From the NCBI GenBank assembly GCA_019637395.1, contig JAHBVR010000002.1:319495-383494 (forward strand): a stretch of DNA of 64,000 nt, in the 5' to 3' direction. This stretch comes from Vulcanimicrobiota bacterium (lineage in GTDB: Bacteria > Vulcanimicrobiota > Xenobia > Xenobiales > JADMJV01). A program made the translations under genes and the position numbers. The notes under the pieces were generated by a model. It did no database searches. It saw only the letters and a program-made list of their open reading frames with translations, and was not told where the DNA came from. Position 1 is the stretch's first letter. The number at the start of each line of letters is the position of its first letter. Below, piece after piece: positions 1 through 64,000 of the stretch.

Positions 1-661
1 GATGGTAGTCGAGCGCATACTCGTTCAACCGGAAGCGGTAATCCTTGGGATCGGAGCCGGTCATGGAAAGGTTGATGACTTCCACCGGCCGGCTCTTCCG
101 AAAGCGATCCTCGACCCGCAGAGCTAAGCGGCGGCGAGAACGGACCTCCAGCATCGAGTCACCAATGAAGACGATGCGTCTGGGTTTTTTGGCGAATTCG
201 TGATTCCGGTCCATCCAGCCCAGTTCGTTGGCTTTTCCCGGCATGAACAGGCTCCCATGATAGGGAGTGGAGATTTCTTCGTGGCGCCGGCGTAATTGCT
301 CGATCAGCAAGGTCTGCGGATGAGTGGGTGGCACAGGCACCGCGAAAAAAATCTCGGTGACCACCACCAGAGCCAGGATCAGAGCCAGATTATAGGCCAG
401 GGCAAAGCGGGCAAAGCCGCGGTAACGGCCGCGCGCGGCCGCCAATAAGACCGGCAGCAATACCATCCAGGCCAGCGCTTTGAGGGCCTGCACCAGCAGT
501 AACAGGTCGCCCGTTCCGTCGCTGGCCTGCTCTAAACGCTCGCCCAAGGCCCGAGCCAGGACGCTCGAGCCGAAAGCGAATCCCGGTGCGCTGACCAGGC
601 CCAGTTTGACCCAAGGATTGCGACCCATTGCCGCGCATTCGCCAGTGTCTGCGCGACCCAT
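1..661 (-). CDS. SGNH/GDSL-like hydrolase with N-terminal membrane segments (partial)
   Basis: The gene runs off the left edge, so its C-terminus is missing. It can start at ATG 661 or the in-frame ATG 628; neither has a clear ribosome site. Numbered from 628, hydrophobic stretches lie at about 8-25, 42-64 and 74-98, followed by a soluble part. That part carries RRIVFIGDSMLEV near 150-162, which resembles block I (GDS, nucleophile serine) of SGNH hydrolases, and then VINLSMTGSDP, resembling block II. Proteins of this form are often membrane-anchored esterases or O-acyl transfer partners for surface polysaccharide; the substrate here is unknown. It lies just downstream of the terminator of the Asn/Tyr-rich gene, so it probably has its own promoter or depends on readthrough. 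The catalytic Asp/His block is outside the window, so the call stays tentative. Confidence 0.55.
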   Translation of the reverse strand, partial: MGRADTGECAAMGRNPWVKLGLVSAPGFAFGSSVLARALGERLEQASDGTGDLLLLVQALKALAWMVLLPVLLAAARGRYRGFARFALAYNLALILALVVVTEIFFAVPVPPTHPQTLLIEQLRRRHEEISTPYHGSLFMPGKANELGWMDRNHEFAKKPRRIVFIGDSMLEVRSRRRLALRVEDRFRKSRPVEVINLSMTGSDPKDYRFRLNEYALDYH

Positions 662-670
662 TTTCTCGAT

Positions 671-703
671 GAAAAGAGAGGCCCCGGAACGGGGCCTCTT
701 TCA
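671..703 (-). terminator. Rho-independent terminator of the Asn/Tyr-rich protein gene
   Basis: On the minus strand, directly after the stop codon, GAGGCCCC and GGGGCCTC form a GC-rich stem with a short TTCC-type loop, followed by a short T-rich run (CTCTTTT). It separates the Asn/Tyr-rich gene from the SGNH gene. Confidence 0.8.
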
Positions 704-704
704 G

Positions 705-1043
705 TTAACGGCGATAGCGACGGTTGTAGTTGTAGCGATAGTTATTGTAGCCGTTGTTATTATTGTTGTAGTAACTGTTCTGATAGTTGTTGTTGTAACC
801 GTTCTGGTTGTAGCCCTGCGGATAGACCTGCACGTTCATACCGTCGATCACATAGCGGGCCTCGATGGGCTGGCCGTTGATGGTGAAACTGGCTCCGGCG
901 TATGGGATGTAAGCGGTACCATTCTGGTTGGTCAAGTAAATTCCGGTAGGGGTGGTGCCGGTCACCAGGCCGGCTGTGGCCGATTGAGCCGAAGCGGCCA
1001 GGCTGGCCAGAGCAATGAAACCGGCGCAAATCATTTTCTTCAT
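705..1043 (-). CDS. Small secreted Asn/Tyr-rich protein
   Basis: A 112-residue protein with a clear signal peptide (MKKMICAGFIALASLAASAQS, likely cleavage after ASA). A short globular stretch (about 25-72) follows, with pattern GTAYIPYAGASFTINGQPIE. The last 40 residues are almost only Asn, Tyr and Gly, ending in an Arg-rich tail (YNRRYRR). The ATG is preceded by GGAGG at 9 nt, so the start is well supported, and a strong terminator follows the stop. Such low-complexity N/Y tails are seen in surface, matrix or self-assembling proteins, but no family is recognised and no function is assigned. It is a single-gene unit divergent from the agmatinase-type gene. Confidence 0.7.
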   Translation of the reverse strand: MKKMICAGFIALASLAASAQSATAGLVTGTTPTGIYLTNQNGTAYIPYAGASFTINGQPIEARYVIDGMNVQVYPQGYNQNGYNNNYQNSYYNNNNNGYNNYRYNYNRRYRR

Positions 1044-1164
1044 CTTAGCTTTCCTCCACTGACTGGTGTGTTTACCTCTTGAGGATAGGTCAGCAGGCTG
1101 AAGCGGCTTCCCGATTTTTCTGAAGATTTTCTAAATTTTCATACCCCGTTGGACTTCCTTCTCT

Positions 1165-2103
1165 ATGCTAGAGGCCATGAGCCATCCTCAACCCCTGGGC
1201 GGCAACGAGATGCCGCGCTTTGGCGGCCCGGCCACCATGATGCGCCTGCCTTCCCGAGCCTCCGCCCAAGATCTCGACGTTTGCTTCGTGGGCGTGCCCC
1301 TCGACCTCGGCACCTCCCATCGTTCCGGCACTCGCTTCGGCCCCCGTCAGATCCGCGCCGAGTCGGCCCTGCTGCGCCCCTGCAATCTGGCCACGCGGGT
1401 GGCTCCTTTCGAGCGCTGGCGGGTGGCTGATGTAGGGGACATCGCCACCAATCCGTATAGCCTGGAAGACAGCCTGAAGCGCATTCAGGAGGGCCTGGCG
1501 GAGATTCTCGGATACCGGTGCCGTCCGTTGATTTTAGGTGGCGATCATACCTTGACGCTGCCGGTCCTGCGGGCAATGCATGCTGGCCACGGCCCGCTGG
1601 GCCTGCTCCACGTGGATGCCCACGCCGATATCAATGAGCGGATGTTCGGAGAACTTTATGCTCACGGCACGCCTTTCCGCCGGGCCGTCGAGGAAGGCTT
1701 ACTCGATTGCCGGCGGGTCGTGCAGATCGGTATTCGCGGCACCGGCTACGCCAGCGAAGACCTGGATTGGCCGCGCGCTCAGGGTTTTCGCGTGATTCCC
1801 GCTGAGGAATGCTGGCATCGCAGCCTGGCTCCGCTCATGGGCGAAGTTCGCCAGCAGTTGGGCAGCGGGCCCGTTTACCTCAGCTTTGATATTGATGCCC
1901 TGGATCCGTCCCTGGCCCCCGGCTGTGGAACGCCCGAGCTGGGTGGCCTTACGGGAGCCCAGGCGCTGGAAATTGTGCGCGGTTGTCAGGGATTGCAACT
2001 GGTTGGAGCCGATCTGGTGGAGGTCTGTCCGGCCTATGATCTGTCCGGCAACACCGCCTTGATGGCCGCCAATTTGCTTTTCGAAATGCTCTGCGTCTTC
2101 TAG
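1165..2103 (+). CDS. speB: Agmatinase/arginase-family ureohydrolase
   Basis: A member of the Mn-dependent ureohydrolase family, cytoplasmic, which hydrolyses a guanidino group to urea and an amine. All metal-binding blocks are visible: GGDHT (His128), DAHAD (Asp151, His153, Asp155) and SFDIDALDP (Asp242, Asp244); the HGTPF block near 168 is typical of agmatinases rather than arginases. The length (312 aa) is normal for the family. The start may be ATG 1165 or ATG 1177; the latter has AGAGG close upstream, so the N-terminal four residues are doubtful. If the substrate is agmatine, the product is putrescine. Related enzymes act on guanidinobutyrate, proclavaminate or guanidine, and no other polyamine gene lies nearby to decide, so the substrate and gene symbol are inference. 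Confidence 0.85.
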   Translation: MLEAMSHPQPLGGNEMPRFGGPATMMRLPSRASAQDLDVCFVGVPLDLGTSHRSGTRFGPRQIRAESALLRPCNLATRVAPFERWRVADVGDIATNPYSLEDSLKRIQEGLAEILGYRCRPLILGGDHTLTLPVLRAMHAGHGPLGLLHVDAHADINERMFGELYAHGTPFRRAVEEGLLDCRRVVQIGIRGTGYASEDLDWPRAQGFRVIPAEECWHRSLAPLMGEVRQQLGSGPVYLSFDIDALDPSLAPGCGTPELGGLTGAQALEIVRGCQGLQLVGADLVEVCPAYDLSGNTALMAANLLFEMLCVF

Positions 2104-2141
2104 AGGCAGGTGACCGGGCGAGAGCGGCACACTTCTTGGCT

Positions 2142-3920
2142 ATGAAAAGAATGCTGGTGGCCTTGTGCCTGAGCGCAGCCGCCTGGGCGGAGCCGGTGGA
2201 GCAAGCGGTCGGACCGCACCAGGCCTACTGGGACGATGAGAAGAGCAACGGGCTGATTCTGGTCAGCCTGGGCGGCACCAACAGCCGGCCCACGGACCTG
2301 GAGGCCTTCAACCGGCAGGCAGTGGAGTTGGGCTACAAGGTGCTGGCCCTGGCTTATCCCAACACCGTCATCTCGACCGCCTGTCGCGACAGCAAACAAC
2401 CGGATGCGTTCGACCGTTTTCGTGAATCGATCGTGGAAGGCAAGCCCACCAGCGAGCTGGTGGAGGTAGACCGGGCCAATTCCATCGAGGGCCGGCTACA
2501 GTCGGCTCTGACTCAGCTGCAATGGCCCCAAGACTGGTCCAAGATGGTGGTGGTCGGGCATTCGCAGGGCTCGGGGCACGCCGCCTACTTGGGTAAGCTC
2601 CACCGCCTGCGCGGGGTGATCATGCTGGCCGGCCCGCAGGACGATGGAGCCCGCTGGCTGTCTCGACCGGGTCAGACCGACCCCCTGAACTATGTGGGCT
2701 TTCTTCACGAAAAGGACTTTTTCGAGGTCAAACGCCAGGCTCGGGCCATCACCACCCTGCGCCAGGGCAAACTCAGCCCGCAATCTTTGATTATCAGCCG
2801 GGAAACGGTAGACGATCCCCACGTGTCCGTGATTCAACCGCAATTTCAAGAGGTCTGGCGCCAGTTGCTGGGACAGTTTCGGGTCGCCTGTCTCTCCCGC
2901 AAAGACACGGAGGAAGGCGGTTGGATCGAGCATCTCCAGGACAGCCAGCCTCACCTGGGACAGCGCGCGTTTTTACCCAGTCAGCAACAGAAGACGCCTG
3001 TTGTCGTCGAGTGTTTCACCACAGCCACGCCTCCCTCCAGCAGTTTGCTCTTGCACTACTGTGGGCCGCCACAGGCATCCGCAACCATGCCTCCGGTGGT
3101 GATCGTCCCCGGCGCCAAAGTCGATGCCACCTTCTATCAGGCGTTGGCCCGGACCCTGAAAGGTCAGGGACGTCACGTCTACACCCTGACCTTCGCCCAC
3201 AATCAGGACGACAATTACGTGCAGGCTCAGCAATTGGCCAATGCCATCGCGCGCGTGCGCCAGTTGAGTGAGGCGGCCGAAGTGGACCTGGTGGCCCACA
3301 GCAAGGGCTGCGTGGTAGCGACCGTCTACTGTACGCCCGAGTTCCGCCGGGACTGGATGACCGCTTACCAGGGCGACGTGCGCCGGCTTTTACTGGTGGG
3401 TGGGCCGAATGGCGGAATCGACTACTTCCATCGCCATCCGTTCGAGGACCAGGGAGCCAGCAACTGGCCCATGGTGTGGAAGCGCCTGGACGGGAAAGAC
3501 TGCAGCTCGTTTCAAATGGATCTGGCCGGATACTGGCCGGGACAGGCCCAGTTGGTGGCCCGTTGGGACGGCCGCTATCCGCCTCGAGACAAGGTCAGCT
3601 ACTATGGGGGAACGACGGAGCGTTTTGAAGCCGAAGGCATCGACGCCGCTGTGGAGGCGGGAGAGAATTTCATGGCGCGTTTACACGATACACCCATTGC
3701 GCCGACCATTCAGGTGGGCTTGCTGGCCGGCAATGTGGCCGACGTGCCCGGCTTCCGCAACGAGAAGGACGGAGCCAGCGACGGCATCATCCTGTTGGAC
3801 AGCGCCCTGCGCGCGCCTTACCGGGCCCATTTGGTCAAAAAAACCGTGTTGCCCTGTAATCATATCCAATTGATCTTGGGCAGCGAGGCCCAGGCTCAGA
3901 TCAGCGAGTTCCTACGTTGA
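2142..3920 (+). CDS. Secreted tandem alpha/beta-hydrolase (two lipase-like domains)
   Basis: A protein of 592 residues if begun at the ATG, which gives a clean signal peptide (MKRMLVALCLSAAAWA). It holds two consecutive alpha/beta-hydrolase units. The first has a nucleophile elbow GHSQGSGHA around residue 142 and a following VIMLAGPQDD strand. The second, after about residue 310, has VVIVPGAKVDATFYQ, then the elbow AHSKGCVVA around 388, typical of triacylglycerol lipase-like enzymes, and a late PCNHIQLILG that may carry the catalytic His. Fusion of two hydrolase folds in one exported chain is unusual. The last base of the stop codon is the first of the next ATG (sugar kinase), so the two are translationally coupled. 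The substrate is unknown; an ester or lipid is inferred. Confidence 0.7.
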   Translation: MKRMLVALCLSAAAWAEPVEQAVGPHQAYWDDEKSNGLILVSLGGTNSRPTDLEAFNRQAVELGYKVLALAYPNTVISTACRDSKQPDAFDRFRESIVEGKPTSELVEVDRANSIEGRLQSALTQLQWPQDWSKMVVVGHSQGSGHAAYLGKLHRLRGVIMLAGPQDDGARWLSRPGQTDPLNYVGFLHEKDFFEVKRQARAITTLRQGKLSPQSLIISRETVDDPHVSVIQPQFQEVWRQLLGQFRVACLSRKDTEEGGWIEHLQDSQPHLGQRAFLPSQQQKTPVVVECFTTATPPSSSLLLHYCGPPQASATMPPVVIVPGAKVDATFYQALARTLKGQGRHVYTLTFAHNQDDNYVQAQQLANAIARVRQLSEAAEVDLVAHSKGCVVATVYCTPEFRRDWMTAYQGDVRRLLLVGGPNGGIDYFHRHPFEDQGASNWPMVWKRLDGKDCSSFQMDLAGYWPGQAQLVARWDGRYPPRDKVSYYGGTTERFEAEGIDAAVEAGENFMARLHDTPIAPTIQVGLLAGNVADVPGFRNEKDGASDGIILLDSALRAPYRAHLVKKTVLPCNHIQLILGSEAQAQISEFLR

Positions 3921-5278
3921 TGCGCGTGGTGGGCGTCGACCTGGGGTCCACGGCCATCAAAGCCTGCCTCTGGGAACTGCAGCCCGGCCGGAGCCCTGTC
4001 CCCATCCAACGGGCCAGCCGCGAACTGCACCTGCAAGTAGCCCAACCCGGCTGGGCGGTGCAGGACCCCCAGGCCACGCTCCAGGCGGTCCGTGAGCTGC
4101 TGACGGAAATGCCCGACTACCAGGCGCTGGGGTTCTCCTCGGCCATGCACAGTCTCTTGCCGCTCTGCGAAAGCGGGCAACCGGCGGGGATGGCCATTTC
4201 CTGGGCGGACCAGCGCTCCTGGGCCGAAGCCGAACGTTTGCGCAAAGAAGAGCCGCACTGGGCTGAGCTAAGCGGTACCCCGCTGCATCCCATGGCCTGG
4301 CCGGCGAAACTGCTGTGGTGGCGCCGGCACGAGCCCGCTCCCGCCGCCTGGGTGGGGCTCAAAGAGTGGGTGGTGTCGCAACTGGCCGGCTTGCCTCGGC
4401 CGCCCTGGATGGACCGCTCCCTGGCCAGCGCCACCGGCCTTTACGCCACCAGCGATTGGTCGCCGGAACTGCTGCAGAAATGCGGGGTGGATCGCGCTCA
4501 GTTGCCGCGGGTCATCGAACCGGATCAGCCATTGCCGGAGTTCCCTGTCAAAACCGTGCTGGGAGCCGGTGACGGTCCTTTGAGTCACCTGGGCACCGGC
4601 ACCGTCCGGTCCGATCAGGCCTGCCTTTCTATCGGAACCTCTGGGGCTTTACGTATGGTTTGCGGCGCCGGCGCCGCTACCGAGGGAGGCAAGCTCTTCC
4701 GCTATTATCTTGCGAAAGACCGGTGGGTACGTGGAGGCGCGATTTCCAACGGTAGTTTGGTACTCGATTGGGCGCGTGGCCTGCAAGGCCTGTCGCCCGA
4801 GGCACTCCTGGAGAATGTGGCTAAAATCCCGGCGGGTTCTGAGGGATTGGTGGCGCTTCCTTACCTGATGGGGGAGCGTTCGCCTATCTGGGACGCCCGT
4901 GCTCGGGGAGCTATGGTGGGATTGAGCGTGGAACACACCCAGGCTCACATCGCCAGGGCCATGCTCGAGGGCGTGGTTTTTGCTTTGCGCCAGGTTGCGG
5001 AGTCTTTGCCGGGAGCCTCCGAAATCCGTGTCACCGGAGGCCTGAGCCGTTCACCGGTGTGGCTGCAGATATTGGCGGACGGTCTGGCCCGGCCGGTGTT
5101 GGCCATGGCCGAAGGGGAAGCGGGAGCATTGGGGGCCGCCCAACTGGCTGCCGGCTTTGAAGTGGAGCCCGAGATCCTGACCCGCTACGAGCCGCTGAAT
5201 CCGGCGGCCTATGAGCGCCCCTATGCGATCTACCGCCAGCTCTACCCCGCCCTGCGCCAGGTCATGCACGCCCCCTAA
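3920..5278 (+). CDS. FGGY-family carbohydrate kinase, probably gluconokinase-like
   Basis: A 452-residue cytoplasmic sugar kinase of the FGGY family (actin-like ATPase fold). The phosphate-1 motif GVDLGSTAIKA is at the N-terminus, the conserved block GAGDGPLSHLGTG lies near 215, SIGTSGALRMV near 236, and the signature YLMGERSPIWD near 314 is characteristic of gluconokinases. RVTGGLSRSPVWLQILADGL near 373 is the adenosine-binding block. It starts at ATG 3920, overlapping the hydrolase stop by one base (TGATG), and overlaps the convergent lipoprotein gene at its 3' end by 4 nt. Gluconate is the best guess from the GERSP signature; xylulose or another sugar cannot be excluded, and no other sugar-catabolism gene is adjacent. 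Confidence 0.8.
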   Translation: MRVVGVDLGSTAIKACLWELQPGRSPVPIQRASRELHLQVAQPGWAVQDPQATLQAVRELLTEMPDYQALGFSSAMHSLLPLCESGQPAGMAISWADQRSWAEAERLRKEEPHWAELSGTPLHPMAWPAKLLWWRRHEPAPAAWVGLKEWVVSQLAGLPRPPWMDRSLASATGLYATSDWSPELLQKCGVDRAQLPRVIEPDQPLPEFPVKTVLGAGDGPLSHLGTGTVRSDQACLSIGTSGALRMVCGAGAATEGGKLFRYYLAKDRWVRGGAISNGSLVLDWARGLQGLSPEALLENVAKIPAGSEGLVALPYLMGERSPIWDARARGAMVGLSVEHTQAHIARAMLEGVVFALRQVAESLPGASEIRVTGGLSRSPVWLQILADGLARPVLAMAEGEAGALGAAQLAAGFEVEPEILTRYEPLNPAAYERPYAIYRQLYPALRQVMHAP

Positions 5279-5667
5279 GGCTGGCGCTTGAGAAGGACGG
5301 GTTGGCCTCCGTCCCGGCCTTCCAGGCTGGCGTTGCCCACGATGCGAGTTTCCCCCTCGGTGATGTATTCACCGGATACGATGAGTTCGAATTTGGCCTG
5401 CTTGCCGTGGAGACGGAGGTTGATGTTTTTCCCCTTTACGCTGCCGTCGGCACTGCAATCCAGGTCGAATTGGGACCCGTCCTTTTGCATGACCAGGTGA
5501 AATTTGCCGGTCAGGATTTCCGCCTTTTGGGTGAGTTCCCCCGTGCAACCAATTTTCTGATCGCTCATCTGGCCGCCGAAAAACCCCTGGTACTTGCCGG
5601 CTACCTGGGCGGGCGGGCCGGCCGCGCAGCCAGCGGTAAAGAGACAGAGAATCATTAGTTTCTTCAT
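5275..5667 (-). CDS. Small lipoprotein, unknown function
   Basis: A 130-residue protein with a lipoprotein signal peptide: MKKLMILCLF followed by the lipobox TAGC, then a soluble domain of about 105 residues. The domain is rich in beta-strand-like alternation (YQGFFGGQMSD, AEILTGKFHLVMQKDG, INLRLHGKQAKFELIVSG) and resembles small secreted barrel or lipocalin-like lipoproteins. I recognise no family. It is convergent with the sugar kinase and shares its last 4 nt with that gene. A lipid-anchored envelope location is inferred from the lipobox. Confidence 0.7.
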   Translation of the reverse strand: MKKLMILCLFTAGCAAGPPAQVAGKYQGFFGGQMSDQKIGCTGELTQKAEILTGKFHLVMQKDGSQFDLDCSADGSVKGKNINLRLHGKQAKFELIVSGEYITEGETRIVGNASLEGRDGGQPVLLKRQP

Positions 5668-5799
5668 TCCCGGAGGTTCCCCGCCGAAGGCAAATTTCCC
5701 ACCAAGCGGGACGGGGGTACCGGATGGAAATGATGGAAAGCGGCTGCCCCTTTAACCTGGACCCGCTAGTGTGAGAAAAACGGACAGGAGATGGTGGCC

Positions 5800-6405
5800 A
5801 TGAAGGATATTTTTTGCGGTGGAGCGCTGTTGTTGGCTTTGGTGGGCTATGGGTGTTCAACGCCGTCCGACAATACCCAAATTACCGCCAGTTCCAGCCC
5901 GGCGGCGGTGACCACCGAGACTTCCCTGTCCCAAGACGAGAGGTTATATTTGCAGGCCATGGCCGAGCACCAGAAACTCGGTGTAAGCCTGGCCCAGGAC
6001 GCTCAGCGCCAGGCGCGGGACAAAGCGCTGAAGCAGCTGGCTGACCGCCTGTTGACCGACTACAACACCCGCTTGCGCAAGTTGGAGGGTTTGGGGGCGG
6101 TGGCGCCGGACGGGCGTGAGAATCCCGAACAGGAAAAACGTTCACTGGGCTCTCCGCGGAGCAGTCCGCCCGGGTCTCAGCCTGCCTCCTCGGTGCAGGT
6201 GGGCCCGGGAGTCGTCGTGGCCGGCGAGGGCTCCTACGACGCCCGCTGGCTCAAGACGTTTCGCCGGCACAATGAAAATGGCGTGCGCCTGGCCGGCAAC
6301 CTGGAAGCCAAACTCAGAAACCAGGGCCTGCTGCAGTGGAACAGGGACATGATTTCCAGCGAGAAAGCCGAGCTGGCCGAATTGCAAGCATTAAGTGTGC
6401 TTTGA
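5800..6405 (+). CDS. Lipoprotein with DUF4142-like helical domain
   Basis: The ribosome site decides the start: AGGAG ends right before an upstream ATG (5791), leaving no spacer, while the ATG at 5800 sits 9 nt behind it, so MKDIFCGG is chosen (201 aa). The lipobox GYGC follows a hydrophobic stretch. The mature part is largely helical in two blocks: LYLQAMAEHQKLGVSLAQDA to about residue 95, and ARWLKTFRRHNENGVRLAGN to the end, linked by a Ser/Pro/Gly-rich segment. Paired helices of this kind resemble DUF4142 or DUF305 ferritin-like four-helix proteins, but their metal-binding His pattern is not clearly present. An envelope location is likely; the function is unknown. Confidence 0.65.
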   Translation: MKDIFCGGALLLALVGYGCSTPSDNTQITASSSPAAVTTETSLSQDERLYLQAMAEHQKLGVSLAQDAQRQARDKALKQLADRLLTDYNTRLRKLEGLGAVAPDGRENPEQEKRSLGSPRSSPPGSQPASSVQVGPGVVVAGEGSYDARWLKTFRRHNENGVRLAGNLEAKLRNQGLLQWNRDMISSEKAELAELQALSVL

Positions 6406-6452
6406 CAGCTTTCAACATTCCGTTCACCAAACCGGCAACGGGTACGGTTTAA

Positions 6453-6521
6453 ATGAGTGACGCAATGAAAATTCAGAATTTCCCCAAACTGCCGCCCAAG
6501 CGGCTGGCTATCAATAACTGA
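6453..6521 (+). CDS. Possible 22-residue leader peptide (MSDAMKIQ...)
   Basis: A short open frame MSDAMKIQNFPKLPPKRLAINN fills the gap between the DUF4142-like lipoprotein and the propeller-like protein. Its TGA overlaps the ATG of the next gene (TGATG), the arrangement used for translational coupling. The peptide is basic and proline-containing. No ribosome site is evident, so it may be a chance frame; a second in-frame ATG (MKIQNF) exists four codons later. Confidence 0.25.
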   Translation: MSDAMKIQNFPKLPPKRLAINN

Positions 6522-7222
6522 TGGGAATGCTCTGGCTGACCCTGTTGCTACTCGGTCAGCTTTTTGCCGTGGACCAGCCCGCCTATCTGGGGTTGGACGG
6601 CGGAGTCTATGGCCCCAACCTGAAGCGCATAGGCTTGGGAAGCGGCACCAGTCTGGCCATTCACGGTCAGACCGCTTACCTGGTGGGCAGTGACGGTCGG
6701 GTGTGGAGTGCCGGCGGCTCCGACTGGAGGCCTCTGGAGGGCGCTCCGGCTCTTGCCCAGGCCCAGAAAGTGGTGGTGGAGCCATCTGGTGCTCTGGTGA
6801 TTCTGGGCACGGATTCCGGCATTTACCGGCTGCGTCGCAACTGGTATCGGATTGGTTTGGCCAGCGCCCGGGACCTGGACGTTTCGCCTGCGGGCGACCT
6901 GTTCATCGTGGGCAGTGACGCCCACGTGTGGACATCGGCGGCCGGTCAAACTGAGTGGAGGCTCTACAACGCCCTGGCGGCCGGCAAAAAGCTGGCCGCC
7001 GCTCAGGGAATGGTCTATTTAATCGGCACGGACAACGGCGTTTATCGTATCACGCCGGAGCAAATCGAGCGCCAGGGACTGGCTACGGCTCAAGAGATAT
7101 CCGTGAGCAGCTCGGGCCAGGTGGCTATTGTCGGCATGGATAATGGGGTCTACTATCTGCAGAGCGGCGATTGGAAGCGTCAGGGCGGCGGCACCGCCCG
7201 GCTGGTCATCTGGCCGCGCTGA
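6521..7222 (+). CDS. Secreted beta-propeller-like repeat protein (tectonin-like)
   Basis: A 233-residue protein with an N-terminal signal peptide (LWLTLLLLGQLFAV). The rest is made of about five repeats of roughly 40 residues, each containing a pattern like GxDxGVY or GSDxxVW: YLVGSDGRVWSA, VILGTDSGIYRL, LFIVGSDAHVWTS, VYLIGTDNGVYRI and VAIVGMDNGVYYL. This periodicity fits tectonin/tachylectin-type propellers, whose known members bind carbohydrate or protein ligands outside the cell. The start could be ATG 6521 or 6527. The function is unknown; an extracytoplasmic binding role is inferred. Confidence 0.65.
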   Translation: MGMLWLTLLLLGQLFAVDQPAYLGLDGGVYGPNLKRIGLGSGTSLAIHGQTAYLVGSDGRVWSAGGSDWRPLEGAPALAQAQKVVVEPSGALVILGTDSGIYRLRRNWYRIGLASARDLDVSPAGDLFIVGSDAHVWTSAAGQTEWRLYNALAAGKKLAAAQGMVYLIGTDNGVYRITPEQIERQGLATAQEISVSSSGQVAIVGMDNGVYYLQSGDWKRQGGGTARLVIWPR

Positions 7223-7303
7223 TATTTCCTGATTATTGCCGGCTTCCGTCGATTTTTGCCCTCAGTTTAACTCGCGTCTATCAAGGGGCTGTCAAGATGA
7301 GGT

Positions 7304-8674
7304 GTGGTCATTGCCTCCGTTCCGCCGCGTTCTCCGCGCCAGGCGCCGCCTCCGCCTCCGCCCCAGGAGGAATCGTTCTGGAAAGAATTTGACCATGATG
7401 TGCGCGAGTTCTTGCTGCACGCCGATCCCGATAAATTTCGTGAGTTCGGGCAATTGGTCAAGACCATCGGCAACGCGGTGCGGGGCGTGTGGAAGATCGT
7501 CGACCCGCAGGACATCGTCCAGGATGACCCCAAGTGGGCCTCCATCAGCGATACCGTCGGGGTGGCGGCGGGATTGACGGCGGCCGGGGGGGCAGCCGTA
7601 CTGGGCATCACCAAGTTGGTGCGGGGCTTCCGGGCCGGGCATACCGGCAAAAAGCTGGATGGCCTGGTCGACCTGGGGGCGGCCACTACCCTGACGCTGG
7701 CCGCCCTGACCCTGGGCACGGCCAAGTTGGTGGCCGCTCCTCTCACGGCTACCTTGAATGCGGTTCGCGGTGGCTACAATGTAATTCGAGGCTTCAAACA
7801 GAACGACGAGCGCAAACAACTGCAAGGACTTCTCGATATCAGCCGCTCCCTGGGTGGTTTCTCCCGGAGCTTCAAGCGTTTCAGTCCTATCCTCGGGGTG
7901 GCCGGCATTGTTTTAGCGCCGGTGGCGGGCTTGTTGCAGACCGGACGCGGAGTCCACGACCTTTCCATCGGCCTTAAAAATGACGATAAGAAACGTATGG
8001 TGCGCGGCCTGGCCGACATGGCCACGGCGGTCGGCACCACCATGGCTTTTGCCAGCGGAGTGGCGGTGGTCCCGGGCGTGGTTTTGGCGGTGGCGGCCAA
8101 CGTCTTGAAAGGCGCCTATCAGGTGTCTCCCCGTTTTCGCGGCTGGGTGAACCAGAAGCTGGATAAGCACGAGGCCAGGCTGGAAAAGTTTGTGCACGGC
8201 GCTGACAAGGTCACCAAACCGTTCGTAAAGGCTTGGCGCAGGTTGCTCGACAACTTCTTCCCGGGAGACGCCTGGACTACGCCGCCCCACTACAGCCAGG
8301 CGCAACTATCGGAAATCACCGCACTCTTACAGGTGGATGGCGAATACACCCCGGAAGAGCGGGAGTGCTACAAGGCGGCCCTGGAGGATACCGGTCAAGC
8401 CAGGGAAACCCCTCCCCTGAACACCCCTCCTGTGGCGCCCCGGCGGGCGGAGTTGCTCAAGGAACTGAAATCTCCCCAGCAACGCCGTAACTTTTTGCAT
8501 TTCATGATCAGCGTGGCCGACTATGATACCCGTACCGTAGCGACGGAAAAGGACTATTTACGCCGGCTCAGCCAGGATCTGGGACTTCGCGAAAAGGACT
8601 TCGACATGATGCTTAAGGATTATCTCCACGAAAAGCTTATAAAGGCAGGTCTAAGGAAGCCCGGTCGTTCATAA
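7304..8674 (+). CDS. Repeat-containing membrane-associated protein with TerB-like C-terminal domain
   Basis: A 456-residue protein with GTG start. After a Pro-rich head (9-20) comes a Gly/Ala-rich region (about 85-270) with hydrophobic stretches long enough to enter a membrane. It contains three copies of one unit: VRGFRAGHTGKKLDGLVDLG (106-125), IRGFKQNDERKQLQGLLDIS (161-180) and IGLKNDDKKRMVRGLADM (222-239), spaced 55-60 residues. The C-terminal part (330-440) has two acidic helix pairs, LLQVDGEYTPEEREC and ISVADYDTRTVATEKDYLRR, that look like TerB/DUF533 metal-binding-type helices; this is my inference. A similar unit occurs in the 239-residue protein at 23.0 kb. Its last 38 nt overlap the convergent VIT/vWA gene. 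The function is unknown. Confidence 0.65.
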   Translation: MVIASVPPRSPRQAPPPPPPQEESFWKEFDHDVREFLLHADPDKFREFGQLVKTIGNAVRGVWKIVDPQDIVQDDPKWASISDTVGVAAGLTAAGGAAVLGITKLVRGFRAGHTGKKLDGLVDLGAATTLTLAALTLGTAKLVAAPLTATLNAVRGGYNVIRGFKQNDERKQLQGLLDISRSLGGFSRSFKRFSPILGVAGIVLAPVAGLLQTGRGVHDLSIGLKNDDKKRMVRGLADMATAVGTTMAFASGVAVVPGVVLAVAANVLKGAYQVSPRFRGWVNQKLDKHEARLEKFVHGADKVTKPFVKAWRRLLDNFFPGDAWTTPPHYSQAQLSEITALLQVDGEYTPEERECYKAALEDTGQARETPPLNTPPVAPRRAELLKELKSPQQRRNFLHFMISVADYDTRTVATEKDYLRRLSQDLGLREKDFDMMLKDYLHEKLIKAGLRKPGRS

Positions 8675-11441
8675 CCAGGTAGGGTTTTTCGGCAAAGCGC
8701 AGGCCACCGTGTCCATCGTGCTCTATGACTTCCACTTTGCCCATGCCGTAACCCATAGGTCCTCTCGCAGAATATTGCACTGATAGTTGGGCCCCTCGAG
8801 CTTGGCCCGGCACCACGAAGCACTCCGGACCGTAGCCGGTGGTCACGTTGGCCAGCAGACGTCCTTTGCGACCGGCTTCTTTGACGGTCAAATTGACATC
8901 GTTGGAATCGGTTTCCCAGGTGAGTACGAAGCGTGTGCTGGCCTGGTCATCCAGAGTCAGTCCGAGTTTGTTCAGCTCGCGCTGAATCTGGTCGCGCCGG
9001 CCCGGCTCATGAGCCGCCCAGGCGGCTCCGACCAGAGCCAGATCTCCCCGCAGCACTTGATCGAAACCGGCGAAGCGTCCCCAGGGGTAGTGGCGGCGCA
9101 AGCCTTTTTGCAGCCGCTCGAAAGCTTCCTGGTAATTGCCCAGACGCAGTTGGGCGAAGGCCACCAAACGATGGCTGCTGGGATGGTCGGGGCGCGAAAT
9201 CATGGCTTTGGTGTAGGTGTCGGCGGCCAGTTCGTTTTCTCCCAGCGATTCCAGGCAGCCGCCGGCGTAACGCCGCATGTCGGCTCGACCCGGGAAGAGA
9301 TCAATGATCGATCCGTAGGCGCGGGCCGCTTCCTCCTTTTCTCCGGCCGCCTCCAGAGCGTGGGCGTAAGCCACCAGGGCCAGTACGTTGGTGGGGTCTT
9401 TCTGGAGCCAGGCCAGCGCGCGCGGCCTGGCGTCCTGGCCATCCTTGAGCAAGCGCTCGATTTGTGCGAACTCTCCGCTGAGGGCGGGACGATTGGCGTT
9501 ATGTTCGGTGAGGAAGCTCTCCATCGAATCGCGCCTCGGCCTGGGGCTTGGGGCCCGGCCCGGCGGGGCGACGTTGGCTTCCGCATCCAGCAGTCCGTCG
9601 GCTTCGCTAAAAGAGACGGCTTTTCGGGCTGGTTCGGGTAGCGGAGCGGCTGCCTGGCTGGGACCGGGAGCGGCCTCGTAACGAGCTGCCGGGCTCTTGT
9701 CGAAACGTTGCTCCAGGTCCAGATTTGGGTCGGGCTGCCAGGGCTGAGCGCGTCTCCGCCGTATGGCCACGCCATAGTTGCTCTCCCGTTTTTCCAGGGT
9801 CAATCCGTTGGGGCCCATCACCATGATGTCAGCCAGGCCCTTACGTTGCAGGCCAAAGCGGGCATAATCGTAGTCGCTTTCCAGCACCAGCAGGGCGGTG
9901 TAGTCGCTGACCACGCGAAAACGCGTGGACAGGTCCACGATTTGCGCGCGCAATCGGTTCTTTTGCTGCTCATCACGACAATCGCGGCACTCGCGGGTCA
10001 GCCTGGCGATGCGCGCTCCGGCCGCGGCTCTTTCCAAAAGGGGCCAGGCCACTTCGGTGAGGGGAATTTCGCTCTGGTCCAGCACCGGTCCCGACAGAGA
10101 AACCTTCAGGCTTCGGGCCGGTTCATTCAACTCCGCGAAAACCAGCTGCTCCTGCCCGGGCCGCAGTCCGTTCAGAGTTTGCGGCCAAACCCAGGCGGCG
10201 TTTTCCACCTCCACGGCCACTCCCGACAGCGCTTTATGCGTCAGCGCTTCAGCTACTTTGTCAGCCGGCTCCCGAGCGTCGATCACCAGCCCACCCATGG
10301 CGTCGGCCAGGGGGCGCAGCGTTTCCTGGTTGCGCACACTGCCGCCGGCCAGCAGGTCGACCCGGGTGATGCCGGCCTGGCGCAGCTTGGGTAGAAAGTC
10401 GCTAAGGCGCTCGTGGCCCGCCGTAATCACCCCGTCACCCACCAGCAACACCCGCGAGAATCCCTTTTGCTCCTCGGCCCAGTGCAGCGCTTTGTTCCAA
10501 TTGGTGGCGCCCATCGGCAGGCGCGCCTGCAGTTCTTTCAAGTCCTGCATCGGCTTGACCGTCTGATCGAAGGCGGCCAGTCGCACCTCCGTGCCTTTCA
10601 GTTGTTCCAGCACGGCCTGGAGCTGGCTGAGCTGTTCCTGGTAATGGGGGCCGGCTGACGCGCTGGTGTCGACCAGCACCAGCAATTTGTCGACGGGCAC
10701 CGGCTGGCTTTCCAGCTTGGGCTTGACCGAGAACATCACCAGATTGTCCTTGATCAGCCCTTCCGCCGGCGCCTGCCGCTGAACCACGAAATCCTCCGTT
10801 GGAATCCGGTCCTGTAGTTTCATCTCCTGGCCCCGGTCGGTGCGCTGCGGCCCCTGCCAGACCTGGGCGCTGGCCGAAAGTTCGTGCACTTTGGGCAGGC
10901 CCTGCAAGGGCAGGCGGTAGGACTCACCCGCGCCCAATTGTTGAGAATAGGAGATGACGATTTCCTTGCTGGCCTGCCCCAAGATAGGAAAAATGCGCGC
11001 TTGAAAGCGGTTGCCCGCGGATTGCTCCAGAAGGGCCGGGTCCTGCCTGACATGGAGGGCGTCTTCGTAGGCCACGCGGGCTCGTTGGGTTTCTACCACC
11101 TCGCCCTCTTTCCAGGCCCCATCCGGGTCGCGCATGGCCAGGCGACTGATGGCCGCTCCCTCAGGCAGAGTGATTTCAAAGCGCCCCTCCAGCGTGCGCT
11201 GCTGAGGATTGTTGAAGGTCAGGTGCAGTTCGCTGAAGGCCAGCGGTCCCTGGATCATCGCCTTGGATTCGAGCTTGACCAGTTCCAGGCCGGTGCCGTC
11301 GTTGGCAGTCAGCTTCATGGGGGTCTCGGGAGGTTTGGGGGCTACGGCCTGCACCGCGGTATTGGATGTGAGAGCCTGAGGAATGGATGCCTGAGCGGCA
11401 CAACCGCACAGAAGCAAAGCAGCCAGCAGAGTGTGTTTCAC
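8637..11441 (-). CDS. VIT/von Willebrand factor A/TPR/DUF2135 protein
   Basis: GTG start chosen because AAGGAGG stands 5 nt upstream; this gives 934 residues beginning VKHTLLAALLLCGCAAQ, a signal peptide with a possible lipobox at Cys14. Order: VIT domain (about 35-165; LEGRFEITLPEGAAISRL, then YEDAL and FPILGQ), a von Willebrand A domain (about 250-420) with a MIDAS-type DTSAS, a long linker, TPR-like helices (about 660-780; ALAWLQKDPTNVLALVAYAH), and a C-terminal beta domain that resembles DUF2135 (VNLTVKEAGRKG, TTGYGPECF). Bacterial VIT-vWA proteins are exported and are presumed to bind proteins through the metal site. The role here is unknown. The convergent gene overlaps its 3' end. Confidence 0.8.
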   Translation of the reverse strand: MKHTLLAALLLCGCAAQASIPQALTSNTAVQAVAPKPPETPMKLTANDGTGLELVKLESKAMIQGPLAFSELHLTFNNPQQRTLEGRFEITLPEGAAISRLAMRDPDGAWKEGEVVETQRARVAYEDALHVRQDPALLEQSAGNRFQARIFPILGQASKEIVISYSQQLGAGESYRLPLQGLPKVHELSASAQVWQGPQRTDRGQEMKLQDRIPTEDFVVQRQAPAEGLIKDNLVMFSVKPKLESQPVPVDKLLVLVDTSASAGPHYQEQLSQLQAVLEQLKGTEVRLAAFDQTVKPMQDLKELQARLPMGATNWNKALHWAEEQKGFSRVLLVGDGVITAGHERLSDFLPKLRQAGITRVDLLAGGSVRNQETLRPLADAMGGLVIDAREPADKVAEALTHKALSGVAVEVENAAWVWPQTLNGLRPGQEQLVFAELNEPARSLKVSLSGPVLDQSEIPLTEVAWPLLERAAAGARIARLTRECRDCRDEQQKNRLRAQIVDLSTRFRVVSDYTALLVLESDYDYARFGLQRKGLADIMVMGPNGLTLEKRESNYGVAIRRRRAQPWQPDPNLDLEQRFDKSPAARYEAAPGPSQAAAPLPEPARKAVSFSEADGLLDAEANVAPPGRAPSPRPRRDSMESFLTEHNANRPALSGEFAQIERLLKDGQDARPRALAWLQKDPTNVLALVAYAHALEAAGEKEEAARAYGSIIDLFPGRADMRRYAGGCLESLGENELAADTYTKAMISRPDHPSSHRLVAFAQLRLGNYQEAFERLQKGLRRHYPWGRFAGFDQVLRGDLALVGAAWAAHEPGRRDQIQRELNKLGLTLDDQASTRFVLTWETDSNDVNLTVKEAGRKGRLLANVTTGYGPECFVVPGQARGAQLSVQYSARGPMGYGMGKVEVIEHDGHGGLRFAEKPYLVMNDRASLDLPL

Positions 11442-11497
11442 GGAAACCTCCTTGAATTGAAGAATGGGGACGTCGCCGAAAGGGAGCGGATCTTCCC

Positions 11498-12010
11498 ATG
11501 ACAAAATTCGCGGGCATGCAGTTGAATTTGACCTCACTACAGGCGCCCTGGCCGGTCGGCACGGTGCTCATCGCCTGTGCGGGAGAGACGATTGTGGCCG
11601 TGGATTTCACTCTGGAGCGCCTTGCCAGACTTTTGAGCAAGCGCTTTGGGAGGGTCGAGTTCGCTCCCTCTCGACTCTACGCGCCTGAATTGCAGGCCTA
11701 TCTGGACGGCTCTCTGACCGCCCTGCAGAGTTTGCCGGCCGAGGCCGGAGGCACCGAGTTTCAACGACGAGTGTGGCATCGTTTGCGGGAGATCCCGCCG
11801 GGACAGACTCGGACTTACAGCCAGGTGGCTGAAAGCATCGGGCAGCCGCGCGCGGCGCGTGCGGTGGGCCTGGCCAATTCCCTGAATCCGCTGAGTTTGA
11901 TCGTCCCCTGCCACCGCCTGATCGGACGCTCCGGCAGCCTGACAGGCTATGCGGGAGGCCTGGAGTGCAAGCGCTGGTTGTTGAAGCACGAGTCTGGAGG
12001 GCCTTGCTGA
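11498..12010 (+). CDS. ogt: Methylated-DNA--protein-cysteine S-methyltransferase
   Basis: A 170-residue suicide DNA-repair protein that transfers the O6-alkyl group of guanine to its own cysteine. The active site IVPCHRLIG is complete (Cys near residue 137), preceded by the helix-turn-helix wing TYSQVAESIGQPRAARAVG, in which the arginine finger (AARAVG) is conserved, and followed by GYAGGLECKRWLL. The length matches the stand-alone Ogt class without an Ada domain. The stop TGA shares one base with the ATG of the next gene (TGATG), so ogt and the TPR protein are coupled. The N-terminal domain is short and divergent, as usual. Confidence 0.92.
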   Translation: MTKFAGMQLNLTSLQAPWPVGTVLIACAGETIVAVDFTLERLARLLSKRFGRVEFAPSRLYAPELQAYLDGSLTALQSLPAEAGGTEFQRRVWHRLREIPPGQTRTYSQVAESIGQPRAARAVGLANSLNPLSLIVPCHRLIGRSGSLTGYAGGLECKRWLLKHESGGPC

Positions 12011-13188
12011 TGTCCAGGTTGCTCGGGTTAGGAGAGGGAGCGCGGGACCTGGCGGGTCTGCTGAGCCTGTGCGCCGAGGGACCGGTGGCCTGGCATGTTT
12101 TGGAAGGGTTGATCAGCGATTTTTGGGATGACTGCCAGGTGCTGGTCGAGGCCGGCCTGGTGGAAGCCCCTTCTCGGGGTGGGCCGGTGCGCTTGCTGGC
12201 ACGCCAGGAAACACGGAAGCTCTCTCTGCGCGGCGCCCGCGGCCGCAAGTTACAGGGCCGGTTTATTGCTTATCTTTTGGAGCAGTGCCGGCGGGTTCCG
12301 AGCCTGGGCGGCTTGCGCGAGAGCGCTTACTGGCTGGACCTGATCCCCCAACTGGAGGAACTGGCCGGACCGCTGCTGGCGGCCGTTCCTTCCGCTGAGC
12401 TGGGTTGGCCGTTTGTGGCTTTGAGCCGTCTCAGTGAAGCTCAGGGAGACCGGCCTCGCGCCGCCTTCTGGTCGGCTCGCGCGGTAGCCGTCTTGCAGGC
12501 GCGGTTGGGTCCGGAACATTTAGATACGGCCACGGCCTACAATAATCTGGCGGCCGCTTACCATCAGTCGGGGCATTACCCGCAATCCGAGGAACTTTAC
12601 CGGTATGCTCTGCAAGTTCGCGAAAAGCAGTTGGGGCCGGAACATCCCTACCTGGTGACCGTGCTCACCAACCTGGCCGGTGCCTGCCGCAATCAGGGAA
12701 AATTACAATCGAGTCTGGACTATCTGCTACGAGCGGCCGAGATTGTCGGAATGGAGCGCCCCGAGTCGCTGCCCTTGATGATGCAGCTGGCCGAAACTTA
12801 TCTGCGCGCCGAGCAAATGGAGCTGGCCGCCTCGGTCTGCCGGCGAGCTCTGGCACTGGTTGAAAAGGATGACCCCAATCGAAGTTTTATACTCCAGAGC
12901 CTGGCTTCGGTGGTGCATAAATCCGGTCAGAAATCGGCCGGCCATAGCTGGATGGGGGAGGCCGTGGAATTGCAAAGAAAGTTCTTTGGCAGTCAACATC
13001 CGGCCCTGGCCACCACCTTGAACAATTGGGGAGTACTGTGCTATCTCGACGGGGACCTGGAGCGCTCGCGGCAGTTGCTCGGGGAAGCACTGGAAATTCG
13101 GCGCCACGCTCTGGGAGCGAGCAATCCGGAAACGCAGGCCACCGCGGCCAATTTACAGGCGGTCAGCACCCCCCAGGAGCTACGTTGA
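12010..13188 (+). CDS. TPR protein with kinesin-light-chain-type repeats
   Basis: A 392-residue protein begun at the ATG overlapping the ogt stop. Residues 1-100 look like a small helical or winged-helix-like domain (ARDLAGLLSLCAEGPVAW, CQVLVEAGLVEAPSRGG). From about 130 on there are 42-residue repeats of the kinesin-light-chain/NB-ARC-associated kind: TAYNNLAAAYHQSGHYPQSE, VTVLTNLAGACRNQGKL, TTLNNWGVLCYLDGDLERSR, each followed by a helix with the LEIRRHALG or LQVREKQLG pattern. Such repeats form protein-binding superhelices. No NTPase motif is present, so it may be an adaptor. The link to DNA alkylation repair is only positional. Confidence 0.75.
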   Translation: MSRLLGLGEGARDLAGLLSLCAEGPVAWHVLEGLISDFWDDCQVLVEAGLVEAPSRGGPVRLLARQETRKLSLRGARGRKLQGRFIAYLLEQCRRVPSLGGLRESAYWLDLIPQLEELAGPLLAAVPSAELGWPFVALSRLSEAQGDRPRAAFWSARAVAVLQARLGPEHLDTATAYNNLAAAYHQSGHYPQSEELYRYALQVREKQLGPEHPYLVTVLTNLAGACRNQGKLQSSLDYLLRAAEIVGMERPESLPLMMQLAETYLRAEQMELAASVCRRALALVEKDDPNRSFILQSLASVVHKSGQKSAGHSWMGEAVELQRKFFGSQHPALATTLNNWGVLCYLDGDLERSRQLLGEALEIRRHALGASNPETQATAANLQAVSTPQELR

Positions 13189-13366
13189 CTCGGGCCCGCA
13201 AACTGCGCAGCAAATTCTGTTTCTGGCGTTCCAGACGCAGCAAATCCTTGAGAATGGAATTGATCAACCAGAGGTTCTGGGCGAAGTGGAGTTGGCCTAG
13301 ATGACGGCGAAGATTAGCCGTCTGCAGGCAGAGGCTGCGGTAATCTTTGCGAGCTGCGGCCACCAT
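13163..13366 (-). CDS. Small basic helical protein downstream of the macro-like/SIR2 gene
   Basis: A 67-residue frame (MVAAARKDYRSLCLQTANLR...) with leucine/arginine-rich heptads, predicted to be one or two helices: LWLINSILKDLLRLERQKQN is strongly amphipathic. It follows the SIR2-like gene by 52 nt on the same strand and overlaps the convergent TPR gene by 26 nt. Codon use resembles that of its neighbours. There is no clear ribosome site. It could be a real small partner gene or a chance frame; the position directly after the SIR2 gene is the main reason to keep it. Confidence 0.45.
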   Translation of the reverse strand: MVAAARKDYRSLCLQTANLRRHLGQLHFAQNLWLINSILKDLLRLERQKQNLLRSLRARVNVAPGGC

Positions 13367-13418
13367 GGTGTTATTGTAACCTGAAGAGAACGAGGAATTA
13401 CCTTACTGGCGTACCTGG

Positions 13419-14903
13419 CTACGGGGCTGAGCGCACTGGCTTGCCTAATTGGGTCAACAGTTTTTCGATGTCGCGCCAGGCCGGTAGGGCGCGCACTTCG
13501 GGCGGAAGTTGATCCAATTCCCGTAGTTTCTCTCTTAGCATCAATTCAGGCTTTTGCAAGAACCCCGAGAAGGATTCGTCTAACAGGTGCCGGCTGGACT
13601 CGCTGGAACAGGCCAGCACGCGATCCAGAAAGATCTCCAGGCGCCGGGCGCTGCCCACCGAAGCGATGGAGATTTCCCGGCTCCACAGATCGCGCAGCGG
13701 TCCGGCCGATTCGAAGAGCAGAGCAGTCCCCAGAGGTTCGCGTTCGGGACCGGCGGGAACGGCCCGACGCACATCGTCCACGATCGAGACGAAGTTTTCG
13801 TCGCGCAACGAAAATCCGACTACCAGCAAATGGCGCGTCAGCAAGAGAGCCTGCACCACGCCGGCCAGAGCCCCCCGTTGATTGCGGTAACGCAGAAAAT
13901 CCTCGCGGGTGAGCACGATGTCTCGACTGTATTTGACGTCTCCGTGCATTTTCAGCAGCCAACGCCAACCCTTGCGTTTGGCTTCGTAGGGCAGAACCGA
14001 GATCGGTTCGCCGGCGGCGTCGCTGGCTCGTTCAAAAAGCCCATCATAGTTGGGAGTTACCGCTTCCCGGTGGGGTAGTCCGGCCATGAGGCCGTGCACC
14101 AGCGAGTAGTGTTGCACTCGGCCAATGATGCGCACGATGCGTTCTCGAAATTGATCGGACGGAGTGCGCAAGGCCAGGACCTGAGCCTGGTCGGCTTCAT
14201 TAAGCTGTTCTAAAGCGGCCCGGTAGGGCGCGTCCAGGTTTTCCGCCTCGGCCAGCTCTTCCAGCAGTTTGCCCCAACTGGGCAGCCCCGAGCCGGCCGA
14301 GACGCCGGAGCCGAAAAATAGGGCCAGATGCCCGCTTTTGGCATGATCGGCCAGACGCTGGGCCAGGGCGTCTTCCTCAGGCGTGAGCGGCCAGCTGTCT
14401 TTGGCCCGGGCCGCCTGGCAGGCGGCCAGGGCGGCCGGAGTATTGACCACCAGTGCGATGTCCACGTTCAGCGTCTTGAGTTCTTTTTGCAGGGCGGGAA
14501 GCAGCAACGAGACCACGCCGCCTTTGACCAGCCGGGCCCCTCCCCGCCCGGTGCCGACCAGCGGCAGCCCCAGCAGGGGTCGCTCCCGCCCGGCTCGCGG
14601 AGGCCCGCTCAGCGCGGCCGCGGCTCGGCGCACGAATTCCACCGCTCCATCCACGAACCACTGCACCGGGGCCGGCTCGGCGCCGGTGTTGGTTAGCCAG
14701 GGTTGGGGAAGACCGGCCGGCCAATTTTTCCAGAGCAGGGAGCGGGTCTGGGCGGGCCAGACTTTCGGCAGCCTGGGCCGTTTGGGCGGTAGATGTTCCA
14801 GCCAGCCCGGCTCCAGGGTGAACTCATGGTCGGTGGGCAGCAACCAGAAATCGCAGCTCAACTGCGTCAGATCCCCCCGAAGTACGAATAAGTGCCCGCT
14901 CAT
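13419..14903 (-). CDS. SIR2-like NADase-type protein with N-terminal macro-like domain
   Basis: A 494-residue protein in two parts. Residues 1-160 resemble a macro (ADP-ribose-binding) fold: VLRGDLTQLSCDFWLLPTD at the start, and LLGLPLVGTGRGG near 110-122 followed by helix VVSLLLPALQK and strand DIALVV; the usual Gly-rich loop is not obvious. Residues 190-425 are a SIR2_2-type domain: NAD-binding FFGSGVSAGSGLPSW (196-210), TPNYD (283-287), KMHGD (318-322) and VGFSLRDEN (362-370). Asn285 and His320 match the catalytic pair of NAD-cleaving SIR2 effectors. In Thoeris-type defence proteins SIR2 pairs with a SLOG or macro sensor; here both sit in one chain in the opposite order. A deacetylase role is unlikely, since the zinc-binding cysteines are absent. 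Role in defence is inference. Confidence 0.8.
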   Translation of the reverse strand: MSGHLFVLRGDLTQLSCDFWLLPTDHEFTLEPGWLEHLPPKRPRLPKVWPAQTRSLLWKNWPAGLPQPWLTNTGAEPAPVQWFVDGAVEFVRRAAAALSGPPRAGRERPLLGLPLVGTGRGGARLVKGGVVSLLLPALQKELKTLNVDIALVVNTPAALAACQAARAKDSWPLTPEEDALAQRLADHAKSGHLALFFGSGVSAGSGLPSWGKLLEELAEAENLDAPYRAALEQLNEADQAQVLALRTPSDQFRERIVRIIGRVQHYSLVHGLMAGLPHREAVTPNYDGLFERASDAAGEPISVLPYEAKRKGWRWLLKMHGDVKYSRDIVLTREDFLRYRNQRGALAGVVQALLLTRHLLVVGFSLRDENFVSIVDDVRRAVPAGPEREPLGTALLFESAGPLRDLWSREISIASVGSARRLEIFLDRVLACSSESSRHLLDESFSGFLQKPELMLREKLRELDQLPPEVRALPAWRDIEKLLTQLGKPVRSAP

Positions 14904-14932
14904 GGCCGGCCGGCTTCGGGCAGCGGGCGAGA

Positions 14933-16204
14933 TCAGCCTTTAGGTTCCCTTAAATCCCAGGCCTTCAGGTAGCGGACAAATTGAGGTTGGAAGCCTAGTT
15001 TCCTGAGGCGGGCTTCGAGATCGACCATGTGGCCGGCTCCGTAGAAGATGGCCAGGCGTTTGCGCCCCCGCGCCAGTTCACGCTGCATGACCTGGACGGC
15101 TCGCTGGTTGCGCACGTTGATCAGAGTGGAGCCGTTGGGGCCGGAAAGGGCGGCGGTCACCTTCTCGATCTTTTGAAAACTGCTGGCGAAGACGCGGCGC
15201 AGCAGAGCCCGGTCGCCGGGTTTGGCGCCTTTCAGCATAATGCGCGGAAGGGCCACATTGAGGGCCAGAGCGTCGGCCGGATCGATGTCGCTGCTGTTGG
15301 CCAGACTTTCCTGGAGCATCTGGAAAATCATCTGCTTGGCGGACTCGCCGCGCTTATCCATGGAGGCATAGAGTTGCTGGGGAGTCAGATCGGCGTGCAC
15401 GAAATTGCGCGCTTTGTAGTCGATTTCGTGGAGTTGGAATTTCAAGCCCAGCATGTTGGTGAGCATCATCTGGCCATCGGTGAGGGCGTTGTCTGATTGC
15501 TGATCGGCTTCCGGGCGCATGTCTTCGGGGGCGATCAGTTCATATAGAACGGAATCGTAGGTTTTGAATTCCTGGTTGAGCTGCTGATAGTAGCTGTGCT
15601 CCCCCACGTGCAGGGCGGCCACCAGGTCGACCGTCTGATTTCCTTTGCGGAAACTGGCGATTTCCGCGTCCAGAGAGACGGGATTGGATTGACTGTCGCG
15701 GATGATGCGCAGATAACCCGGCTGGCGATTTCTGGTCTTTTGGGAATCGCTGTCGGTTTGGGTCAGGTTGCTGGAACTGGTCATTTTCCAGCCCTGAGCT
15801 GTCTTGACCCAGGTGTCCTGGGCGGTATCTTCCGATTTATAGAGCTTCTTAGAGCCCGGCCAGAATCCAGGCCCCATCCATCCCCATTTTTCGGCAACCT
15901 GCACGATGGCCCGATTGCCATTCAACTGAATTCCCGTGATTTTGGAACTGGCGCTCAACTGCGAACAACGCTGAAAGACCGCTTTGCGTTTGGTGCGTAA
16001 CTCCGGCCGGTAAATCCGCTCCCCGGTTACCGCCGTGAAGTGAAATTCCGGCGCATGAGCCGCCAGGGATTTGTCCAGATCCTTCTTTACGTAAGCCTGA
16101 TTGGCCCGGTCGTATTCGGTCTGAATGGCGCGGCGCGCCTCGGCCACCGGGTCGGCCCAACTGGGAGCGGCCGCCAGCGCCAACAGCCATAAGGTCCTTC
16201 TCAT
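14933..16204 (-). CDS. TraB/GumN-like protein with N-terminal NTF2-like domain
   Basis: A 423-residue protein with a signal peptide (MRRTLWLLALAAAPSWA). Residues 20-150 look like an NTF2/SnoaL-type domain (YVKKDLDKSLAAHAPEFHF ... AEKWGWMGPG). From 185 the chain resembles the TraB/GumN family: VDLVAALHVGEHSYYQQLNQ, YDSVLYELIAPED, and the C-terminal KRLAIFYGAGHMVDLEARLR, including the two His/Glu-containing motifs (HxGE and GAGH) that suggest a metal-dependent peptidase-like site. It lies 29 nt upstream of the macro-like/SIR2 gene in the same direction and 58 nt after the hypothetical gene at 16.9 kb. Export and a hydrolytic role are inferred; the substrate is unknown. Confidence 0.7.
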   Translation of the reverse strand: MRRTLWLLALAAAPSWADPVAEARRAIQTEYDRANQAYVKKDLDKSLAAHAPEFHFTAVTGERIYRPELRTKRKAVFQRCSQLSASSKITGIQLNGNRAIVQVAEKWGWMGPGFWPGSKKLYKSEDTAQDTWVKTAQGWKMTSSSNLTQTDSDSQKTRNRQPGYLRIIRDSQSNPVSLDAEIASFRKGNQTVDLVAALHVGEHSYYQQLNQEFKTYDSVLYELIAPEDMRPEADQQSDNALTDGQMMLTNMLGLKFQLHEIDYKARNFVHADLTPQQLYASMDKRGESAKQMIFQMLQESLANSSDIDPADALALNVALPRIMLKGAKPGDRALLRRVFASSFQKIEKVTAALSGPNGSTLINVRNQRAVQVMQRELARGRKRLAIFYGAGHMVDLEARLRKLGFQPQFVRYLKAWDLREPKG

Positions 16205-16262
16205 TCCCAGGAAATTCTAGATGTTGGCTGCGTTGACCTCCGAAATGAAAGGACCCCAGGGG

Positions 16263-16907
16263 TTAGCGGATGAGCATCTCTTCTTTGTATTCCTTTGCGC
16301 CCATGTGAACGGCGCTGGCGGTAAAGTGATCGCCCTTGTCGGTCAGGTTGAGGAAATACGAGCCCTGACCGTTGGCCAGGAAGCATTCTACATCATGCGT
16401 CTCCCCCGTGGTTTCGATGCAACTGCTGTAGTTGCCGTCGGCGTCCTTGCTGACCGTGCCGATATATTCTCCACCTTTGGCTTCTTCCGAGGGCTGGGAG
16501 GCCTGCGGATTGAGCATGGCTTCGGCCTCTTCCTTGGTGAAGAGTCCAGCATCCACCATCTGCTGAATGGATTCCTTCATCTCGGCTTTCTGTTCAGGGG
16601 TCAAGGTGAGGGGATCGGGAGTGGGGCCGCATAATTCATTGAAGCCCTGCTCCAATTCGGCCATAAAGCCATTTTCCATAACCGAATTCATCTTGGCCAC
16701 GCTGACGCGGAAGGAGCCGGCGGCAGGGTCCGCGTCAAAGCCGGGCAGGTTATCTTGTTTTTCGAAAGCTTCGAGAGCCATCGGGGCAGCCGAGATGGAC
16801 ATGCGGTCGGACAGGCCGAGCCGGTCGGTGCGCTGAGCGCCCTCTCCCAGGGTGCCATTCTGCACAAAGTTTTGAAAGAGCGACTGGGCGCGCTGCCGGA
16901 TTTCCAT
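16263..16907 (-). CDS. Hypothetical protein, first gene of the TraB-SIR2 unit
   Basis: A 214-residue protein of unknown family without a signal peptide. GGAGG lies 6 nt before the ATG, so the start is secure. Residues 90-135 are acidic and helical (LTPEQKAEMKESIQQMVDAG, KEEAEAMLNP). The C-terminal third is beta-rich and carries two cysteines (SSCIETTGETHDVECF), ending in HMGAKEYKEEMLIR. It is separated by 58 nt from the TraB-like gene, which suggests one transcript with the TraB, SIR2 and small helical genes. No function is assigned. Confidence 0.65.
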   Translation of the reverse strand: MEIRQRAQSLFQNFVQNGTLGEGAQRTDRLGLSDRMSISAAPMALEAFEKQDNLPGFDADPAAGSFRVSVAKMNSVMENGFMAELEQGFNELCGPTPDPLTLTPEQKAEMKESIQQMVDAGLFTKEEAEAMLNPQASQPSEEAKGGEYIGTVSKDADGNYSSCIETTGETHDVECFLANGQGSYFLNLTDKGDHFTASAVHMGAKEYKEEMLIR

Positions 16908-17064
16908 AATTGCCTCCGAGTGTGTGTTGTGTGTATGGATACGGATGTTAGGGGGGCGCCCTTAAAGAATTTGAAAAACTACGTCCAAGGAGTCGACTGG
17001 TCGGGGATTGGGGTAAACCTGCGATGAACGGCGCGGTCCACTCTTCACTTGAGGCATTCCTGGG

Positions 17065-17421
17065 TCAGGCCGCCGAAGGGGTGTTGTCGATAGCCTCTTC
17101 CACCGCTCCCAGCATCTTGCCCAGTCTGTCCTCCTGCAGGCACGTCCTTCCTTGGAGCGTACGGGTCGTGTCTGCAAGGTCGGCATGCAGTTGGCCAACC
17201 GCTTCGTCCGTAGCTGCGAGCTGGTCGCGAACCGCCCGTACCGACAGGCCAAACTGCTCTCGCATCGACTCCAGGGCCAGGTCCTCCCGGCGGAAGCGCT
17301 CCCGAACAACCTCTGAACTCCGGCCGACCTTGGCAGTGAGTTCATGGATCTTTTCGTCCAGCTTGGAGGCCTCTTTGCGGTATTTCCGCTTCATCTGGCC
17401 AAGTGTTTCACGGAGCGACAT
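17065..17421 (-). CDS. Coiled-coil hypothetical protein
   Basis: A 118-residue, highly charged protein predicted to be almost entirely coiled coil: heptads run through KYRKEASKLDEKIHELTAK, LALESMREQFGLSVRAV and TDEAVGQLHADLADTTRTL. It has two cysteines or fewer and no signal peptide or membrane segment. It resembles generic apolipoprotein-like or phasin-like helical proteins, none of which can be named. It lies 63 nt downstream of the tRNA-Ser gene, on the same strand. Confidence 0.55.
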   Translation of the reverse strand: MSLRETLGQMKRKYRKEASKLDEKIHELTAKVGRSSEVVRERFRREDLALESMREQFGLSVRAVRDQLAATDEAVGQLHADLADTTRTLQGRTCLQEDRLGKMLGAVEEAIDNTPSAA

Positions 17422-17483
17422 CGTTCAGACCTGCCTTCCCCCCTCGGGTCTGGTCCCGGAAGGCCGAGAACCCTGACTTTGTT

Positions 17484-17573
17484 TGGCGGAGAGAGAGGGA
17501 TTCGAACCCCCGGGAAGCTTGCGCCACCAACGGTTTTCAAGACCGCCGCATTCAACCACTCTGCCATCTCTCC
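17484..17573 (-). tRNA. tRNA-Ser (anticodon UGA)
   Basis: The minus strand folds as a class II tRNA: acceptor GGAGAGA pairs with TCTCTCC, the anticodon stem-loop contains CTTGAAA (anticodon TGA, forward positions 17537-17539), there is a long variable arm, and the T-loop is GGTTCGAATCC. CCA is encoded at the 3' end. It begins 9 nt after the stop of the 651-residue TPR gene, so it is probably co-transcribed with it or initiates within it. Confidence 0.95.
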
Positions 17574-17582
17574 AAGATGGGG

Positions 17583-19538
17583 TCAACGAGTGGATCTTTT
17601 GGCTGAGTCCTGGGTTTCCCCCTTCTTGCCGCGGAATTCCGACCATTTTTGGGGCCGCGACAGGTTGCGGCTGGTGGTGGTGGTGGTGATGGCCAGGAAT
17701 TCCTGGGGGAGGAGCTTGAGTTTTTTGTCGGAGAGGGGTTTGCTCTTTTGGCCCAACTGCTGCTTGACCTGGCCCATCAGATAATCGGCGAAAGCGCGCA
17801 GGAAGTGGTCGAGCGGTTCGCTGGCCAGGATTTCCAGAGTGCTTTTGCAGTCCTGATAGCGCCCCAGGTGATAAAGGGCGGCGGCCAGGTGGGTGCGGTA
17901 GAAGTCGCTGTAAGGCTCTTTCTCCAGGGCCTGGGTGAAGAAGTTGAGGGCCATGCCGGGGTGCTTCATGAGCAGGTGGCACCAGCCCACGTGATCGGCC
18001 ATCTCAGGGTTCTCGGGGTCCAGTTCGTAGGCTTTCTCGAACAGAACTAGCGCTACATCGTATTGCTCGCGCTCGTAGTAGAGCCAGCCCAGGCCGGAAT
18101 AAGCTTCCACCTGGCCGGGATCGAGACGCAATGCGCGGCTGTAGTAGTCTTCCGCGAACTGGGTATTGCCCAGATTCTCGTGGCACCAGCCGATTTGAAA
18201 GGCCACCAGGCCCGAGTTGGGTTCGAGCACTTCGCCTTTGCGCAAAGTATTGAGAGCCAGTTCCCACTCGTCCTGGGCCATGTAGATACTGGCCAGCAAG
18301 TCATAAAGGTTGGCGCGCGGACCGCTGTCTTCCAATGCGGCTTTGGCCAGTTTGAGGGCCTGCTTGTGTTGGCCCAACCGGCTGTGGCAGAGCGACAACT
18401 GCGGGCGTAGTTCGGCCTGGCGTTGTGGCTGCAGTTGGAGTGCCTGCTGCCAGTGCTCGAGCGCCTTCTGAAAACGCTCCAGCTCGCACAACGAATGACC
18501 CAGGACTACGTGCGCTTCAGCCAGTTCCGGCTGCAGTGCCACAACTTCCAGCAGCAGTTGCGCGGCCAGCTCGTGGTCGCCCAGATGGTTGTAGAGGCGG
18601 CCCAGACTGAACTTGGCCGGCACCAGGTAATTGGTGTCGGGGTCGCGAGCCACTTTGAGAAATTCGACTTCCGCCTGGTGGGGGCGGCCTATATGGAACA
18701 AACACCAGCCCAACTGCAGACGAGCCTCGTGCAGTCCCGCGTTTTCCGTGAGAGCTTTCTGCAAGTAGTCGATGGCCGGCATCAGGCGGCCCTCTCCAAG
18801 CAGAAGTGAACCAAGACCAGCGGCCGCATCCGCCGAATTGGGGTCTCGAGCGAGGCCTTCTTCGAAGGCCAGCCTGGCCTGATCGGCCTGGCCCAGGCGC
18901 TGAAAAACTTCGCCCAATTTGACGTAGGGGGAACTGGCTTCGGGTTTGAGCCGGATGGCTTCTTTCAAGTGATCGACGGCTTCGTTCAGGGAGCCGTGTT
19001 CACTGAGCAGCTCGGCATAGAGGAACTGCAGGCTGGCTTCTTCAGGACGCATTTTCAGGCCCATCTGCAGCCAGCTGCCCGCTTCCTTGCTTTTGCCTTG
19101 CTGGCGCAGCACCGCGGCTAAATAATGATAGGCTTCCACGCAAGCCTGATCGCGCTGAATGGCTTGCTGTAATTGAATGCGTGCTTCCTCCAGCAAGCCC
19201 AGCCGGCAGAAGGACTTGCCGCTTTCCAGCAGGCGCAGCGACTCTGGATCGACCAGGGTCGGCGGGGTGGGGTTGTCTGAGTTTGGCGATAGGTGATGCA
19301 CGGCGATCTCGTAGCCCAGTTCGTGCAGGGCATGTTCAATTTCCTCTTGGGAAATCGGTTGCTGCGGGCTGGGGGAGATCAGCAGCCCTTCCACGGGCAC
19401 CGTAAAATAAGGCACCGGCGTGATGCGTCCCATCAAACTGGGGTAGCGCAGGAGCAGTTGCTGAACGACCTTTTTGATGCGAGCCTCAGGCCGGGCGGAT
19501 CGGCGCTTAAAATGGACGCCGACTAGAAAAAAATTCAA
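17583..19538 (-). CDS. Large TPR protein
   Basis: A 651-residue protein with TTG start, supported by GGGGAG 7 nt upstream and a good promoter. Residues 1-90 form a non-TPR head (MNFFLVGVHFKRRSARPEAR; YPSLMGRITPVPYFTVPVEG). From about 110 to 600 there are some fourteen 34-residue TPRs, such as AHVVLGHSLCELERFQKALE and AFQIGWCHENLGNTQFAEDYY. The last 50 residues are basic and Ser/Thr-rich (TTTTTSRNLSRPQKW). No signal peptide or catalytic motif is visible. A scaffold role is likely; the partner is unknown. The 3' end nearly touches tRNA-Ser. Confidence 0.75.
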   Translation of the reverse strand: MNFFLVGVHFKRRSARPEARIKKVVQQLLLRYPSLMGRITPVPYFTVPVEGLLISPSPQQPISQEEIEHALHELGYEIAVHHLSPNSDNPTPPTLVDPESLRLLESGKSFCRLGLLEEARIQLQQAIQRDQACVEAYHYLAAVLRQQGKSKEAGSWLQMGLKMRPEEASLQFLYAELLSEHGSLNEAVDHLKEAIRLKPEASSPYVKLGEVFQRLGQADQARLAFEEGLARDPNSADAAAGLGSLLLGEGRLMPAIDYLQKALTENAGLHEARLQLGWCLFHIGRPHQAEVEFLKVARDPDTNYLVPAKFSLGRLYNHLGDHELAAQLLLEVVALQPELAEAHVVLGHSLCELERFQKALEHWQQALQLQPQRQAELRPQLSLCHSRLGQHKQALKLAKAALEDSGPRANLYDLLASIYMAQDEWELALNTLRKGEVLEPNSGLVAFQIGWCHENLGNTQFAEDYYSRALRLDPGQVEAYSGLGWLYYEREQYDVALVLFEKAYELDPENPEMADHVGWCHLLMKHPGMALNFFTQALEKEPYSDFYRTHLAAALYHLGRYQDCKSTLEILASEPLDHFLRAFADYLMGQVKQQLGQKSKPLSDKKLKLLPQEFLAITTTTTSRNLSRPQKWSEFRGKKGETQDSAKRSTR

Positions 19539-19578
19539 GTTAAACTCCCCTCGGATGCCTTGGCTAACGAATCGGGCT

Positions 19579-19608
19579 ATTATAGCACGCTAGAATTTTA
19601 TTCAACAA
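19579..19608 (-). promoter_or_regulatory. Sigma-70-type promoter of the large TPR gene
   Basis: On the minus strand TTGTTG and a perfect TATAAT are separated by 18 nt. The -10 lies about 40 nt upstream of the TTG start codon of the TPR gene. An A/T-rich tract surrounds it, in contrast to the GC-rich genes. Confidence 0.6.
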
Positions 19609-19681
19609 GCGAACAAGCAAGAATTTTTCAAGCGTTATGCGGACTTGCTTCGCGTGAGGGGGGGGCGAACAGGGTACTAAC

Positions 19682-19999
19682 CTAGTACTCTTCGGAGAGC
19701 TCTTCTTCAGCGTCCTCCTCAGGAACGTCGCGTTCCAGGAAGGGGTCGGGATAGAGTGGAGAGAGGCCGCTGTAGCGACATTTCACGTTGGCCTGGTAGC
19801 ACTCCACGATGTTCTCGCAATAGATGGCGCCTTCGGCTCCCTTGAAGTGGGGGCCCTTGTAGTCCGGAAACTCCACCAGAATGTTGACGACCTTGTTCTG
19901 GATGTAGCAATGACGGCAGTGGGGCTCCAACGCTTTTTGTTTCAGCGCGGCCGCTTCTTCCTGTTTTGCCTGTCGGACCACATAGGATAATCGCTTCAT
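19682..19999 (-). CDS. Small Cys-containing protein with acidic tail
   Basis: The likely start is the ATG of MKRLSYVVRQ, giving 105 residues. Residues 30-36 carry CRHC, and four further cysteines follow (YCENIVECYQANVKCRY), six in all, a pattern that fits a zinc or Fe-S site. The last fifteen residues are strongly acidic (VPEEDAEEELSEEY). It is 14 nt downstream of the IscU-like gene and in the same direction as the A-type carrier, which suggests a role linked to Fe-S assembly, but no family is recognised. Confidence 0.6.
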   Translation of the reverse strand: MKRLSYVVRQAKQEEAAALKQKALEPHCRHCYIQNKVVNILVEFPDYKGPHFKGAEGAIYCENIVECYQANVKCRYSGLSPLYPDPFLERDVPEEDAEEELSEEY

Positions 20000-20013
20000 T
20001 CTAAGCTCACTTT

Positions 20014-20388
20014 TCAGTATAACACCTGGAGCGCCGGCTCGGCCAGTAGGTCTTGCAGGGCAAGATGGACGAGCTGCACGGCGTGCCGTTTGTTGGGGGG
20101 CAGGGGCCCAATCCAGTCGGCCAGGTCCTGTTGAGTGAGTTGCGCCAGCTCGCGGACTTCTCTGCCTTGAGCCCAGCCACAAAGCAGACTGGCGGCTGCG
20201 ATGACGGGAGGGCAGGCCTCAGCCACGAAAGACAGCTCGGCCACCCGTTTATCCGGACTCAACTGCGCGAACAGTTCCACCACGTCGGGACAAATGGGAT
20301 TGACCTTGCGAGCGCTGCTCTCATAGTGGGTCGGTTTGTGATTGTTGCAGGGCTCTTGGAAATGTTCCCAGAGACGTTCCGAGTACAC
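20014..20388 (-). CDS. IscU/NifU-like scaffold protein, degenerate
   Basis: GTG start, one nucleotide after the stop of the A-type carrier gene. The 124 residues align with IscU: YSERLWEHFQEPCNN matches the IscU N-terminus (YxExVxxHFxxPxN), NPICPD replaces NPxCGD, EACPPVIAAASLL matches the GCxxSxASxS region, and NKRHAVQLVHLALQDLL matches the C-terminal helix. The first two ligand cysteines are present, but the third (normally before a LxxxAL helix) is Ala, and Asp of CGD is kept only after Pro. Thus it may not assemble a cluster in the canonical way. A SufU- or IscU-derived accessory role is inferred. An upstream in-frame ATG overlaps the carrier gene and is unlikely. Confidence 0.65.
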   Translation of the reverse strand: MYSERLWEHFQEPCNNHKPTHYESSARKVNPICPDVVELFAQLSPDKRVAELSFVAEACPPVIAAASLLCGWAQGREVRELAQLTQQDLADWIGPLPPNKRHAVQLVHLALQDLLAEPALQVLY

Positions 20389-20389
20389 C

Positions 20390-20716
20390 CTACGGCTGGA
20401 ACGAGCTACCGCAGCCACAGCTCTTGCGAGCATTGGGATTGTTGAATTTGAATCCACCGCCGAGCAAGTCGGTGGTGAAGTCCACTTCCGTTCCCTTGAG
20501 ATAGAGCGCACTCTTCATGTCAACGGCGACTCTGACGCCACTATCGAATTCAATCAAGTGATCGTAATCGGTGGTGTCTTTGTCGAAACCCAGTGTATAG
20601 GACAATCCGGAGCAGCCGCCGCCGCGCACACCCATGCGCAGAACGGAGTCTTCCAAGTTATTCTCTTTGATGAGACGTGCTACTTCGCTTTTGGCTGCGT
20701 CGGTTAAAGTGACCAT
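20390..20716 (-). CDS. A-type iron-sulfur carrier protein (IscA/ErpA/SufA family)
   Basis: Start chosen at MVTLTDAAKSEV, 8 nt after GGAGG, giving 108 residues, the usual length. The three conserved cysteines are in GGGCSGLSY near 34 and in SCGCGSSF at the C-terminus. The family delivers [2Fe-2S] or [4Fe-4S] clusters to target apoproteins. The gene follows lepA by 53 nt and precedes the IscU-like gene with a 1-nt gap, so these form one unit. Which paralogue (IscA, ErpA or SufA) it is cannot be decided. Confidence 0.92.
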   Translation of the reverse strand: MVTLTDAAKSEVARLIKENNLEDSVLRMGVRGGGCSGLSYTLGFDKDTTDYDHLIEFDSGVRVAVDMKSALYLKGTEVDFTTDLLGGGFKFNNPNARKSCGCGSSFQP

Positions 20717-20769
20717 TCCAAATACCTCCGAATCATTAGAACTACTATAGGCATAGACAGTTCCCGAAA

Positions 20770-22575
20770 TCAATCTTCGCCTTCGAGGTCGAGCACGGCC
20801 AGGAAGGCCTCCTGCGGAATCTCCACGTTGCCCACTCGTTTCATGCGCTTCTTACCCTCTTTTTGCTTCTCGAGCAGCTTGCGTTTTCGCGAGATATCGC
20901 CGCCGTAACACTTGGCCAGCACGTTCTTGCGCAGAGCCTTGACGTTTTCGCGAGCGATGACCTTGCTGCCCAAAGTGGCCTGGATAGGCACTTCGAACTG
21001 TTGACGGGGAATGACTTCCTTGAGTTTCTCCGTGAGCGCGCGGCCGACATAGTAAGCCTTATCGGTGTGGACAATGACCGACAGGGCGTCGACTTTTTCC
21101 GCATTGACCAGAATGTCGAGACGGACCAGGTCCGACTGGCGTGTGCCGGCCATTTCGTAGTCGAGCGAGGCGTAGCCACGGGTGCGAGACTTGAGCTGAT
21201 CGAAGAAGTCGGTGATGATTTCACCCAGCGGCAGTTCATAGTGCAGCGTACAGCGGCCGTCCGAGGGATATTCCATGTTTTTGAAAGTACCGCGGCGTCC
21301 TTGAGCCAGATCCATAATCTGGCCGACGTAAAGTTCCGGAGTGATGATGGTGGCGTTGACTACCGGCTCCTCGATATAGTCAATATCATTGACCGGCGGC
21401 AGATCGGTGGGGTTCTGGATGGTGATTACGGAGCCATCTTTTTTGTGTATATCATAAATGACGGACGGTGAAGTGGCGATGAGATTCAAGTTGAACTCGC
21501 GCTCCAGGCGCTCTTGCACGATTTCCATGTGAAGCAGGCCCAGAAAGCCGCAACGATAGCCAAATCCAAGAGCGACCGAAGTCTCCGGTTCCCAGACCAG
21601 GGCGGCGTCATTGAGCTTCAGTTTGCCCAGAGCGTCCTTGAGATTGACGTAATCTACCGAATCGATCGGGTAGAGACCGCAGTAGACCATGGGTTGGACT
21701 TCGCGGTAGCCGGGCAGCACTTCGCTGGCGCCGCCCTCGGCCAGGGTAATGGTGTCGCCCACGCGGGTTTCGCTGATAGTGCGAATCTGGGCCGTCAAGT
21801 AACCCGTGTCGCCGGCTTTCAGGGATTCCACCGGAAACTGCGAGGGGCGAAACATGCCGACTTCATCCACTTCGAACACGGAGTTGGTGCTCATCATGCG
21901 GATTTTCGTGCCCTTGCGCATTTCACCGTCGACCACCCGGAAAACGGGCACGACACCACGATACTGATCGAAATGGGAATCGAAGATCAGGGCGCGCAGG
22001 GGCTTGTTTTTGTCGCCGCGCGGAGGCGGAATGAGGCGCACCACCGCTTCCAGGACGTCTTCGATACCTATGCCTTGCTTGGCTGAGATGGCTACCGCGT
22101 CATCGGCGGGTAGAGCCAGCACTTCTTCGATCTCATGACGCACCCGGTCCGGATCGGCGGCCGGCAGGTCGATTTTGTTGATGACCGGCACAATGGTCAG
22201 GTTCTGGCTCATGGCCAGGAAGTAGTTGGCCATGGTCTGGGCTTCCACGCCCTGAGCGGCATCCACCACCAGCAGGGCGCCTTCACAGGCGGCCAGAGAA
22301 CGAGAAACCTCGTAGGTAAAATCTACGTGACCGGGAGTGTCGATCAGATTCAGCTGATATTCTACGCCATCCTTGGCCTGGTAACGAAGAGTAACCGGAT
22401 GGGATTTGATGGTGATGCCGCGCTCCCGCTCCAGATCCATGGAGTCGAGGACCTGCTCGGCCATTTCTCGTTTCGTGAGAGTGCCGGTCATTTCCAGGAG
22501 GCGGTCGGCCAGGGTGGACTTTCCGTGGTCGATATGGGCGATGATGCAAAAATTGCGTACGTTTTGAGAACTCAA
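20770..22575 (-). CDS. lepA: Elongation factor 4 (LepA), ribosomal GTPase
   Basis: A 601-residue translational GTPase of normal length. The P-loop AHIDHGKST, the switch II region DTPGHVDF, and the guanine-specificity NKID are all present. The C-terminal domain carries the LepA-specific signature near [20 protein letters not shown]. LepA acts on stalled ribosomes or during 30S biogenesis. Its ATG overlaps the stop of the zinc-ribbon gene upstream (4-nt ATGA), and the Fe-S carrier gene follows by 53 nt. Confidence 0.97.
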
Positions 22576-22943
22576 GGGTTTCCTCTATGGGAGAGTAGGG
22601 TGGTCAGTTCGCCCCGATCGAGCCAGACCCCGCCGCACTGGGGACACTGATCCAACTGGAGGGTGGGAATGTCGACGTGGGGGCCCACTTTCATGGTTCG
22701 AGCCGGTCGGCAGCGCGGACAATGGAGCTCGCTCTGCGTGGGGGAACTCAGCTCCACCCTGAGCTTGGCGTTACCCCGGGAGCGGGTCATCTGGGAGACT
22801 TCTTCCGAGTCCAGCCAGCAGCCCATGCAAAAAGGACAACTATCCAGATCGATCCCGGCGAACTTCATCTCTTCCATCTGATGGGAGCATTTGGGACAGG
22901 TAACGGCTCTCTTATCCATGCTGCTGGGTTTACCTGATGTCAA
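22572..22943 (-). CDS. Double zf-TFIIB zinc-ribbon protein
   Basis: A 123-residue protein with two copies of the zf-TFIIB zinc ribbon: [20 protein letters not shown] then [14 protein letters not shown], and [13 protein letters not shown] then [14 protein letters not shown]. The pattern CPxC ... DxCPxCxGxWLDxxEL is characteristic. The TTG at 22943 has AAGGAA about 6 nt upstream, while the ATG at 22919 lacks a ribosome site; either may be used. The last 4 nt overlap lepA, so translation is coupled. The domain is found in small proteins of unknown function. Confidence 0.8.
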
Positions 22944-22960
22944 GAGTTTCCTTCAAAAGC

Positions 22961-22990
22961 AAAAAAGGAGCTGGCCATCAGACCAGCTCC
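22961..22990 (-). terminator. Rho-independent terminator of the 239-residue protein gene
   Basis: On the minus strand GGAGCTGG and CCAGCTCC form an 8-bp stem with an eight-base loop, followed by six T. It lies 26 nt after the stop of the 239-residue protein gene and before the zinc-ribbon gene. Confidence 0.85.
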
Positions 22991-23015
22991 CATTCCAATT
23001 CCGCTGCGCAACGGA

Positions 23016-23735
23016 CTACTTTTGCGGCGGCATGCCTGAATCACCGGCGCTACGGCGGTTGAAATACTGCAGGCCACGATAGGAGTAGGACACGATGTCG
23101 CCGGCAAAGCCGACGGCTAACAGTTTGTCGGCGTAGGGAGCGAGGGGCGGGAAAACCATAGGGGCGACGGCGCCCACCAGGCCCACCACGTCGCAGGCCA
23201 CGTGAGTGGCGTCCATTCCCTTGTCCAGCCAGCTGGCATCGGGATTTTTGAAGGTTTTGATGGTACGCGCTCCGTCGAGGGCCAGGGCGGCACCGCGGAC
23301 GAAGGGGATAAAGGCTTTATCGGCAATGGTTTGCAGTTCGCTGGGGATTCCATTGTATACCTGGGTCTTTACCACGGTGGCGGCGTTGCGCAACATAAAG
23401 GCCGGGTCATTGTCGACTACGGTGGAGACCTCTTCGGTGACCGAGCGCACACCCGAACGGAAGCCGCCAATCACTTTCTCGGCGATGGTCGGGCCTTCGC
23501 TGGTGATGCTCACCAGTGGGCGGCCGTCCACGTTGATGCTCACTTTGTCGCCGCGGCCGACGCGGCGCATGGCTTCTTTGGTGAACTCGGGGTTGCTGAC
23601 GATGCTCTCGAGCAACTGGTCCCGCAATTTTTCGCTGTCCGGCTGGTTTTGCGGCGGCGGAGGCGTGGGCGGTTGAGTGGGTTTGGAAGGGGGCAGGCTA
23701 CGCGGGCCCTGGGGGTTTTGTGATTGCAGCTTCAT
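23016..23735 (-). CDS. Hypothetical protein with Pro-rich N-terminus and membrane-like segments
   Basis: Start at MKLQSQNPQ (239 aa), with GGGAG about 10 nt upstream. The first 35 residues are Pro/Gln-rich. A helical-basic middle (EKLRDQLLESIVSNPEFTKE) is followed by hydrophobic segments near 165-210 (DVVGLVGAVAPMVFPPLAP) and a second at 205-225. The stretch ARTIKTFKNPDASWLDKGMD resembles the RGF-x-n-GLxD unit in the 456-residue protein at 7.3 kb, suggesting they belong to one family. No signal peptide. A membrane-associated role is inferred; no function is assigned. A terminator follows the stop. Confidence 0.55.
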   Translation of the reverse strand: MKLQSQNPQGPRSLPPSKPTQPPTPPPPQNQPDSEKLRDQLLESIVSNPEFTKEAMRRVGRGDKVSINVDGRPLVSITSEGPTIAEKVIGGFRSGVRSVTEEVSTVVDNDPAFMLRNAATVVKTQVYNGIPSELQTIADKAFIPFVRGAALALDGARTIKTFKNPDASWLDKGMDATHVACDVVGLVGAVAPMVFPPLAPYADKLLAVGFAGDIVSYSYRGLQYFNRRSAGDSGMPPQK

Positions 23736-23841
23736 CGGTAAGGCATCTCCCTGTCGGTCCGGCTCAGGCCGGACTCTTTGCCCACCGATAATATGCAATG
23801 TCGCCAGGGCATGTATTTCTCTATTGTTAACTGACGGCTTT

Positions 23842-26800
23842 TTAGGTCGCTCTCAGCAGGTTGGTCAAAACTCCTCGAGAGACGTTGGCGGCGGCCGGGT
23901 AGCCGGCCGGTAATTGCTGCCAGGTAGTGACCAGTTGGCGTAAACTGAGTGCCTGAGATTCGTCCAGACGCTGGCGGGCCAATTGTTCCAAGAGGTTGGT
24001 AAAGGCGTTGCCGACCAGGCCTAATTGCTCGCCGGGGCGTTCGCTGCCCAGGGTGATGCCCAGCAGAGTGAGAAAGTAAATCAGGCGTGGTAGGGAGGCG
24101 GCCCCTACGCTACCTACTTCGCGGCCGCAACTGACGCAACTGAGGCAGATGAAAGAGACGTATTTGGGCCCTTTGTAGGTTTCCAAGGCGCCATAGCATT
24201 CCGAGAGCAACTGGGTGAGGCCGACCCAGTTATAGTTGATGCGGGGTACCTGCAAGATGGCTTCGCAGAGCTTGAGAACGCTGTCGACCAGGTCGCTGTT
24301 GGCCTGATCGGGGCGCTGCACCAGGCTGTTGCGCACGGCCGTGACAGCATCGACCACGAAGCTCTCTTCGGCGGGCTTGCCGTCCTTGGTCTGTTGGGTG
24401 ACCAACCGCACGGCTTTGACCAGGGCCTGCAGACGCTGAGGATCTTCCACGCCTTGACCGGACAGCGAAAGGTGACTGAGCAGGCATTCGGCCAGAACAG
24501 CCGTGAGGTCCTGACGTCCCTGTTGCTCAACCAGACGTGAGTACAACTGCACGGCCTTCTCAAAGTCAGCTGAAGCCAGTTCGTTTTGTTGTGCCTGCTG
24601 GAAGCAGCGACCGCGTTGAGCCAGCATCTGGGCCAGCATGGCGAAGATCTCGGCGTCGTTGCTGCCGGCCAGCGACATCAGCAATTCGATGCCCAGGTTC
24701 AGGTCTTCCACGCCGGCCACCAGTTCGCTCTGGCTGAGATAGGCGGCGGCGCGCTCCTGAGCCACATGAGCCAGCGGCAGGCGCAGTTCTTCTCGGCCCT
24801 GCGAGAGTAAGATGCTGAGCACCTGAGCGGCCTGCGATAGATCGGCGATGCCTGGCTGGGCGTGACCGGCGCTGATCAGCATTTTGGCCCGTTGCCGATA
24901 CATATCGGCCAGATCGCGGCCGAGATGGAACTGGCTCTCCTCCACCACCAGCGGCTGCAAGGTTTGGATGGCTGCCTCGAAGTCGTTATAGGCCTGCTCA
25001 AATTGTTGCAGGCTGGAGGATACACCGGCTTTAGCCTGCAGCACGCGGGCCTGTGATTCACGGAAATCTACCTGTTCGAACTGGGCGGCGGTGCGCTTGA
25101 GCAGTTCCAGCAGGCGCACCAACTCGTCTCCCGCTTTGGCGTGCATGCCCACGCGCACAAAATTGCGAGCCCGTTGCATTGAGGTCTGGAAGACATCATT
25201 GAAGTATTCCACCTTGCCCTGATCCAGCAGGCCCGAGAAGTGCTCCTGACTGCGCTGAATCTCTTCTTCGGCGGCGCCATATTCTTTCAGGGTGACCGAG
25301 ACGGCGCTGTTGACCACCTGGGTCCGGCTGATTTCATCCAACCACGGGCCCTTGCGGTCTTTGCTCCACAGCTCCTTATAGCGCTTGATGGCCTGCTCGA
25401 GAGCGTCCCGGGCCGGATTCGATTCGTTCAAGCTCAGTAAGGTGCGACCTAAGCGGCGGTAAGCAAGGGCTTGTTCGTCCAGCAAATGGGCCTGCCCCTC
25501 GGCTTCTACCAACTTGCTGTAGAGAGCGAGAGTTTTCTGCAGTTCCTGTTTGGCCGTTTGATGCTGCCCCTGACGCTCCAACACCTCGGCCCGAGTGGAG
25601 TAGGCCTGGGCCAACAAGGGTCGGCAGTCCTGGCCATCTTTGCTGGCCACCTCCAGAGCCTCGACCGAGCGATTGACTTCTTCTTGAGCGCGATCCAGGT
25701 GGCCGGTGGTCAGGCTGACGCGAGCCAGGTCTCCATACGCTTCCGCCAACCCCAGCAAGTAGGTCGGACCACCTTTATTCTGGAGTAGATCGGTATAGAT
25801 TTTGACGGCTGCTTCGAAGTCCCCGCGGGCTTTCTCGCTGTGAAGAAGGCGCCGGCTGCTTTCGCCGCGCAGGGAGTAAAGTTGAGCTTCTTGCTCGGGA
25901 TCGCCGGTGAGAGTGGCTTTGAGCAGTTTGAGGGCTTGATCGGAGTCCTCGACCACATCCGCGTAACGGCCCAACTGCAGGCCCAGGGCGGCTTTCTGTC
26001 GATGCACCTGGAGCAGCAGGGAAGTGACTTCGCCGCTTTCATTGCGCAGCAAGTTCAGGGCCGCGGTAAGGTCCGACTGGCAGGACTCTTCTTGCTTGTC
26101 GAGGCGATAGACTTCGGCCCGCTGCATGAATTCCTGGGCCAGAGCCAGGCTCTGGTCACCGCGGCCTTCGTTGACCAACTTTTGACGTAGTTCGATGGCC
26201 TTGCTGAAGTCGCGTAAGCCTTCTTTAGGTTGCTTGGCACTCAGTTGGGTCTGGCCTCGTTGCGAGAAAGCCTCGGCCAGCTCGTCGCGGTGATCGAGAC
26301 GTCCCTCGTCGACCAGCTGCGTGCTGAGGGTGATGGATTTGGTGAAGTCGCGTTGCGCTTTGTCGGGTTGGTCGGTGGCCAGATAGCTCAGGCCACGTGC
26401 GAAGTGGGCGCGTTCCAGGATGGCGCGCACATCCAGGCTGGCGTCCTTTTCGCTGAGCTGGCTGAGCATGGCTACGGCCTTGCCGGACTCGGAAAGCGAC
26501 TCCTGGTGCTGGCGTGCGCGCTGGCGTTGCTGGGCCAACTGCAAATGGCAGGAGGCCTGATCTTTAGCGTAGCGGGTCTCGTCGGCTCCCTGGCTGAGTT
26601 TGACAAAGAGCTTGATGGCCGCTTCCATGCTGCGATTGGCTTCGTTCAGGTTGTGCTTGGCGGCCCAGACCGAGGACTGATTGCGGTGGGCGTAGGCCAG
26701 CAGCGGTTGCAGGTCTTCGCGGCCCATGTCTTCCACCAGGTCGGTGAAAAGCTGGACCGATTCGGTGCTGTCTTTGAGCGCCTGGTCATATTCATGTAAG

Positions 26801-29800
26801 GCAAAGTGAATTTCGCTGCGGCGGTTGTAAGCGGCCGCCAGACCGTTGCGGAATTGGGTCTGACGCTCTTTATTGACGAGCGTGTCGAAGAGTTCGACCG
26901 AGCGATCGAGATCGGCCAGGGCGCGCTGGCGGCGATGCAGGGTCAGGTAGGTGAGACCGCGGCTGTTGAGCGCCCAGGCCAGCTCGTCCTTGAGATCGTT
27001 GCGCTCGTGTTCTTCGGTGAGTTCGCGCAGGCACTCGACCCAGAGGTCGAGCAGACTCAGCTTTTGGTGGGGGCGAGCGCTGCCCTCCAGGGCTTGAGAG
27101 ACGGCGATGCGCTTCTTTTGCAACTCCTTGTTGCGCACTACCCACTCCAGGGTGGTAACATCCTTGCTGAGCAGGCTCCAGCGGTAGAGGCGGTAGAAAT
27201 TGGCTCGCGCCCATTCTCGGCCCTGCTCGCTCTGAAGTTTGAGTTCGCCGGCCTGTTGCAGACTGTGCACGGTCCAACCGCACAGAATGCGGCAAACGTC
27301 CTGGAAGGCTTCCTGATTCTGGTTGATCAGGAAGTCTCGTAAGCTCTCGTGAGCGATGTCTACGGTAAGAAACATCCCCAGTTTTTGCTGGACCAGCATG
27401 GCCGGCAACAGGTCGACCAGTTCCTTGACCGTTTCCACGGAACTACCCCACTGGTCGATGTCGTCCCACGACATCGGTTCGAAGGCCGCGCACAGAGTCA
27501 TTAAAAAGTGTTGAATGGCGTGAAATCGATCGGGTCTTTGGACGCGCAATTCCTGGGTCAGGGTGGCGTAAAGTTCTTTATATTTGGTTCCGGGATCGCT
27601 GAGTTGATTGGCGGCTGCCTGTCCACCCAGGCGACTGTAGTGGAGTCTGTATTCGTTGGCCTGCATGATGGCCCCGCGAGTCGGCTGGGCCTGGATGATC
27701 TGAGCCAGGTCAGCGTCCAGTTGCTTACGGTACTCGGCCGCGACCGGCTCGAGGGTGATGCGAGTGGCGGGGAGGCCTTTGAGTTTGCTCAAGAAGGTTT
27801 CGGGCGCGTCCGGGCGGTGGCTGATGACTACATAGACGTTGTCCGGTAGCTGTGGTGGCAGAAAATCGGCCGGGCTCACTCCGTCCTCCTGCTGGCGGCG
27901 GTCGATTTCGTCAAGGTAGAGCAGCACCGGACCGCGGTTTTGGACGGTCAATAGAGTGGTAAAGGCCGCGAAACGATCCGGTCTTTTTTCGCTGGGGTAT
28001 TGGACGGCCAGATCCTGCAGCGCCAACCGGTCAAGAGGCTGGATGCGATGGGTTCGAGGCGTATTGGACGCTTGAATCTGGTCATTGATGGTTTCGATGA
28101 AGATTTCGTAGTCGCCGAAGGGGCGGCGCGCGGTCTTCAGGTAAGCGATGCGAATTCCGCGCGGATGAACCTGAGGAGCGGAATTCTCCAGGTAGCTCCC
28201 CAGGTAGGATTTGCCGACGCCCGATTCGCCTTCGATAATCAGATAGCCGGAGCGCGCTTTGTTGATAAAGCCGCGTATCTGTTCGATAAGATAGCCGAAG
28301 TCGAAGTGCGCCATGCGTTCTTGTAGAGATTGGGTGACTTCGTCCAGAGCGGCCCGGTCAGCCGAGTTCCACGCCTGCCAGGGGGGTGCCGGCGGGCCGG
28401 AATTGGGGTCGAACTGATAGGTGTCGTATTCTTCGATTTCTTCTTCGACGGGAATGACGGTGAGAGTTTCCTCGGCGGGCCGATGCGGCATGAGCACGCT
28501 GGCGGCCGCCGTGCCGATTTCCGCAGCGGGCGGTATTGTCGCTGCTTCAGGTAGAAACGAGACTGAGGGAGCAACCGGAACTTCGGCCACCAGCGGAGGT
28601 GCTACAGGCGCTTCCGCGACGACAGAAATTGGCGGAGCCACGGGTTCGCTGGGAGCTTCGACGGCGGGGATCGGTGGAGCTACCGGTTCCACCGGCGGGG
28701 CGGGCGGAGCCACGGGTTCGCTGGGAGCTTCGACGACGGGGACTGGCGGAGCTACCGGTTCCACCGGCGGAGCGGGCGGAGCGACGGGTTCGATGGGAAC
28801 TTCGACGGTGGGGATCGGTGGGGCTATCAGTTCCATCGGTGGGGCGGGCGGAGCGACGGGTTCGATGGGAGCTTCGACAGCGGGAACCGGTGGGGCTACC
28901 GGTTCCACCGGCGGAGCGGGCGGAGCGACGGGTTCGATGGGAGCTTCGACGACGGGGACCGGCGGAGCTACCGGTTCCACCGGAGGGACGGGCGGAGCCA
29001 CGGGTTCGATGGGAACTTCGACGGTGGGGATGGGCAGAGCTATCGGTTCCACCGGCGGGGGCGGAGCGACGGGTTCGAGCGGAGCTTCGACGACGTGGGC
29101 CGGTGGAGCCACTGGTTCGATCGGGGTTTCGACGGCGGGGACCGGTGGAGCTACCGATTCGACTACCGCTGCCGGTGTTGGCGGGACGGATGGAGCTTCC
29201 AGAGAGGCGAACCAATCCTCTCCGGAATCAGGTGGTGGGGGCGCGGGGAAATCCGGAACGGTCGCCAGCGGGGGTACCGGCACCGCTTCAGTCGGAGGCA
29301 CGGTGGGAGGGGGCACCGGTACCGAAGGAGCGGGATCCAAGCCCAGAATGGATTCCAGGCTGGGCGAGTCGTCAGCCACCGGAGGCGGCGTGGGTGGGGA
29401 GACTGGAATCGTTTCTTCGAAAAGAGAGGGCACAATCAGGTCTGGCTCGGCCGTAACGGGAGGGGGAGCAATCGGCGTGGCCTCGACCAATGGAGGTGCC
29501 ACGGCCTGCGGCTCATCGGTCAGAAGCTGATCCAGACTAACCCCGGAAACCGGGACTTCCGTCGTGAGGGGGGGGACGATAGGGGTAGATTCTGGGACGC
29601 TCAGGGTCGCGGGAGAGTCAAGGTTCGCTCCCAGGGGAGGGACCACAGCCGCCGGTTCATCGTTCGGTGATGGTGCTGCTTCTACCACGGGCGGGACGAC
29701 TGGCGCGGGCGGCCGGTCCGCCAGCGGTACATCAAGAGCGGGAACCACTTCCGCCACGGGCGGAGCTACCGGAGCTGGCGGCTCATCGGCCAGCAGCTCG

Positions 29801-32364
29801 TCCAGCGAGGGGGCGGCTTCCACCACGGGCGGAGCTACCGGGGCGGGCGGCCCATCGGCCAGCAGTTCGTCCAGCGAGGGAGCGGCTCCCACCACGGGCG
29901 GAGCTACCGGGGCGGGCGGTTCATCAGCCAGCAGTTCGTCCAGCGAGGGAGCGGCTTCCAGCACGGGCGGAGCTACCGGAGCGGGCGGCTCTTCGGCCAG
30001 CAGTTCGTCCAGGGAGGGGACCGCTTCCACCACGGGCGGAACAGCGGGCGCGGGCGGCTCTTCGGCCAGCAGTTCGTCCAGGGAGGGGACTGCTTCCACC
30101 ACGGGCGGAACAGCGGGCGCGGGCGGCTCTTCGGCCAGCAGTTCGTCCAGGGAGGGGGCGGCTTCCACCACGGGCGAAGCTACCGGGGCGGGCGGCTCTT
30201 CGGCCAGCAGTTCGTCCAGGGAGGGGGCGGCTTCCACCACGGGCGGAACAGCGGGCGCGGGCGGCTCATCAGCCAGCAACTCGTCCAGCGAGGGTGCTGC
30301 TTCCACCACGGGCGGAGCTACCGGGGCGGGCGGCTCTTCGGCCAGCAGTTCGTCCAGCGAGGGAGCGGCTTCCACCACGGGCGGAACAGCGGGCGCGGGC
30401 GGTTCGTCAGCCAGCAGTTCATCCAGCGAGGGAGCGGCTTCCACCGCGGGCGGAACAGCGGGCGCGGGCGGTTCGTCAGCCAGCAACTCGTCCAGCGAGG
30501 GTGCTACTTCCACCACGGGTGGAACAGCGGGCGCGGGCGGTTCGTCAGCCAGCAGTTCGTCCAGAGAGGGGGCGGCTTCCACCACGGGTGGAACAGCGGG
30601 CGCGGGCGGTTCGACAGCCAGCAGCTCGTCCAGCGAGGGGGCGGCTTCCTCCACGGGCGGAGCCACGGGGGCGGGCGGTTCGACAGCCAGCAGTTCGTCC
30701 AGCGAGGGGGCGGCTTCCTCCACGGGCGGAGCTACCGGGGCAGGCGGTTCGTCGGCCAACAATTCATCGAGACTGGGTGGTGGACCCAGAGTGTCGGTCG
30801 GCTTGACGGAGGCGGAGAAGCCAGGTGGCTTTTCCGAGACTGGTGGCAGAGACGGAGGTTCCGCCGGAAGTAATTCGTCGAGACCGGGTTCTGGCTTGGG
30901 CTCCTCGCCGAGCATTTCTTCGAGGCTGGGCTCTGGTTTGGGCTCCTCGCCGAGCATCTCTTCGAGGCTGGGCTCTGGCTTGGGCTCCTCGCCTAACAGT
31001 TCTTCGAGGCTTGGCTCAGGCTTAGGCTCGTCGGCAGCCAGCAGCTCATCCAGTGACTCTTCTACCTCCAGGATGGGAGGAGGACCCAGTTTGGGTTTTG
31101 GGGGTACAGGCACGGCCTTAGGCGTACTGGCGGCGGAATCGCCCATGAGGAAATCCAGACCCATATCACGGATCTCTCCAAATGGATTGGCGGGCTTGGC
31201 CGGAGATGCGGGCTTGTTCAGGTCGGCAATTGGATCATCGGAGAGCAATTCTTCCAAAGATTGCAGCTCCGCTTTCAGCATTTCATCAATGTCGTCGCCG
31301 GGAGCAGGCTCCACCGGTTTGGCCTCGGTCGCCGGGGGCTTTTCGACCATCTTGTAACTGTTGCTGGCTGCGTCCCATTCCACGCCTACATTGGCTTGAG
31401 CGGCCGGCTTTGCCGCCGCTGGCGGAACTTCGGCAGCGGCGGGAGTGGGAGGCACCGCTGCAGTGGCGCTGGCGGGAGCTTCAGCCGCCTTGCTGGTACC
31501 GCCAACCAACCGATACGACTTGGTGACCGGATCCCATTGCAGTCCCACATCGCCCTTGCTGGACAGCGTTTCGGCCGGTTTGGCGGGAGGAGTGGGAGTC
31601 GGGGGAGGGGTTGGAGCGGGCGCCATCGCCTCGGCGACCTGGTTGCTGACCGAGAATTCCCCTTGCGGACTGAGTTCCACCTTGAGCAAAAGCTGGCTGA
31701 GCGAGAGATTCGGCTGGGTGTCGAAGCGACAGTCCTCGCGATTGAGGAGATAGCGAAATTCTCCGGTATCCTGGCGCGGGTCCAGCCGTAGGGTCCAGCT
31801 GCTGAGGAAGTCCTGACCGGCGCGTAGCCAGATGTTGAGCAGAGGAAGCTTCATCACCAGCTGGCGAGCAGCCGCCTCGGGGTTGATGTTTTTGGCTTTG
31901 CGAATGGTGTCGGTCCAGCCGCCGAATGATTCACCGTTGCTGCTGGCGCGGCTGTCCATCCCCAGCCACCGCGAGTGTCGGCGGGCGCCAAGCCGGCTTG
32001 ACTGCAGCCGGCTGCTTAAGAAAAATACCCCGCGAATCGCATCCATAGCGGGATGATGAGGATGCTTGCTCCAGTCCAGCCACGATTGGCGGAGCAGTCG
32101 GGCCCAAACTTCGGCGCTTGGCTTTTCGTCGAGCAGCAGGGTCAAGTCGGGACCGAGCGGCGTGACGCTGCGTAGGGATCCGACGGCGATGCCGCCGTAG
32201 AGCATGGTCAGAAAGACAAAAGAGTCGTGAAGACTGCGCAAGGCATCGGAAAACTGGCCGGTTTCAAGTTGCTTTTGCAATTGCTGCAAAAGCGGCTGCA
32301 GCGGACTGCTAAAAGCACCCGCGAGCGGCTCCACTTTCCACTTAAGAAGATCCTTGGCTGTCAT
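23842..32364 (-). CDS. Giant STAND-type P-loop ATPase with SLDELL-repeat linker and TPR array
   Basis: A 2840-residue protein. Residues 1-240 form an unrecognised N-terminal domain. Two copies of an 18-residue unit follow near 272 and 320 ([35 protein letters not shown]). Residues 330-1310 are a Pro/Ala/Glu-rich linker holding a 14-residue repeat, then the 16 x 23-residue array, then other Pro repeats. Around 1355-1700 is a P-loop module: Walker A GESGVGKS (1379-1386), Walker B LLYLDEID (1481-1488), and a downstream [10 protein letters not shown] that looks like the winged-helix part of STAND NTPases. From about 1780 to 2620 come many TPRs ([33 protein letters not shown]). Near the C-terminus lies CLSCVSC, possibly zinc-binding. 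STAND proteins are signal-activated scaffolds; the trigger and effector here are unknown. Confidence 0.85.
28590..29165 (-). repeat. Pro/Glu/Val-rich tandem repeat within the giant ATPase linker
   Basis: Coding repeat of units such as [21 protein letters not shown], alternating with [11 protein letters not shown] and [12 protein letters not shown]; lengths vary between about 25 and 31 residues. The array looks like recurring unequal exchange within the gene. Boundaries are approximate. Confidence 0.7.
29674..30777 (-). repeat. Exact 16-unit, 69-bp tandem repeat encoding SLDELL motif
   Basis: Sixteen units of exactly 69 bp (23 residues) with consensus [23 protein letters not shown], 1104 bp in total with no length variation. 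Fifteen units keep PSLDELL; the last reads PALDVPL and is degenerate. The unit is acidic and amphipathic at SLDELL, then Pro-rich. It lies in the middle of the giant ATPase at about residues 530-897. Confidence 0.95.
30862..31029 (-). repeat. Four-unit, 42-bp repeat encoding [14 protein letters not shown]
   Basis: Four copies of a 14-residue unit ([14 protein letters not shown], then twice with M for L, then [14 protein letters not shown]) adjoin the N-terminal side of the 23-residue array. They share the SLxE[LM]L motif with it, so both arrays probably derive from one ancestral motif. Confidence 0.85.
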
Positions 32365-32490
32365 GGTCGGCTTGCTTCCTGCCTAGTCGAGGCAAGAAAA
32401 TCCTGCTCGTGTTCTGTTTTCGTCCAAAGAAAACCTTGTCTTAAGCACGGTTGGCTGAGAGAGAGGCTGGCGAACAAAATTGCATAAACA

Positions 32491-32523
32491 AAAAAGAGAG
32501 GAGGCGAACCTCCTCTCTTTTTC
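32491..32523. terminator. Bidirectional Rho-independent terminator after the HU gene
   Basis: GAGAGGAGG and CCTCCTCTC form a 9-bp stem with loop CGAA, flanked by runs of A on one side and T on the other, so it can act for both strands. It lies between the HU stop and the upstream region of the giant ATPase gene. Confidence 0.9.
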
Positions 32524-32537
32524 GTACTTAGCGGACT

Positions 32538-32849
32538 TTACTTTACAGCGTCGCGCAGGGCTTTGCCGGGCTTGAAGGCCGGAACCTTGCGTGCCTTGAT
32601 GGTGATCTTGTCGCCCGTACGCGGGTTACGACCGGTACGACCTTTGCGCTCACGAATCTCAAAGCTGCCAAAGGGGATTAGGCGGATACCGCGGCCCTTC
32701 TTCAGGTTGTCCTGGATGGTGTCCAGAACAACTTTCAAGGTTTCCGCAGCGTCTTTTTTCGAGCCCTTCGTCTTGTCTGCAATTGCAGCAATCAGCTCAG
32801 TCTTCCCCATAACTTTAGCTTTGGCTTTGGGCTTGGCTTTAACCGCCAT
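32538..32849 (-). CDS. HU-family DNA-binding protein with basic N-terminal extension
   Basis: A 103-residue nucleoid protein of the HU/IHF family. The core begins at MGKTELIAAIADK (residue 14) and has the DNA-bending signature GRTGRNPRTGDKITIKA and the C-terminal PAFKPGKALRDAV. Residues 1-13 are MAVKAKPKAKAKV, a lysine-rich extension not in E. coli HU; GGAGG lies 8 nt before the first ATG, so the extension is likely translated. HU binds bent or damaged DNA and compacts the nucleoid. It stands alone between a terminator and a long A/T-rich upstream region. Confidence 0.93.
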   Translation of the reverse strand: MAVKAKPKAKAKVMGKTELIAAIADKTKGSKKDAAETLKVVLDTIQDNLKKGRGIRLIPFGSFEIRERKGRTGRNPRTGDKITIKARKVPAFKPGKALRDAVK

Positions 32850-33256
32850 GTTGACATCCTCCCTTAATTAAAGGCAATCGCGAGATCGAGGCGACGTTCA
32901 ACCAGGATGGTTCCAGGCCTGAGTTTGTCGTCCGCTCGCTTGAAGAAGATTCTTCCAACAATCCCCATGACTTTCCTTCAGAAATCTTGTTCGGATCGGG
33001 TTTTTTTTGTCTTTTTTTTGGACCGTTGGCATGGTTATTGTTGGTTACGGCCCCGGAGGTCCATAAAAGGCGTGTCTCCGGGGGGTAACACTTTCCCCAA
33101 ATGTTTTAACTCTAATCCACCTTGAGTTGCCATGTTTGAACATGGGCTGATCTGCACCGTTAGGGGCGGGAAAGCGCTCCAGGGTCGGCGGTCTCGATAA
33201 CCATGGGAGTGAAGAGGAGCCAGACGGGATCCTATATTGAAAAAAATTCCAGGATG
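32850..33256. other. Intergenic region upstream of the HU gene, with T-tracts
   Basis: About 400 bp without a gene. Its features are two runs of eight T separated by GTC at 33001-33019, a CCCCGGAG/CTCCGGGG inverted repeat at about 33053-33084, and the palindromic CATGTTTGAACATG near 33131-33144. No tRNA, small RNA or riboswitch was recognised. It probably holds the HU promoter (reading leftwards). Confidence 0.6.
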
Positions 33257-33282
33257 AAAAAAACCGCCCCGAGTGGGACGGT
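33257..33282 (-). terminator. Rho-independent terminator of the PilZ-like gene
   Basis: On the minus strand ACCGTCCC pairs with GGGGCGGT (one G-T pair) around a short loop, followed by T6. It is 5 nt after the stop of the PilZ-like gene. Confidence 0.85.
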
Positions 33283-33287
33283 CTCTT

Positions 33288-33650
33288 TTACGGTGCGTGC
33301 ATATCGGGATCCGGCTCGCCCTGAGGGTTCTGGATTAAGGCATCGATTCTCTCGCTGTCTCCAGGGTTTAATCCGGACAGCACGACGCCGGCGGCGTGGC
33401 GGTTGAAGAATTCAAAGTCCCACGATTCATGCCAGACCGCTTTGCCTCTGAGTCGAAGGGCGGGTTTACCGTCATTCAGATCGAGTTCCAGGTCGAATTC
33501 CTCGTCGGGTAACTCCTTGTTGGTGATCACGCGCATTCCGCTGCCGCCGCTTCCCAGTCCCACAACGTGGACCACGTCCATTCCGGGGATGGCGCATTGG
33601 ACGTTTTGATCCGTGGTCAGGCGCGTGTATTTGCGGCGTTCAGCTGGCAC
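33288..33650 (-). CDS. PilZ-like domain protein with degenerate c-di-GMP motif
   Basis: GTG start with GAGGTG 5 nt upstream; 120 residues. RRKYTR near the N-terminus fits the RxxxR motif of PilZ domains, and GSGGSGMRV sits where the [DN]xSxxG motif is expected, but both the acidic/Asn residue and the first Ser are replaced by Gly. The following strands (EEFDLELDLNDG, LRLRGKAVWHES) suit the PilZ barrel. Such variants may not bind c-di-GMP and may act as protein adaptors. It is downstream of rsmI and followed by a terminator. Confidence 0.7.
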   Translation of the reverse strand: MPAERRKYTRLTTDQNVQCAIPGMDVVHVVGLGSGGSGMRVITNKELPDEEFDLELDLNDGKPALRLRGKAVWHESWDFEFFNRHAAGVVLSGLNPGDSERIDALIQNPQGEPDPDMHAP

Positions 33651-33762
33651 ATTTCACCTCGCTACTAGGTTGCCCGCGAAGCGGCTTGGTGCGAGCGACC
33701 ACCAGGCGGGCGATTTTTGGTTGGTCCCAGGCTGTTCCCGATGGCCGCAGGCCAGACCTCCG

Positions 33763-34611
33763 CTAATCAGGTTTTGCGGAGATTTTCTGTTGGCACTCGA
33801 GTACAAGCCGGTACGCCTGGTTGCGCGGTAATTGGGCAAATTGCTCAAGGAATTCACGAGTTTGGGCCGCGCTAAGCCCTGATTTTAGCAGGTAGGCCGC
33901 TTGTTCGGCCGTGTTGCCTGTGTTTTTGTCCGGTTCCATCGGGCAGCCTTCCAGGATCAGAACGAACTCCCCGCGCGCCGGCGGCGGGTCCAGCAGCCAG
34001 TCCGCCAATCTGCGTTTTTGATTGCTTTCGTGGAGCTTGGTCAGCTCTCGGCAGATGCTCATGCTGCGGTCTGGTTCGCAGCATTGAGCCAGCCATTGGA
34101 GCGTCTCGCCGATTTGATGGGGGGTCTCGAAGAATACCGTGGAAACGGTCTGCTGGCATAACTCTTGCAGAAAAGCACGGCGCTCGCTTTTCTTGTGGGG
34201 AGGGAACCCGGCAAAAAGGAAGCGCCGGCTGGGTTGCCCGGCGGTGCTGAGAGCGGCCGCCAGGGAGCAGGGTCCGGCCAGGCTGTGCACGGCAATCCCG
34301 CGTGCGTGGCATTGGCTGACCAGCTTCCAGCCAGGATCGGAAATGCCGGGTGTTCCCGCGTCGCTAATCAGTCCGCAGGAACCGCCTTCCTGCATTTGCT
34401 CCAGGAGTTTGTGCTGAACGCTATCGGAGGAGTCTTCCCTATATAGTACCAGTCGCGGACATGGTATCTGCAGGGCGGAGCAAAGGCGTTGCGCGGCGGA
34501 AGTGCTCTCGCAGGCCAGCAGATCGACTTGCTGGATGGTTTCTTTGGCGCGCGGGCTAAAATCGCCCAGGTTTCCGATGGGGGTGGCGATGACCCAGAGT
34601 TTGCCTGGCAT
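33763..34611 (-). CDS. rsmI: 16S rRNA (cytidine(1402)-2'-O)-methyltransferase
   Basis: A 282-residue SAM-dependent methyltransferase of the tetrapyrrole methylase fold. The N-terminal motif PGKLWVIATPIGNLGDFSPRA and SDAGTPGISDPG near 83 are the RsmI signatures; FFETPHQIGETL near 155 and RELTKLHE near 180 follow. It modifies C1402 of 16S rRNA in the ribosomal P site. ATG 34611 lies 11 nt after the terminator of ndk and has no ribosome site, so it may be read from the ndk transcript or be leaderless. The C-terminal domain is intact. Confidence 0.94.
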   Translation of the reverse strand: MPGKLWVIATPIGNLGDFSPRAKETIQQVDLLACESTSAAQRLCSALQIPCPRLVLYREDSSDSVQHKLLEQMQEGGSCGLISDAGTPGISDPGWKLVSQCHARGIAVHSLAGPCSLAAALSTAGQPSRRFLFAGFPPHKKSERRAFLQELCQQTVSTVFFETPHQIGETLQWLAQCCEPDRSMSICRELTKLHESNQKRRLADWLLDPPPARGEFVLILEGCPMEPDKNTGNTAEQAAYLLKSGLSAAQTREFLEQFAQLPRNQAYRLVLECQQKISAKPD

Positions 34612-34618
34612 AGTGAAA

Positions 34619-34650
34619 TAAAAAGAGCGCCGCCCCAAGGCGGCGCTCTT
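34619..34650 (-). terminator. Rho-independent terminator between ndk and rsmI
   Basis: On the minus strand AAGAGCGCCGCC and GGCGGCGCTCTT form a 12-bp perfect stem around a 4-base loop, followed by TTTTT. It ends only 7 nt before the rsmI start codon. Confidence 0.9.
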
Positions 34651-34659
34651 CGGTCTCTT

Positions 34660-35160
34660 CTATAGGAAGAAGGTGTAAGAGGGGTCGTGGCTGACCAGTT
34701 CATCGTTGCCGAAGAAGATGGGCAGTTCGCGGGCCGCGCTCTCGGGGGCATCGGAGCCGTGCACGATGTTGAAGTCCACGCGCTGAGCGAAGTCGCCGCG
34801 GATGGTTCCGGGCTCGGCTTCGGCGGGCTTGGTAGCGCCCATCATCTTGCGCACCACCGTGATGGTGTCGACTCCTTCCAGACAGAGGGCTACGATGGGA
34901 CCGGAGGTCATGTATTTGACCAGTCCATCGTAGAAAGGGCGACCTACATGGGGTTCATAGAGCTTGGCGGCGCGCTGCTCATCCATTTGCAGAAGCTTGA
35001 GTCCCGCCAGTGCCAGGCCGCGCGCTTCGAAGCGCGCGACGATCTGGCCGACCAGGCCGCGCTGCACGGCGTCGGGCTTGATCAAAACGAGGGTGCGCTG
35101 GAGGTTGCTGAAGCGCTGATCGCGGGACTTAATGTTTGGTTGGGTTTGAGTGGCACTCAT
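34660..35160 (-). CDS. ndk: Nucleoside diphosphate kinase
   Basis: A 166-residue kinase that balances nucleoside triphosphate pools by phospho-transfer through a histidine. The active site NIVHGSD is conserved, and TLVLIKPDAVQRGLVG near residue 23 and YMTSGPIVALCLEG are the family signatures. The N-terminus carries about 22 residues (SATQTQPNIKSRDQRFSN) more than usual. AAGGAG stands 7 nt before the ATG. It is 19 nt downstream of the glycosyltransferase gene, likely in one operon. Confidence 0.95.
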   Translation of the reverse strand: MSATQTQPNIKSRDQRFSNLQRTLVLIKPDAVQRGLVGQIVARFEARGLALAGLKLLQMDEQRAAKLYEPHVGRPFYDGLVKYMTSGPIVALCLEGVDTITVVRKMMGATKPAEAEPGTIRGDFAQRVDFNIVHGSDAPESAARELPIFFGNDELVSHDPSYTFFL

Positions 35161-35179
35161 AGGGAGACTCCTTAGAAAT

Positions 35180-36466
35180 TTAGCCGTGCACCCTTACCCC
35201 GCGTAATTGCGCCACAAACTCGATCTTGCGGAAGAGTTCCTGAGTGACCAGTTCCCAAACAAACAGGCTGGAGGTCAGTCGGGCCCGGCTGCGGATGTCG
35301 GCGGCGGTGTCGGGGTGGGCCAGCAGGTCCTGCAGGTAGACGGCTATTTCTCGGGCGTCGTCGCTATCAATACTCAGGCAATTGACAAAAGAGTGGGCGT
35401 AATCTTCGCCGGAGCTGCCCGTGACGGCCACTCCGCCGCAGGCCATGACTTCGAGTCCAACCAATCCAAAAGGCTCGTGGCTGGAATTGGCCAGTACCGC
35501 ATCGGCGGCGGCATAGATGACGCGCAAAAAGTCTTCGGGCACGAAGAAGTTGAGTTCCAGCACATCGGCGTGGCGATGACGCTTGATTTCCGTCAAGATC
35601 TGGCGCAAGGAGGGATGGGTCAGGCGAATTTCGCTCCATACCAGCCCCTGTTCAAAGGCCTTTTCGATGACGGCCACCCGGTAGGGGTCGCTACTGCCGC
35701 GAACCAGCATGCGGGGTTTGAAGCCCTGGCGCTTCAGGTAGCCGGCTGCCTCCATGGCCATGAGCCAGCGCTTGTCGGGATGGTAGCGCCCAACCTTGGC
35801 CAACAAAAGTCCCGGCAAGGCTTTGCGCAGTTGCACAGATTGAAGGGGTTCAATGGTTTCCAGCCAGCGCGAGGGGATGCCATTGGGTATGACCAGCGGG
35901 TTGATGCCCTGAGCCACCATGGAATGCTTCATGTAGCGACTGACGGTGGTGATGGCGCACGATTGCCGTAGCCCTTGCCAGTCAATGGCCTCGAAGCCGA
36001 AGACATTGTTGGCGTTCCAAAGGATCAGGCAGCGCTCGTGAAGGCCGGCTTGCAGCACCGCTCGCGAAAGATTGATGACGGCCCCGGTGGTATGCCACTC
36101 CTCGGCCAGCACGATGACGCTGCGACCGCGCGCGGCGGCGGGAGTGACGACCTGCTCCACGATGTGGCCGGGAATCGAAGCCGTGTAATCGTTGATCTTG
36201 GCGTCTTCACCGTGATAGACGCCGTCGGGGAACTGGGCCGAGAGCCATTGCGACCAGCGGTGATAGGTGAGGCGCCCACCGATTTGCTCTTCGTAGTAGG
36301 CCTTCTGCGGATCGCCCAGGAAATAAAGGCGTGTGCGAAACCCCAGCTCCGCCAGGGTGCTGGCCAATTCGGTGGCGCGGACGCCCAGGCCGCCGATCAA
36401 TGAATAAAGATCGGGCCCTTCAAAGGAGAGAATGACAAATTCGACCGTTTGTGGTGACAGGCGCAT
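35180..36466 (-). CDS. GT4/GT5-type glycosyltransferase
   Basis: Start taken at MRLSPQTVEF (428 aa); an upstream in-frame start would add a low-complexity extension. Residues 23-40 (GGLGVRATELASTLAELGF) match the N-terminal loop of glycogen-synthase-type enzymes. The C-terminal lobe has NSSHEPFGLVGLEVMACGG near 325, the EX7E nucleotide-sugar motif of retaining GT-B enzymes, preceded by KVGRYHPDKRWLMAMEA. It could build glycogen, cell-surface glycans or glycolipids; the substrate cannot be told. It lies upstream of ndk in one direction and divergent to the oxygenase gene. Confidence 0.8.
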   Translation of the reverse strand: MRLSPQTVEFVILSFEGPDLYSLIGGLGVRATELASTLAELGFRTRLYFLGDPQKAYYEEQIGGRLTYHRWSQWLSAQFPDGVYHGEDAKINDYTASIPGHIVEQVVTPAAARGRSVIVLAEEWHTTGAVINLSRAVLQAGLHERCLILWNANNVFGFEAIDWQGLRQSCAITTVSRYMKHSMVAQGINPLVIPNGIPSRWLETIEPLQSVQLRKALPGLLLAKVGRYHPDKRWLMAMEAAGYLKRQGFKPRMLVRGSSDPYRVAVIEKAFEQGLVWSEIRLTHPSLRQILTEIKRHRHADVLELNFFVPEDFLRVIYAAADAVLANSSHEPFGLVGLEVMACGGVAVTGSSGEDYAHSFVNCLSIDSDDAREIAVYLQDLLAHPDTAADIRSRARLTSSLFVWELVTQELFRKIEFVAQLRGVRVHG

Positions 36467-36517
36467 GGCCGGTGAGGTAAGCACCGGCCACGGTTCCGCG
36501 CGAGCCGATTTTGTCCT

Positions 36518-37201
36518 GTGAGATGGCCCTGGCACAAGCCGGTTCGCACCCGCAGGGCAGCTCTTTCCGCCGATCAGGCCGAGGCGTTGCGCCGTGGGGT
36601 ACTCGAGAGCCCCTATCTAGGGGCTACCACTTTGAACATGCGCTTCGCCTCGACCTGGGGGTTTTCAGTGGCTTTTCGCCGGGAGGGGCTGGCCAGGCTG
36701 CGCCGGGCCTTTCCGGAGTATATCCCGTATTTTGAGCTGGTGATGGAGACCGGCTACAACGCTTTCTTTCTTAATCCGCTGGTGATCTTTCGCGGTGGTT
36801 CGGTAGATGCTCACGTGGACTGTAGTCTGCGCTCCTACACTCTCCCCCTGGAGCCTCCCTGTCCGGGCAAGGTTTCGGTCTTTTACGCGCAGGTTCCGGA
36901 GGGTCTGGAGGGCGGCGAATTGTTGCTCAGCGACGCTCGCGGCAGGGAGTTGGGCCGAATCAAGCCGCTCCCTAACATGCTGGTGGAGTTTGACGGGGAA
37001 TTGCTGCACCGCGTGACGCCTTTTGAGGGTGCAGGGGAGGCGGTCCTTGAGCGTAGCCGTATCAGTCTGGTGTGCGAACACTACCGGCTCGAGCCTGCCC
37101 TGCTCATCCGCGTACCCGAGTTTCACCTGGAAACCTCGCGGGGATTTGGAGAATTTTTCGATAAAGCGTTAGAAACTGAAGGAATTGGGAATGAGGCGTA
37201 G
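36518..37201 (+). CDS. 2OG-Fe(II) oxygenase-like protein
   Basis: GTG start; 227 residues, no signal peptide. Residues 95-190 follow the prolyl-4-hydroxylase-like core: AHVDCSLRSYTLPL (His-x-Asp), VFYAQVPEGLEGGELLLSD, a distal His in ELLHRV, and RSRISLVCEHY with the arginine that binds 2-oxoglutarate. The order H-x-D ... H ... R suits an Fe(II)/2OG dioxygenase. The N-terminal part is helical and basic. It lies 90 nt upstream of metK in the same direction, so a shared transcript is possible; the substrate is unknown. Confidence 0.7.
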   Translation: MRWPWHKPVRTRRAALSADQAEALRRGVLESPYLGATTLNMRFASTWGFSVAFRREGLARLRRAFPEYIPYFELVMETGYNAFFLNPLVIFRGGSVDAHVDCSLRSYTLPLEPPCPGKVSVFYAQVPEGLEGGELLLSDARGRELGRIKPLPNMLVEFDGELLHRVTPFEGAGEAVLERSRISLVCEHYRLEPALLIRVPEFHLETSRGFGEFFDKALETEGIGNEA

Positions 37202-37291
37202 GCCCTCCACCTGGAGGAGTATCTGTTGTTGCGTGACAAGAGCACGCCGCTGAAGTTGGCCGAAACCAGCTTGAGCTACGGAGGAAATACC

Positions 37292-38518
37292 TTGAGTTAT
37301 CACCTGTTCACTTCGGAATCCGTTACCGAGGGGCATCCTGACAAGGTTGCCGATCAAATCTCGGACGCGATCCTCGACGCATACCTGACCAAAGATCCGC
37401 ATGCCCGCGTGGCTTGCGAAACCTTTGTGCACACCGGTTGCGTTCACGTTGCTGGTCAGATCACCTCGAGCGCCCTGGTGGACGTTCAGGAAATCGTCCG
37501 CAAAACGCTGGTCAACATTGGCTACACCGATCCTGCTTTTGGCATCGACGGAAAAAGCTGCGCCGTCCTGCTCTCTCTTGATAAGCAGAGTCCCGAGATT
37601 TCCGCCGGCGTCGGCCAGGCTTTGGAAGTCCGCGGCGACGGTAAGTCAGGCAACGAAGAAGACTCCACCGGAGCCGGTGACCAGGGCTTGATGTTCGGCT
37701 ATGCTTGCAACGAAACCCCCGAATTGATGCCGTTGGCCATCGCCTACGCCCATCGCCTGGCTCAGAAGCTGGCCGAAGTTCGCCACAAGGGCGGTCTGCC
37801 CTACCTCCGTCCCGACGGCAAGACTCAGGTCACCGTCCGCTACGAAGGCGGCAAGCCGACCGAGATCGATAACATCCTGATCTCGACCCAGCATAACCCC
37901 GATGTGAGCCAGGAGCAGATCAAGAAAGATCTGATCGAAAAGGTGATCAAGCCGGTGGTGGACGCCAAATACTTGAAGGTTGAAGGCGGCGAACTGACCC
38001 ACCCCCGCATTCTAGTCAATCCTTCCGGCAGTTTCGTACTGGGTGGGCCGGAGACCGACACCGGTCTGACCGGCCGTAAGATCATCGTCGACACCTACGG
38101 CGGCATGGGCCGCCACGGCGGCGGTGCCTTTTCCGGCAAGGACCCCACCAAGGTGGACCGTTCCGCTAACTACGCCGCTCGCTGGGTGGCTAAGAACATC
38201 GTGGCCGCCGGTCTGGCCGACCGCTGCGAAGTGGCTCTGGCCTACGCCATCGGCGTGGCGCAGCCGGTCAGCATCTCGGTGGAAACCTTCGGCACCCACA
38301 AGGTCTCCGAAGAGAAGATCAGCCAGTTGGTGGCTGAAAACTTCGACCTCCGTCCCGGCGCCATCATCCGCCACCTGGACCTGCGCCGTCCGGTCTATCT
38401 GCCCACCGCGGCTTACGGTCACTTCGGCCGCCCCGAACTCGACTTGAGCTGGGAGCGCACCGATAAGGCCGACACGCTGCGCAAGGCCGCGGGCCTGGCT
38501 GAGAAAGTTAACGCTTAG
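37292..38518 (+). CDS. metK: S-adenosylmethionine synthetase
   Basis: A TTG start is chosen because GGAGG lies 7 nt upstream and [20 protein letters not shown] follows as in all MetK; this gives 408 residues. [41 protein letters not shown] and [10 protein letters not shown] are conserved, covering ATP and methionine sites and the metal ligands. It makes the methyl donor S-adenosylmethionine from ATP and methionine. A strong terminator follows. No S-adenosylmethionine riboswitch could be recognised in the 90 bases before it. Confidence 0.97.
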
Positions 38519-38532
38519 GATCTGCCTGTATA

Positions 38533-38566
38533 AAAAAGAAGCCCTGGTGAAAACCGGGGCTTTTTG
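38533..38566. terminator. Bidirectional terminator after metK
   Basis: AAGCCCTGGT and ACCGGGGCTT form a 10-bp stem with one T-G pair and loop GAAA, flanked by an A-run and a T-run, so it can stop metK on the plus strand and the small minus-strand frame at 38.6 kb. Confidence 0.88.
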
Positions 38567-38583
38567 CTTGTCTTGGGTGGAGT

Positions 38584-38709
38584 TCAGGCGGCTTTGCGCG
38601 GTCGTAGGGGAGTCGAGTGGAACTCTTCCCGGCGGGACTTGGGCAGTTCCAGGTGCATCGAAGCGGAGGCGGTCATAACCAGGATGAACATTACGGCTAA
38701 AGTTTCCAT
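38584..38709 (-). CDS. Possible 41-residue small membrane protein
   Basis: A short frame METLAVMFILVMTASASMHL continues with a basic tail ELPKSRREEFHSTPLRPRKA. The N-terminal 15 residues are hydrophobic, as in small inner-membrane proteins. Downstream, the metK terminator is readable on this strand as well. No convincing ribosome site is seen. It is too short for confident gene calling and may be chance. Confidence 0.4.
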   Translation of the reverse strand: METLAVMFILVMTASASMHLELPKSRREEFHSTPLRPRKAA

Positions 38710-38830
38710 ACACGCACTTTAGCAGCCGTATCTGAAGAGAAAAGGCCGCGAATCTGAAGATTGCCTGAAGGGGGCGCGGGCGCGCTGCCGGAAGGAGTGG
38801 GGCTACTATGCTGCGTCGAATAGGCTGCCA

Positions 38831-41800
38831 ATGAGCATTCAGCTCGGCCGTTACAAAGTAATCGAGGCTCTCGGCCAGGGTGGCATGGGCGTCGTCTATC
38901 GCGCCGAGGATCCCCTGCTCGAACGCGCGGTAGCCATCAAGGTCATTCATCCCAATCGTATGACCGCCGAGGCCAAGGAACGCTTTTTCCGCGAGGCGCG
39001 GGCCGTAGCCCGCCTGGACAGCCATCATATCGTCAAGGTATTCGATATCGGCATTCAGCCGGACGGCGCCAAGGAGCTCCATTATATCGTCATGGAGTTC
39101 GTGCGGGGACAAACGCTGGCTCGCTATATCGAAGGCCAGGGTCCACCCAACAAACGCGCTCTGCGCGACCGGCTCGGTTATTTTTCCCAGTTGCTGGATG
39201 CCATCTACTACGCCCACCAGCAGGGCGTGGTCCACCGTGATCTCAAGCCCGAGAATGTCATGATCACGCCGGAAGGCAGAGTCAAAATCATGGACTTCGG
39301 TCTGGCGGTGCTGGACGACAAGCATTCGCAGACTCGTGATAACCAGATCATGGGCACGCTGGCTTATTTTGCGCCTGAGCAAGCGAAGGGAACCAAAGGA
39401 GTCGACCTGCGCGCCGACATCTACGCCCTGGGCGTGATCCTGTTCGAGATAGCCACCGGAACCTTGCCCTTTATGGGGGAGAATCCGCTCGAGTTCATCC
39501 ACAAGGTTTTGCACGAACCACCGCCCGGGCTGGCGGAGATCAATCCCGAGGTGCCCTGGGGATTGGAAAAGATGGCCCTGCGGGCCCTGCGCAAGGAACC
39601 GGCCGAACGCTTCGCCTCGGTGTTGGAAATGACGCGCGAACTGGAAGAGTTGTTGCAGACTCATTTTACCGCTCAGAAAGCCCCCCCGGCAGCGGAGGCG
39701 CCGAAAGCCTCCTCCAAGTTTCCCACCATGGATCTGCCTGTCCCGAAGATGGGTACCAACTCCTCGGCCAACCTTCCCAAATTGCCCATCCAAATGCCCA
39801 TTTTAAAAGTCCCGCCGCCGCCTCCCCTGGAGGCTACCCGCAGTGACTTCATGCAGCGTATCCAGAAGTCCGAGAGCCCGGCGCCCACCCCCAAGCCGGT
39901 CGCTCCGCCGGTGCATCCCACTCTGCCCGACACGCCTAAAGTGTCCGCCCCCATCCCCAACAGCGTGCCCTTCAAGGTGGCCCAGGGCTTGCCGCCGGTG
40001 GCTTCCTCCGGCTGGATGAACGAAGCTTCCAATCCGGCGCCGGAACCCGTGGCCGCCAATCAGATGGCCAGGGATGACCGGCGCCAGCAAGAGTTGGCTC
40101 CCCCCCCCGATCCCAACGCCCGGCGCACTTTTTGCCAGGCCTGCGGCTGTTCCAATCCGGCGGGAACCACTCAGTGCCTGGAGTGCGGGCAGATCGTTAC
40201 TCCCAGCTATTATGTGATCCAGCGCGAAGCGATCTTATTAGCTCAGCAAAGCCGCGACGCTCTGGCCGAAGGGGATTTCGTCGAAGCTCTGGACCTGGCG
40301 GAGCAGGCCTTAGCCCACGATGCCGACCTGGGAGAGGCCCATCTGTGCCGCGGCCGCGCCCTGCTCGGACTGCATCGGGCTGATGAAGCCGAGAGCGCGC
40401 TGGTCCGGGCCTGCGACCTTTTGCCCAAGAGTCCGCAACCCTGGCTGATTATGGCCGAAGTCCATTTGGAGCGTTCGGATTTCGAAGGAGTGATCGCCTC
40501 CTTGCTGGAGGCGCTTCAGCGCGACTCCGCCGATGTGCAGGCCCGGCTGCGCCTGGCTTATCTCTATGCCGAGACGGGACGGGTGGCGGAGGCGATGGTT
40601 CAGTATAAGACCGTGCTCGGGCGCAATCCCCGCAACGCCGAAGCCAACCGCCAGATGGGTCTGATGCTGGCTCGTTCGGAACGCCCGGACGACGCCACCC
40701 GCTACCTGGAACAGGCCAATCAGATCGATCCCAGCGATACGCAGACTTGCCTGCTGCTGGGACGTCTCTACGCGCGCAAGCGCCAGTTCGCCCTGGCCCA
40801 GGAAGCTTTCGAAAGCGTTATTCACCAGCGCGGTGACGATGCCGATCTGCGGGCCGAGTTAGGCGCCCTCTACCAGGCGCAAGGCCGCGAAGATCTGGCT
40901 CTGCAGAATCTGCGCCGGGCCGTCGAGCTCGACCAGACCAACCGCGACGCCCGCATGCGCATGTCGGCCATTTGGGAAAAGCACGGCCGGCTCGATCACG
41001 CCACCAAGGAGTTGGAAGAGGCCCTGCGCTTTCAGCCCCACGACCTGGCCTTGAACCGGCGTCTGGGCGAGCTTTATCTGCAGCGCAACGACCTGAATCG
41101 GGCGCTGGCGGTCTATGAGAACGTGGTCCGCCTGGATCCGAAATGCGCCGAGATGCATAACAAGCTGGGTCGCATCTACTTGAAGAAGGACTACACTCAG
41201 CAGGCCATCGAGCATTACCAGGCGGCGGTCCAAGAACACAAAGTCGATCCCGAGTATCGCGAGGATCTGGCTATGGCTCACTACTGTAACGGCGATTTCC
41301 CCCAGGCCATCGCCGAGCTGAAAAGAGCCGCCATGCTCGATGCCCGCAACCCGGAGTATGCCAAGGGGCTCGGCTTGCTGAATTTTTTGGTGGGCGAGGA
41401 CGAGGAAGCGGTGCGCTGTCTGCAGATTTCCAGTCAGCTCCGGCCCGGTGACGCTCAGACCCAGGGAATCCTGGGCCAGGCGCTGGCCCGCCAGGGTCTG
41501 GCCAACATGGCTATCGGAGCCTTCCAGAAGGCGCTGGAGCTGGATAGCAGCAACCATATTCTTTACCTCTATCAGGCGCGCGCCCTGGCTTCCGCCGGCC
41601 GCCACCCCGAAGCCATCAGCAGCTTTCGCAACTTCGCCAGTCGCCTCAGTTCGCGCGATGAAGCTCTCTATCTGGCCCATACCCAGGTTGAAATGGGCCT
41701 ATCTTATCTGGCCGACGGTCAGATGGCGCGCGCCGCCGAAGTGCTGCAGCTGGCTCTCAAAACCAATCCGCGCGACGCCAAAGCCTTGCACGGACTGGTC

Positions 41801-42352
41801 AAAGTGGCCATGGAGAAACGCGACTGGCCGGATGCTCGCGAGAAATTGCGCAAGGCTCAGCAGATCGAGCCGAAGAATCGGGATTTTCTGGTTACCCAGG
41901 CGGAAATCCAGGGTTTGGAGGGCAATTGGAACGAGGCAGTGCTCACTTTGCAGCGCGGCGTCACCGAAAATCCCAATGACCCTCAGCTTTACGAATTGCT
42001 CGGGCGCTCTCTACGCAAGGCCGGGCGGGCTCAGGAAGCGGCTTCCGTTTTCCGGCGCGGAGCCGAGGTTTTCCCCGCCGAGCAGGGGCGTTTTTACTGG
42101 TTGGAAGGCCGGGTCGAAGCGCGCCGGGGAAGATTTGGCGAGGCGGCCACTTTGTTCCGCCGTTCTATCGAGCGTAGTCCCGAGCGCTGGCGCGTCTATG
42201 CCGATCTGGCCGAGACCTGTCAGCAGTTGGGGGAGACGCGCGAAGCCCTGCTCAATGTCGAAAAAGCGCTCTCTCTAGCCGGTGAAAAAGACCGCGAGGA
42301 GCTGAAACGTCTGCAGTTGCTGTTGCAAACCCAGAGGATCCGCGAGGGTTGA
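38831..42352 (+). CDS. Hanks-type Ser/Thr kinase fused to zinc ribbon and TPR array
   Basis: A 1173-residue protein. Residues 1-280 are a complete protein kinase: [10 protein letters not shown]-loop (15-23), catalytic Lys in VAIKVIH (37), HRDLKPEN (135-142), DFG (155-157) and APEQ after an activation loop. A Pro-rich linker (285-430) leads to a zinc ribbon CQAC ... CLEC (435-452). From about 465 to 1165 there are some twenty TPRs ([37 protein letters not shown]). No membrane segment, so it is a cytoplasmic signalling hub; TPRs probably recruit substrates. The prepilin gene is convergent, 1 nt beyond its stop. The substrate is unknown. Confidence 0.93.
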
Positions 42353-42353
42353 C

Positions 42354-42755
42354 CTACTCTTTAAGGCCGGAAGCGGCTGAATACTGGGGAAAGCCCTGCA
42401 GGTGTCCGGTCAGTTGAAAGTGGTGGTAGCCGGCGCAGACGACGGTGAAAGCGTCGCCTTCAGGAGCTCTATCGTACTGATAGGTGACGCCCGGAGCTGA
42501 GGGGCAGGTGGGCAGCTTGTTGAGGTCGCCGCCGACCAGGCTCAAAGTGTCATTGGGATAAACACGGTTGTCGTTGCGGTAAGTTTCTAAAGCGGTGGCG
42601 ATGTTGCGTTCATTCGCCATGCAGGCTGAAAGGTAGGCTCGGTAGCGCGCGACCATGAACCGGGGGAGGGTGACGGCTGCAAGAATTGCGATGATGGCCA
42701 TGGCCACCATGAGTTCAATCAAGGTAAAGCCTCGTCTGCCGGTTCGTCGTCTCAT
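42354..42755 (-). CDS. Type IV prepilin/pseudopilin-like protein
   Basis: A 133-residue protein with the prepilin leader MRRRTGRRG followed by FTLIELMVAMAIIAILAAVTL: the peptidase cuts after Gly9, Glu5 of the mature protein is present, and the hydrophobic N-terminal helix follows. The rest has three cysteines (ACMANER, TCPSAPG, VVCAGYHH) and a short beta region, like type II secretion or type IV pilus minor pilins. Other pilus genes are not in the window. It is separated by 1 nt from the convergent kinase gene. Confidence 0.85.
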   Translation of the reverse strand: MRRRTGRRGFTLIELMVAMAIIAILAAVTLPRFMVARYRAYLSACMANERNIATALETYRNDNRVYPNDTLSLVGGDLNKLPTCPSAPGVTYQYDRAPEGDAFTVVCAGYHHFQLTGHLQGFPQYSAASGLKE

Positions 42756-42861
42756 TCTTAGCTTGTCCGTCCCTGGAAGGAGTTATGGTAGTGGACGGAA
42801 AGTCCGCCCTGATCTCGTTATACCCAAGGTCGGATTTCTCCGCCCCCTGGAAAGGACCCTG

Positions 42862-43596
42862 ATGTCATTCACTACCCTCCTTTGTTCAAGGACCGCGCGC
42901 ATCGGTTTGTTACTGGCCGCACTGGCGGGAACCAGCGCGCTTACGCAGGCGCAGCAGCCGGAAACTCCGGCTCAGGAGGACTACGCGATTCTGATCGTGG
43001 GGGATGAATCTGACGCCAATGTTCTGCTCAAAGAGAAAGTTCTCATTCAAGAGATGGCCAAGAGCTTGAAAAAACCTTACCGGCTGCCTATCTACAGTTA
43101 CCACTTCAACAAGGAGCGGGAGCGCACTTATTGCGAGAAGAAGCTCAATGTACTGCGCGAGGACTTGCTTTTTATCGGCCTGGTCTCGCTCAAGGACCGC
43201 GTTCCGCGCAAAATCGTCTTTCGTATCGATCGGATCGTCACCCCCTCGCGTGCTGCCGCCGAGATCGTGGCGCGCGCGGATGAGCTGAGTCCGGAGGCCA
43301 CTCCCTCCGCCTCGCCCTCGCCGGAAACTCCCACCGCCCCGGCCAGCCCGGGTGGGGCCGGGCGCTTCCGGGTCCAGTTAGGCGTCTTTGCCCAGCAGAA
43401 ATCGGCCCAGGACCTTTCCGACCAACTGAAAGCCAAGGGCTATGAGGCGAAATTGGAAAAAATCACCGGCGACGGAGGCAAGGATAACTTCAAGGTCTGG
43501 GTCGGTTCTTTCCAGACCAGGGAAGACGCGCAGCAAGCCACCACCGAGCTCCAGGCCGATGGGTTTTCTAAGGGGTTTGTCGTCGAAACCCCTTAG
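42862..43596 (+). CDS. Exported SPOR-domain protein
   Basis: Start at MSFTTLLCSRTAR with AAAGGA 6 nt upstream (244 aa). A signal peptide (GLLLAALAGTSALTQA) precedes a novel domain (residues 38-135) with YAILIVGDESDANVLLKEK, whose fold is not recognised. After a Pro/Ser/Thr-rich linker, residues 170-240 form a SPOR domain (RFRVQLGVFAQQKSAQDLSD ... KVWVGSFQTREDAQQATT). SPOR domains bind denuded peptidoglycan at division sites. The stop overlaps the GTG of priA by one base (TAGTG). Confidence 0.8.
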   Translation: MSFTTLLCSRTARIGLLLAALAGTSALTQAQQPETPAQEDYAILIVGDESDANVLLKEKVLIQEMAKSLKKPYRLPIYSYHFNKERERTYCEKKLNVLREDLLFIGLVSLKDRVPRKIVFRIDRIVTPSRAAAEIVARADELSPEATPSASPSPETPTAPASPGGAGRFRVQLGVFAQQKSAQDLSDQLKAKGYEAKLEKITGDGGKDNFKVWVGSFQTREDAQQATTELQADGFSKGFVVETP

Positions 43597-45572
43597 TGCC
43601 ATACGCTCAAGTCGTCGTCGACTTTCCCCAGCGCTGGGCCGACCAGCTTTTTACCTATGAGGTGCCGGCTGAAATCGGCCCCGGCCGGGCGGTGCTGGTC
43701 CCTTTCGGCCAGCGCCAACTGCGGGGCTTCATCGCCAGCGTAACTACAGAGGCTCCCGCTGATGTAGCCGTCAAACCGATCCTGGAAGTTTTGGGCGAGG
43801 AGCGGGTGTGGTCCGGCGAGATGATCGAACTGGCCGGCTGGATGTGCGAGCTTTATGCGTGCACTTTGGTGGATGCTTTCCAGGCGGTGGTGCCGCCCAC
43901 CGTGGTGCGTCGCCTGATCAAGCCTCCCAAGCCTCGTAAACTTAGGAAGAACGCCCAGGGGTTGGGAGAAGCCGTTGTCCAACATCAACTCAATGAGGCT
44001 CAGCGCGAAGCTTTGGAGAAGATGGACCGGCCTGGCACCCTTTTGCTCGAGGGAGTTACCGGTTCGGGTAAGACCGAGGTCTATCTGGCGGCGGTCGAGC
44101 GGGCTTTGAAGCGCGGCCAGTCGGCCATCGTGCTGGTGCCGGAGGTTTCGCTCACCCCCCAGGCTATCGACCGTTACCAGGGCCGTCTGGGAGAGCAGGT
44201 GGCCGTGCTTCACTCCCGTTTGTCCGACGCCGAGCGCACCGCCCAGTGGCTGGCTTTGCGCCGTGGTCAGGCCCGGCTGGCTCTGGGCACCCGTTCAGCC
44301 ATCTTCGCTCCGCTGGAGAAGTTGGGCCTGATCGTGCTCGACGAAGAACACGACTCCAGTTATAAGCAAGACTCCGCCCCTCGCTACCATGCCCGCCAGG
44401 TGGCCGCCTGGAGGGCCCGGCACCATCAATGCCCGCTGGTCTTGGGCAGCGCCACTCCGTGCCTGGAGAGCTATGTGGCCGCCCGTTCGGGCCGCTACGG
44501 CCACGTGGCCATGGGGCAGCGCGCCGCCCGGCAGGCCCTGCCTCAAGTCGAGTTGATCGACTTGCGCCGGCACCGCTTGCGCGGGCGGGAGGACCTATCC
44601 GGTCCCTTGTTGGCGGCTATGCAGACCACCCTGGAAGCCGGCCAGCAGGTCGTGCTGCTCTATAATCGGCGTGGTTTTGCCCGCTACTTGCAATGTCCCG
44701 ACTGCGGCAAGGTGGTGCATTGCCCGCACTGCAGCATCTCCCTGACGGTGCACCGGCACCCGGCGGAGTTGCAGTGCCATTATTGCGGTCACCGCCAGCC
44801 GATTTTGGATAGTTGCCGGGAGTGCGGCAGCGTGGCCTTGCGTGAATGCGGCAGCGGGACCGAAAAATTGTTGGAAGAGGTCCAGCAGAAGCTTCCAGGC
44901 GCCCGAGTGCTGCGCATGGACCGCGACACCACCGGGGGAGCCACCGGGCATGCCGATATCCTGCGCACTTTTGCCCACCGCGGCGCGGACGTGCTGCTGG
45001 GAACTCAGATGGTTTCCAAGGGTCTGGACTTCCCCGCGGTTACTCTGGTAGGCGTAGTAGGGGCGGACCAGGGCCTGCATGTGCCAGATTTTCGGGCGGC
45101 CGAGCGTGTCCTGCAATTGCTGACTCAGGTGGCCGGCAGAGCGGGGCGCGGCCAGTGGCCCGGCCGGGTGATCATGCAGGCGCGCGACGCCGACCACGCT
45201 GTCTTTGAATACGTGCGCCGCCACGACTACGCGGGTTTTCTCGAGCAAGAGAGCGAAATGCGGCGGGCCTTACTCTACCCTCCTTTCGCCCGTCTGGCCA
45301 GGTTGATTGTGAGTGGCGAAGAGGAGAGCGCCGTGGAGAGTTCGGCCCGGCTGGGAGCAGCCTGGGTACTGGAAAATTACCCACGGATCCTGCTGCTGGG
45401 ACCATCGGCCTGTCCTTTGGAGAAAATTCAAGGAAACTACCGCTGGCATTTCTTGTTGAAGGGAAAGCAAGTGAAGGAACTGGCGGAAATCTTGCGGAAC
45501 GCTTTGCGTCAGTGCAAACGGAGCAGCAAGGTCCGCTGGGCCGCCGACATCGACCCGCAGAGCATTTTATAA
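43596..45572 (+). CDS. priA: Primosomal protein N' (replication-restart helicase PriA)
   Basis: GTG start sharing a base with the stop of the SPOR gene. The 658 residues include a short N-terminal 3'-DNA-binding domain (ADQLFTYEVPAEIGPGRAV), Walker A GVTGSGKTEVY, DEEH in the DEAH box, GSATPCLES (motif III), and the zinc-binding cysteines CPDCGKVVHCPHC and CHYCGHRQP then CRECGS. The family reloads the replicative helicase at collapsed forks. It is shorter than the E. coli protein (732 aa) but all core motifs are present. FxLYD-protein, def and fmt follow closely. Confidence 0.95.
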   Translation: MPYAQVVVDFPQRWADQLFTYEVPAEIGPGRAVLVPFGQRQLRGFIASVTTEAPADVAVKPILEVLGEERVWSGEMIELAGWMCELYACTLVDAFQAVVPPTVVRRLIKPPKPRKLRKNAQGLGEAVVQHQLNEAQREALEKMDRPGTLLLEGVTGSGKTEVYLAAVERALKRGQSAIVLVPEVSLTPQAIDRYQGRLGEQVAVLHSRLSDAERTAQWLALRRGQARLALGTRSAIFAPLEKLGLIVLDEEHDSSYKQDSAPRYHARQVAAWRARHHQCPLVLGSATPCLESYVAARSGRYGHVAMGQRAARQALPQVELIDLRRHRLRGREDLSGPLLAAMQTTLEAGQQVVLLYNRRGFARYLQCPDCGKVVHCPHCSISLTVHRHPAELQCHYCGHRQPILDSCRECGSVALRECGSGTEKLLEEVQQKLPGARVLRMDRDTTGGATGHADILRTFAHRGADVLLGTQMVSKGLDFPAVTLVGVVGADQGLHVPDFRAAERVLQLLTQVAGRAGRGQWPGRVIMQARDADHAVFEYVRRHDYAGFLEQESEMRRALLYPPFARLARLIVSGEEESAVESSARLGAAWVLENYPRILLLGPSACPLEKIQGNYRWHFLLKGKQVKELAEILRNALRQCKRSSKVRWAADIDPQSIL

Positions 45573-45582
45573 GGAGAAACCC

Positions 45583-46134
45583 ATGAAAGACCTAAAACTT
45601 CGTACCCTGGCCGGCGTCCTGTTTGCTGTGGCGGCTACCGCAGCTTTTGCCCAGCCCAACTATCCTCAGGCCCCTAAGCGCCCCAAGCCCTCGGCCAGCG
45701 CCACCAGCAGTCCCAGTCCCAGCGCTACCGAGGCGCCTTCGGCCAGTCCCACGGCCGAGCCCACTCCGAGCGGACCGGCCAAGAAGTTGAGCACCGACAG
45801 CGATAAGCCCAATCCCAAGTCGCCCATCAAGTTTGTCCAGGTCAACTGCTATGACTCGGGTTTCGGCTCGAAGTTCAATTCCGAGATGCGCCTCGACGCG
45901 ACGGTGAACAACAGCAGTAAGACCGACACGCTGAAGAACGTGGTCGTGAAATACCAGTTGGTCAACCTGGACCGTCAGGTTATTCAGGAGTGGGTCGAGA
46001 AGCCCGGCACCCTGAAGCCGGGGCAGACCTTTCAGATTAATCCCGGCGTAGCCCGTAACTCGATAGGAACCAAGCTCAACGGCCGAGTGATCGTCGAGCA
46101 CGATGAGGTCCAGAAGAAGGACGGCGCCAAATAG
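45583..46134 (+). CDS. Exported FxLYD-like domain protein
   Basis: AAGGAG precedes the ATG at 7 nt. The 183 residues have a signal peptide (TLAGVLFAVAATAAFA), a Pro/Ser/Thr-rich linker (30-75) and a beta-sandwich domain near 85-175: LDATVNNSSKTDTLKNVVVK and GTLKPGQTFQINPGVARN are typical of FxLYD and similar extracellular domains. The stop is directly followed by the GTG of def, with no gap. The function is unknown; its tight place in the priA-def-fmt operon is notable. Confidence 0.7.
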   Translation: MKDLKLRTLAGVLFAVAATAAFAQPNYPQAPKRPKPSASATSSPSPSATEAPSASPTAEPTPSGPAKKLSTDSDKPNPKSPIKFVQVNCYDSGFGSKFNSEMRLDATVNNSSKTDTLKNVVVKYQLVNLDRQVIQEWVEKPGTLKPGQTFQINPGVARNSIGTKLNGRVIVEHDEVQKKDGAK

Positions 46135-46632
46135 GTGGCTTCCCTTCCCATCAAGCTGGTCGGAGAAGAAGTTTTGCGCTCCAAAGCCCGCGATGTTGAT
46201 GTCTTTGACGCGGCCTTGAGCCGCCTTTTTGAGGATATGCTGGATACGATGTACGCCGCCCCGGGGATCGGCCTGGCCGGTCCTCAAGTTGGCATTTCCA
46301 AGCGCGTCATTGTGCTCGACATCGGTGATGGACCGATCCGCATGGCCAATCCGAAGATCATGGAAAAGGGCGGGGAACAGCTCGGTTTGGAGGGCTGCCT
46401 CTCGATCCCCGGTCTCTACGGCGATGTGCTGCGCTACGACAAGATCGTGGTCAAGGGTCAGGACGCCAGTGGCAAGACCTTCCGGGTCAGCGCCGAGGGA
46501 TTGCTTTCTCGTTGCTTCCAGCACGAGATCGACCATCTCGATGGAAAGCTCTTCACCGACGTGGCCGTCAACCTCCACGAGCAGAAACCCAAGGACGACG
46601 ACGATGATGGCGATGAAGAGGCCGATGCTTAG
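46135..46632 (+). CDS. def: Peptide deformylase with acidic tail
   Basis: GTG start; 165 residues. The metal-site motifs are complete: GIGLAGPQVG (motif 1), EGCLSIPG (motif 2) and QHEIDHLDG (motif 3, HExDH). It removes the N-formyl group from nascent proteins. The C-terminal tail PKDDDDDGDEEADA is strongly acidic and is uncommon in the family. The last 8 nt overlap fmt, giving translational coupling; the pair def-fmt is a classical operon. Confidence 0.97.
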   Translation: MASLPIKLVGEEVLRSKARDVDVFDAALSRLFEDMLDTMYAAPGIGLAGPQVGISKRVIVLDIGDGPIRMANPKIMEKGGEQLGLEGCLSIPGLYGDVLRYDKIVVKGQDASGKTFRVSAEGLLSRCFQHEIDHLDGKLFTDVAVNLHEQKPKDDDDDGDEEADA

Positions 46633-47572
46633 AACCGTCTTCATGGGGAGCCCCGAGTTCGCCGTGGCCAGTCTGCAGCGAGTTTTCGAGGAAACTCAAC
46701 TGCTGGCCGTCTATACGCAACCGGACAAACCCCGGGCCCGGGGTAACAAGATGCTGCCCACTCCGGTCAAGGCGCGTGCTCTCGAACTGGGCGTTCCCGT
46801 CTATGAACCGGCGCGCATTCGCGACGAAGCGGTGCTGGCTCACCTTCAGGAATTGAATCCCGACGTCATTCTGGTGGTGGCCTATGCCAAGCTGATCCCC
46901 AAGAGCCTGCTCGACCTGCCGCGCTTTGGCTGCATTAACGTGCATCCTTCGCTGTTGCCGCGTTATCGCGGAGCCATTCCCTTGCTGGCGGCGGTGATGA
47001 ATGGAGACGCCGAAACCGGTGTGTGCACTTTCTTCATGGACGTAGGCTACGATACCGGCGATGTAATCCGGATGGTGCGCACACCGATCGGCCCGGAAGA
47101 AACCGGCGAGCAATTGTCCGAGCGACTGGCCGTGCTGGGGGCGGATGTCCTCAGTGACACCATCAAGTCCTTGGAGCGGGGGGACTTTACCCGCACCAGG
47201 CAGCCGGAGGAGGCCGAGGGCGGCTATACCAAACCCTTGGGCAAAGGCGACCTGATCATTGACTGGAGCTGGCCGGCCGAGAGAGTCAGCAACTTCGTGC
47301 GCGCTCTGGCCCATGAGCCCGGCGCCCAGACCTTCGCCAACCAGGCGGTTCTCAAGGTGGCCAAAGCCACCGTTTGTGAGGGTAAGGGAGAGCCCGGCGA
47401 AGTTCTGGCTCCGCTAAAGGGCAAGGGGTTTTCGGTGGCCTGCGGCCAGGGAGCGGTGCTGCTCGAAACCGTCAAGCCGGCCGGTAAAGGTTGGATGCCG
47501 GCCTGGTCCTACTGGCAAGGAAACCAGCTTAAGCCGGGCGATCGCCTCGCTGTCGCCGCTCCTTCGATTTAG
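46625..47572 (+). CDS. fmt: Methionyl-tRNA formyltransferase
   Basis: Starts at MLRTVFMGSPEFAVASL inside the end of def (8-nt overlap); 315 residues, the normal size. The catalytic Asn/His/Asp set is in CINVHPSLLPRYRGAIPL and VGYDTGDV, and the SLLPxYRG signature is complete. The C-terminal OB-like domain (GYTKPLGKGDLIIDWSWPAE onwards) binds the initiator tRNA. It formylates Met-tRNA for initiation. Its 3' end overlaps the convergent rlmN gene by 44 nt. Confidence 0.96.
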   Translation: MLRTVFMGSPEFAVASLQRVFEETQLLAVYTQPDKPRARGNKMLPTPVKARALELGVPVYEPARIRDEAVLAHLQELNPDVILVVAYAKLIPKSLLDLPRFGCINVHPSLLPRYRGAIPLLAAVMNGDAETGVCTFFMDVGYDTGDVIRMVRTPIGPEETGEQLSERLAVLGADVLSDTIKSLERGDFTRTRQPEEAEGGYTKPLGKGDLIIDWSWPAERVSNFVRALAHEPGAQTFANQAVLKVAKATVCEGKGEPGEVLAPLKGKGFSVACGQGAVLLETVKPAGKGWMPAWSYWQGNQLKPGDRLAVAAPSI

Positions 47573-48653
47573 CCGTACCGGCCATATCGCGTAAGCGCAG
47601 TTGGCCGCAAGCGGCCTCGATATCCGCTCCTTTTTCCTGTCTGACCGTGCACTTGGGTCCCTGAGCTTCCACTTTTTCTTGAAAGGCGCGGATGCGGCCG
47701 GGCCGGCTGCGTTCGTAGGGGGCGCCGTCGACGGGGTTCCAGGGAATCAAGTTGACCAGCACATGCAAACCGCGCAGCATTCTTCCCAGTGCTTCCGCCT
47801 CGGCCAGCGAATCGTTGACTCCCTCCAGCAGCACGTATTCAAAAGTGATGCGCCGACCACTGGCTTCTTGATACTCGCGGCAGGCGACCAGCAGTTCCTC
47901 GATGGGCCACTTGCGGTTGACCGGCATGATCTGGTTGCGCAGTTCATTGTTGGTGGCGTGCAGAGAAATTGCCAAACGAATCGGCAACTTTTCCGCCGTC
48001 AACTGGCGGATCTGAGGCACCAGTCCGGAGGTGGAAATGGTCAGGTGCCGCATGCCGATGCCCAGGCCTTCGCCGCAGTTGATGATGCGCGTGGAGCGCA
48101 AGACCGCCTCATAGTTATGAAAAGGCTCCCCGATTCCCATATAGACGACGTTGGCCACGCGTTGCCCGAGTGGCTCCACCGCCTTCTGGATCTGCACCAC
48201 CTGGTCGACGATTTCCCAGGTGGCCAGGTTGCGCTGCAGCCCGGCCAGGCCGGAGGCGCAGAAACTGCAGGCCATGGCGCAGCCGACCTGGCTGCTGATA
48301 CAGATGGCGATGCGCCCGTGACCGACCAGGTATTTCATCTTGACGCTCTCGACCAGAGAACCGTCGGCCATCTTGAAGAGGAATTTGTCGGTGTCCTGAG
48401 CTTCCGACTGCTGATGAAGATGCAGGCCCATGCTGGGAATAACGGCCACTTCTTCGAGCTTGCGACGGAAGTCTTTGGAAAGATCGGTCATGTCTTCGAA
48501 GCGGTCGACCAGGCGCACGTACATCCAGCGCCAGATTTGCTGCCACTTGTAGCGGGGCTGGCCCAGGGCCAGCATCAACTGCTCCATTTCGGTGGGCAGC
48601 AGGTTCTTTAGATTGACTTTTCCATCCAGCAGATGGGGGGTGAAAGCATCCAT
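47529..48653 (-). CDS. rlmN: Dual-specificity 23S rRNA/tRNA adenine-C2 methyltransferase
   Basis: A 374-residue radical-SAM enzyme. The cluster motif is CAMACSFC (CxxxCxxC), with GIGEPFHNY and SLHATNNELRN following, and the methyl-carrying Cys near the C-terminus in DIEAACGQLRL. It methylates A2503 of 23S rRNA and A37 of some tRNAs. The start MDAFTPHLLDGK lies in a divergent intergenic region with the promoter for the 703-residue gene. The C-terminal end overlaps fmt in the other direction by 44 nt. Confidence 0.96.
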   Translation of the reverse strand: MDAFTPHLLDGKVNLKNLLPTEMEQLMLALGQPRYKWQQIWRWMYVRLVDRFEDMTDLSKDFRRKLEEVAVIPSMGLHLHQQSEAQDTDKFLFKMADGSLVESVKMKYLVGHGRIAICISSQVGCAMACSFCASGLAGLQRNLATWEIVDQVVQIQKAVEPLGQRVANVVYMGIGEPFHNYEAVLRSTRIINCGEGLGIGMRHLTISTSGLVPQIRQLTAEKLPIRLAISLHATNNELRNQIMPVNRKWPIEELLVACREYQEASGRRITFEYVLLEGVNDSLAEAEALGRMLRGLHVLVNLIPWNPVDGAPYERSRPGRIRAFQEKVEAQGPKCTVRQEKGADIEAACGQLRLRDMAGTAKSKERRQRGDRPA

Positions 48654-48768
48654 GATAGTTCCTGACGACTTGTTTACAAACTGTTAATATCTTGGGGTTC
48701 GGTAACATGTGCTCGAAAAGCCTTTTGTTACACGGATTTGAACAAGATATTGCCTGAATGTTTCGCGC

Positions 48769-48797
48769 TTGTCGTGGTGAGGCCTTGCGCATATAAT
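48769..48797 (+). promoter_or_regulatory. Sigma-70-type promoter of the 703-residue protein
   Basis: TTGTCG and a perfect TATAAT are separated by exactly 17 nt. The -10 lies about 105 nt upstream of the ATG, and the long leader holds a GGCCT/AGGCC stem around 48822-48848. The ribosome site AAGGAG is 9 nt before the ATG. Confidence 0.75.
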
Positions 48798-48902
48798 GGC
48801 CAGGCTCATAAAGGGGCTGAGGGCCTGATTTATCGAATAGATAGGCCTTTCAGATTTCTTTGATGTTGCGGTTGTATAAACATCACGCAAGGAGAGTGCT
48901 AG

Positions 48903-51014
48903 ATGTCTACGAGTCCCATCAATCCCAATGTCGCGGGTGTCACCCCGCAAACCAATCGCAACACGGCGAAAGCGCCAGCTGTCGATAAACAGGAAGCGAA
49001 CCCTCAGGACATGGTGCAGGTCGGCCAACAGCCGCCTCAGCAACTGGCCGCCGATGACACTTCGGTCATTACGATGCGCGTCAAGGTGAAGAACTCTCTC
49101 CTCGAACCCGACGCCGATGGTAAGTCTAAACTGGATGACCTGGAACCAGATTTCGTTCCCAAAGGCACCGCCAGCGCCAATGCACCCACCTTCATCACCG
49201 CTCTGGCCGACCCCAGCCAGGTACCCGAGGGTTTTACCCCCGTTTCGACGGTGGCTCTGGTTCCCAGCGAGCAGGCCAAGGATCTGGACGCTCTCAACCG
49301 CGACTACTTCGCGGCCTTCGTGCCTCAGGGCGGCTATGCCGTGTCACAGCAGCAGATTGACGAATATGGCAAAGAGCACGAGCAGGCCGGATTCCAGAAG
49401 GGCCTCAGCGAGGGTCTTGAAAAAGGCGCCAAGAATGCTGTGCCTCCCGGCTATCAGGCCAAGCTGATGGATTCCGAGGCCGGTCTGAAAATTGAAGCCA
49501 AACGCGACCAGTTCTCCAACCTGCTCGGCATGATCGGCTCCACTTCCGGTGCTCTGGGCATCTCCGCCGGTATCGGGATTCCCTCTCAATACGCGGCCCC
49601 CCTGGCTTTGGCCGCCGCTCCTCTGCAGATTTTCGGACCGGCCGGAACGCTCAGCACCATGGCCAAGCTGGAGCACCAGAAGGCGGCTCTGTTGGAGAGC
49701 GTCAAAGCCGAGAACCCCGACAAAGACCCGCTGAAGGTGGCGGTGGATATGAATCCCCACACCCAGATGCCCATCACCACCGAAGAAGCGATGCGCAACA
49801 TCGACCTGATGAAGAAGTCGCAGAAGATGAAGACCATCGGCAGCGCTCTCTTGATCGGTGCCGGCGTGGCCGCTCTGGGCGGCTGGGGCACGGCCGCCAC
49901 CGCGCTGGCCGTCGGTTCGCTGGCCAGCCCGCTGGCCGACACCATTCCGACCTTCGACAAAATCGGTCAGGTGCATGACCGCAAGAAAGATCTGAAAGCT
50001 CAGTTGGAAGCCCGCATCCAGGAAGGCGTGGCCGCCGGCCTGAGCAAAGAAGAAGCCGAAGTCAAGGCACGCGCCTCCACCGTTGAAGCTCAGGTTCCCA
50101 TTCTCAACGAAGCCGGCCAGCCGGTGGGCTTCGAAGCTCGGCAGATTCCCATCTCCGAAGCGCTTGATCATGTGGGCAAACAGCAAAAGATGCTGGCTCT
50201 GGGAGCCATCGGCGCCGTCGCTCAGGCGGGCAGCCTGGTGGCAATGGGTCTCGGTTGCCCCATCATGATGGTGGTCGGCGCCAGCGTGGCTCTCCCGCTG
50301 CTGGCTCGCGGCGCCCTCTTCCCCAGCGAGACCTGGCAGACGCTTAAAGCCCTGCCCGGCAAGATTTGGGAGGGCATCAAGGCGGTGGGCCAGGCCATCG
50401 GCCGCAAGCTGGGCCTGGTCAAAGGACCGAAAGGCGGCGATGAGGCTCAGCCGATGTCCGATTCGCAGAAGGCTCTCTTCAAAACGATGGCCGACATCAG
50501 CGAAGCCGATCCGAAGCTGGCTGAAGGCCTCAAGAACACTCTCGAAGCCCTGCACCGTCCGCCCACCAACGAGGCCGAGCAGAAGGCGGCTATCGCGGCC
50601 GGCAAGGAGCACGAAGCCCAATTGGCTCAGTTGAAGGCGGAGCATCCGGAACTGGCCGCCCGCTTTGAAGCCAATATGAGGGAGCTGATCAGCGAAGGCG
50701 CCCAGCAAGCCGAAGAGGCCCAGATGGAAGCCATGCACGATCAGGTCGAGAACGTGGTCAACTCCAAGTTTGGTCAGGCGCTGCTGGCCGCTCCCGGCGT
50801 CCAAGCTGCCCTTAAGGCGGTTGGCGGTGACAAGGAGTATGGCGAGAGTGTCGTGCGTATGATGGCTCAGGCCCAGATCTTCGGCAACGACGATGTCTAC
50901 CAGAGTCTGCTGCAGAGCGAGGCCACCGACAAGGATTCGGCCAACATGCTCAAAGTTTACCGCGCGCTCGAAGCCGAAATCTCCAAACAACAACCCAACC
51001 AGCCTGCGGCTTAG
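48903..51014 (+). CDS. Hypothetical 703-residue protein with hydrophobic core segments
   Basis: A protein of unknown family. Residues 1-200 are hydrophilic and disordered-looking (APAVDKQEANPQD), then four hydrophobic segments near 215-265, 315-350, 430-475 are Gly/Ala-rich (GIGIPSQYAAPLALAAAP; GSALLIGAGVAALGGWGTAA; AVAQAGSLVAMGLGCP). The C-terminal 230 residues are helical and acidic (AEQKAAIAAGKEHEAQLAQ). The layout, with paired hydrophobic stretches between soluble ends and no signal peptide, resembles secreted translocator-type proteins, but this is only a shape. It has a strong promoter, ribosome site and terminator, so it is probably abundant. It may be a relative of the Gly/Ala-rich protein at 7.3 kb. 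Confidence 0.65.
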   Translation: MSTSPINPNVAGVTPQTNRNTAKAPAVDKQEANPQDMVQVGQQPPQQLAADDTSVITMRVKVKNSLLEPDADGKSKLDDLEPDFVPKGTASANAPTFITALADPSQVPEGFTPVSTVALVPSEQAKDLDALNRDYFAAFVPQGGYAVSQQQIDEYGKEHEQAGFQKGLSEGLEKGAKNAVPPGYQAKLMDSEAGLKIEAKRDQFSNLLGMIGSTSGALGISAGIGIPSQYAAPLALAAAPLQIFGPAGTLSTMAKLEHQKAALLESVKAENPDKDPLKVAVDMNPHTQMPITTEEAMRNIDLMKKSQKMKTIGSALLIGAGVAALGGWGTAATALAVGSLASPLADTIPTFDKIGQVHDRKKDLKAQLEARIQEGVAAGLSKEEAEVKARASTVEAQVPILNEAGQPVGFEARQIPISEALDHVGKQQKMLALGAIGAVAQAGSLVAMGLGCPIMMVVGASVALPLLARGALFPSETWQTLKALPGKIWEGIKAVGQAIGRKLGLVKGPKGGDEAQPMSDSQKALFKTMADISEADPKLAEGLKNTLEALHRPPTNEAEQKAAIAAGKEHEAQLAQLKAEHPELAARFEANMRELISEGAQQAEEAQMEAMHDQVENVVNSKFGQALLAAPGVQAALKAVGGDKEYGESVVRMMAQAQIFGNDDVYQSLLQSEATDKDSANMLKVYRALEAEISKQQPNQPAA

Positions 51015-51032
51015 CCGAGCAGGTTCGAGAGG

Positions 51033-51063
51033 AAAAGGCCTCGCCAGGTTGGCGGGGCCTTTT
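51033..51063 (+). terminator. Rho-independent terminator of the 703-residue protein gene
   Basis: AAGGCCTCGCC and GGCGGGGCCTT form an 11-bp stem with one G-T pair around AGGTT, then TTTT. It lies about 20 nt after the stop. Confidence 0.88.
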
Positions 51064-51103
51064 CGCTTGGATAAGCGAATTCGGCAGAAAAGGTTCATGA
51101 GCG

Positions 51104-51874
51104 GTGGCTGACAAACAGGGACCCATGCTGCGCCGGCTGCTCACCACCATTCGCGACTTCTTTCTGCCGCGCAAAGCCAGGCTGCAGGACCCCGCCGAGC
51201 GCCGGCAGTTGGTGCGGGTGCGCTGTCGCATCCCGATTCAGATTCGTGTGGGAGAGAGAACCATCAGCGGCTGGGTTGTGGATATGGGCGTGCAGGGCAT
51301 TCGGGTGCGCACCGGTGAGGGGCTTAAGAAAGGCCAGGCGGTGGCCATTCGGGCTACCGTTTCTCAGCAGTCCTCGCAAGCCTGGGTAAACTGCCGCATC
51401 ATGTGGGCGCGACCGGTGGAGAACGGCAAGCATTATCTGGCCGGAGCCCGTTTTCACGAAACTCGCGAGAACCTGCGCCGCACCTGGGTGCACCGGTTGC
51501 TCCGCGAATTGGGCCTGAACGAGAATTCCTTGCGCGAGCGGCGTGAATTTATTCGCGTCAACGGACGCGTGCCGGTGCGTATGCAAAGCCTGCGCGACGG
51601 CGGCCCTGTCCAGGCCGTCGAAACACTCAACCTGGGCGTGGCCGGGTTGCTGCTGCGCACCACTCGCCCTCTCTATCCAGGGGAGCACTACAATTGCTGG
51701 ATCGGCCCCTGGGGCAAGCTGCCGGAAGTCGGCCCGATTCCGGCCGAGGTCCTGTCCTGCCGCCCCGATCCTGGGGGGAGCGCCTCGCAGGTTCCTCTGC
51801 GTTTCCTGGAACTCGAGGAGGACGGCGTGCGCGAACTGGGGCGGTATGTTTTGACGTTGTTGAAGGAGGTCTGA
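51104..51874 (+). CDS. Double PilZ-domain protein
   Basis: GTG start with AAAAGG upstream; 256 residues in two similar halves. The first PilZ (about 30-125) has RRQLVRVRC (RxxxR) and VVDMGVQGIRVR; the second (about 145-255) has RREFIRVNG and TLNLGVAGLLLR. In both, the Ser of [DN]xSxxG is replaced by Gly, while Asp/Asn and the last Gly remain. A basic N-terminal helix (LRRLLTTIRDFFLPRKAR) may bind membrane or protein. It is a c-di-GMP sensor or adaptor candidate, and is followed 3 nt later by plsC. Its partner is unknown. Confidence 0.8.
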   Translation: MADKQGPMLRRLLTTIRDFFLPRKARLQDPAERRQLVRVRCRIPIQIRVGERTISGWVVDMGVQGIRVRTGEGLKKGQAVAIRATVSQQSSQAWVNCRIMWARPVENGKHYLAGARFHETRENLRRTWVHRLLRELGLNENSLRERREFIRVNGRVPVRMQSLRDGGPVQAVETLNLGVAGLLLRTTRPLYPGEHYNCWIGPWGKLPEVGPIPAEVLSCRPDPGGSASQVPLRFLELEEDGVRELGRYVLTLLKEV

Positions 51875-51877
51875 CCC

Positions 51878-52498
51878 TTGGCTTCTCTGGTGGCTGCCTT
51901 CCTGGCCTGGCTGGCTCGTTTGATCAGCGGCGCCAATGCGCTCTGGCTCGATTGTCAACCGCTGCCCCGCCAGAGGGTCTATTTCGGCAACCACACCTCG
52001 CATATGGACTTCGTAGTGCTCTGGTCGGTCTTGCCCGATGAAGTCCGGGCCGTTACCCGGCCCGTAGCCGCCGAGGAGTACTGGACCACCAGCAAACTGC
52101 GCAAGTTTATCGCCGCCGAGGTCTTTCGGGCGGTGCTGGTCGATCGCAACAGCAACACAGTGGAAGAGCGCCGCAATCAAATGGAACGGATGCTGGAGGG
52201 AATGGGCAACGACCAGTCTTTGATCATCTTTCCAGAAGGTACGCGCGGCGAGGGTGACGCGGTGCAACCCTTCAAAAGCGGACTCTACCACCTGGCCAAG
52301 GCCAAGCCCAACGTGGAGTTGGTGCCGGTCTATCTGGAAAACCTCAACCGCGTCTTGCCCAAAGGAGAGTATTTGCCGGTGCCTCTACTCAGTCGCGTTT
52401 ATTTTGGACCGCCCATGCAGTTGAAGGAAGGCGAAAGTAAAGAGGCCTTCCTCGAGCGAGCTCGGCAGGCCATGGTCGGATTGGCCGGGCAACCGTGA
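51878..52498 (+). CDS. plsC: 1-acyl-sn-glycerol-3-phosphate acyltransferase-type enzyme
   Basis: TTG start with AAGGAGG 8 nt upstream; 206 residues. Motifs of the acyltransferase family are clear: NHTSHMD (block I, HxxxxD) near 38-44 and IFPEGTRGEG (block III) near 116; an N-terminal hydrophobic helix anchors it in the inner membrane. It acylates lysophosphatidate to phosphatidate. The stop shares 4 nt with the GTG of cdsA (GTGA), so PlsC and CdsA, consecutive steps of phospholipid synthesis, are coupled. Short for the family but complete. Confidence 0.88.
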   Translation: MASLVAAFLAWLARLISGANALWLDCQPLPRQRVYFGNHTSHMDFVVLWSVLPDEVRAVTRPVAAEEYWTTSKLRKFIAAEVFRAVLVDRNSNTVEERRNQMERMLEGMGNDQSLIIFPEGTRGEGDAVQPFKSGLYHLAKAKPNVELVPVYLENLNRVLPKGEYLPVPLLSRVYFGPPMQLKEGESKEAFLERARQAMVGLAGQP

Positions 52499-53445
52499 TT
52501 TTCCGCGACCACGAACTCTACGGTCTCTACATGGGTATCCTGGCCTTGCTGGTGGTCGCCTCGATCATCGGCTTCCTGCTGGAGTGGCGCGTCAAAACGC
52601 CGCGCGGACGCGAGACGGTGGCCAATATTAACGCCCGTATCAAAGCCTGGTGGGTCATGTCGGGCATTTTCGCGGTGGCCAATCTGGCCGGCATGACCAG
52701 TACCATCGTGCTCTTCGCCTTGCTCTCCTTTTTGGCGCTGCGTGAGTTCGTCACTCTCACGCCCACGCGCCGGGGCGATCACCGCTCGCTGCTGTTCACT
52801 TTCTTCTTTTTGATGCCGCTTCAGTATTTGCTGGTCGGAATCCAATGGTACGGGCTTTTCTCGGTTATGGTGCCGGTTTATGCTTTCCTCTTCTTTCCGA
52901 CCGTCAATGCGCTACAGGGCGATCCCAAGCAGTTTCTTGAACGCACCGCCAAGCTGCAGTGGGCGACTATGGTTTGCGTCTATTGCTTGAGCCATGCCCC
53001 GGCGTTGTTGATGTTGCAAATCCCCGGCTACGAGGGAGAGAACGCCAAGTTGCTGCTCTTCATGGTGCTGGTGGTGCAGTTGAGCGACGTGCTCCAGTAT
53101 GTCTGGGGCAAAACCACCGGGCGGCGGGCGGTAGCCCCCAACATCAGCCCGAATAAAACGGTGGAAGGCTTGATTGGTGGGGTAGCCAGCGCCACCATCA
53201 TCGGCACCCTGCTCTGGTGGGCCACTCCCTTTCATCCGTTTGTGGCCTGGTTGATGGCTCTGGGGATTTCGCTGGCGGGCTTCGCGGGCGGACTGACCAT
53301 GTCGGCCATCAAGCGTGATCGTGGAGTGAAAGACTATGGGACGCTGATTGAAGGTCATGGCGGCATCCTGGACCGGATCGACTCGATTTGCTTCGCAGCG
53401 CCGCTGTTCTTTCACGTGGTTCGCTTCTTTTACAGCACGGTCTGA
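52495..53445 (+). CDS. cdsA: Phosphatidate cytidylyltransferase (CDP-diacylglycerol synthase)
   Basis: GTG start overlapping plsC by 4 nt; 316 residues with eight or so membrane segments. The C-terminal signature SAIKRDRGVKDYGTL ... GHGGILDRID is the CDP-alcohol-forming enzyme motif, and NKTVEGLIGG precedes it. It turns phosphatidate and CTP into CDP-diacylglycerol, the next step after PlsC. The double PilZ gene upstream may place both under shared control. Confidence 0.95.
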   Translation: MIFRDHELYGLYMGILALLVVASIIGFLLEWRVKTPRGRETVANINARIKAWWVMSGIFAVANLAGMTSTIVLFALLSFLALREFVTLTPTRRGDHRSLLFTFFFLMPLQYLLVGIQWYGLFSVMVPVYAFLFFPTVNALQGDPKQFLERTAKLQWATMVCVYCLSHAPALLMLQIPGYEGENAKLLLFMVLVVQLSDVLQYVWGKTTGRRAVAPNISPNKTVEGLIGGVASATIIGTLLWWATPFHPFVAWLMALGISLAGFAGGLTMSAIKRDRGVKDYGTLIEGHGGILDRIDSICFAAPLFFHVVRFFYSTV

Positions 53446-53609
53446 TCATGGGGCATAAAAGAAAATCCACCCTGAGAGGTATGAATTAACAGGCGGTTGG
53501 GTATACCCTGCAGAAGTTATTCAGGCAAGTTTATAAAGGCGCCCAAGTTGCGCCATCCGATAACTTAGAGGGTCTACACCCTCCCATCCTAGCAACGGAG
53601 ATTTTCCCA
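53446..53609 (+). promoter_or_regulatory. Leader region of carD with palindrome and hairpins
   Basis: It holds the perfect 10-bp palindrome GGGTATACCC (53499-53508), two small stems (GGCG...GCGCC near 53538-53556 and GAGGGT/ACCCTC near 53568-53583), and the ribosome site ACGGAG 9 nt before the ATG. A TATAAA at 53532-53537 may be a -10, but the -35 is poor. Confidence 0.4.
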
Positions 53610-54113
53610 ATGCATCTGGAAGTCGCTTGTCAAGTTGTTCATTCTTTGCACGGTGTGGGCACCGTCGAATCACTCGAGACCAAAGAGGTTCTGGGGAGGG
53701 AGACCCGCTTCGCCACGATTTCGTTTCAGGATGACCGCCTTAAGATCATGGTCAACCTGGATCAGAGAAACTCGATGTTACGCCCCTTGATGAATGCTCC
53801 CCAAGTAGAGTCGATCCTGGACTACCTGCGCAGTCACTGCAACGACGCCGTCATCACCAAGAGCACTCACCGCTACAATCTAAATCTGCAGAAAATCAAG
53901 AGCGGCGACGTTAATTCGCTGTGTCAGGTCATCAAAGAGTTGAGTGGCTTGCTCGAGGAGAAGCGCTTGACTCAAAAAGAGCATTCGATGCTGGAGCAGT
54001 CGCGCAAGATTCTGGCTTCGGAGCTGAGTTCGGTGAAGCAGCGCCCGCAGGAGGAGATGATCGAGTTGATTTGCCAGACTTGCGGCGTCACCGCCGAGGT
54101 TTCCAAGTCTTAA
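53610..54113 (+). CDS. carD: CarD/CdnL-family transcription regulator with C-terminal CxxC
   Basis: A 167-residue protein. The N-terminal RNA-polymerase-interacting Tudor-like domain is seen in VVHSLHGVGTVESLETKEV and RFATISFQDDRLKIMVNLDQ; the C-terminal helical part follows the family in RYNLNLQKIKSGDVNSLCQV and SMLEQSRKILASELSSV. CarD binds RNA polymerase beta and stabilises open complexes at rRNA and other promoters. The tail ELICQTCGVTAEV has a CxxC uncommon in the family. An intrinsic terminator follows. The leader region upstream suggests its own control. Confidence 0.88.
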   Translation: MHLEVACQVVHSLHGVGTVESLETKEVLGRETRFATISFQDDRLKIMVNLDQRNSMLRPLMNAPQVESILDYLRSHCNDAVITKSTHRYNLNLQKIKSGDVNSLCQVIKELSGLLEEKRLTQKEHSMLEQSRKILASELSSVKQRPQEEMIELICQTCGVTAEVSKS

Positions 54114-54131
54114 GCTCCCTTTCAGGACCTT

Positions 54132-54156
54132 AAAAAGCCGCGCTAAGCGGCTTTTT
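54132..54156 (+). terminator. Rho-independent terminator of carD
   Basis: AAAAAGCCGC and GCGGCTTTTT form a perfect 10-bp stem with loop GCTAA; the T-run is part of the stem. It is 18 nt after the stop. Confidence 0.9.
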
Positions 54157-54349
54157 AATGTACCGCCGCTTCCGGGCTTTCAGGAAAATCTGAGAATTTT
54201 CTTCAAAAAAAAGGATATGCCCATGGACTTGCGAATGACTCGCCCCAATTCTGCCGGACCGTCCAAAAGATCCGACAGGCCAGCGGTTGATTGTTGGTCC
54301 TCCCGGCTGACGCACCCGACTGAACTTTCCTACTTAATGGAGTTTTATT

Positions 54350-54631
54350 GTGAAAAAGATGCTTTTGACGGTGGCCGCCGCGAGCTTTCTGTTTGTTCTG
54401 GCTGGATGCAGCGAAAATAATCCCCCTGCCGCGACGGGTACCCCCGCGGCTGGCACCACCGGTGGAGTTGTCATCACCGCCACACCGGTTGTAGACGGCA
54501 CCGCTTTGCCTCCCGGAACTGCCACCATGACCCCGGGCACCGCCCCGAGCACGGAAACCCCCGCCCCGATGGGAACGGAAACTCCCGCTCCGGCTGGAAC
54601 GGAAACCCCGGCTCCCGCCGCAACCCCCTGA
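54350..54631 (+). CDS. Small Thr/Pro/Ala-rich lipoprotein
   Basis: GTG start with TGGAG 7 nt upstream; 93 residues. The signal peptide MKKMLLTVAAASFLFVLAGC ends in a lipobox LAGC, and the mature part is a low-complexity Pro/Thr/Ala tail (GTETPAPAGTETPAPAATP). It has no globular domain. Lipid-anchored Thr/Pro tails are common on bacterial surfaces, but no function is known. A terminator follows. Confidence 0.65.
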   Translation: MKKMLLTVAAASFLFVLAGCSENNPPAATGTPAAGTTGGVVITATPVVDGTALPPGTATMTPGTAPSTETPAPMGTETPAPAGTETPAPAATP

Positions 54632-54654
54632 AGCGTAGCTTTGGGAATCAAGAG

Positions 54655-54680
54655 AAAGGCAGGGTAACCTGTCTTTTTTC
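54655..54680 (+). terminator. Rho-independent terminator of the small lipoprotein
   Basis: AAGGCAGG and CCTGTCTT (one G-T pair) form a stem around GTAA, followed by a T-run. It lies about 25 nt after the stop. Confidence 0.75.
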
Positions 54681-54790
54681 TTTGTCGGGATGTCAACCTG
54701 AAGTTCATCCTCCGAGGTCGCGGGTTGGATTATGCTCGTCCGCGACACGGGGCATGAAAAGACCCCGGGATTCGGGGAGACACCACACTT

Positions 54791-55624
54791 ATGCTTTCTT
54801 TGGTCAACGCCAACCATCTTCGCCAGACCAGTCCTTTGCAGGGCAACCGGCCCGCCTCCAAAGCACCTGATCAGCCTCAGGACAAACTGGAGCGGGCCGA
54901 CAGTCAAGCTTCCTCCAACAGTCCCAAATGGTTGCTGGCCGCCTTTGCCGGCCTCGGCCTGGCCGCCGGCGCGGCTGGAGCCGCCCAGGCTCAGGTCGTG
55001 GTCGTAAATCAGCCGCAACAGACCGAGGATCTGATGAAGCAACTGGAAGAGTCCAGTCTGCAGCAGGGCATCAAGCTCGAATTCATGGCTCCTTCGCCGA
55101 TCGGCGGCGGCCGCACCATTTCCAGTGAAGACGCCGCTCAGATGATCAACGACGGTCAGCGCGTGCTGCTGGCCGAGGTGACCTCCTCGGATGGTCCTTT
55201 CCGCGGCGCCGAGCCGGTCGAGGTGCGCCGCGAAGCCTACATCAGCGGCCAGAACGAGCTGGCTTCCTACACCCGCTACTTTACCAACGCCGAGCCGCAG
55301 AACGATATGGAGCGTGCCGCCCAGAAACTCAAGAAGCATATTTTCCTGCAGACCGACCTGACCACTCTCATGAAGCCGGGCGCCAATCCCGACCGTCCCA
55401 CCCTGTCGCCTTTCGAAGCGGCTCGCCGTCTGCAGAACGAGCAGCCGGTCAGCCTGCGCACGGCCGGTGACGGAGTGATCCGCCTGGAAGCCAGCGAAAT
55501 CGAACTCGGCAGTCTCGGCGATGTCGACTCTTTGGTGGACGGCGACTGCGGTACCGTGCAGAACTTCCAGATGAACCCGGACGGGACCATCCAACTGGTC
55601 GAACAGAATTACTGCGGTAATTAA
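54791..55624 (+). CDS. Hypothetical exported or membrane-anchored protein
   Basis: A 277-residue protein whose first 45 residues are hydrophilic, followed by a Gly/Ala-rich hydrophobic stretch WLLAAFAGLGLAAGAAGAAQ (47-66), then a soluble domain. This looks like a late signal anchor or a very long signal peptide. The domain contains RTISSEDAAQMINDGQRVLL and LSPFEAARRLQNEQPVSLR and two cysteines near the C-terminus (GDCGTV, NYCGN). No family is recognised. It overlaps the convergent DUF6265-like gene by 4 nt. Confidence 0.6.
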   Translation: MLSLVNANHLRQTSPLQGNRPASKAPDQPQDKLERADSQASSNSPKWLLAAFAGLGLAAGAAGAAQAQVVVVNQPQQTEDLMKQLEESSLQQGIKLEFMAPSPIGGGRTISSEDAAQMINDGQRVLLAEVTSSDGPFRGAEPVEVRREAYISGQNELASYTRYFTNAEPQNDMERAAQKLKKHIFLQTDLTTLMKPGANPDRPTLSPFEAARRLQNEQPVSLRTAGDGVIRLEASEIELGSLGDVDSLVDGDCGTVQNFQMNPDGTIQLVEQNYCGN

Positions 55625-56373
55625 TTGCGCTTGACGGCCACGAAGCTGCCTATGGTCTGGCCGGTGGACACCTTGACCAGGCTGCCGGTGGCCTGGCTCA
55701 AATCAGCGTTAAAACGCATCAGGTAGCGCACCCGATAGGGCTCTTTGCCCTCCGGGACCATGATTTCGAAGCTCGTTCCCCCGGGAATGGGCTTCACATT
55801 TTCCAGGACGCTTTGGAACTTGCCGGGAACGACCAGAGAGCCGGTATGGTCGGTCGACCAGTAAAGCTCATCGGCAAAGACCTGGTCGCCCAAATAGGTA
55901 TGTAAGACGTAGTGGGTTTGGGCCTGGACCCGGGAGGTTTCAGGCGTCGGACCCGGAGCCAGTTCGAAAGCGGTCAGTTCTTGCTTCTGGAGCTCGACCT
56001 TCACTCCGCCCCCGCCCTGGCCGAGGAAGGTCAGGCTCTCGGGACGCCCATTGCGTTGCCTGCGGAAAACCAGCTGGTTGGCTCCTTCCAGGCGGCCGTT
56101 CATCTCCAGATGCTTACCCCGGCCGTCGGCAAAGGTCAGCCACAGGTCGAGGTGATAGGCGCCCTGTTGAGGACGAATGCGCATGAGTTCGCGTAAGCTG
56201 ATGCGGCCCTCTTCCAGCCAGACGGTGGTTCCCAGCAGCTCCCTGCCGGTGTCCGTCCAGGTTTCTTCCAGGGTAGCGCCATCATGAGCGCCGTGGTAGG
56301 TACCGGCCAGCCAGGAAAGCGGGTGGGCCCAACAAGCGCCGCTCAGCAGGGCGCTGAACAAGAGCTTTTTCAT
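55621..56373 (-). CDS. Exported DUF6265-like protein
   Basis: A 250-residue protein with signal peptide (MKKLLFSALLSGACWA). The mature N-terminal domain starts WLAGTYHGAHDGATLEETWT, with GTTVWLEEGRISLRELMRI following, the pattern of DUF6265/DUF1579 beta-barrel proteins, and continues into a second beta-rich part from about residue 130. Its ATG overlaps the stop of the GH16 gene (ATGA), so it is translated with that glucanase. The function is unknown; ligand-binding in the envelope is likely. Confidence 0.7.
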   Translation of the reverse strand: MKKLLFSALLSGACWAHPLSWLAGTYHGAHDGATLEETWTDTGRELLGTTVWLEEGRISLRELMRIRPQQGAYHLDLWLTFADGRGKHLEMNGRLEGANQLVFRRQRNGRPESLTFLGQGGGGVKVELQKQELTAFELAPGPTPETSRVQAQTHYVLHTYLGDQVFADELYWSTDHTGSLVVPGKFQSVLENVKPIPGGTSFEIMVPEGKEPYRVRYLMRFNADLSQATGSLVKVSTGQTIGSFVAVKRN

Positions 56374-57152
56374 GGTTGGTAGGCGTAGACGCGCACGTAG
56401 TCTACCTCCATACTCTGGGGCCAGATGGAGTCGTCGATACCCTTTTGGCCGCCCCAGAATCCGCCGACGGCCACGTTCAGCAGAAGGTGCTGAGGCCGAT
56501 CAAAAGGCCACTCCCGCCAGGTTTTGTGAGGATTTTCAAAGAGCAGCACCGGCTTGTCGTCGATGCGTGTCTCGATCCAGTCCGGAGTCCAGCGCAGCTC
56601 GTAGTCGTGAAAAGCCGACTCGGCGTCCGGGATCAGCATGGTGGCCGTCTTCTGGGTGTGGTCGATGTGGTTGAAGGCCTGGCTGTGGATGCTGCCATGG
56701 ATCACCCCTGGGTCGAAGCCGACGTGTTCCATGATGTCGATCTCACCGTTACCCGGCCAGCCGTCACGGCCGGGCTCGTCCTGCGAGTAGAGCATCCAGA
56801 TGGCCGGCCAGGTGCCGCGCCCCCGGGGCAGGCGGGCGCGGGCCACGACGCGCCCGTAGAGGAAGTCCCCCTTGCCCTGGCTGTGGATGCGGCTGGAGGT
56901 GTAGGTCTCGCCCTCTTTGGTGGCGGTGATGGTGAGCAGTCCATCGGCTACCCTGGCGTTTCGGTCGGTATAGTTCTGCAGCTCTTGATTGCCCCAGCCG
57001 TCGTCTCCGAACTGAAAGGTCCATTTGGCGGGATCGGGCCGGCCGGGCGTGTTGAACTCATCACTCCAGAAGGGAGTGGCTGCAAACTGGTCCAGTCGAG
57101 GTTGGGCCCAAAGCGGGCCGCTCAGGAGAAAAATAAGCAATAAGATGCGCAC
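56370..57152 (-). CDS. Secreted GH16 beta-glucanase
   Basis: GTG start; 260 residues with a signal peptide (RILLLIFLLSGPLWA). The catalytic motif GEIDIMEHVG (ExDxxE) near 136-141 is intact, with WPAIWMLYSQ before it and VGGFWGGQKGIDD near the C-terminus, as in bacterial laminarinases. It cleaves beta-1,3 or mixed beta-1,3-1,4 glucans by a retaining mechanism. The DUF6265-like gene follows with a 4-nt overlap and the M48 gene lies 31 nt upstream, so it is in a block of exported hydrolases. Confidence 0.92.
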   Translation of the reverse strand: MRILLLIFLLSGPLWAQPRLDQFAATPFWSDEFNTPGRPDPAKWTFQFGDDGWGNQELQNYTDRNARVADGLLTITATKEGETYTSSRIHSQGKGDFLYGRVVARARLPRGRGTWPAIWMLYSQDEPGRDGWPGNGEIDIMEHVGFDPGVIHGSIHSQAFNHIDHTQKTATMLIPDAESAFHDYELRWTPDWIETRIDDKPVLLFENPHKTWREWPFDRPQHLLLNVAVGGFWGGQKGIDDSIWPQSMEVDYVRVYAYQP

Positions 57153-57183
57153 GGCCGCTTCTTCGCAGGCGGGCGCGGCGGAC

Positions 57184-57861
57184 CTACATGCCGTGCTGCT
57201 GCAGGTAGTTCCGTGCGTCTTTCAGGCGGTCTTCGGCGGTGGGGTGGTCGGGGAAGACCCGAGTGCGGCCGCGGCTGGCCTCCAGGCGCCGGAAGAGGTC
57301 CAAAGTCGTAATGGCCCCGCGCGGATTGAAGCCGGCCATACGCATCAGTTCCAGGCCACTGGCATCCGCCTCGGCTTCCATGCCCCGAGAATAGCCGGAG
57401 GTAAGCATGCGTGAACCCACACCGGCGGCAGTCCTCAAGAGATCGCTTTGATCGCGAACCAGCAGGCCGATGCCCACGTTGGTGAGAGTGTTCTGAGTGG
57501 CCAGCCGCTGGTGGTGGCGACGCTCCAGATGCGACAACTCATGAGCCATCACAAAAGCCAGCGCGTTGCTGTCGTTGCGCGGCAGGGCATGCAGCAGACC
57601 GGTGGTCAGGATGATGCGACCGTCCGTTTCGGCGTAGGCGTTGATGGTGTTCTCATCGCGCAGCACTTGCAGGCGGTAGCTGATATCGCGCCGCTGAGTG
57701 AAGGGCAGAATTCGCTGGAAGATGTTTTGCAGGTTATGGTCGGCCCGGTAGGCCGCGCCGGTGGGGGAGATCACGGCCACCCGGCCATTGGGTTGGGCCT
57801 GCGCCCCACAGCTCAATAAAGCGGCCAGCAGCATTCCGGTTGCGAAAGATTTCTTGCTCAT
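57184..57861 (-). CDS. Exported M48-family metallopeptidase
   Basis: A 225-residue protein with signal peptide (MSKKSFATGMLLAALLSCGAQA). The zinc-binding HExxH is in AFVMAHELSHLERRH (near 105-109), and the third ligand is in MEAEADASGLE (near 160). The C-terminal FPDHPTAEDRLKDARNYL is typical of BepA/Oma1-type M48 peptidases with no TPR domain. Members of this group are periplasmic quality-control proteases. It is upstream of the GH16 gene. A chaperone-like role in the envelope is inference. Confidence 0.88.
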   Translation of the reverse strand: MSKKSFATGMLLAALLSCGAQAQPNGRVAVISPTGAAYRADHNLQNIFQRILPFTQRRDISYRLQVLRDENTINAYAETDGRIILTTGLLHALPRNDSNALAFVMAHELSHLERRHHQRLATQNTLTNVGIGLLVRDQSDLLRTAAGVGSRMLTSGYSRGMEAEADASGLELMRMAGFNPRGAITTLDLFRRLEASRGRTRVFPDHPTAEDRLKDARNYLQQHGM

Positions 57862-57913
57862 AGTCCCAGCATAGAATTTGGGCCGAACTTTGAGGACCGA
57901 CTTCGGTACTGCT

Positions 57914-58435
57914 TCAATTGGGAAGCCGGTAATGGCCCACCACGGTCCAACGACCTAAGCAATCCTCTTCGCTGCAACCGGGCGGGAACTGATGAATGAC
58001 CTCATACTTGCCGGAGGGGCCGCGCTGATCGGAAACCACGCCGCAGTGATCGGCCACACCGTCGTTGGTCAGGCTCCAGAAAACCAGGTCCCCGGGCTCA
58101 TACGACTTACCTGCGGGCAGGCTGCGGGCGTGGCGGCGAAACCAGACCTTCAAGTTGGGCGCCCAGCGATGGTCAATGTCGCGGTCGCGCAGATAAGGAT
58201 ATTCCCCGCAATTCGCGTCCTGCTGGACCAGTTGCCGCAGATCCAGGCCTTTGGCGCGACAGGCGGTCACCAGTACGTCCACGCAGGCACTCTTGCCTTT
58301 GGGTGGATAGCCGCCGCTAAAATAGTCGGCCGTGTAGGCGTCACCCAGGTGCTTGCGGGCCGCCTGCACCATTTTCAGGTCGGTGGCCCAGGCCGCCAGC
58401 GTCAGCAGCAGAGCGAAGTTAAGCGCCTTGGGCAA
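57914..58435 (-). CDS. Exported DUF1287-family protein
   Basis: TTG start (17-nt overlap with the subtilase gene); 173 residues with a signal peptide (ALNFALLLTLAAWA). The family pattern is clear: SACVDVLVTACRAKGLDLRQ, RDIDHRWAPNLKVWF, GDLVFWSLTNDG, HCGVVSD and VVGHYRLPN. Cys, Asp and His positions (SACVD ... DHC) suggest an NlpC/P60-like hydrolase or amidase fold, but the family is uncharacterised. It is encoded after the subtilase and before the M48 gene. Confidence 0.85.
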   Translation of the reverse strand: MPKALNFALLLTLAAWATDLKMVQAARKHLGDAYTADYFSGGYPPKGKSACVDVLVTACRAKGLDLRQLVQQDANCGEYPYLRDRDIDHRWAPNLKVWFRRHARSLPAGKSYEPGDLVFWSLTNDGVADHCGVVSDQRGPSGKYEVIHQFPPGCSEEDCLGRWTVVGHYRLPN

Positions 58436-59591
58436 GGCGCATCGCTTCGGCCACGGCTTTTTGTGCCTGCACGGCGCCGTGGCCCTGAGCCTCGGCCGGT
58501 GACAGGGGCACGGGTTGGGCGGTATCCAGCAGAATCTGCTTGATTTGGGGCGGGGTCAAAGCGGGATTGGCTTCGATCATGTTGGCCACCACGCCGGCCA
58601 CCCAGGGCGAGGCCATCGAGGAGCCGTCCTGGGCGATATAAAGGGGATGTTCGCCTTCGATGCCGGCGAAGGCCTGAGTGGCGATACTGGATTTCAGCGC
58701 GGCCCGCAAGTCCGCTTCCGGTAATTGGAGCGCGGCGGGGGAGAGGCGACCGTTGGCGATTTGCTTTTGGGCCAGCGCCTGGACCAGGTTGAGCGGTCCC
58801 TGGCCGGCCAGCATGGCGCGCTTGAGCTGGTTGATGTTGGTTTGTTCCAGTTGGCAACCAGGAGCGTTGGCCGACAGGACGTGGACGCCGGGAGCTACCA
58901 CGTCGGGCTTGATTTCGCCGTTGGCGGCCCGCCCGCGGCTGGAGAAATCGGCCACCCGGTCGTCGCTGGGGTCGTCCAGGGTTCCGTTGACGTCCAGCGC
59001 TCCCACGGAAATCACATCGGGGTTGCCGGCCGGGGTCATAATCTGCATCTGGTCGGCAAAGTTGCCCACTCCGGCTACCACGGTGATGCCGGCTTTGGTA
59101 GCCAGCTGAATGGCATGGGAGAGAGGGTCGACCAGGTTGGCCACGCCGGTGGCCGGATCGGTCAGCTCGACCATAGGCAGCAGGAAGCTGCAGTTGATGA
59201 CCCGGATGTTGAATTCGTCTTTGTTTTGCACGGCCCAGTAGACGCTGCGCGCGAAGCCGTTGGAGAGGTCCTGCCAACTGGCCTTCTGGTCCAGGTTCAG
59301 TTTCATGGGAATGAGGCGCGCCTCCGGGGCCACGCCGCGAATTTTGCCCGCGCTGGCGCTGCCGTCCCCGCCCACGATGCCCAGCACATGAGTGCCGTGC
59401 CCAACCTCGTCCCGGTTGAACACGTCTTCGGGGCCGGCCCCGACTTCGGCGGCCACCCGATTTTTGACGTCGGGGTGGCTGGTATCAAAGCCTTGATCGA
59501 GCACCACCACGCCCACACCCTTGCCCGTGGTCGGCAGATTGCCGGCCAAATCCCGCCCCGAATACGCCCAGGTTTTCTTCGCTACGTCCAT
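58419..59591 (-). CDS. S8 subtilisin-type serine protease without signal peptide
   Basis: A 390-residue protease. The catalytic triad is complete: VVVLDQGFDTSHP (Asp near 31), GHGTHVLGIVGG (His near 65) and GSSMASPWVAGVV (Ser near 326); the oxyanion Asn is in VAGVGNFADQ. Asp is followed by Gln rather than Ser/Thr. There is no signal peptide or long propeptide, as in intracellular subtilisins, although its operon neighbours are exported. An insertion at 220-300 contains a hydrophilic helix (NQLKRAMLAGQGPLNLVQAL). It overlaps the DUF1287 gene. Confidence 0.93.
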   Translation of the reverse strand: MDVAKKTWAYSGRDLAGNLPTTGKGVGVVVLDQGFDTSHPDVKNRVAAEVGAGPEDVFNRDEVGHGTHVLGIVGGDGSASAGKIRGVAPEARLIPMKLNLDQKASWQDLSNGFARSVYWAVQNKDEFNIRVINCSFLLPMVELTDPATGVANLVDPLSHAIQLATKAGITVVAGVGNFADQMQIMTPAGNPDVISVGALDVNGTLDDPSDDRVADFSSRGRAANGEIKPDVVAPGVHVLSANAPGCQLEQTNINQLKRAMLAGQGPLNLVQALAQKQIANGRLSPAALQLPEADLRAALKSSIATQAFAGIEGEHPLYIAQDGSSMASPWVAGVVANMIEANPALTPPQIKQILLDTAQPVPLSPAEAQGHGAVQAQKAVAEAMRLAQGA

Positions 59592-59682
59592 GTTCTTGAG
59601 GTTAGGTCAAGAGCGTGAAAGAAGCCTGAAAGGCCCCAAGCCTGAGGCGGAGAAAGCTGTTTCTGTGCTGGACAACTCTTTC

Positions 59683-60558
59683 ATGGAGTGGGGCCTCAAC
59701 TGCGGGCGTTTGTTTGGGATCCGCATCAAGCTTCACTGGGCGTTTCTGCTGTTTATCCTGTTTGCCCTGGTGCGCGCTGACGACAAGCAGTTTGAGGCGG
59801 TTTATCTTCTCGTCTTGTTCGTCTCGGTGCTTCTCCACGAGTTGGGGCACTGCTTCGCAGCTCGCCACTTCGGTCAGAATCCTGACCGCATCTTGCTCTG
59901 GCCGCTTGGTGGCCTGGCCTACGTAGGCGGCGCCAGAAGTGCGCGGGAAGACTTTTGGGTGGCCTTTTTCGGGCCTTTCGTCCAATTGGTCATCGGGACG
60001 TTGGCGGGTTTGTGGCTATACTTCCAGGGGGCAGCCTTCCACTTCCATTTCGACATCTTACGGCCGATTCTGTGCGAACTTCCGCCGGGCTCGGCCACCG
60101 GCACGATTCGGGACTGGTTTGTGCCGTTGGTCTTCGGCGTGCAGGTCTGGCTCTTTGCGTTCAACGTCTTCCTCCCGGCCTATCCTCTGGATGGTGGGAG
60201 AATGTTGGTGGCGGCCACTCTGGGTCGGCTCGGGCCGATGAAAGCTTCTGGCCTGGCCATGATTCTCTCGTTGGTTTGCGGCGTTTACCTGATGGCGCGC
60301 CGGGATATGGAAAACGGGTCGATTTGCGCCTTGTTCTTACTTTGCGAGGCGGCCATGCTGTATCAGTACCGAATCACCGGTGTCATTTTTCAGCACCCGG
60401 CGTTCAGCCACAGTTCTCGACCTGTTTACGCTACACCCAGGAGGAAACCCAAGCAGGTTTCGCATTTGCGTCTGGTCGACAGCAAGCAGTGTCCTCAATG
60501 CGGCCGCTCGCTGCCCACCTCCGCCAGGATGTGCGGATTCTGCGAAATCTCCGTATAG
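59683..60558 (+). CDS. M50 site-2-type protease with C-terminal zinc ribbon
   Basis: Start set at MEWGLNCGRLFGIRIKLHW (291 aa); GTG 59662 is a possible alternative. The intramembrane metalloprotease motifs are HELGH near 53 and PAYPLDGGRM near 169, in a 6-helix membrane domain (LHWAFLLFILFALVR, VSVLLHELGHCF, FFGPFVQLVIGTLAGLWLYF). The C-terminus ends in CPQC ... CGFC, a zinc ribbon not usual in the family. Such enzymes cleave membrane-anchored regulators; the substrate is unknown. It is divergent from the subtilase gene. Confidence 0.9.
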   Translation: MEWGLNCGRLFGIRIKLHWAFLLFILFALVRADDKQFEAVYLLVLFVSVLLHELGHCFAARHFGQNPDRILLWPLGGLAYVGGARSAREDFWVAFFGPFVQLVIGTLAGLWLYFQGAAFHFHFDILRPILCELPPGSATGTIRDWFVPLVFGVQVWLFAFNVFLPAYPLDGGRMLVAATLGRLGPMKASGLAMILSLVCGVYLMARRDMENGSICALFLLCEAAMLYQYRITGVIFQHPAFSHSSRPVYATPRRKPKQVSHLRLVDSKQCPQCGRSLPTSARMCGFCEISV

Positions 60559-60607
60559 CCAGGCGAGTGCCGGATCCCAGGCACCCCGGCGTACGAATCC
60601 CGTGCGT

Positions 60608-62896
60608 TCAGGTGCGTCGCTTGGGCTTCAATTCCTCAGCCTGCGGTGCCAATGGGTTCTCGGGCCAGGGGTGGCGGGGGTAGCGGCGGCATAACTCCTG
60701 GCGTACCTTGGGGTAGTGGCGCTGCCAGAAACCGGCCAGATCCTCGGTGATCTGCACCGGGCGGAAGTTGGGCGCCAGCAATTGCAACACCAGGGGGATG
60801 CGCCCGGAGGCCAGTTGTGGCCCCTGGGCCAGCCCGAAGAAATCCACCAACTTGGAGGCGATCCAGGGCTTCTGACCTTCCTCGTAGTGCACTTCGGCGC
60901 GGCGCCGCCCAAGCTGCACGTATTCCGGACAGAGTTCGATAAGCCGCCGGCGCAGGTGGGCCGGCACGCAATCGCCCCAACGCTGGCCCTTCAAATCATC
61001 CAGTGAAGTGGCTTTCAGACAGACCTCGTCCAACCAGGCCTCCATGCCGGGCAGGGGAAACAGGTTCGCATCGGCCGTTCTGGCCCAGTGATGGCGTACC
61101 TGCCAGCGCGCGAATTGCGCTTGCTGGTCGCGCCACCAGCCGCTCTCCAGCACATGTTTACGCAGAACCGCGGCCGCTTCGGCTCCCGGCCGGGCGCGCC
61201 GCCGGCTTTGCTCCAGCACCAGCTCGCCGTAACGCAATTGATTCTGCTCCTCGACGCGCCCGGCCGAGTCGTTCCACTCGAGCACACGAACCTCGCGGAA
61301 CTCGGGCCGATCCAGCAGGCTTTCCGGCTCTAAAGTCTGATAGGCCATCAGACGGACCCGCTTGTCGCCGTCCAACTCCAGTTGCAGAGCCAACAGCCAT
61401 GGATTGTTCGGCATCGGCTGCTGCAAGCGATAGCCGCTGCCGTCACACAATACCAGGTCCTGCTGGCGGCGTACCTGGCCCACCCGGTCGGGAAAAGCGG
61501 CCAGCAGAGCGCTGTCCAGGTCGGCCACAGCGAAGCGATCACAGACCCGGAGCTGGCGTTCCTCAGGTAAGCTCGGTGCTTGGCTGTGCAAATACTGGTC
61601 GAGGTCGGGGCGCTGGCTGTCCCCGCCGCGCCCTAACCAGGCGGCCGCGCGCGCTCCTTGGGGACCGGGGCAAGCCAACAGGAAGCGCGCCAACCTCGGC
61701 TCCAGCGGCAGTTGAGCCATGGCCTGGCCCAATTCGCTCAGTCCCTGACCCCGGCAGGCCCCCAGTTGTTGCAGCAAACCGAGCGCCGCTTCCCAGGCCG
61801 CTTCCGGAGGAGTATCCAGCCAGGCCAGCTCCGGCCGTCCCAACTGCAGCCAGAAGAGCACTAACCCGGATAAATCGGACCTGAGGATCTCCGGCGTCTC
61901 CATGGCCGGCCGAGCCGCGAAGTCGCGTTGCGAATAGAGCCGCAGACACTGGCCCGGCCCCAGGCGACCGGCGCGACCGCAGCGCTGAGCAGCCGCGAAT
62001 TGCGAAATGCGCCGGGTTTCCAGACGGCTCAGGGAAGCCCTCGGAGGCTGCACCAGCGAGCGGGCCAAACCCGAGTCGACCACCCAGTGCACTCCGGGCA
62101 CGGTCAGCGAGGTCTCGGCCACGTTGGTGGTCAGCACCCAGCGCTTCTCGGCGGGGTCGGCGCCCAGCACCTGATCTTGTTCAGCCGGGGCCAGGCTGCC
62201 ATGCAAAATCTGCAGACGGGCTTTACAGCGGGTGGCGGCGGCGGCAATGCCTTCGGCCTGGCGGCGAATCTCGCCCATGCCGGGCAGAAAGACCAGCCCG
62301 CTCCCCTGCGTCTGAGGTAACAGCTGCGACAGGGTGCCCTGCGGCTCATAACCGATGGCCACTGGAAAAAGCGGCGTCTGGCAGCGTACCAATGGAACTT
62401 TGCCCAACTGTTGGGCCAGGTCGGGCGGCAGGGTGGCCGACATGATCAGCACTTTACACCGCGTCTGGCTGCGCAGCCAGGCCAGCGCCAGGTCGTTATC
62501 CAGCGAGCGCTCGTGGAATTCGTCCAGGATGACCAGGTCTACGCCCCTGAGACCGGGATTGTCGATCAGGCGGCGTGCGAAGACGCCCTGGGTCATGTAG
62601 ATCAGGCGAGTCTTACCACTGACCCGGCTGTCCAGGCGCACTTGGTAGCCGACGGTTTCGCCGAGTGGCTCTCCCAGGAGTTCGGAAACCCGGCGGGCCG
62701 AGTAGCGAGCGGCCAGGCGGCGCGGCTCCAGCACCCAGATTTGGCCGCCGAAATGCTCCAGGCAGGCGGGGGGTAGCCGGGTGGTTTTACCGGTTCCCGG
62801 CGGAGCTTCCAACACGACCAGTGGCTCGCGAGCCAGGGCCTGAAGCAGAGTGTCCAGGACGGCGTTTACGGGTAGGTCTGGAACGGCTTGTTGCAC
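60608..62896 (-). CDS. hrpB: ATP-dependent DEAH-box helicase HrpB
   Basis: A 762-residue helicase with GTG start. Walker A PPGTGKTT near 35, DEFH (motif II) near 125, SATLP (motif III), and TNVAETSLT with QRCGRAGRL (motifs V-VI) are present. The C-terminal part with PELAWLDTPPEAAWEAALGL and SQRPDLDQYL is typical of HrpB-type proteins. HrpB is an RNA/DNA helicase of unclear role. Its start overlaps the DTW-domain gene by 31 nt, so it is co-translated with it. Confidence 0.95.
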   Translation of the reverse strand: MQQAVPDLPVNAVLDTLLQALAREPLVVLEAPPGTGKTTRLPPACLEHFGGQIWVLEPRRLAARYSARRVSELLGEPLGETVGYQVRLDSRVSGKTRLIYMTQGVFARRLIDNPGLRGVDLVILDEFHERSLDNDLALAWLRSQTRCKVLIMSATLPPDLAQQLGKVPLVRCQTPLFPVAIGYEPQGTLSQLLPQTQGSGLVFLPGMGEIRRQAEGIAAAATRCKARLQILHGSLAPAEQDQVLGADPAEKRWVLTTNVAETSLTVPGVHWVVDSGLARSLVQPPRASLSRLETRRISQFAAAQRCGRAGRLGPGQCLRLYSQRDFAARPAMETPEILRSDLSGLVLFWLQLGRPELAWLDTPPEAAWEAALGLLQQLGACRGQGLSELGQAMAQLPLEPRLARFLLACPGPQGARAAAWLGRGGDSQRPDLDQYLHSQAPSLPEERQLRVCDRFAVADLDSALLAAFPDRVGQVRRQQDLVLCDGSGYRLQQPMPNNPWLLALQLELDGDKRVRLMAYQTLEPESLLDRPEFREVRVLEWNDSAGRVEEQNQLRYGELVLEQSRRRARPGAEAAAVLRKHVLESGWWRDQQAQFARWQVRHHWARTADANLFPLPGMEAWLDEVCLKATSLDDLKGQRWGDCVPAHLRRRLIELCPEYVQLGRRRAEVHYEEGQKPWIASKLVDFFGLAQGPQLASGRIPLVLQLLAPNFRPVQITEDLAGFWQRHYPKVRQELCRRYPRHPWPENPLAPQAEELKPKRRT

Positions 62897-63501
62897 TGTC
62901 GGTAATAGGCTTCTACGAAGCGGTCAAAGACCTGCAGCAGGGGAGCCCCGATTTCTTCCCCTTCCAGATACCAGAGGGCGTGGCCGATGGCTTCCAGGGT
63001 GGCGCTGGTGTTGGCCATGGGAGGGCGGCGCAGGCGGGCTCGGGGAGGAATTTCCGTGAAGCTCAGTCTCGGCATGTGGGCCACCGGTTCGAGGCGATGG
63101 GACATGCGCCGGGCCTGAGACCAGGTGCCGTCGAGAACAATCAGGTTTTCGAAGGGTAGGGGAGGCGGCCCGGAGCCCAGGTCGTGGACGATGGGTCCGT
63201 GGGGGTCGGGTTTGCCTCCGTGATCCAGAGCTTCCGGGAAAAGCAGGTAGCCGTCACGCGGTACCTCGGAAATGTCCAGGGGATAGGTGCGGTCGCCGTA
63301 ATGAAGTAGCTTGGAGCGTTCCAGGGCGCGCACGGCCAGGCGGGCGGTATTGGTGCTCTTACGGTGTTCGCGCACGTGGCGTACGATCCAGACCTTGTGG
63401 CGATTGGGGAGGCGCGGGATTTCGGCGCAAATACAAAACGCCGGCAGCAGAAAGCAGCCGGCGCAACGATTCTCCCAAGGTTGTTCAGGTGGTTTTTCCA
63501 C
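62866..63501 (-). CDS. DTW-domain protein (tRNA-uridine aminocarboxypropyltransferase-like)
   Basis: GTG start chosen because AAGAAGG stands 5 nt upstream; 211 residues. Its signature is VLDGTWSQARRM (the DTW motif) and an N-terminal cysteine cluster CAGCFLLPAFCIC, fitting the zinc-binding part of the family. E. coli TapT installs acp3U at position 47 of tRNAs using S-adenosylmethionine. It precedes hrpB with 31-nt overlap and follows the PilZ-like gene by 16 nt. The precise tRNA site is inferred from family knowledge. Confidence 0.88.
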   Translation of the reverse strand: MEKPPEQPWENRCAGCFLLPAFCICAEIPRLPNRHKVWIVRHVREHRKSTNTARLAVRALERSKLLHYGDRTYPLDISEVPRDGYLLFPEALDHGGKPDPHGPIVHDLGSGPPPLPFENLIVLDGTWSQARRMSHRLEPVAHMPRLSFTEIPPRARLRRPPMANTSATLEAIGHALWYLEGEEIGAPLLQVFDRFVEAYYRQCNKPFQTYP

Positions 63502-63517
63502 GCCACCTTCTTTGGTT

Positions 63518-64000
63518 CTAGGGGTTGTTTGTCCTGGTCTTGACGCGCAGGTGATGGCGCAGTGCCACTTCCCACAGTTCCTGACGCTCACCCTCGGGAA
63601 AATCCACAAACTCGACTTCGGTCGCGTATTTCTTCCGTTCCGAGAGGGTCTCACTCTTGACTGCCTTGACTTGAGCTGGCAGCGGCTGGCTCCGGTTGGG
63701 TAACTTGAGGTGGATTTCGAGATTGGTTTGACTGGGGATGGATACGTTGGTCTGCAACGTCAGTCCCTTACGCCCCACCGCGATCACTTCAGCCGCCTGC
63801 TTATAAGGCGAACGACTGGCCTGATAATCCACGCTGGTAGCGTAATCGAGCTTCTCTTCTTCATCGAAGCTCGGTACCTGGAGGTTTTCTAATTGATCCG
63901 CATGGGCGGGCATACTGACTTCGAGCCCCCGGGGTTCGTTGCTGTGGATGTTGGCCACGTAACTGAAAAACCAGGGGGGAGAGAGACTGCAGATGCGAAC
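63518..64000 (-). CDS. PilZ-like domain protein (open to the right edge)
   Basis: The frame is open to the right end of the window, so the true start may lie outside; candidate internal starts are GTG 63958 and ATG 63913. The segment SRSPYKQAAEVIAVGRKGLTLQTNV shows the PilZ-like pattern with VGRKGL in place of [DN]xSxxG and no RxxxR, followed by IPSQTNLEIHLKL and the barrel strands LPAQVKAVKSETL and ATEVEFVDF. It may be a non-c-di-GMP PilZ adaptor. It lies 16 nt upstream of the DTW gene on the same strand. Confidence 0.6.
   Translation of the reverse strand, partial: VRICSLSPPWFFSYVANIHSNEPRGLEVSMPAHADQLENLQVPSFDEEEKLDYATSVDYQASRSPYKQAAEVIAVGRKGLTLQTNVSIPSQTNLEIHLKLPNRSQPLPAQVKAVKSETLSERKKYATEVEFVDFPEGERQELWEVALRHHLRVKTRTNNP

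What the first reader, a model, noticed from the sequence alone, without database searches (positions are those of the whole stretch)
7304..8674. A three-copy RGF-x-n-GLxD unit that also appears in another protein
The 456-residue protein contains VRGFRAGHTGKKLDGLVDLG, IRGFKQNDERKQLQGLLDIS and IGLKNDDKKRMVRGLADM at regular spacing, each before a Gly/Ala-rich hydrophobic stretch. The 239-residue protein at 23.0-23.7 kb has a similar stretch (ARTIKTFKNPDASWLDKGMD) before its hydrophobic region. The 703-residue protein at 48.9 kb shares the Gly/Ala-rich layout. This hints at an undescribed membrane-associated family, and at least two members are followed by strong terminators.
Basis: partly seen in the sequence, partly recalled or inferred. 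Interest (0 to 1): 0.55.

Follow-up and report, generated by a model that had tools for sequence, protein, structure and literature searches.

The report
Three-hairpin membrane module with TerB tail
An uncultured Eremiobacterota bacterium makes a protein built from three copies of a glycine-rich helical hairpin; the same hairpin turns up, attached to different enzyme domains, in one branch of this phylum and matches no family in the libraries searched, so it may be a new membrane-attachment part.

Summary
The repeat is real. The 456-aa ORF at 7304-8674 holds three related units (spacing 55 and 60 residues). Each unit's profile scores the other two above shuffled sequence (five of six comparisons for the window protein itself). 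All 19 long homologues found show three units. The hairpin region has no significant match in Pfam, NCBIfam, PHROGs, PADLOC or PDB sequences; only the C-terminus is known (TerB-like).

An iterated profile of the unit finds the hairpin in 28 of 149 genomes of the phylum. All 28 are among the 32 genomes of families f1-f13; none of the other 117 has a match. Single hairpins also occur fused to clostripain-type peptidases, a phosphodiesterase-type domain and CpeT.

What they appear to share is a proline/serine-rich, non-Sec head. Only one of the three genes has a strong terminator.

Best reading: a new hairpin module, most likely membrane-associated (marginal hydrophobicity, charged turns), here carrying a TerB-like tail. 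Export by a flagellar-type type III machine is possible but unproven: the genome has such genes and no detectable flagellin.

The parts
7304..8674 (+). 456-aa ORF, GTG start; clear orthologues in two of the four other same-genus genomes searched: G004 (L006, 88%; L033, 90%) and G002 (L007, 69%; L032, 68%)
7304..7372 (+). Pro-rich head, residues 1-23 (MVIASVPPRSPRQAPPPPPPQEE); low model confidence, no Sec-type hydrophobic core by eye
   Evidence: sequence; AF2 pLDDT 38-44
7373..7498 (+). two predicted helices, residues 24-65, before the hairpins
   Evidence: pLDDT under 50
7565..7714 (+). hairpin unit 1, residues 88-137, turn GFRAGHTGKK
7730..7882 (+). hairpin unit 2, residues 143-193, turn GFKQNDERKQ
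7910..8062 (+). hairpin unit 3, residues 203-253, turn GLKNDDKKRM; best-modelled unit (block pLDDT 61-87)
8069..8257 (+). conserved VPG-led helix and following long helix, residues 256-318
8297..8644 (+). TerB-like C-terminal domain, residues about 332-447 (Pfam match 384-435)
   Evidence: Pfam PF05099 27.4 bits vs cut-off 24.4; Foldseek 2ou3 prob 1.0, E 0.023; 2h5n Z 6.2, 99 residues aligned over 326-443, rmsd 4.4
6521..7222 (+). upstream beta-propeller/tectonin-like gene; neighbour kept in L033 (G004), not found in L032, where homologues of the window genes at 708-1043, 3917-5278 and 11965-13188 lie nearby instead

Best explanation
The protein is a multidomain member of an undescribed, clade-restricted family: a Pro-rich head, a helical cap, three tandem Gly/Ala-rich alpha-hairpins and, seen only in this orthologue group, a TerB-like tail. 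Each unit is a hydrophobic helix (roughly GxxxGxxxIxxGIK), a short charged turn (xxDKKxx) and a second hydrophobic helix (roughly GxLDIxxAxG), closed by a small-residue or Pro apex; all three charged turns would therefore lie on one side. Shown: repeat homology, conservation, fusion of the same hairpin to unrelated domains, a TerB-like tail. Inferred: the hairpins insert into or pack on a lipid bilayer with the basic turns on one face, and hold the attached domain (TerB here; peptidase or other enzyme elsewhere) at the membrane. Weaker inference: these proteins leave the cytoplasm by a flagellar-type type III machine, because their heads are non-Sec and Pro/Ser-rich like those of many other odd proteins of the genome.
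For: Repeat reality. Three units in each of the 19 long homologues, which include all 16 aligned ones or a record of the same gene. 52 ORF rows with the module at domain E of 0.01 or less among 4598 held ORFs (one row is a fragment of another), against 0 hits at E of 0.1 or less in three sets of locally shuffled decoys (the ORF set is enriched, because many loci were fetched for their hits). Fusions, of 10 module proteins scanned: Peptidase_C11 (L158, E 1.2e-29; L090, E 6.8e-18), Phosphodiest (L076, 24.1 bits vs cut-off 23), CpeT (L081, E 1.4e-33). A Peptidase_C11 gene lies directly upstream of (L038) or one gene away from (L036) a three-hairpin gene in 2 of 4 loci that share the same downstream neighbour; not seen in the other two (L053, L040). 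Clade restriction: 28 of 149 genomes, all within G000-G031. AF2 puts hairpins in the same places in two runs. Turn net charges +4, +2, +2.
Against: AF2 confidence is low (mean pLDDT 61 and 54), so the fold is provisional. Hydrophobicity is marginal: L003 has no 19-residue peak at or above 1.6. Apex 2 of the window protein is itself charged +2, which blurs a positive-inside argument. Nothing shows export: in the start-pattern test an [ILV] at position 3 was found in 6 of 8 module proteins against 24 of 107 others, only 8 of 29 module ORFs having a usable start and related proteins being counted separately. FHIPEP occurs in 138 of 149 genomes, most of them without the module, so co-occurrence says nothing.
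Confidence: 0.5

Rival explanations
1. An ordinary cytoplasmic-side inner-membrane protein: the hairpins anchor a TerB-like stress or metal-response domain, and no secretion is involved.
For: TerB-like tail over the Pfam cut-off and supported by fold comparison. The own genome also has a stand-alone ORF of about 138 aa that matches the tail (L005, E 1.9e-4). A membrane-linked TerB-like domain is known from DjlA (recalled).
Against: Most homologues have no TerB tail: 2 of 16 aligned members match TerB. The Pro-rich head is kept in tail-less paralogues and is unusual for an inner-membrane protein (judgement).
Confidence: 0.3
2. A soluble helical-repeat scaffold whose Gly/Ala helices pack on each other, not on lipid.
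For: Marginal hydrophobicity, no peak in L003. VIA rows mix membrane proteins with soluble helical proteins at similar Z of 5-7. Weak, non-significant resemblance of the module profile to designed Gly/Ile coiled coils (best E 0.1).
Against: Best 19-residue mean at or above 2.0 in 8 of 16 homologues.
Confidence: 0.15
3. Low-complexity convergence: Gly/Ala-rich helices look alike and the wider module family is an artefact of iteration.
For: Iterated profiles of small-residue helices can drift; the decoys keep only local composition (judgement on the design).
Against: 0 decoy hits at E of 0.1 or less in three sets; 0 of 117 genomes of f14-f16 hit by the same profile at E of 0.001 or less; no PDB sequence below E 0.1 among 177635.
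Confidence: 0.05

Closest known systems
TerB family (PF05099, COG3793)
   Same: C-terminal part matches by sequence (over cut-off) and resembles TerB structures
   Different: The hairpin region and head have no counterpart; the Pfam match covers only profile positions 64-115 of 118
DjlA (membrane-anchored co-chaperone with a TerB-like part; recalled)
   Same: membrane part plus TerB-like domain in one chain
   Different: NCBIfam PRK09430 scores 11.7 bits, E 0.14, against a cut-off of 162; no DnaJ match at E of 1 or less; three hairpins
Hydrophobic translocator-type or membrane-acting effectors of type III systems (recalled as a kind)
   Same: non-Sec, disordered-looking head and moderately hydrophobic hairpins
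   Different: No Pfam match to any such family at E of 1 or less in the 16 members; no secretion evidence; no chaperone gene looked for

Membership tests
TerB (PF05099) | profile score over Pfam gathering cut-off | tested here: met
   27.4 bits vs 24.4, residues 384-435
TerB (PF05099) | whole TerB fold | tested here: inconclusive
   Foldseek 2ou3 prob 1.0 but E 0.023; 2ou3 Z 7.5 rmsd 6.1 and 2h5n Z 6.2 rmsd 4.4
Described families of Pfam, NCBIfam, PHROGs, PADLOC | significant profile match to the hairpin region | tested here: not met
   window protein: best off-tail match PHROG 794 (tape measure) at E 0.035; over 16 members only TerB is below E 0.01 in Pfam
DjlA | score over NCBIfam cut-off; J domain | tested here: not met
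   11.7 vs 162 bits; no DnaJ match
Type III secreted substrate | export that depends on the type III gate | not testable with these tools
   needs an assay; FHIPEP and YscJ_FliF genes present in G000
Integral membrane protein | transmembrane helices | tested here: inconclusive
   0-3 KD19 peaks at or above 1.6 per homologue
Family of the 23-kb protein (A3) or of the 703-aa protein | profile homology to the repeat | tested here: not met

The most novel reading that the evidence does not exclude
The f1-f13 side of the Eremiobacterota uses flagellin-less, flagellar-type export machines to send out a large set of proteins that share a modular head: M-x-[ILV] start, Pro/Ser-rich stretch and sometimes a D-x-[VI]-x-[ILV]-[GSRN] motif. 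The three-hairpin protein and the hairpin-enzyme fusions would be its membrane-acting substrates. Support: FliF- and FlhA-type genes and rod-like genes without a flagellin match in G000; such heads on peptidases, an adenylate kinase and others; the motif in 16 of 99 proteins with a disordered-looking head against 15 of 512 others and a shuffle expectation of 1.4. The 16 fall into about 8 families by my count, so the test is weaker than its numbers; the 456-aa protein's own head lacks the motif.
Probability: 0.25. Interest if true: 0.8.

Novelty: new variant of a known kind. Interest (0 to 1): 0.48.

Why it matters
A recurring domain that the profile libraries searched do not hold, joined to enzymes of different classes and confined, within the phylum searched, to one branch of mostly uncultured bacteria, gives a handle for finding a set of unannotated, possibly exported proteins. 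If the export reading holds, it would make the question of what flagellin-less flagellar-type machines secrete directly testable in these bacteria.

Tried and rejected
Homology of the 23-kb and 703-aa proteins to the repeat: rejected. Both have relatives of their own: the 23-kb protein in 10 of 18 class genomes, the 703-aa protein in 5 of 18, all of the same genus.

Start-codon choice by Shine-Dalgarno scoring gave obviously internal starts and was dropped (which also stopped on an error). An unambiguous-start filter was used instead and left 8 of 29 module ORFs and 107 of 456 others.

Co-occurrence of module and FHIPEP: uninformative, FHIPEP in 138 of 149 genomes.

Fold searches: no Foldseek match at E of 0.001 or less. 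Apart from TerB chains the VIA rows are generic helical proteins and rhodopsins at Z of 6.5 or less, plus one chain of an SRP-receptor complex at Z 9.0 over 162 residues, rmsd 4.5; by the tool's own note this is no evidence for a helical model of this confidence. The second model, without the tail, was less confident and was not searched.

Plasmids, phages, viral contigs: no relative found. The genome-collection search, which is pattern-based, gave 11 loci whose titles name Candidatus Eremiobacterota, UBP9, SZAS-1 (EREM-KAN) or only 'bacterium'; they appear to be the records behind G loci already seen. All 12 genome searches were confined to this phylum, so relatives in other phyla are not excluded.

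Literature: searches (25 of 60 papers listed). No title or abstract start shown describes this family or a type III system of this class. PMC10469934 and PMC9758169 were read in found passages only; all others were seen as listings.

Full report
What is there. The ORF at 7304-8674 (+) is open over 456 codons from a GTG and has a coding-like GC3 of 0.73. An in-frame stop lies just before the GTG, and the next start codons are well inside; the same holds for the orthologue L032, which supports the start.

The repeat. I cut the three units out of an alignment of 16 homologues, built one HMM for each and scored them against each other. Cross-unit medians were 10.3 to 31.1 bits, against a best shuffled score of 8.7 to 12.4 in 1600 shuffles per comparison and at most 4.8 for reversed sequences. 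In the window protein the U2 profile against U1 (9.4 bits) is the one comparison of six that does not beat the best shuffle; the closest median is U1 against U2 (10.3 against 8.9). With the iterated profile 19 long homologues each show three units. Invariant columns are mostly Gly and Pro: G90, G101, P146, R155, A208, G216, G223, G235, A242, G244, G252, P257, G258.

The family. In its own genome the protein has three long paralogues without the tail, L002 (32% identity), L003 (28%) and L004 (32% over part), and a separate TerB-only ORF, L005. Searching with the single sequence, 6 of 6 genomes of the family and 10 of 18 of the class have a match at E of 0.001 or less, its own genome included. 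Some matches are to the TerB part alone (L005, L015, L020, L023); for G016 that is the only one, so hairpin matches are in 9 of 18. With the 16-row profile, 21 of 149 phylum genomes match, many weakly and over one unit only. The TerB tail together with hairpins was seen in the window protein and L007 among 16 members; L006 ends at its contig end. Paralogues lie in different neighbourhoods, for example next to mutS-like and yebC-like genes for L003 (recognised by eye).

The module beyond the family. A profile of single units (A4) hits 17 of 18 class genomes at E of 0.01 or less; 12 of the 13 own-genome hits are the units of the four three-unit proteins. Iterating the profile over 4598 held ORFs gave 52 ORF rows at domain E of 0.01 or less (one a fragment of another) and no hit in three sets of window-shuffled decoys at E of 0.1 or less. 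That ORF set is enriched for hits. Pfam on 10 module proteins: Peptidase_C11 in two, Phosphodiest in one (just over cut-off), CpeT in one, sub-threshold metallopeptidase matches in two, nothing within E 0.01 in four. The two metallopeptidase-like carriers, L153 and L082, are among the weakest module members (domain E 0.0012 and 0.00091), and L083, scanned with them, is not in the list. A broader profile (A6, 42 units) over the phylum hits 28 of 149 genomes at E of 0.001 or less: 28 of the 32 of families f1-f13 (missing G011, G018, G021, G023) and none of the 117 of f14-f16 (family labels).

Why not the other two proteins. The unit HMM gives low, negative or no scores on those 13 proteins, never above the best of 100 shuffles. 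The 703-aa protein gives 0.3%. By eye they share with the 456-aa protein a Pro/Ser/Gln-rich head.

Structure. AF2 with 16 sequences gives mean pLDDT 61 and helices 79-111, 114-134, 138-165, 169-189, 195-225, 229-250 with breaks at the three turns; the third unit is the most confident. A second run on 320 residues with 19 sequences gives nearly the same helices at pLDDT 54. The tail resembles TerB structures. Hydropathy is marginal: 0 to 3 peaks, best means 1.58 to 2.32.

Export idea. Own genome: two full FHIPEP genes, one nearly full in one frame, and 14 loci that match only the C-terminal half of the profile; two YscJ_FliF genes; a run of genes that looks like flgB, flgC, fliE, fliF, fliG, fliH, fliI, fliJ and on to flhB and flhA (by eye except fliF and flhA); hook/rod-type Pfam domains; no flagellin match (completeness 97.9%). 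The first cultivated member of the phylum was reported to show no flagella and to lack a flagellin gene (PMC9758169, passage). Motif D-x-[VI]-x-[ILV]-[GSRN] within residues 16-110: 16 of 99 proteins with a disordered-looking head (my cut-offs) and 15 of 512 others; its density is 0.84 per 1000 positions at residues 21-60 and 0.22-0.49 elsewhere. The 16 include two C11 peptidases, five relatives of the 23-kb protein and four of the 703-aa protein, so about 8 families. That the motif resembles one in FlgM is recalled, not tested. None of this shows that the 456-aa protein is exported.

Judgement. The repeat and the family are real and absent from the libraries searched; membrane association is the likeliest role; export is an open, testable idea.

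Noticed in passing
G000 loci L026, L028-L031 and others; L050:7826-8890 and 8895-9971: 14 loci that match only the C-terminal half of FlhA/SctV (FHIPEP) besides two full genes; two in tandem begin with signal-peptide-like sequences (by eye), which would place a gate domain outside the cytoplasm.
   Followed up: partly
L195, L043 (G000:C34), L196 (G000:C23): Flagellar-type export gene run and a second FliF-type gene elsewhere, but no flagellin match in the genome.
   Followed up: partly
L196:4319-5095 (+): Adenylate kinase (PF00406, E 5.6e-51, from residue 77) with a long Pro/Ala-rich N-terminal head that contains DDIQIS.
   Followed up: partly
window 23019-23735 (-): Member of its own family (10 of 18 class genomes, several copies in many), no Pfam match, Pro-rich head, strong terminator behind it.
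   Followed up: partly
window 48903-51011 (+): 703-aa protein found in 5 of 18 class genomes, all same genus; head with a DMVQVG motif of a kind also seen in unrelated proteins.
   Followed up: partly
L036:3318-4562, L038:2652-3902: Clostripain-type peptidase genes with the same kind of head beside or near a three-hairpin gene; elsewhere peptidase and hairpin are fused (L158, L090).
   Followed up: partly
L061:4719-6038 (+): Hook/rod D1-domain protein (PF22692, E 1.3e-14) with a signal-peptide-like start (by eye), within about 3 kb of a FHIPEP C-terminal-half locus.
   Followed up: no
window 8637-11537 (-): VIT/VWA/TPR protein whose gene converges on the 456-aa gene and overlaps it by 38 bp.
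   Followed up: no
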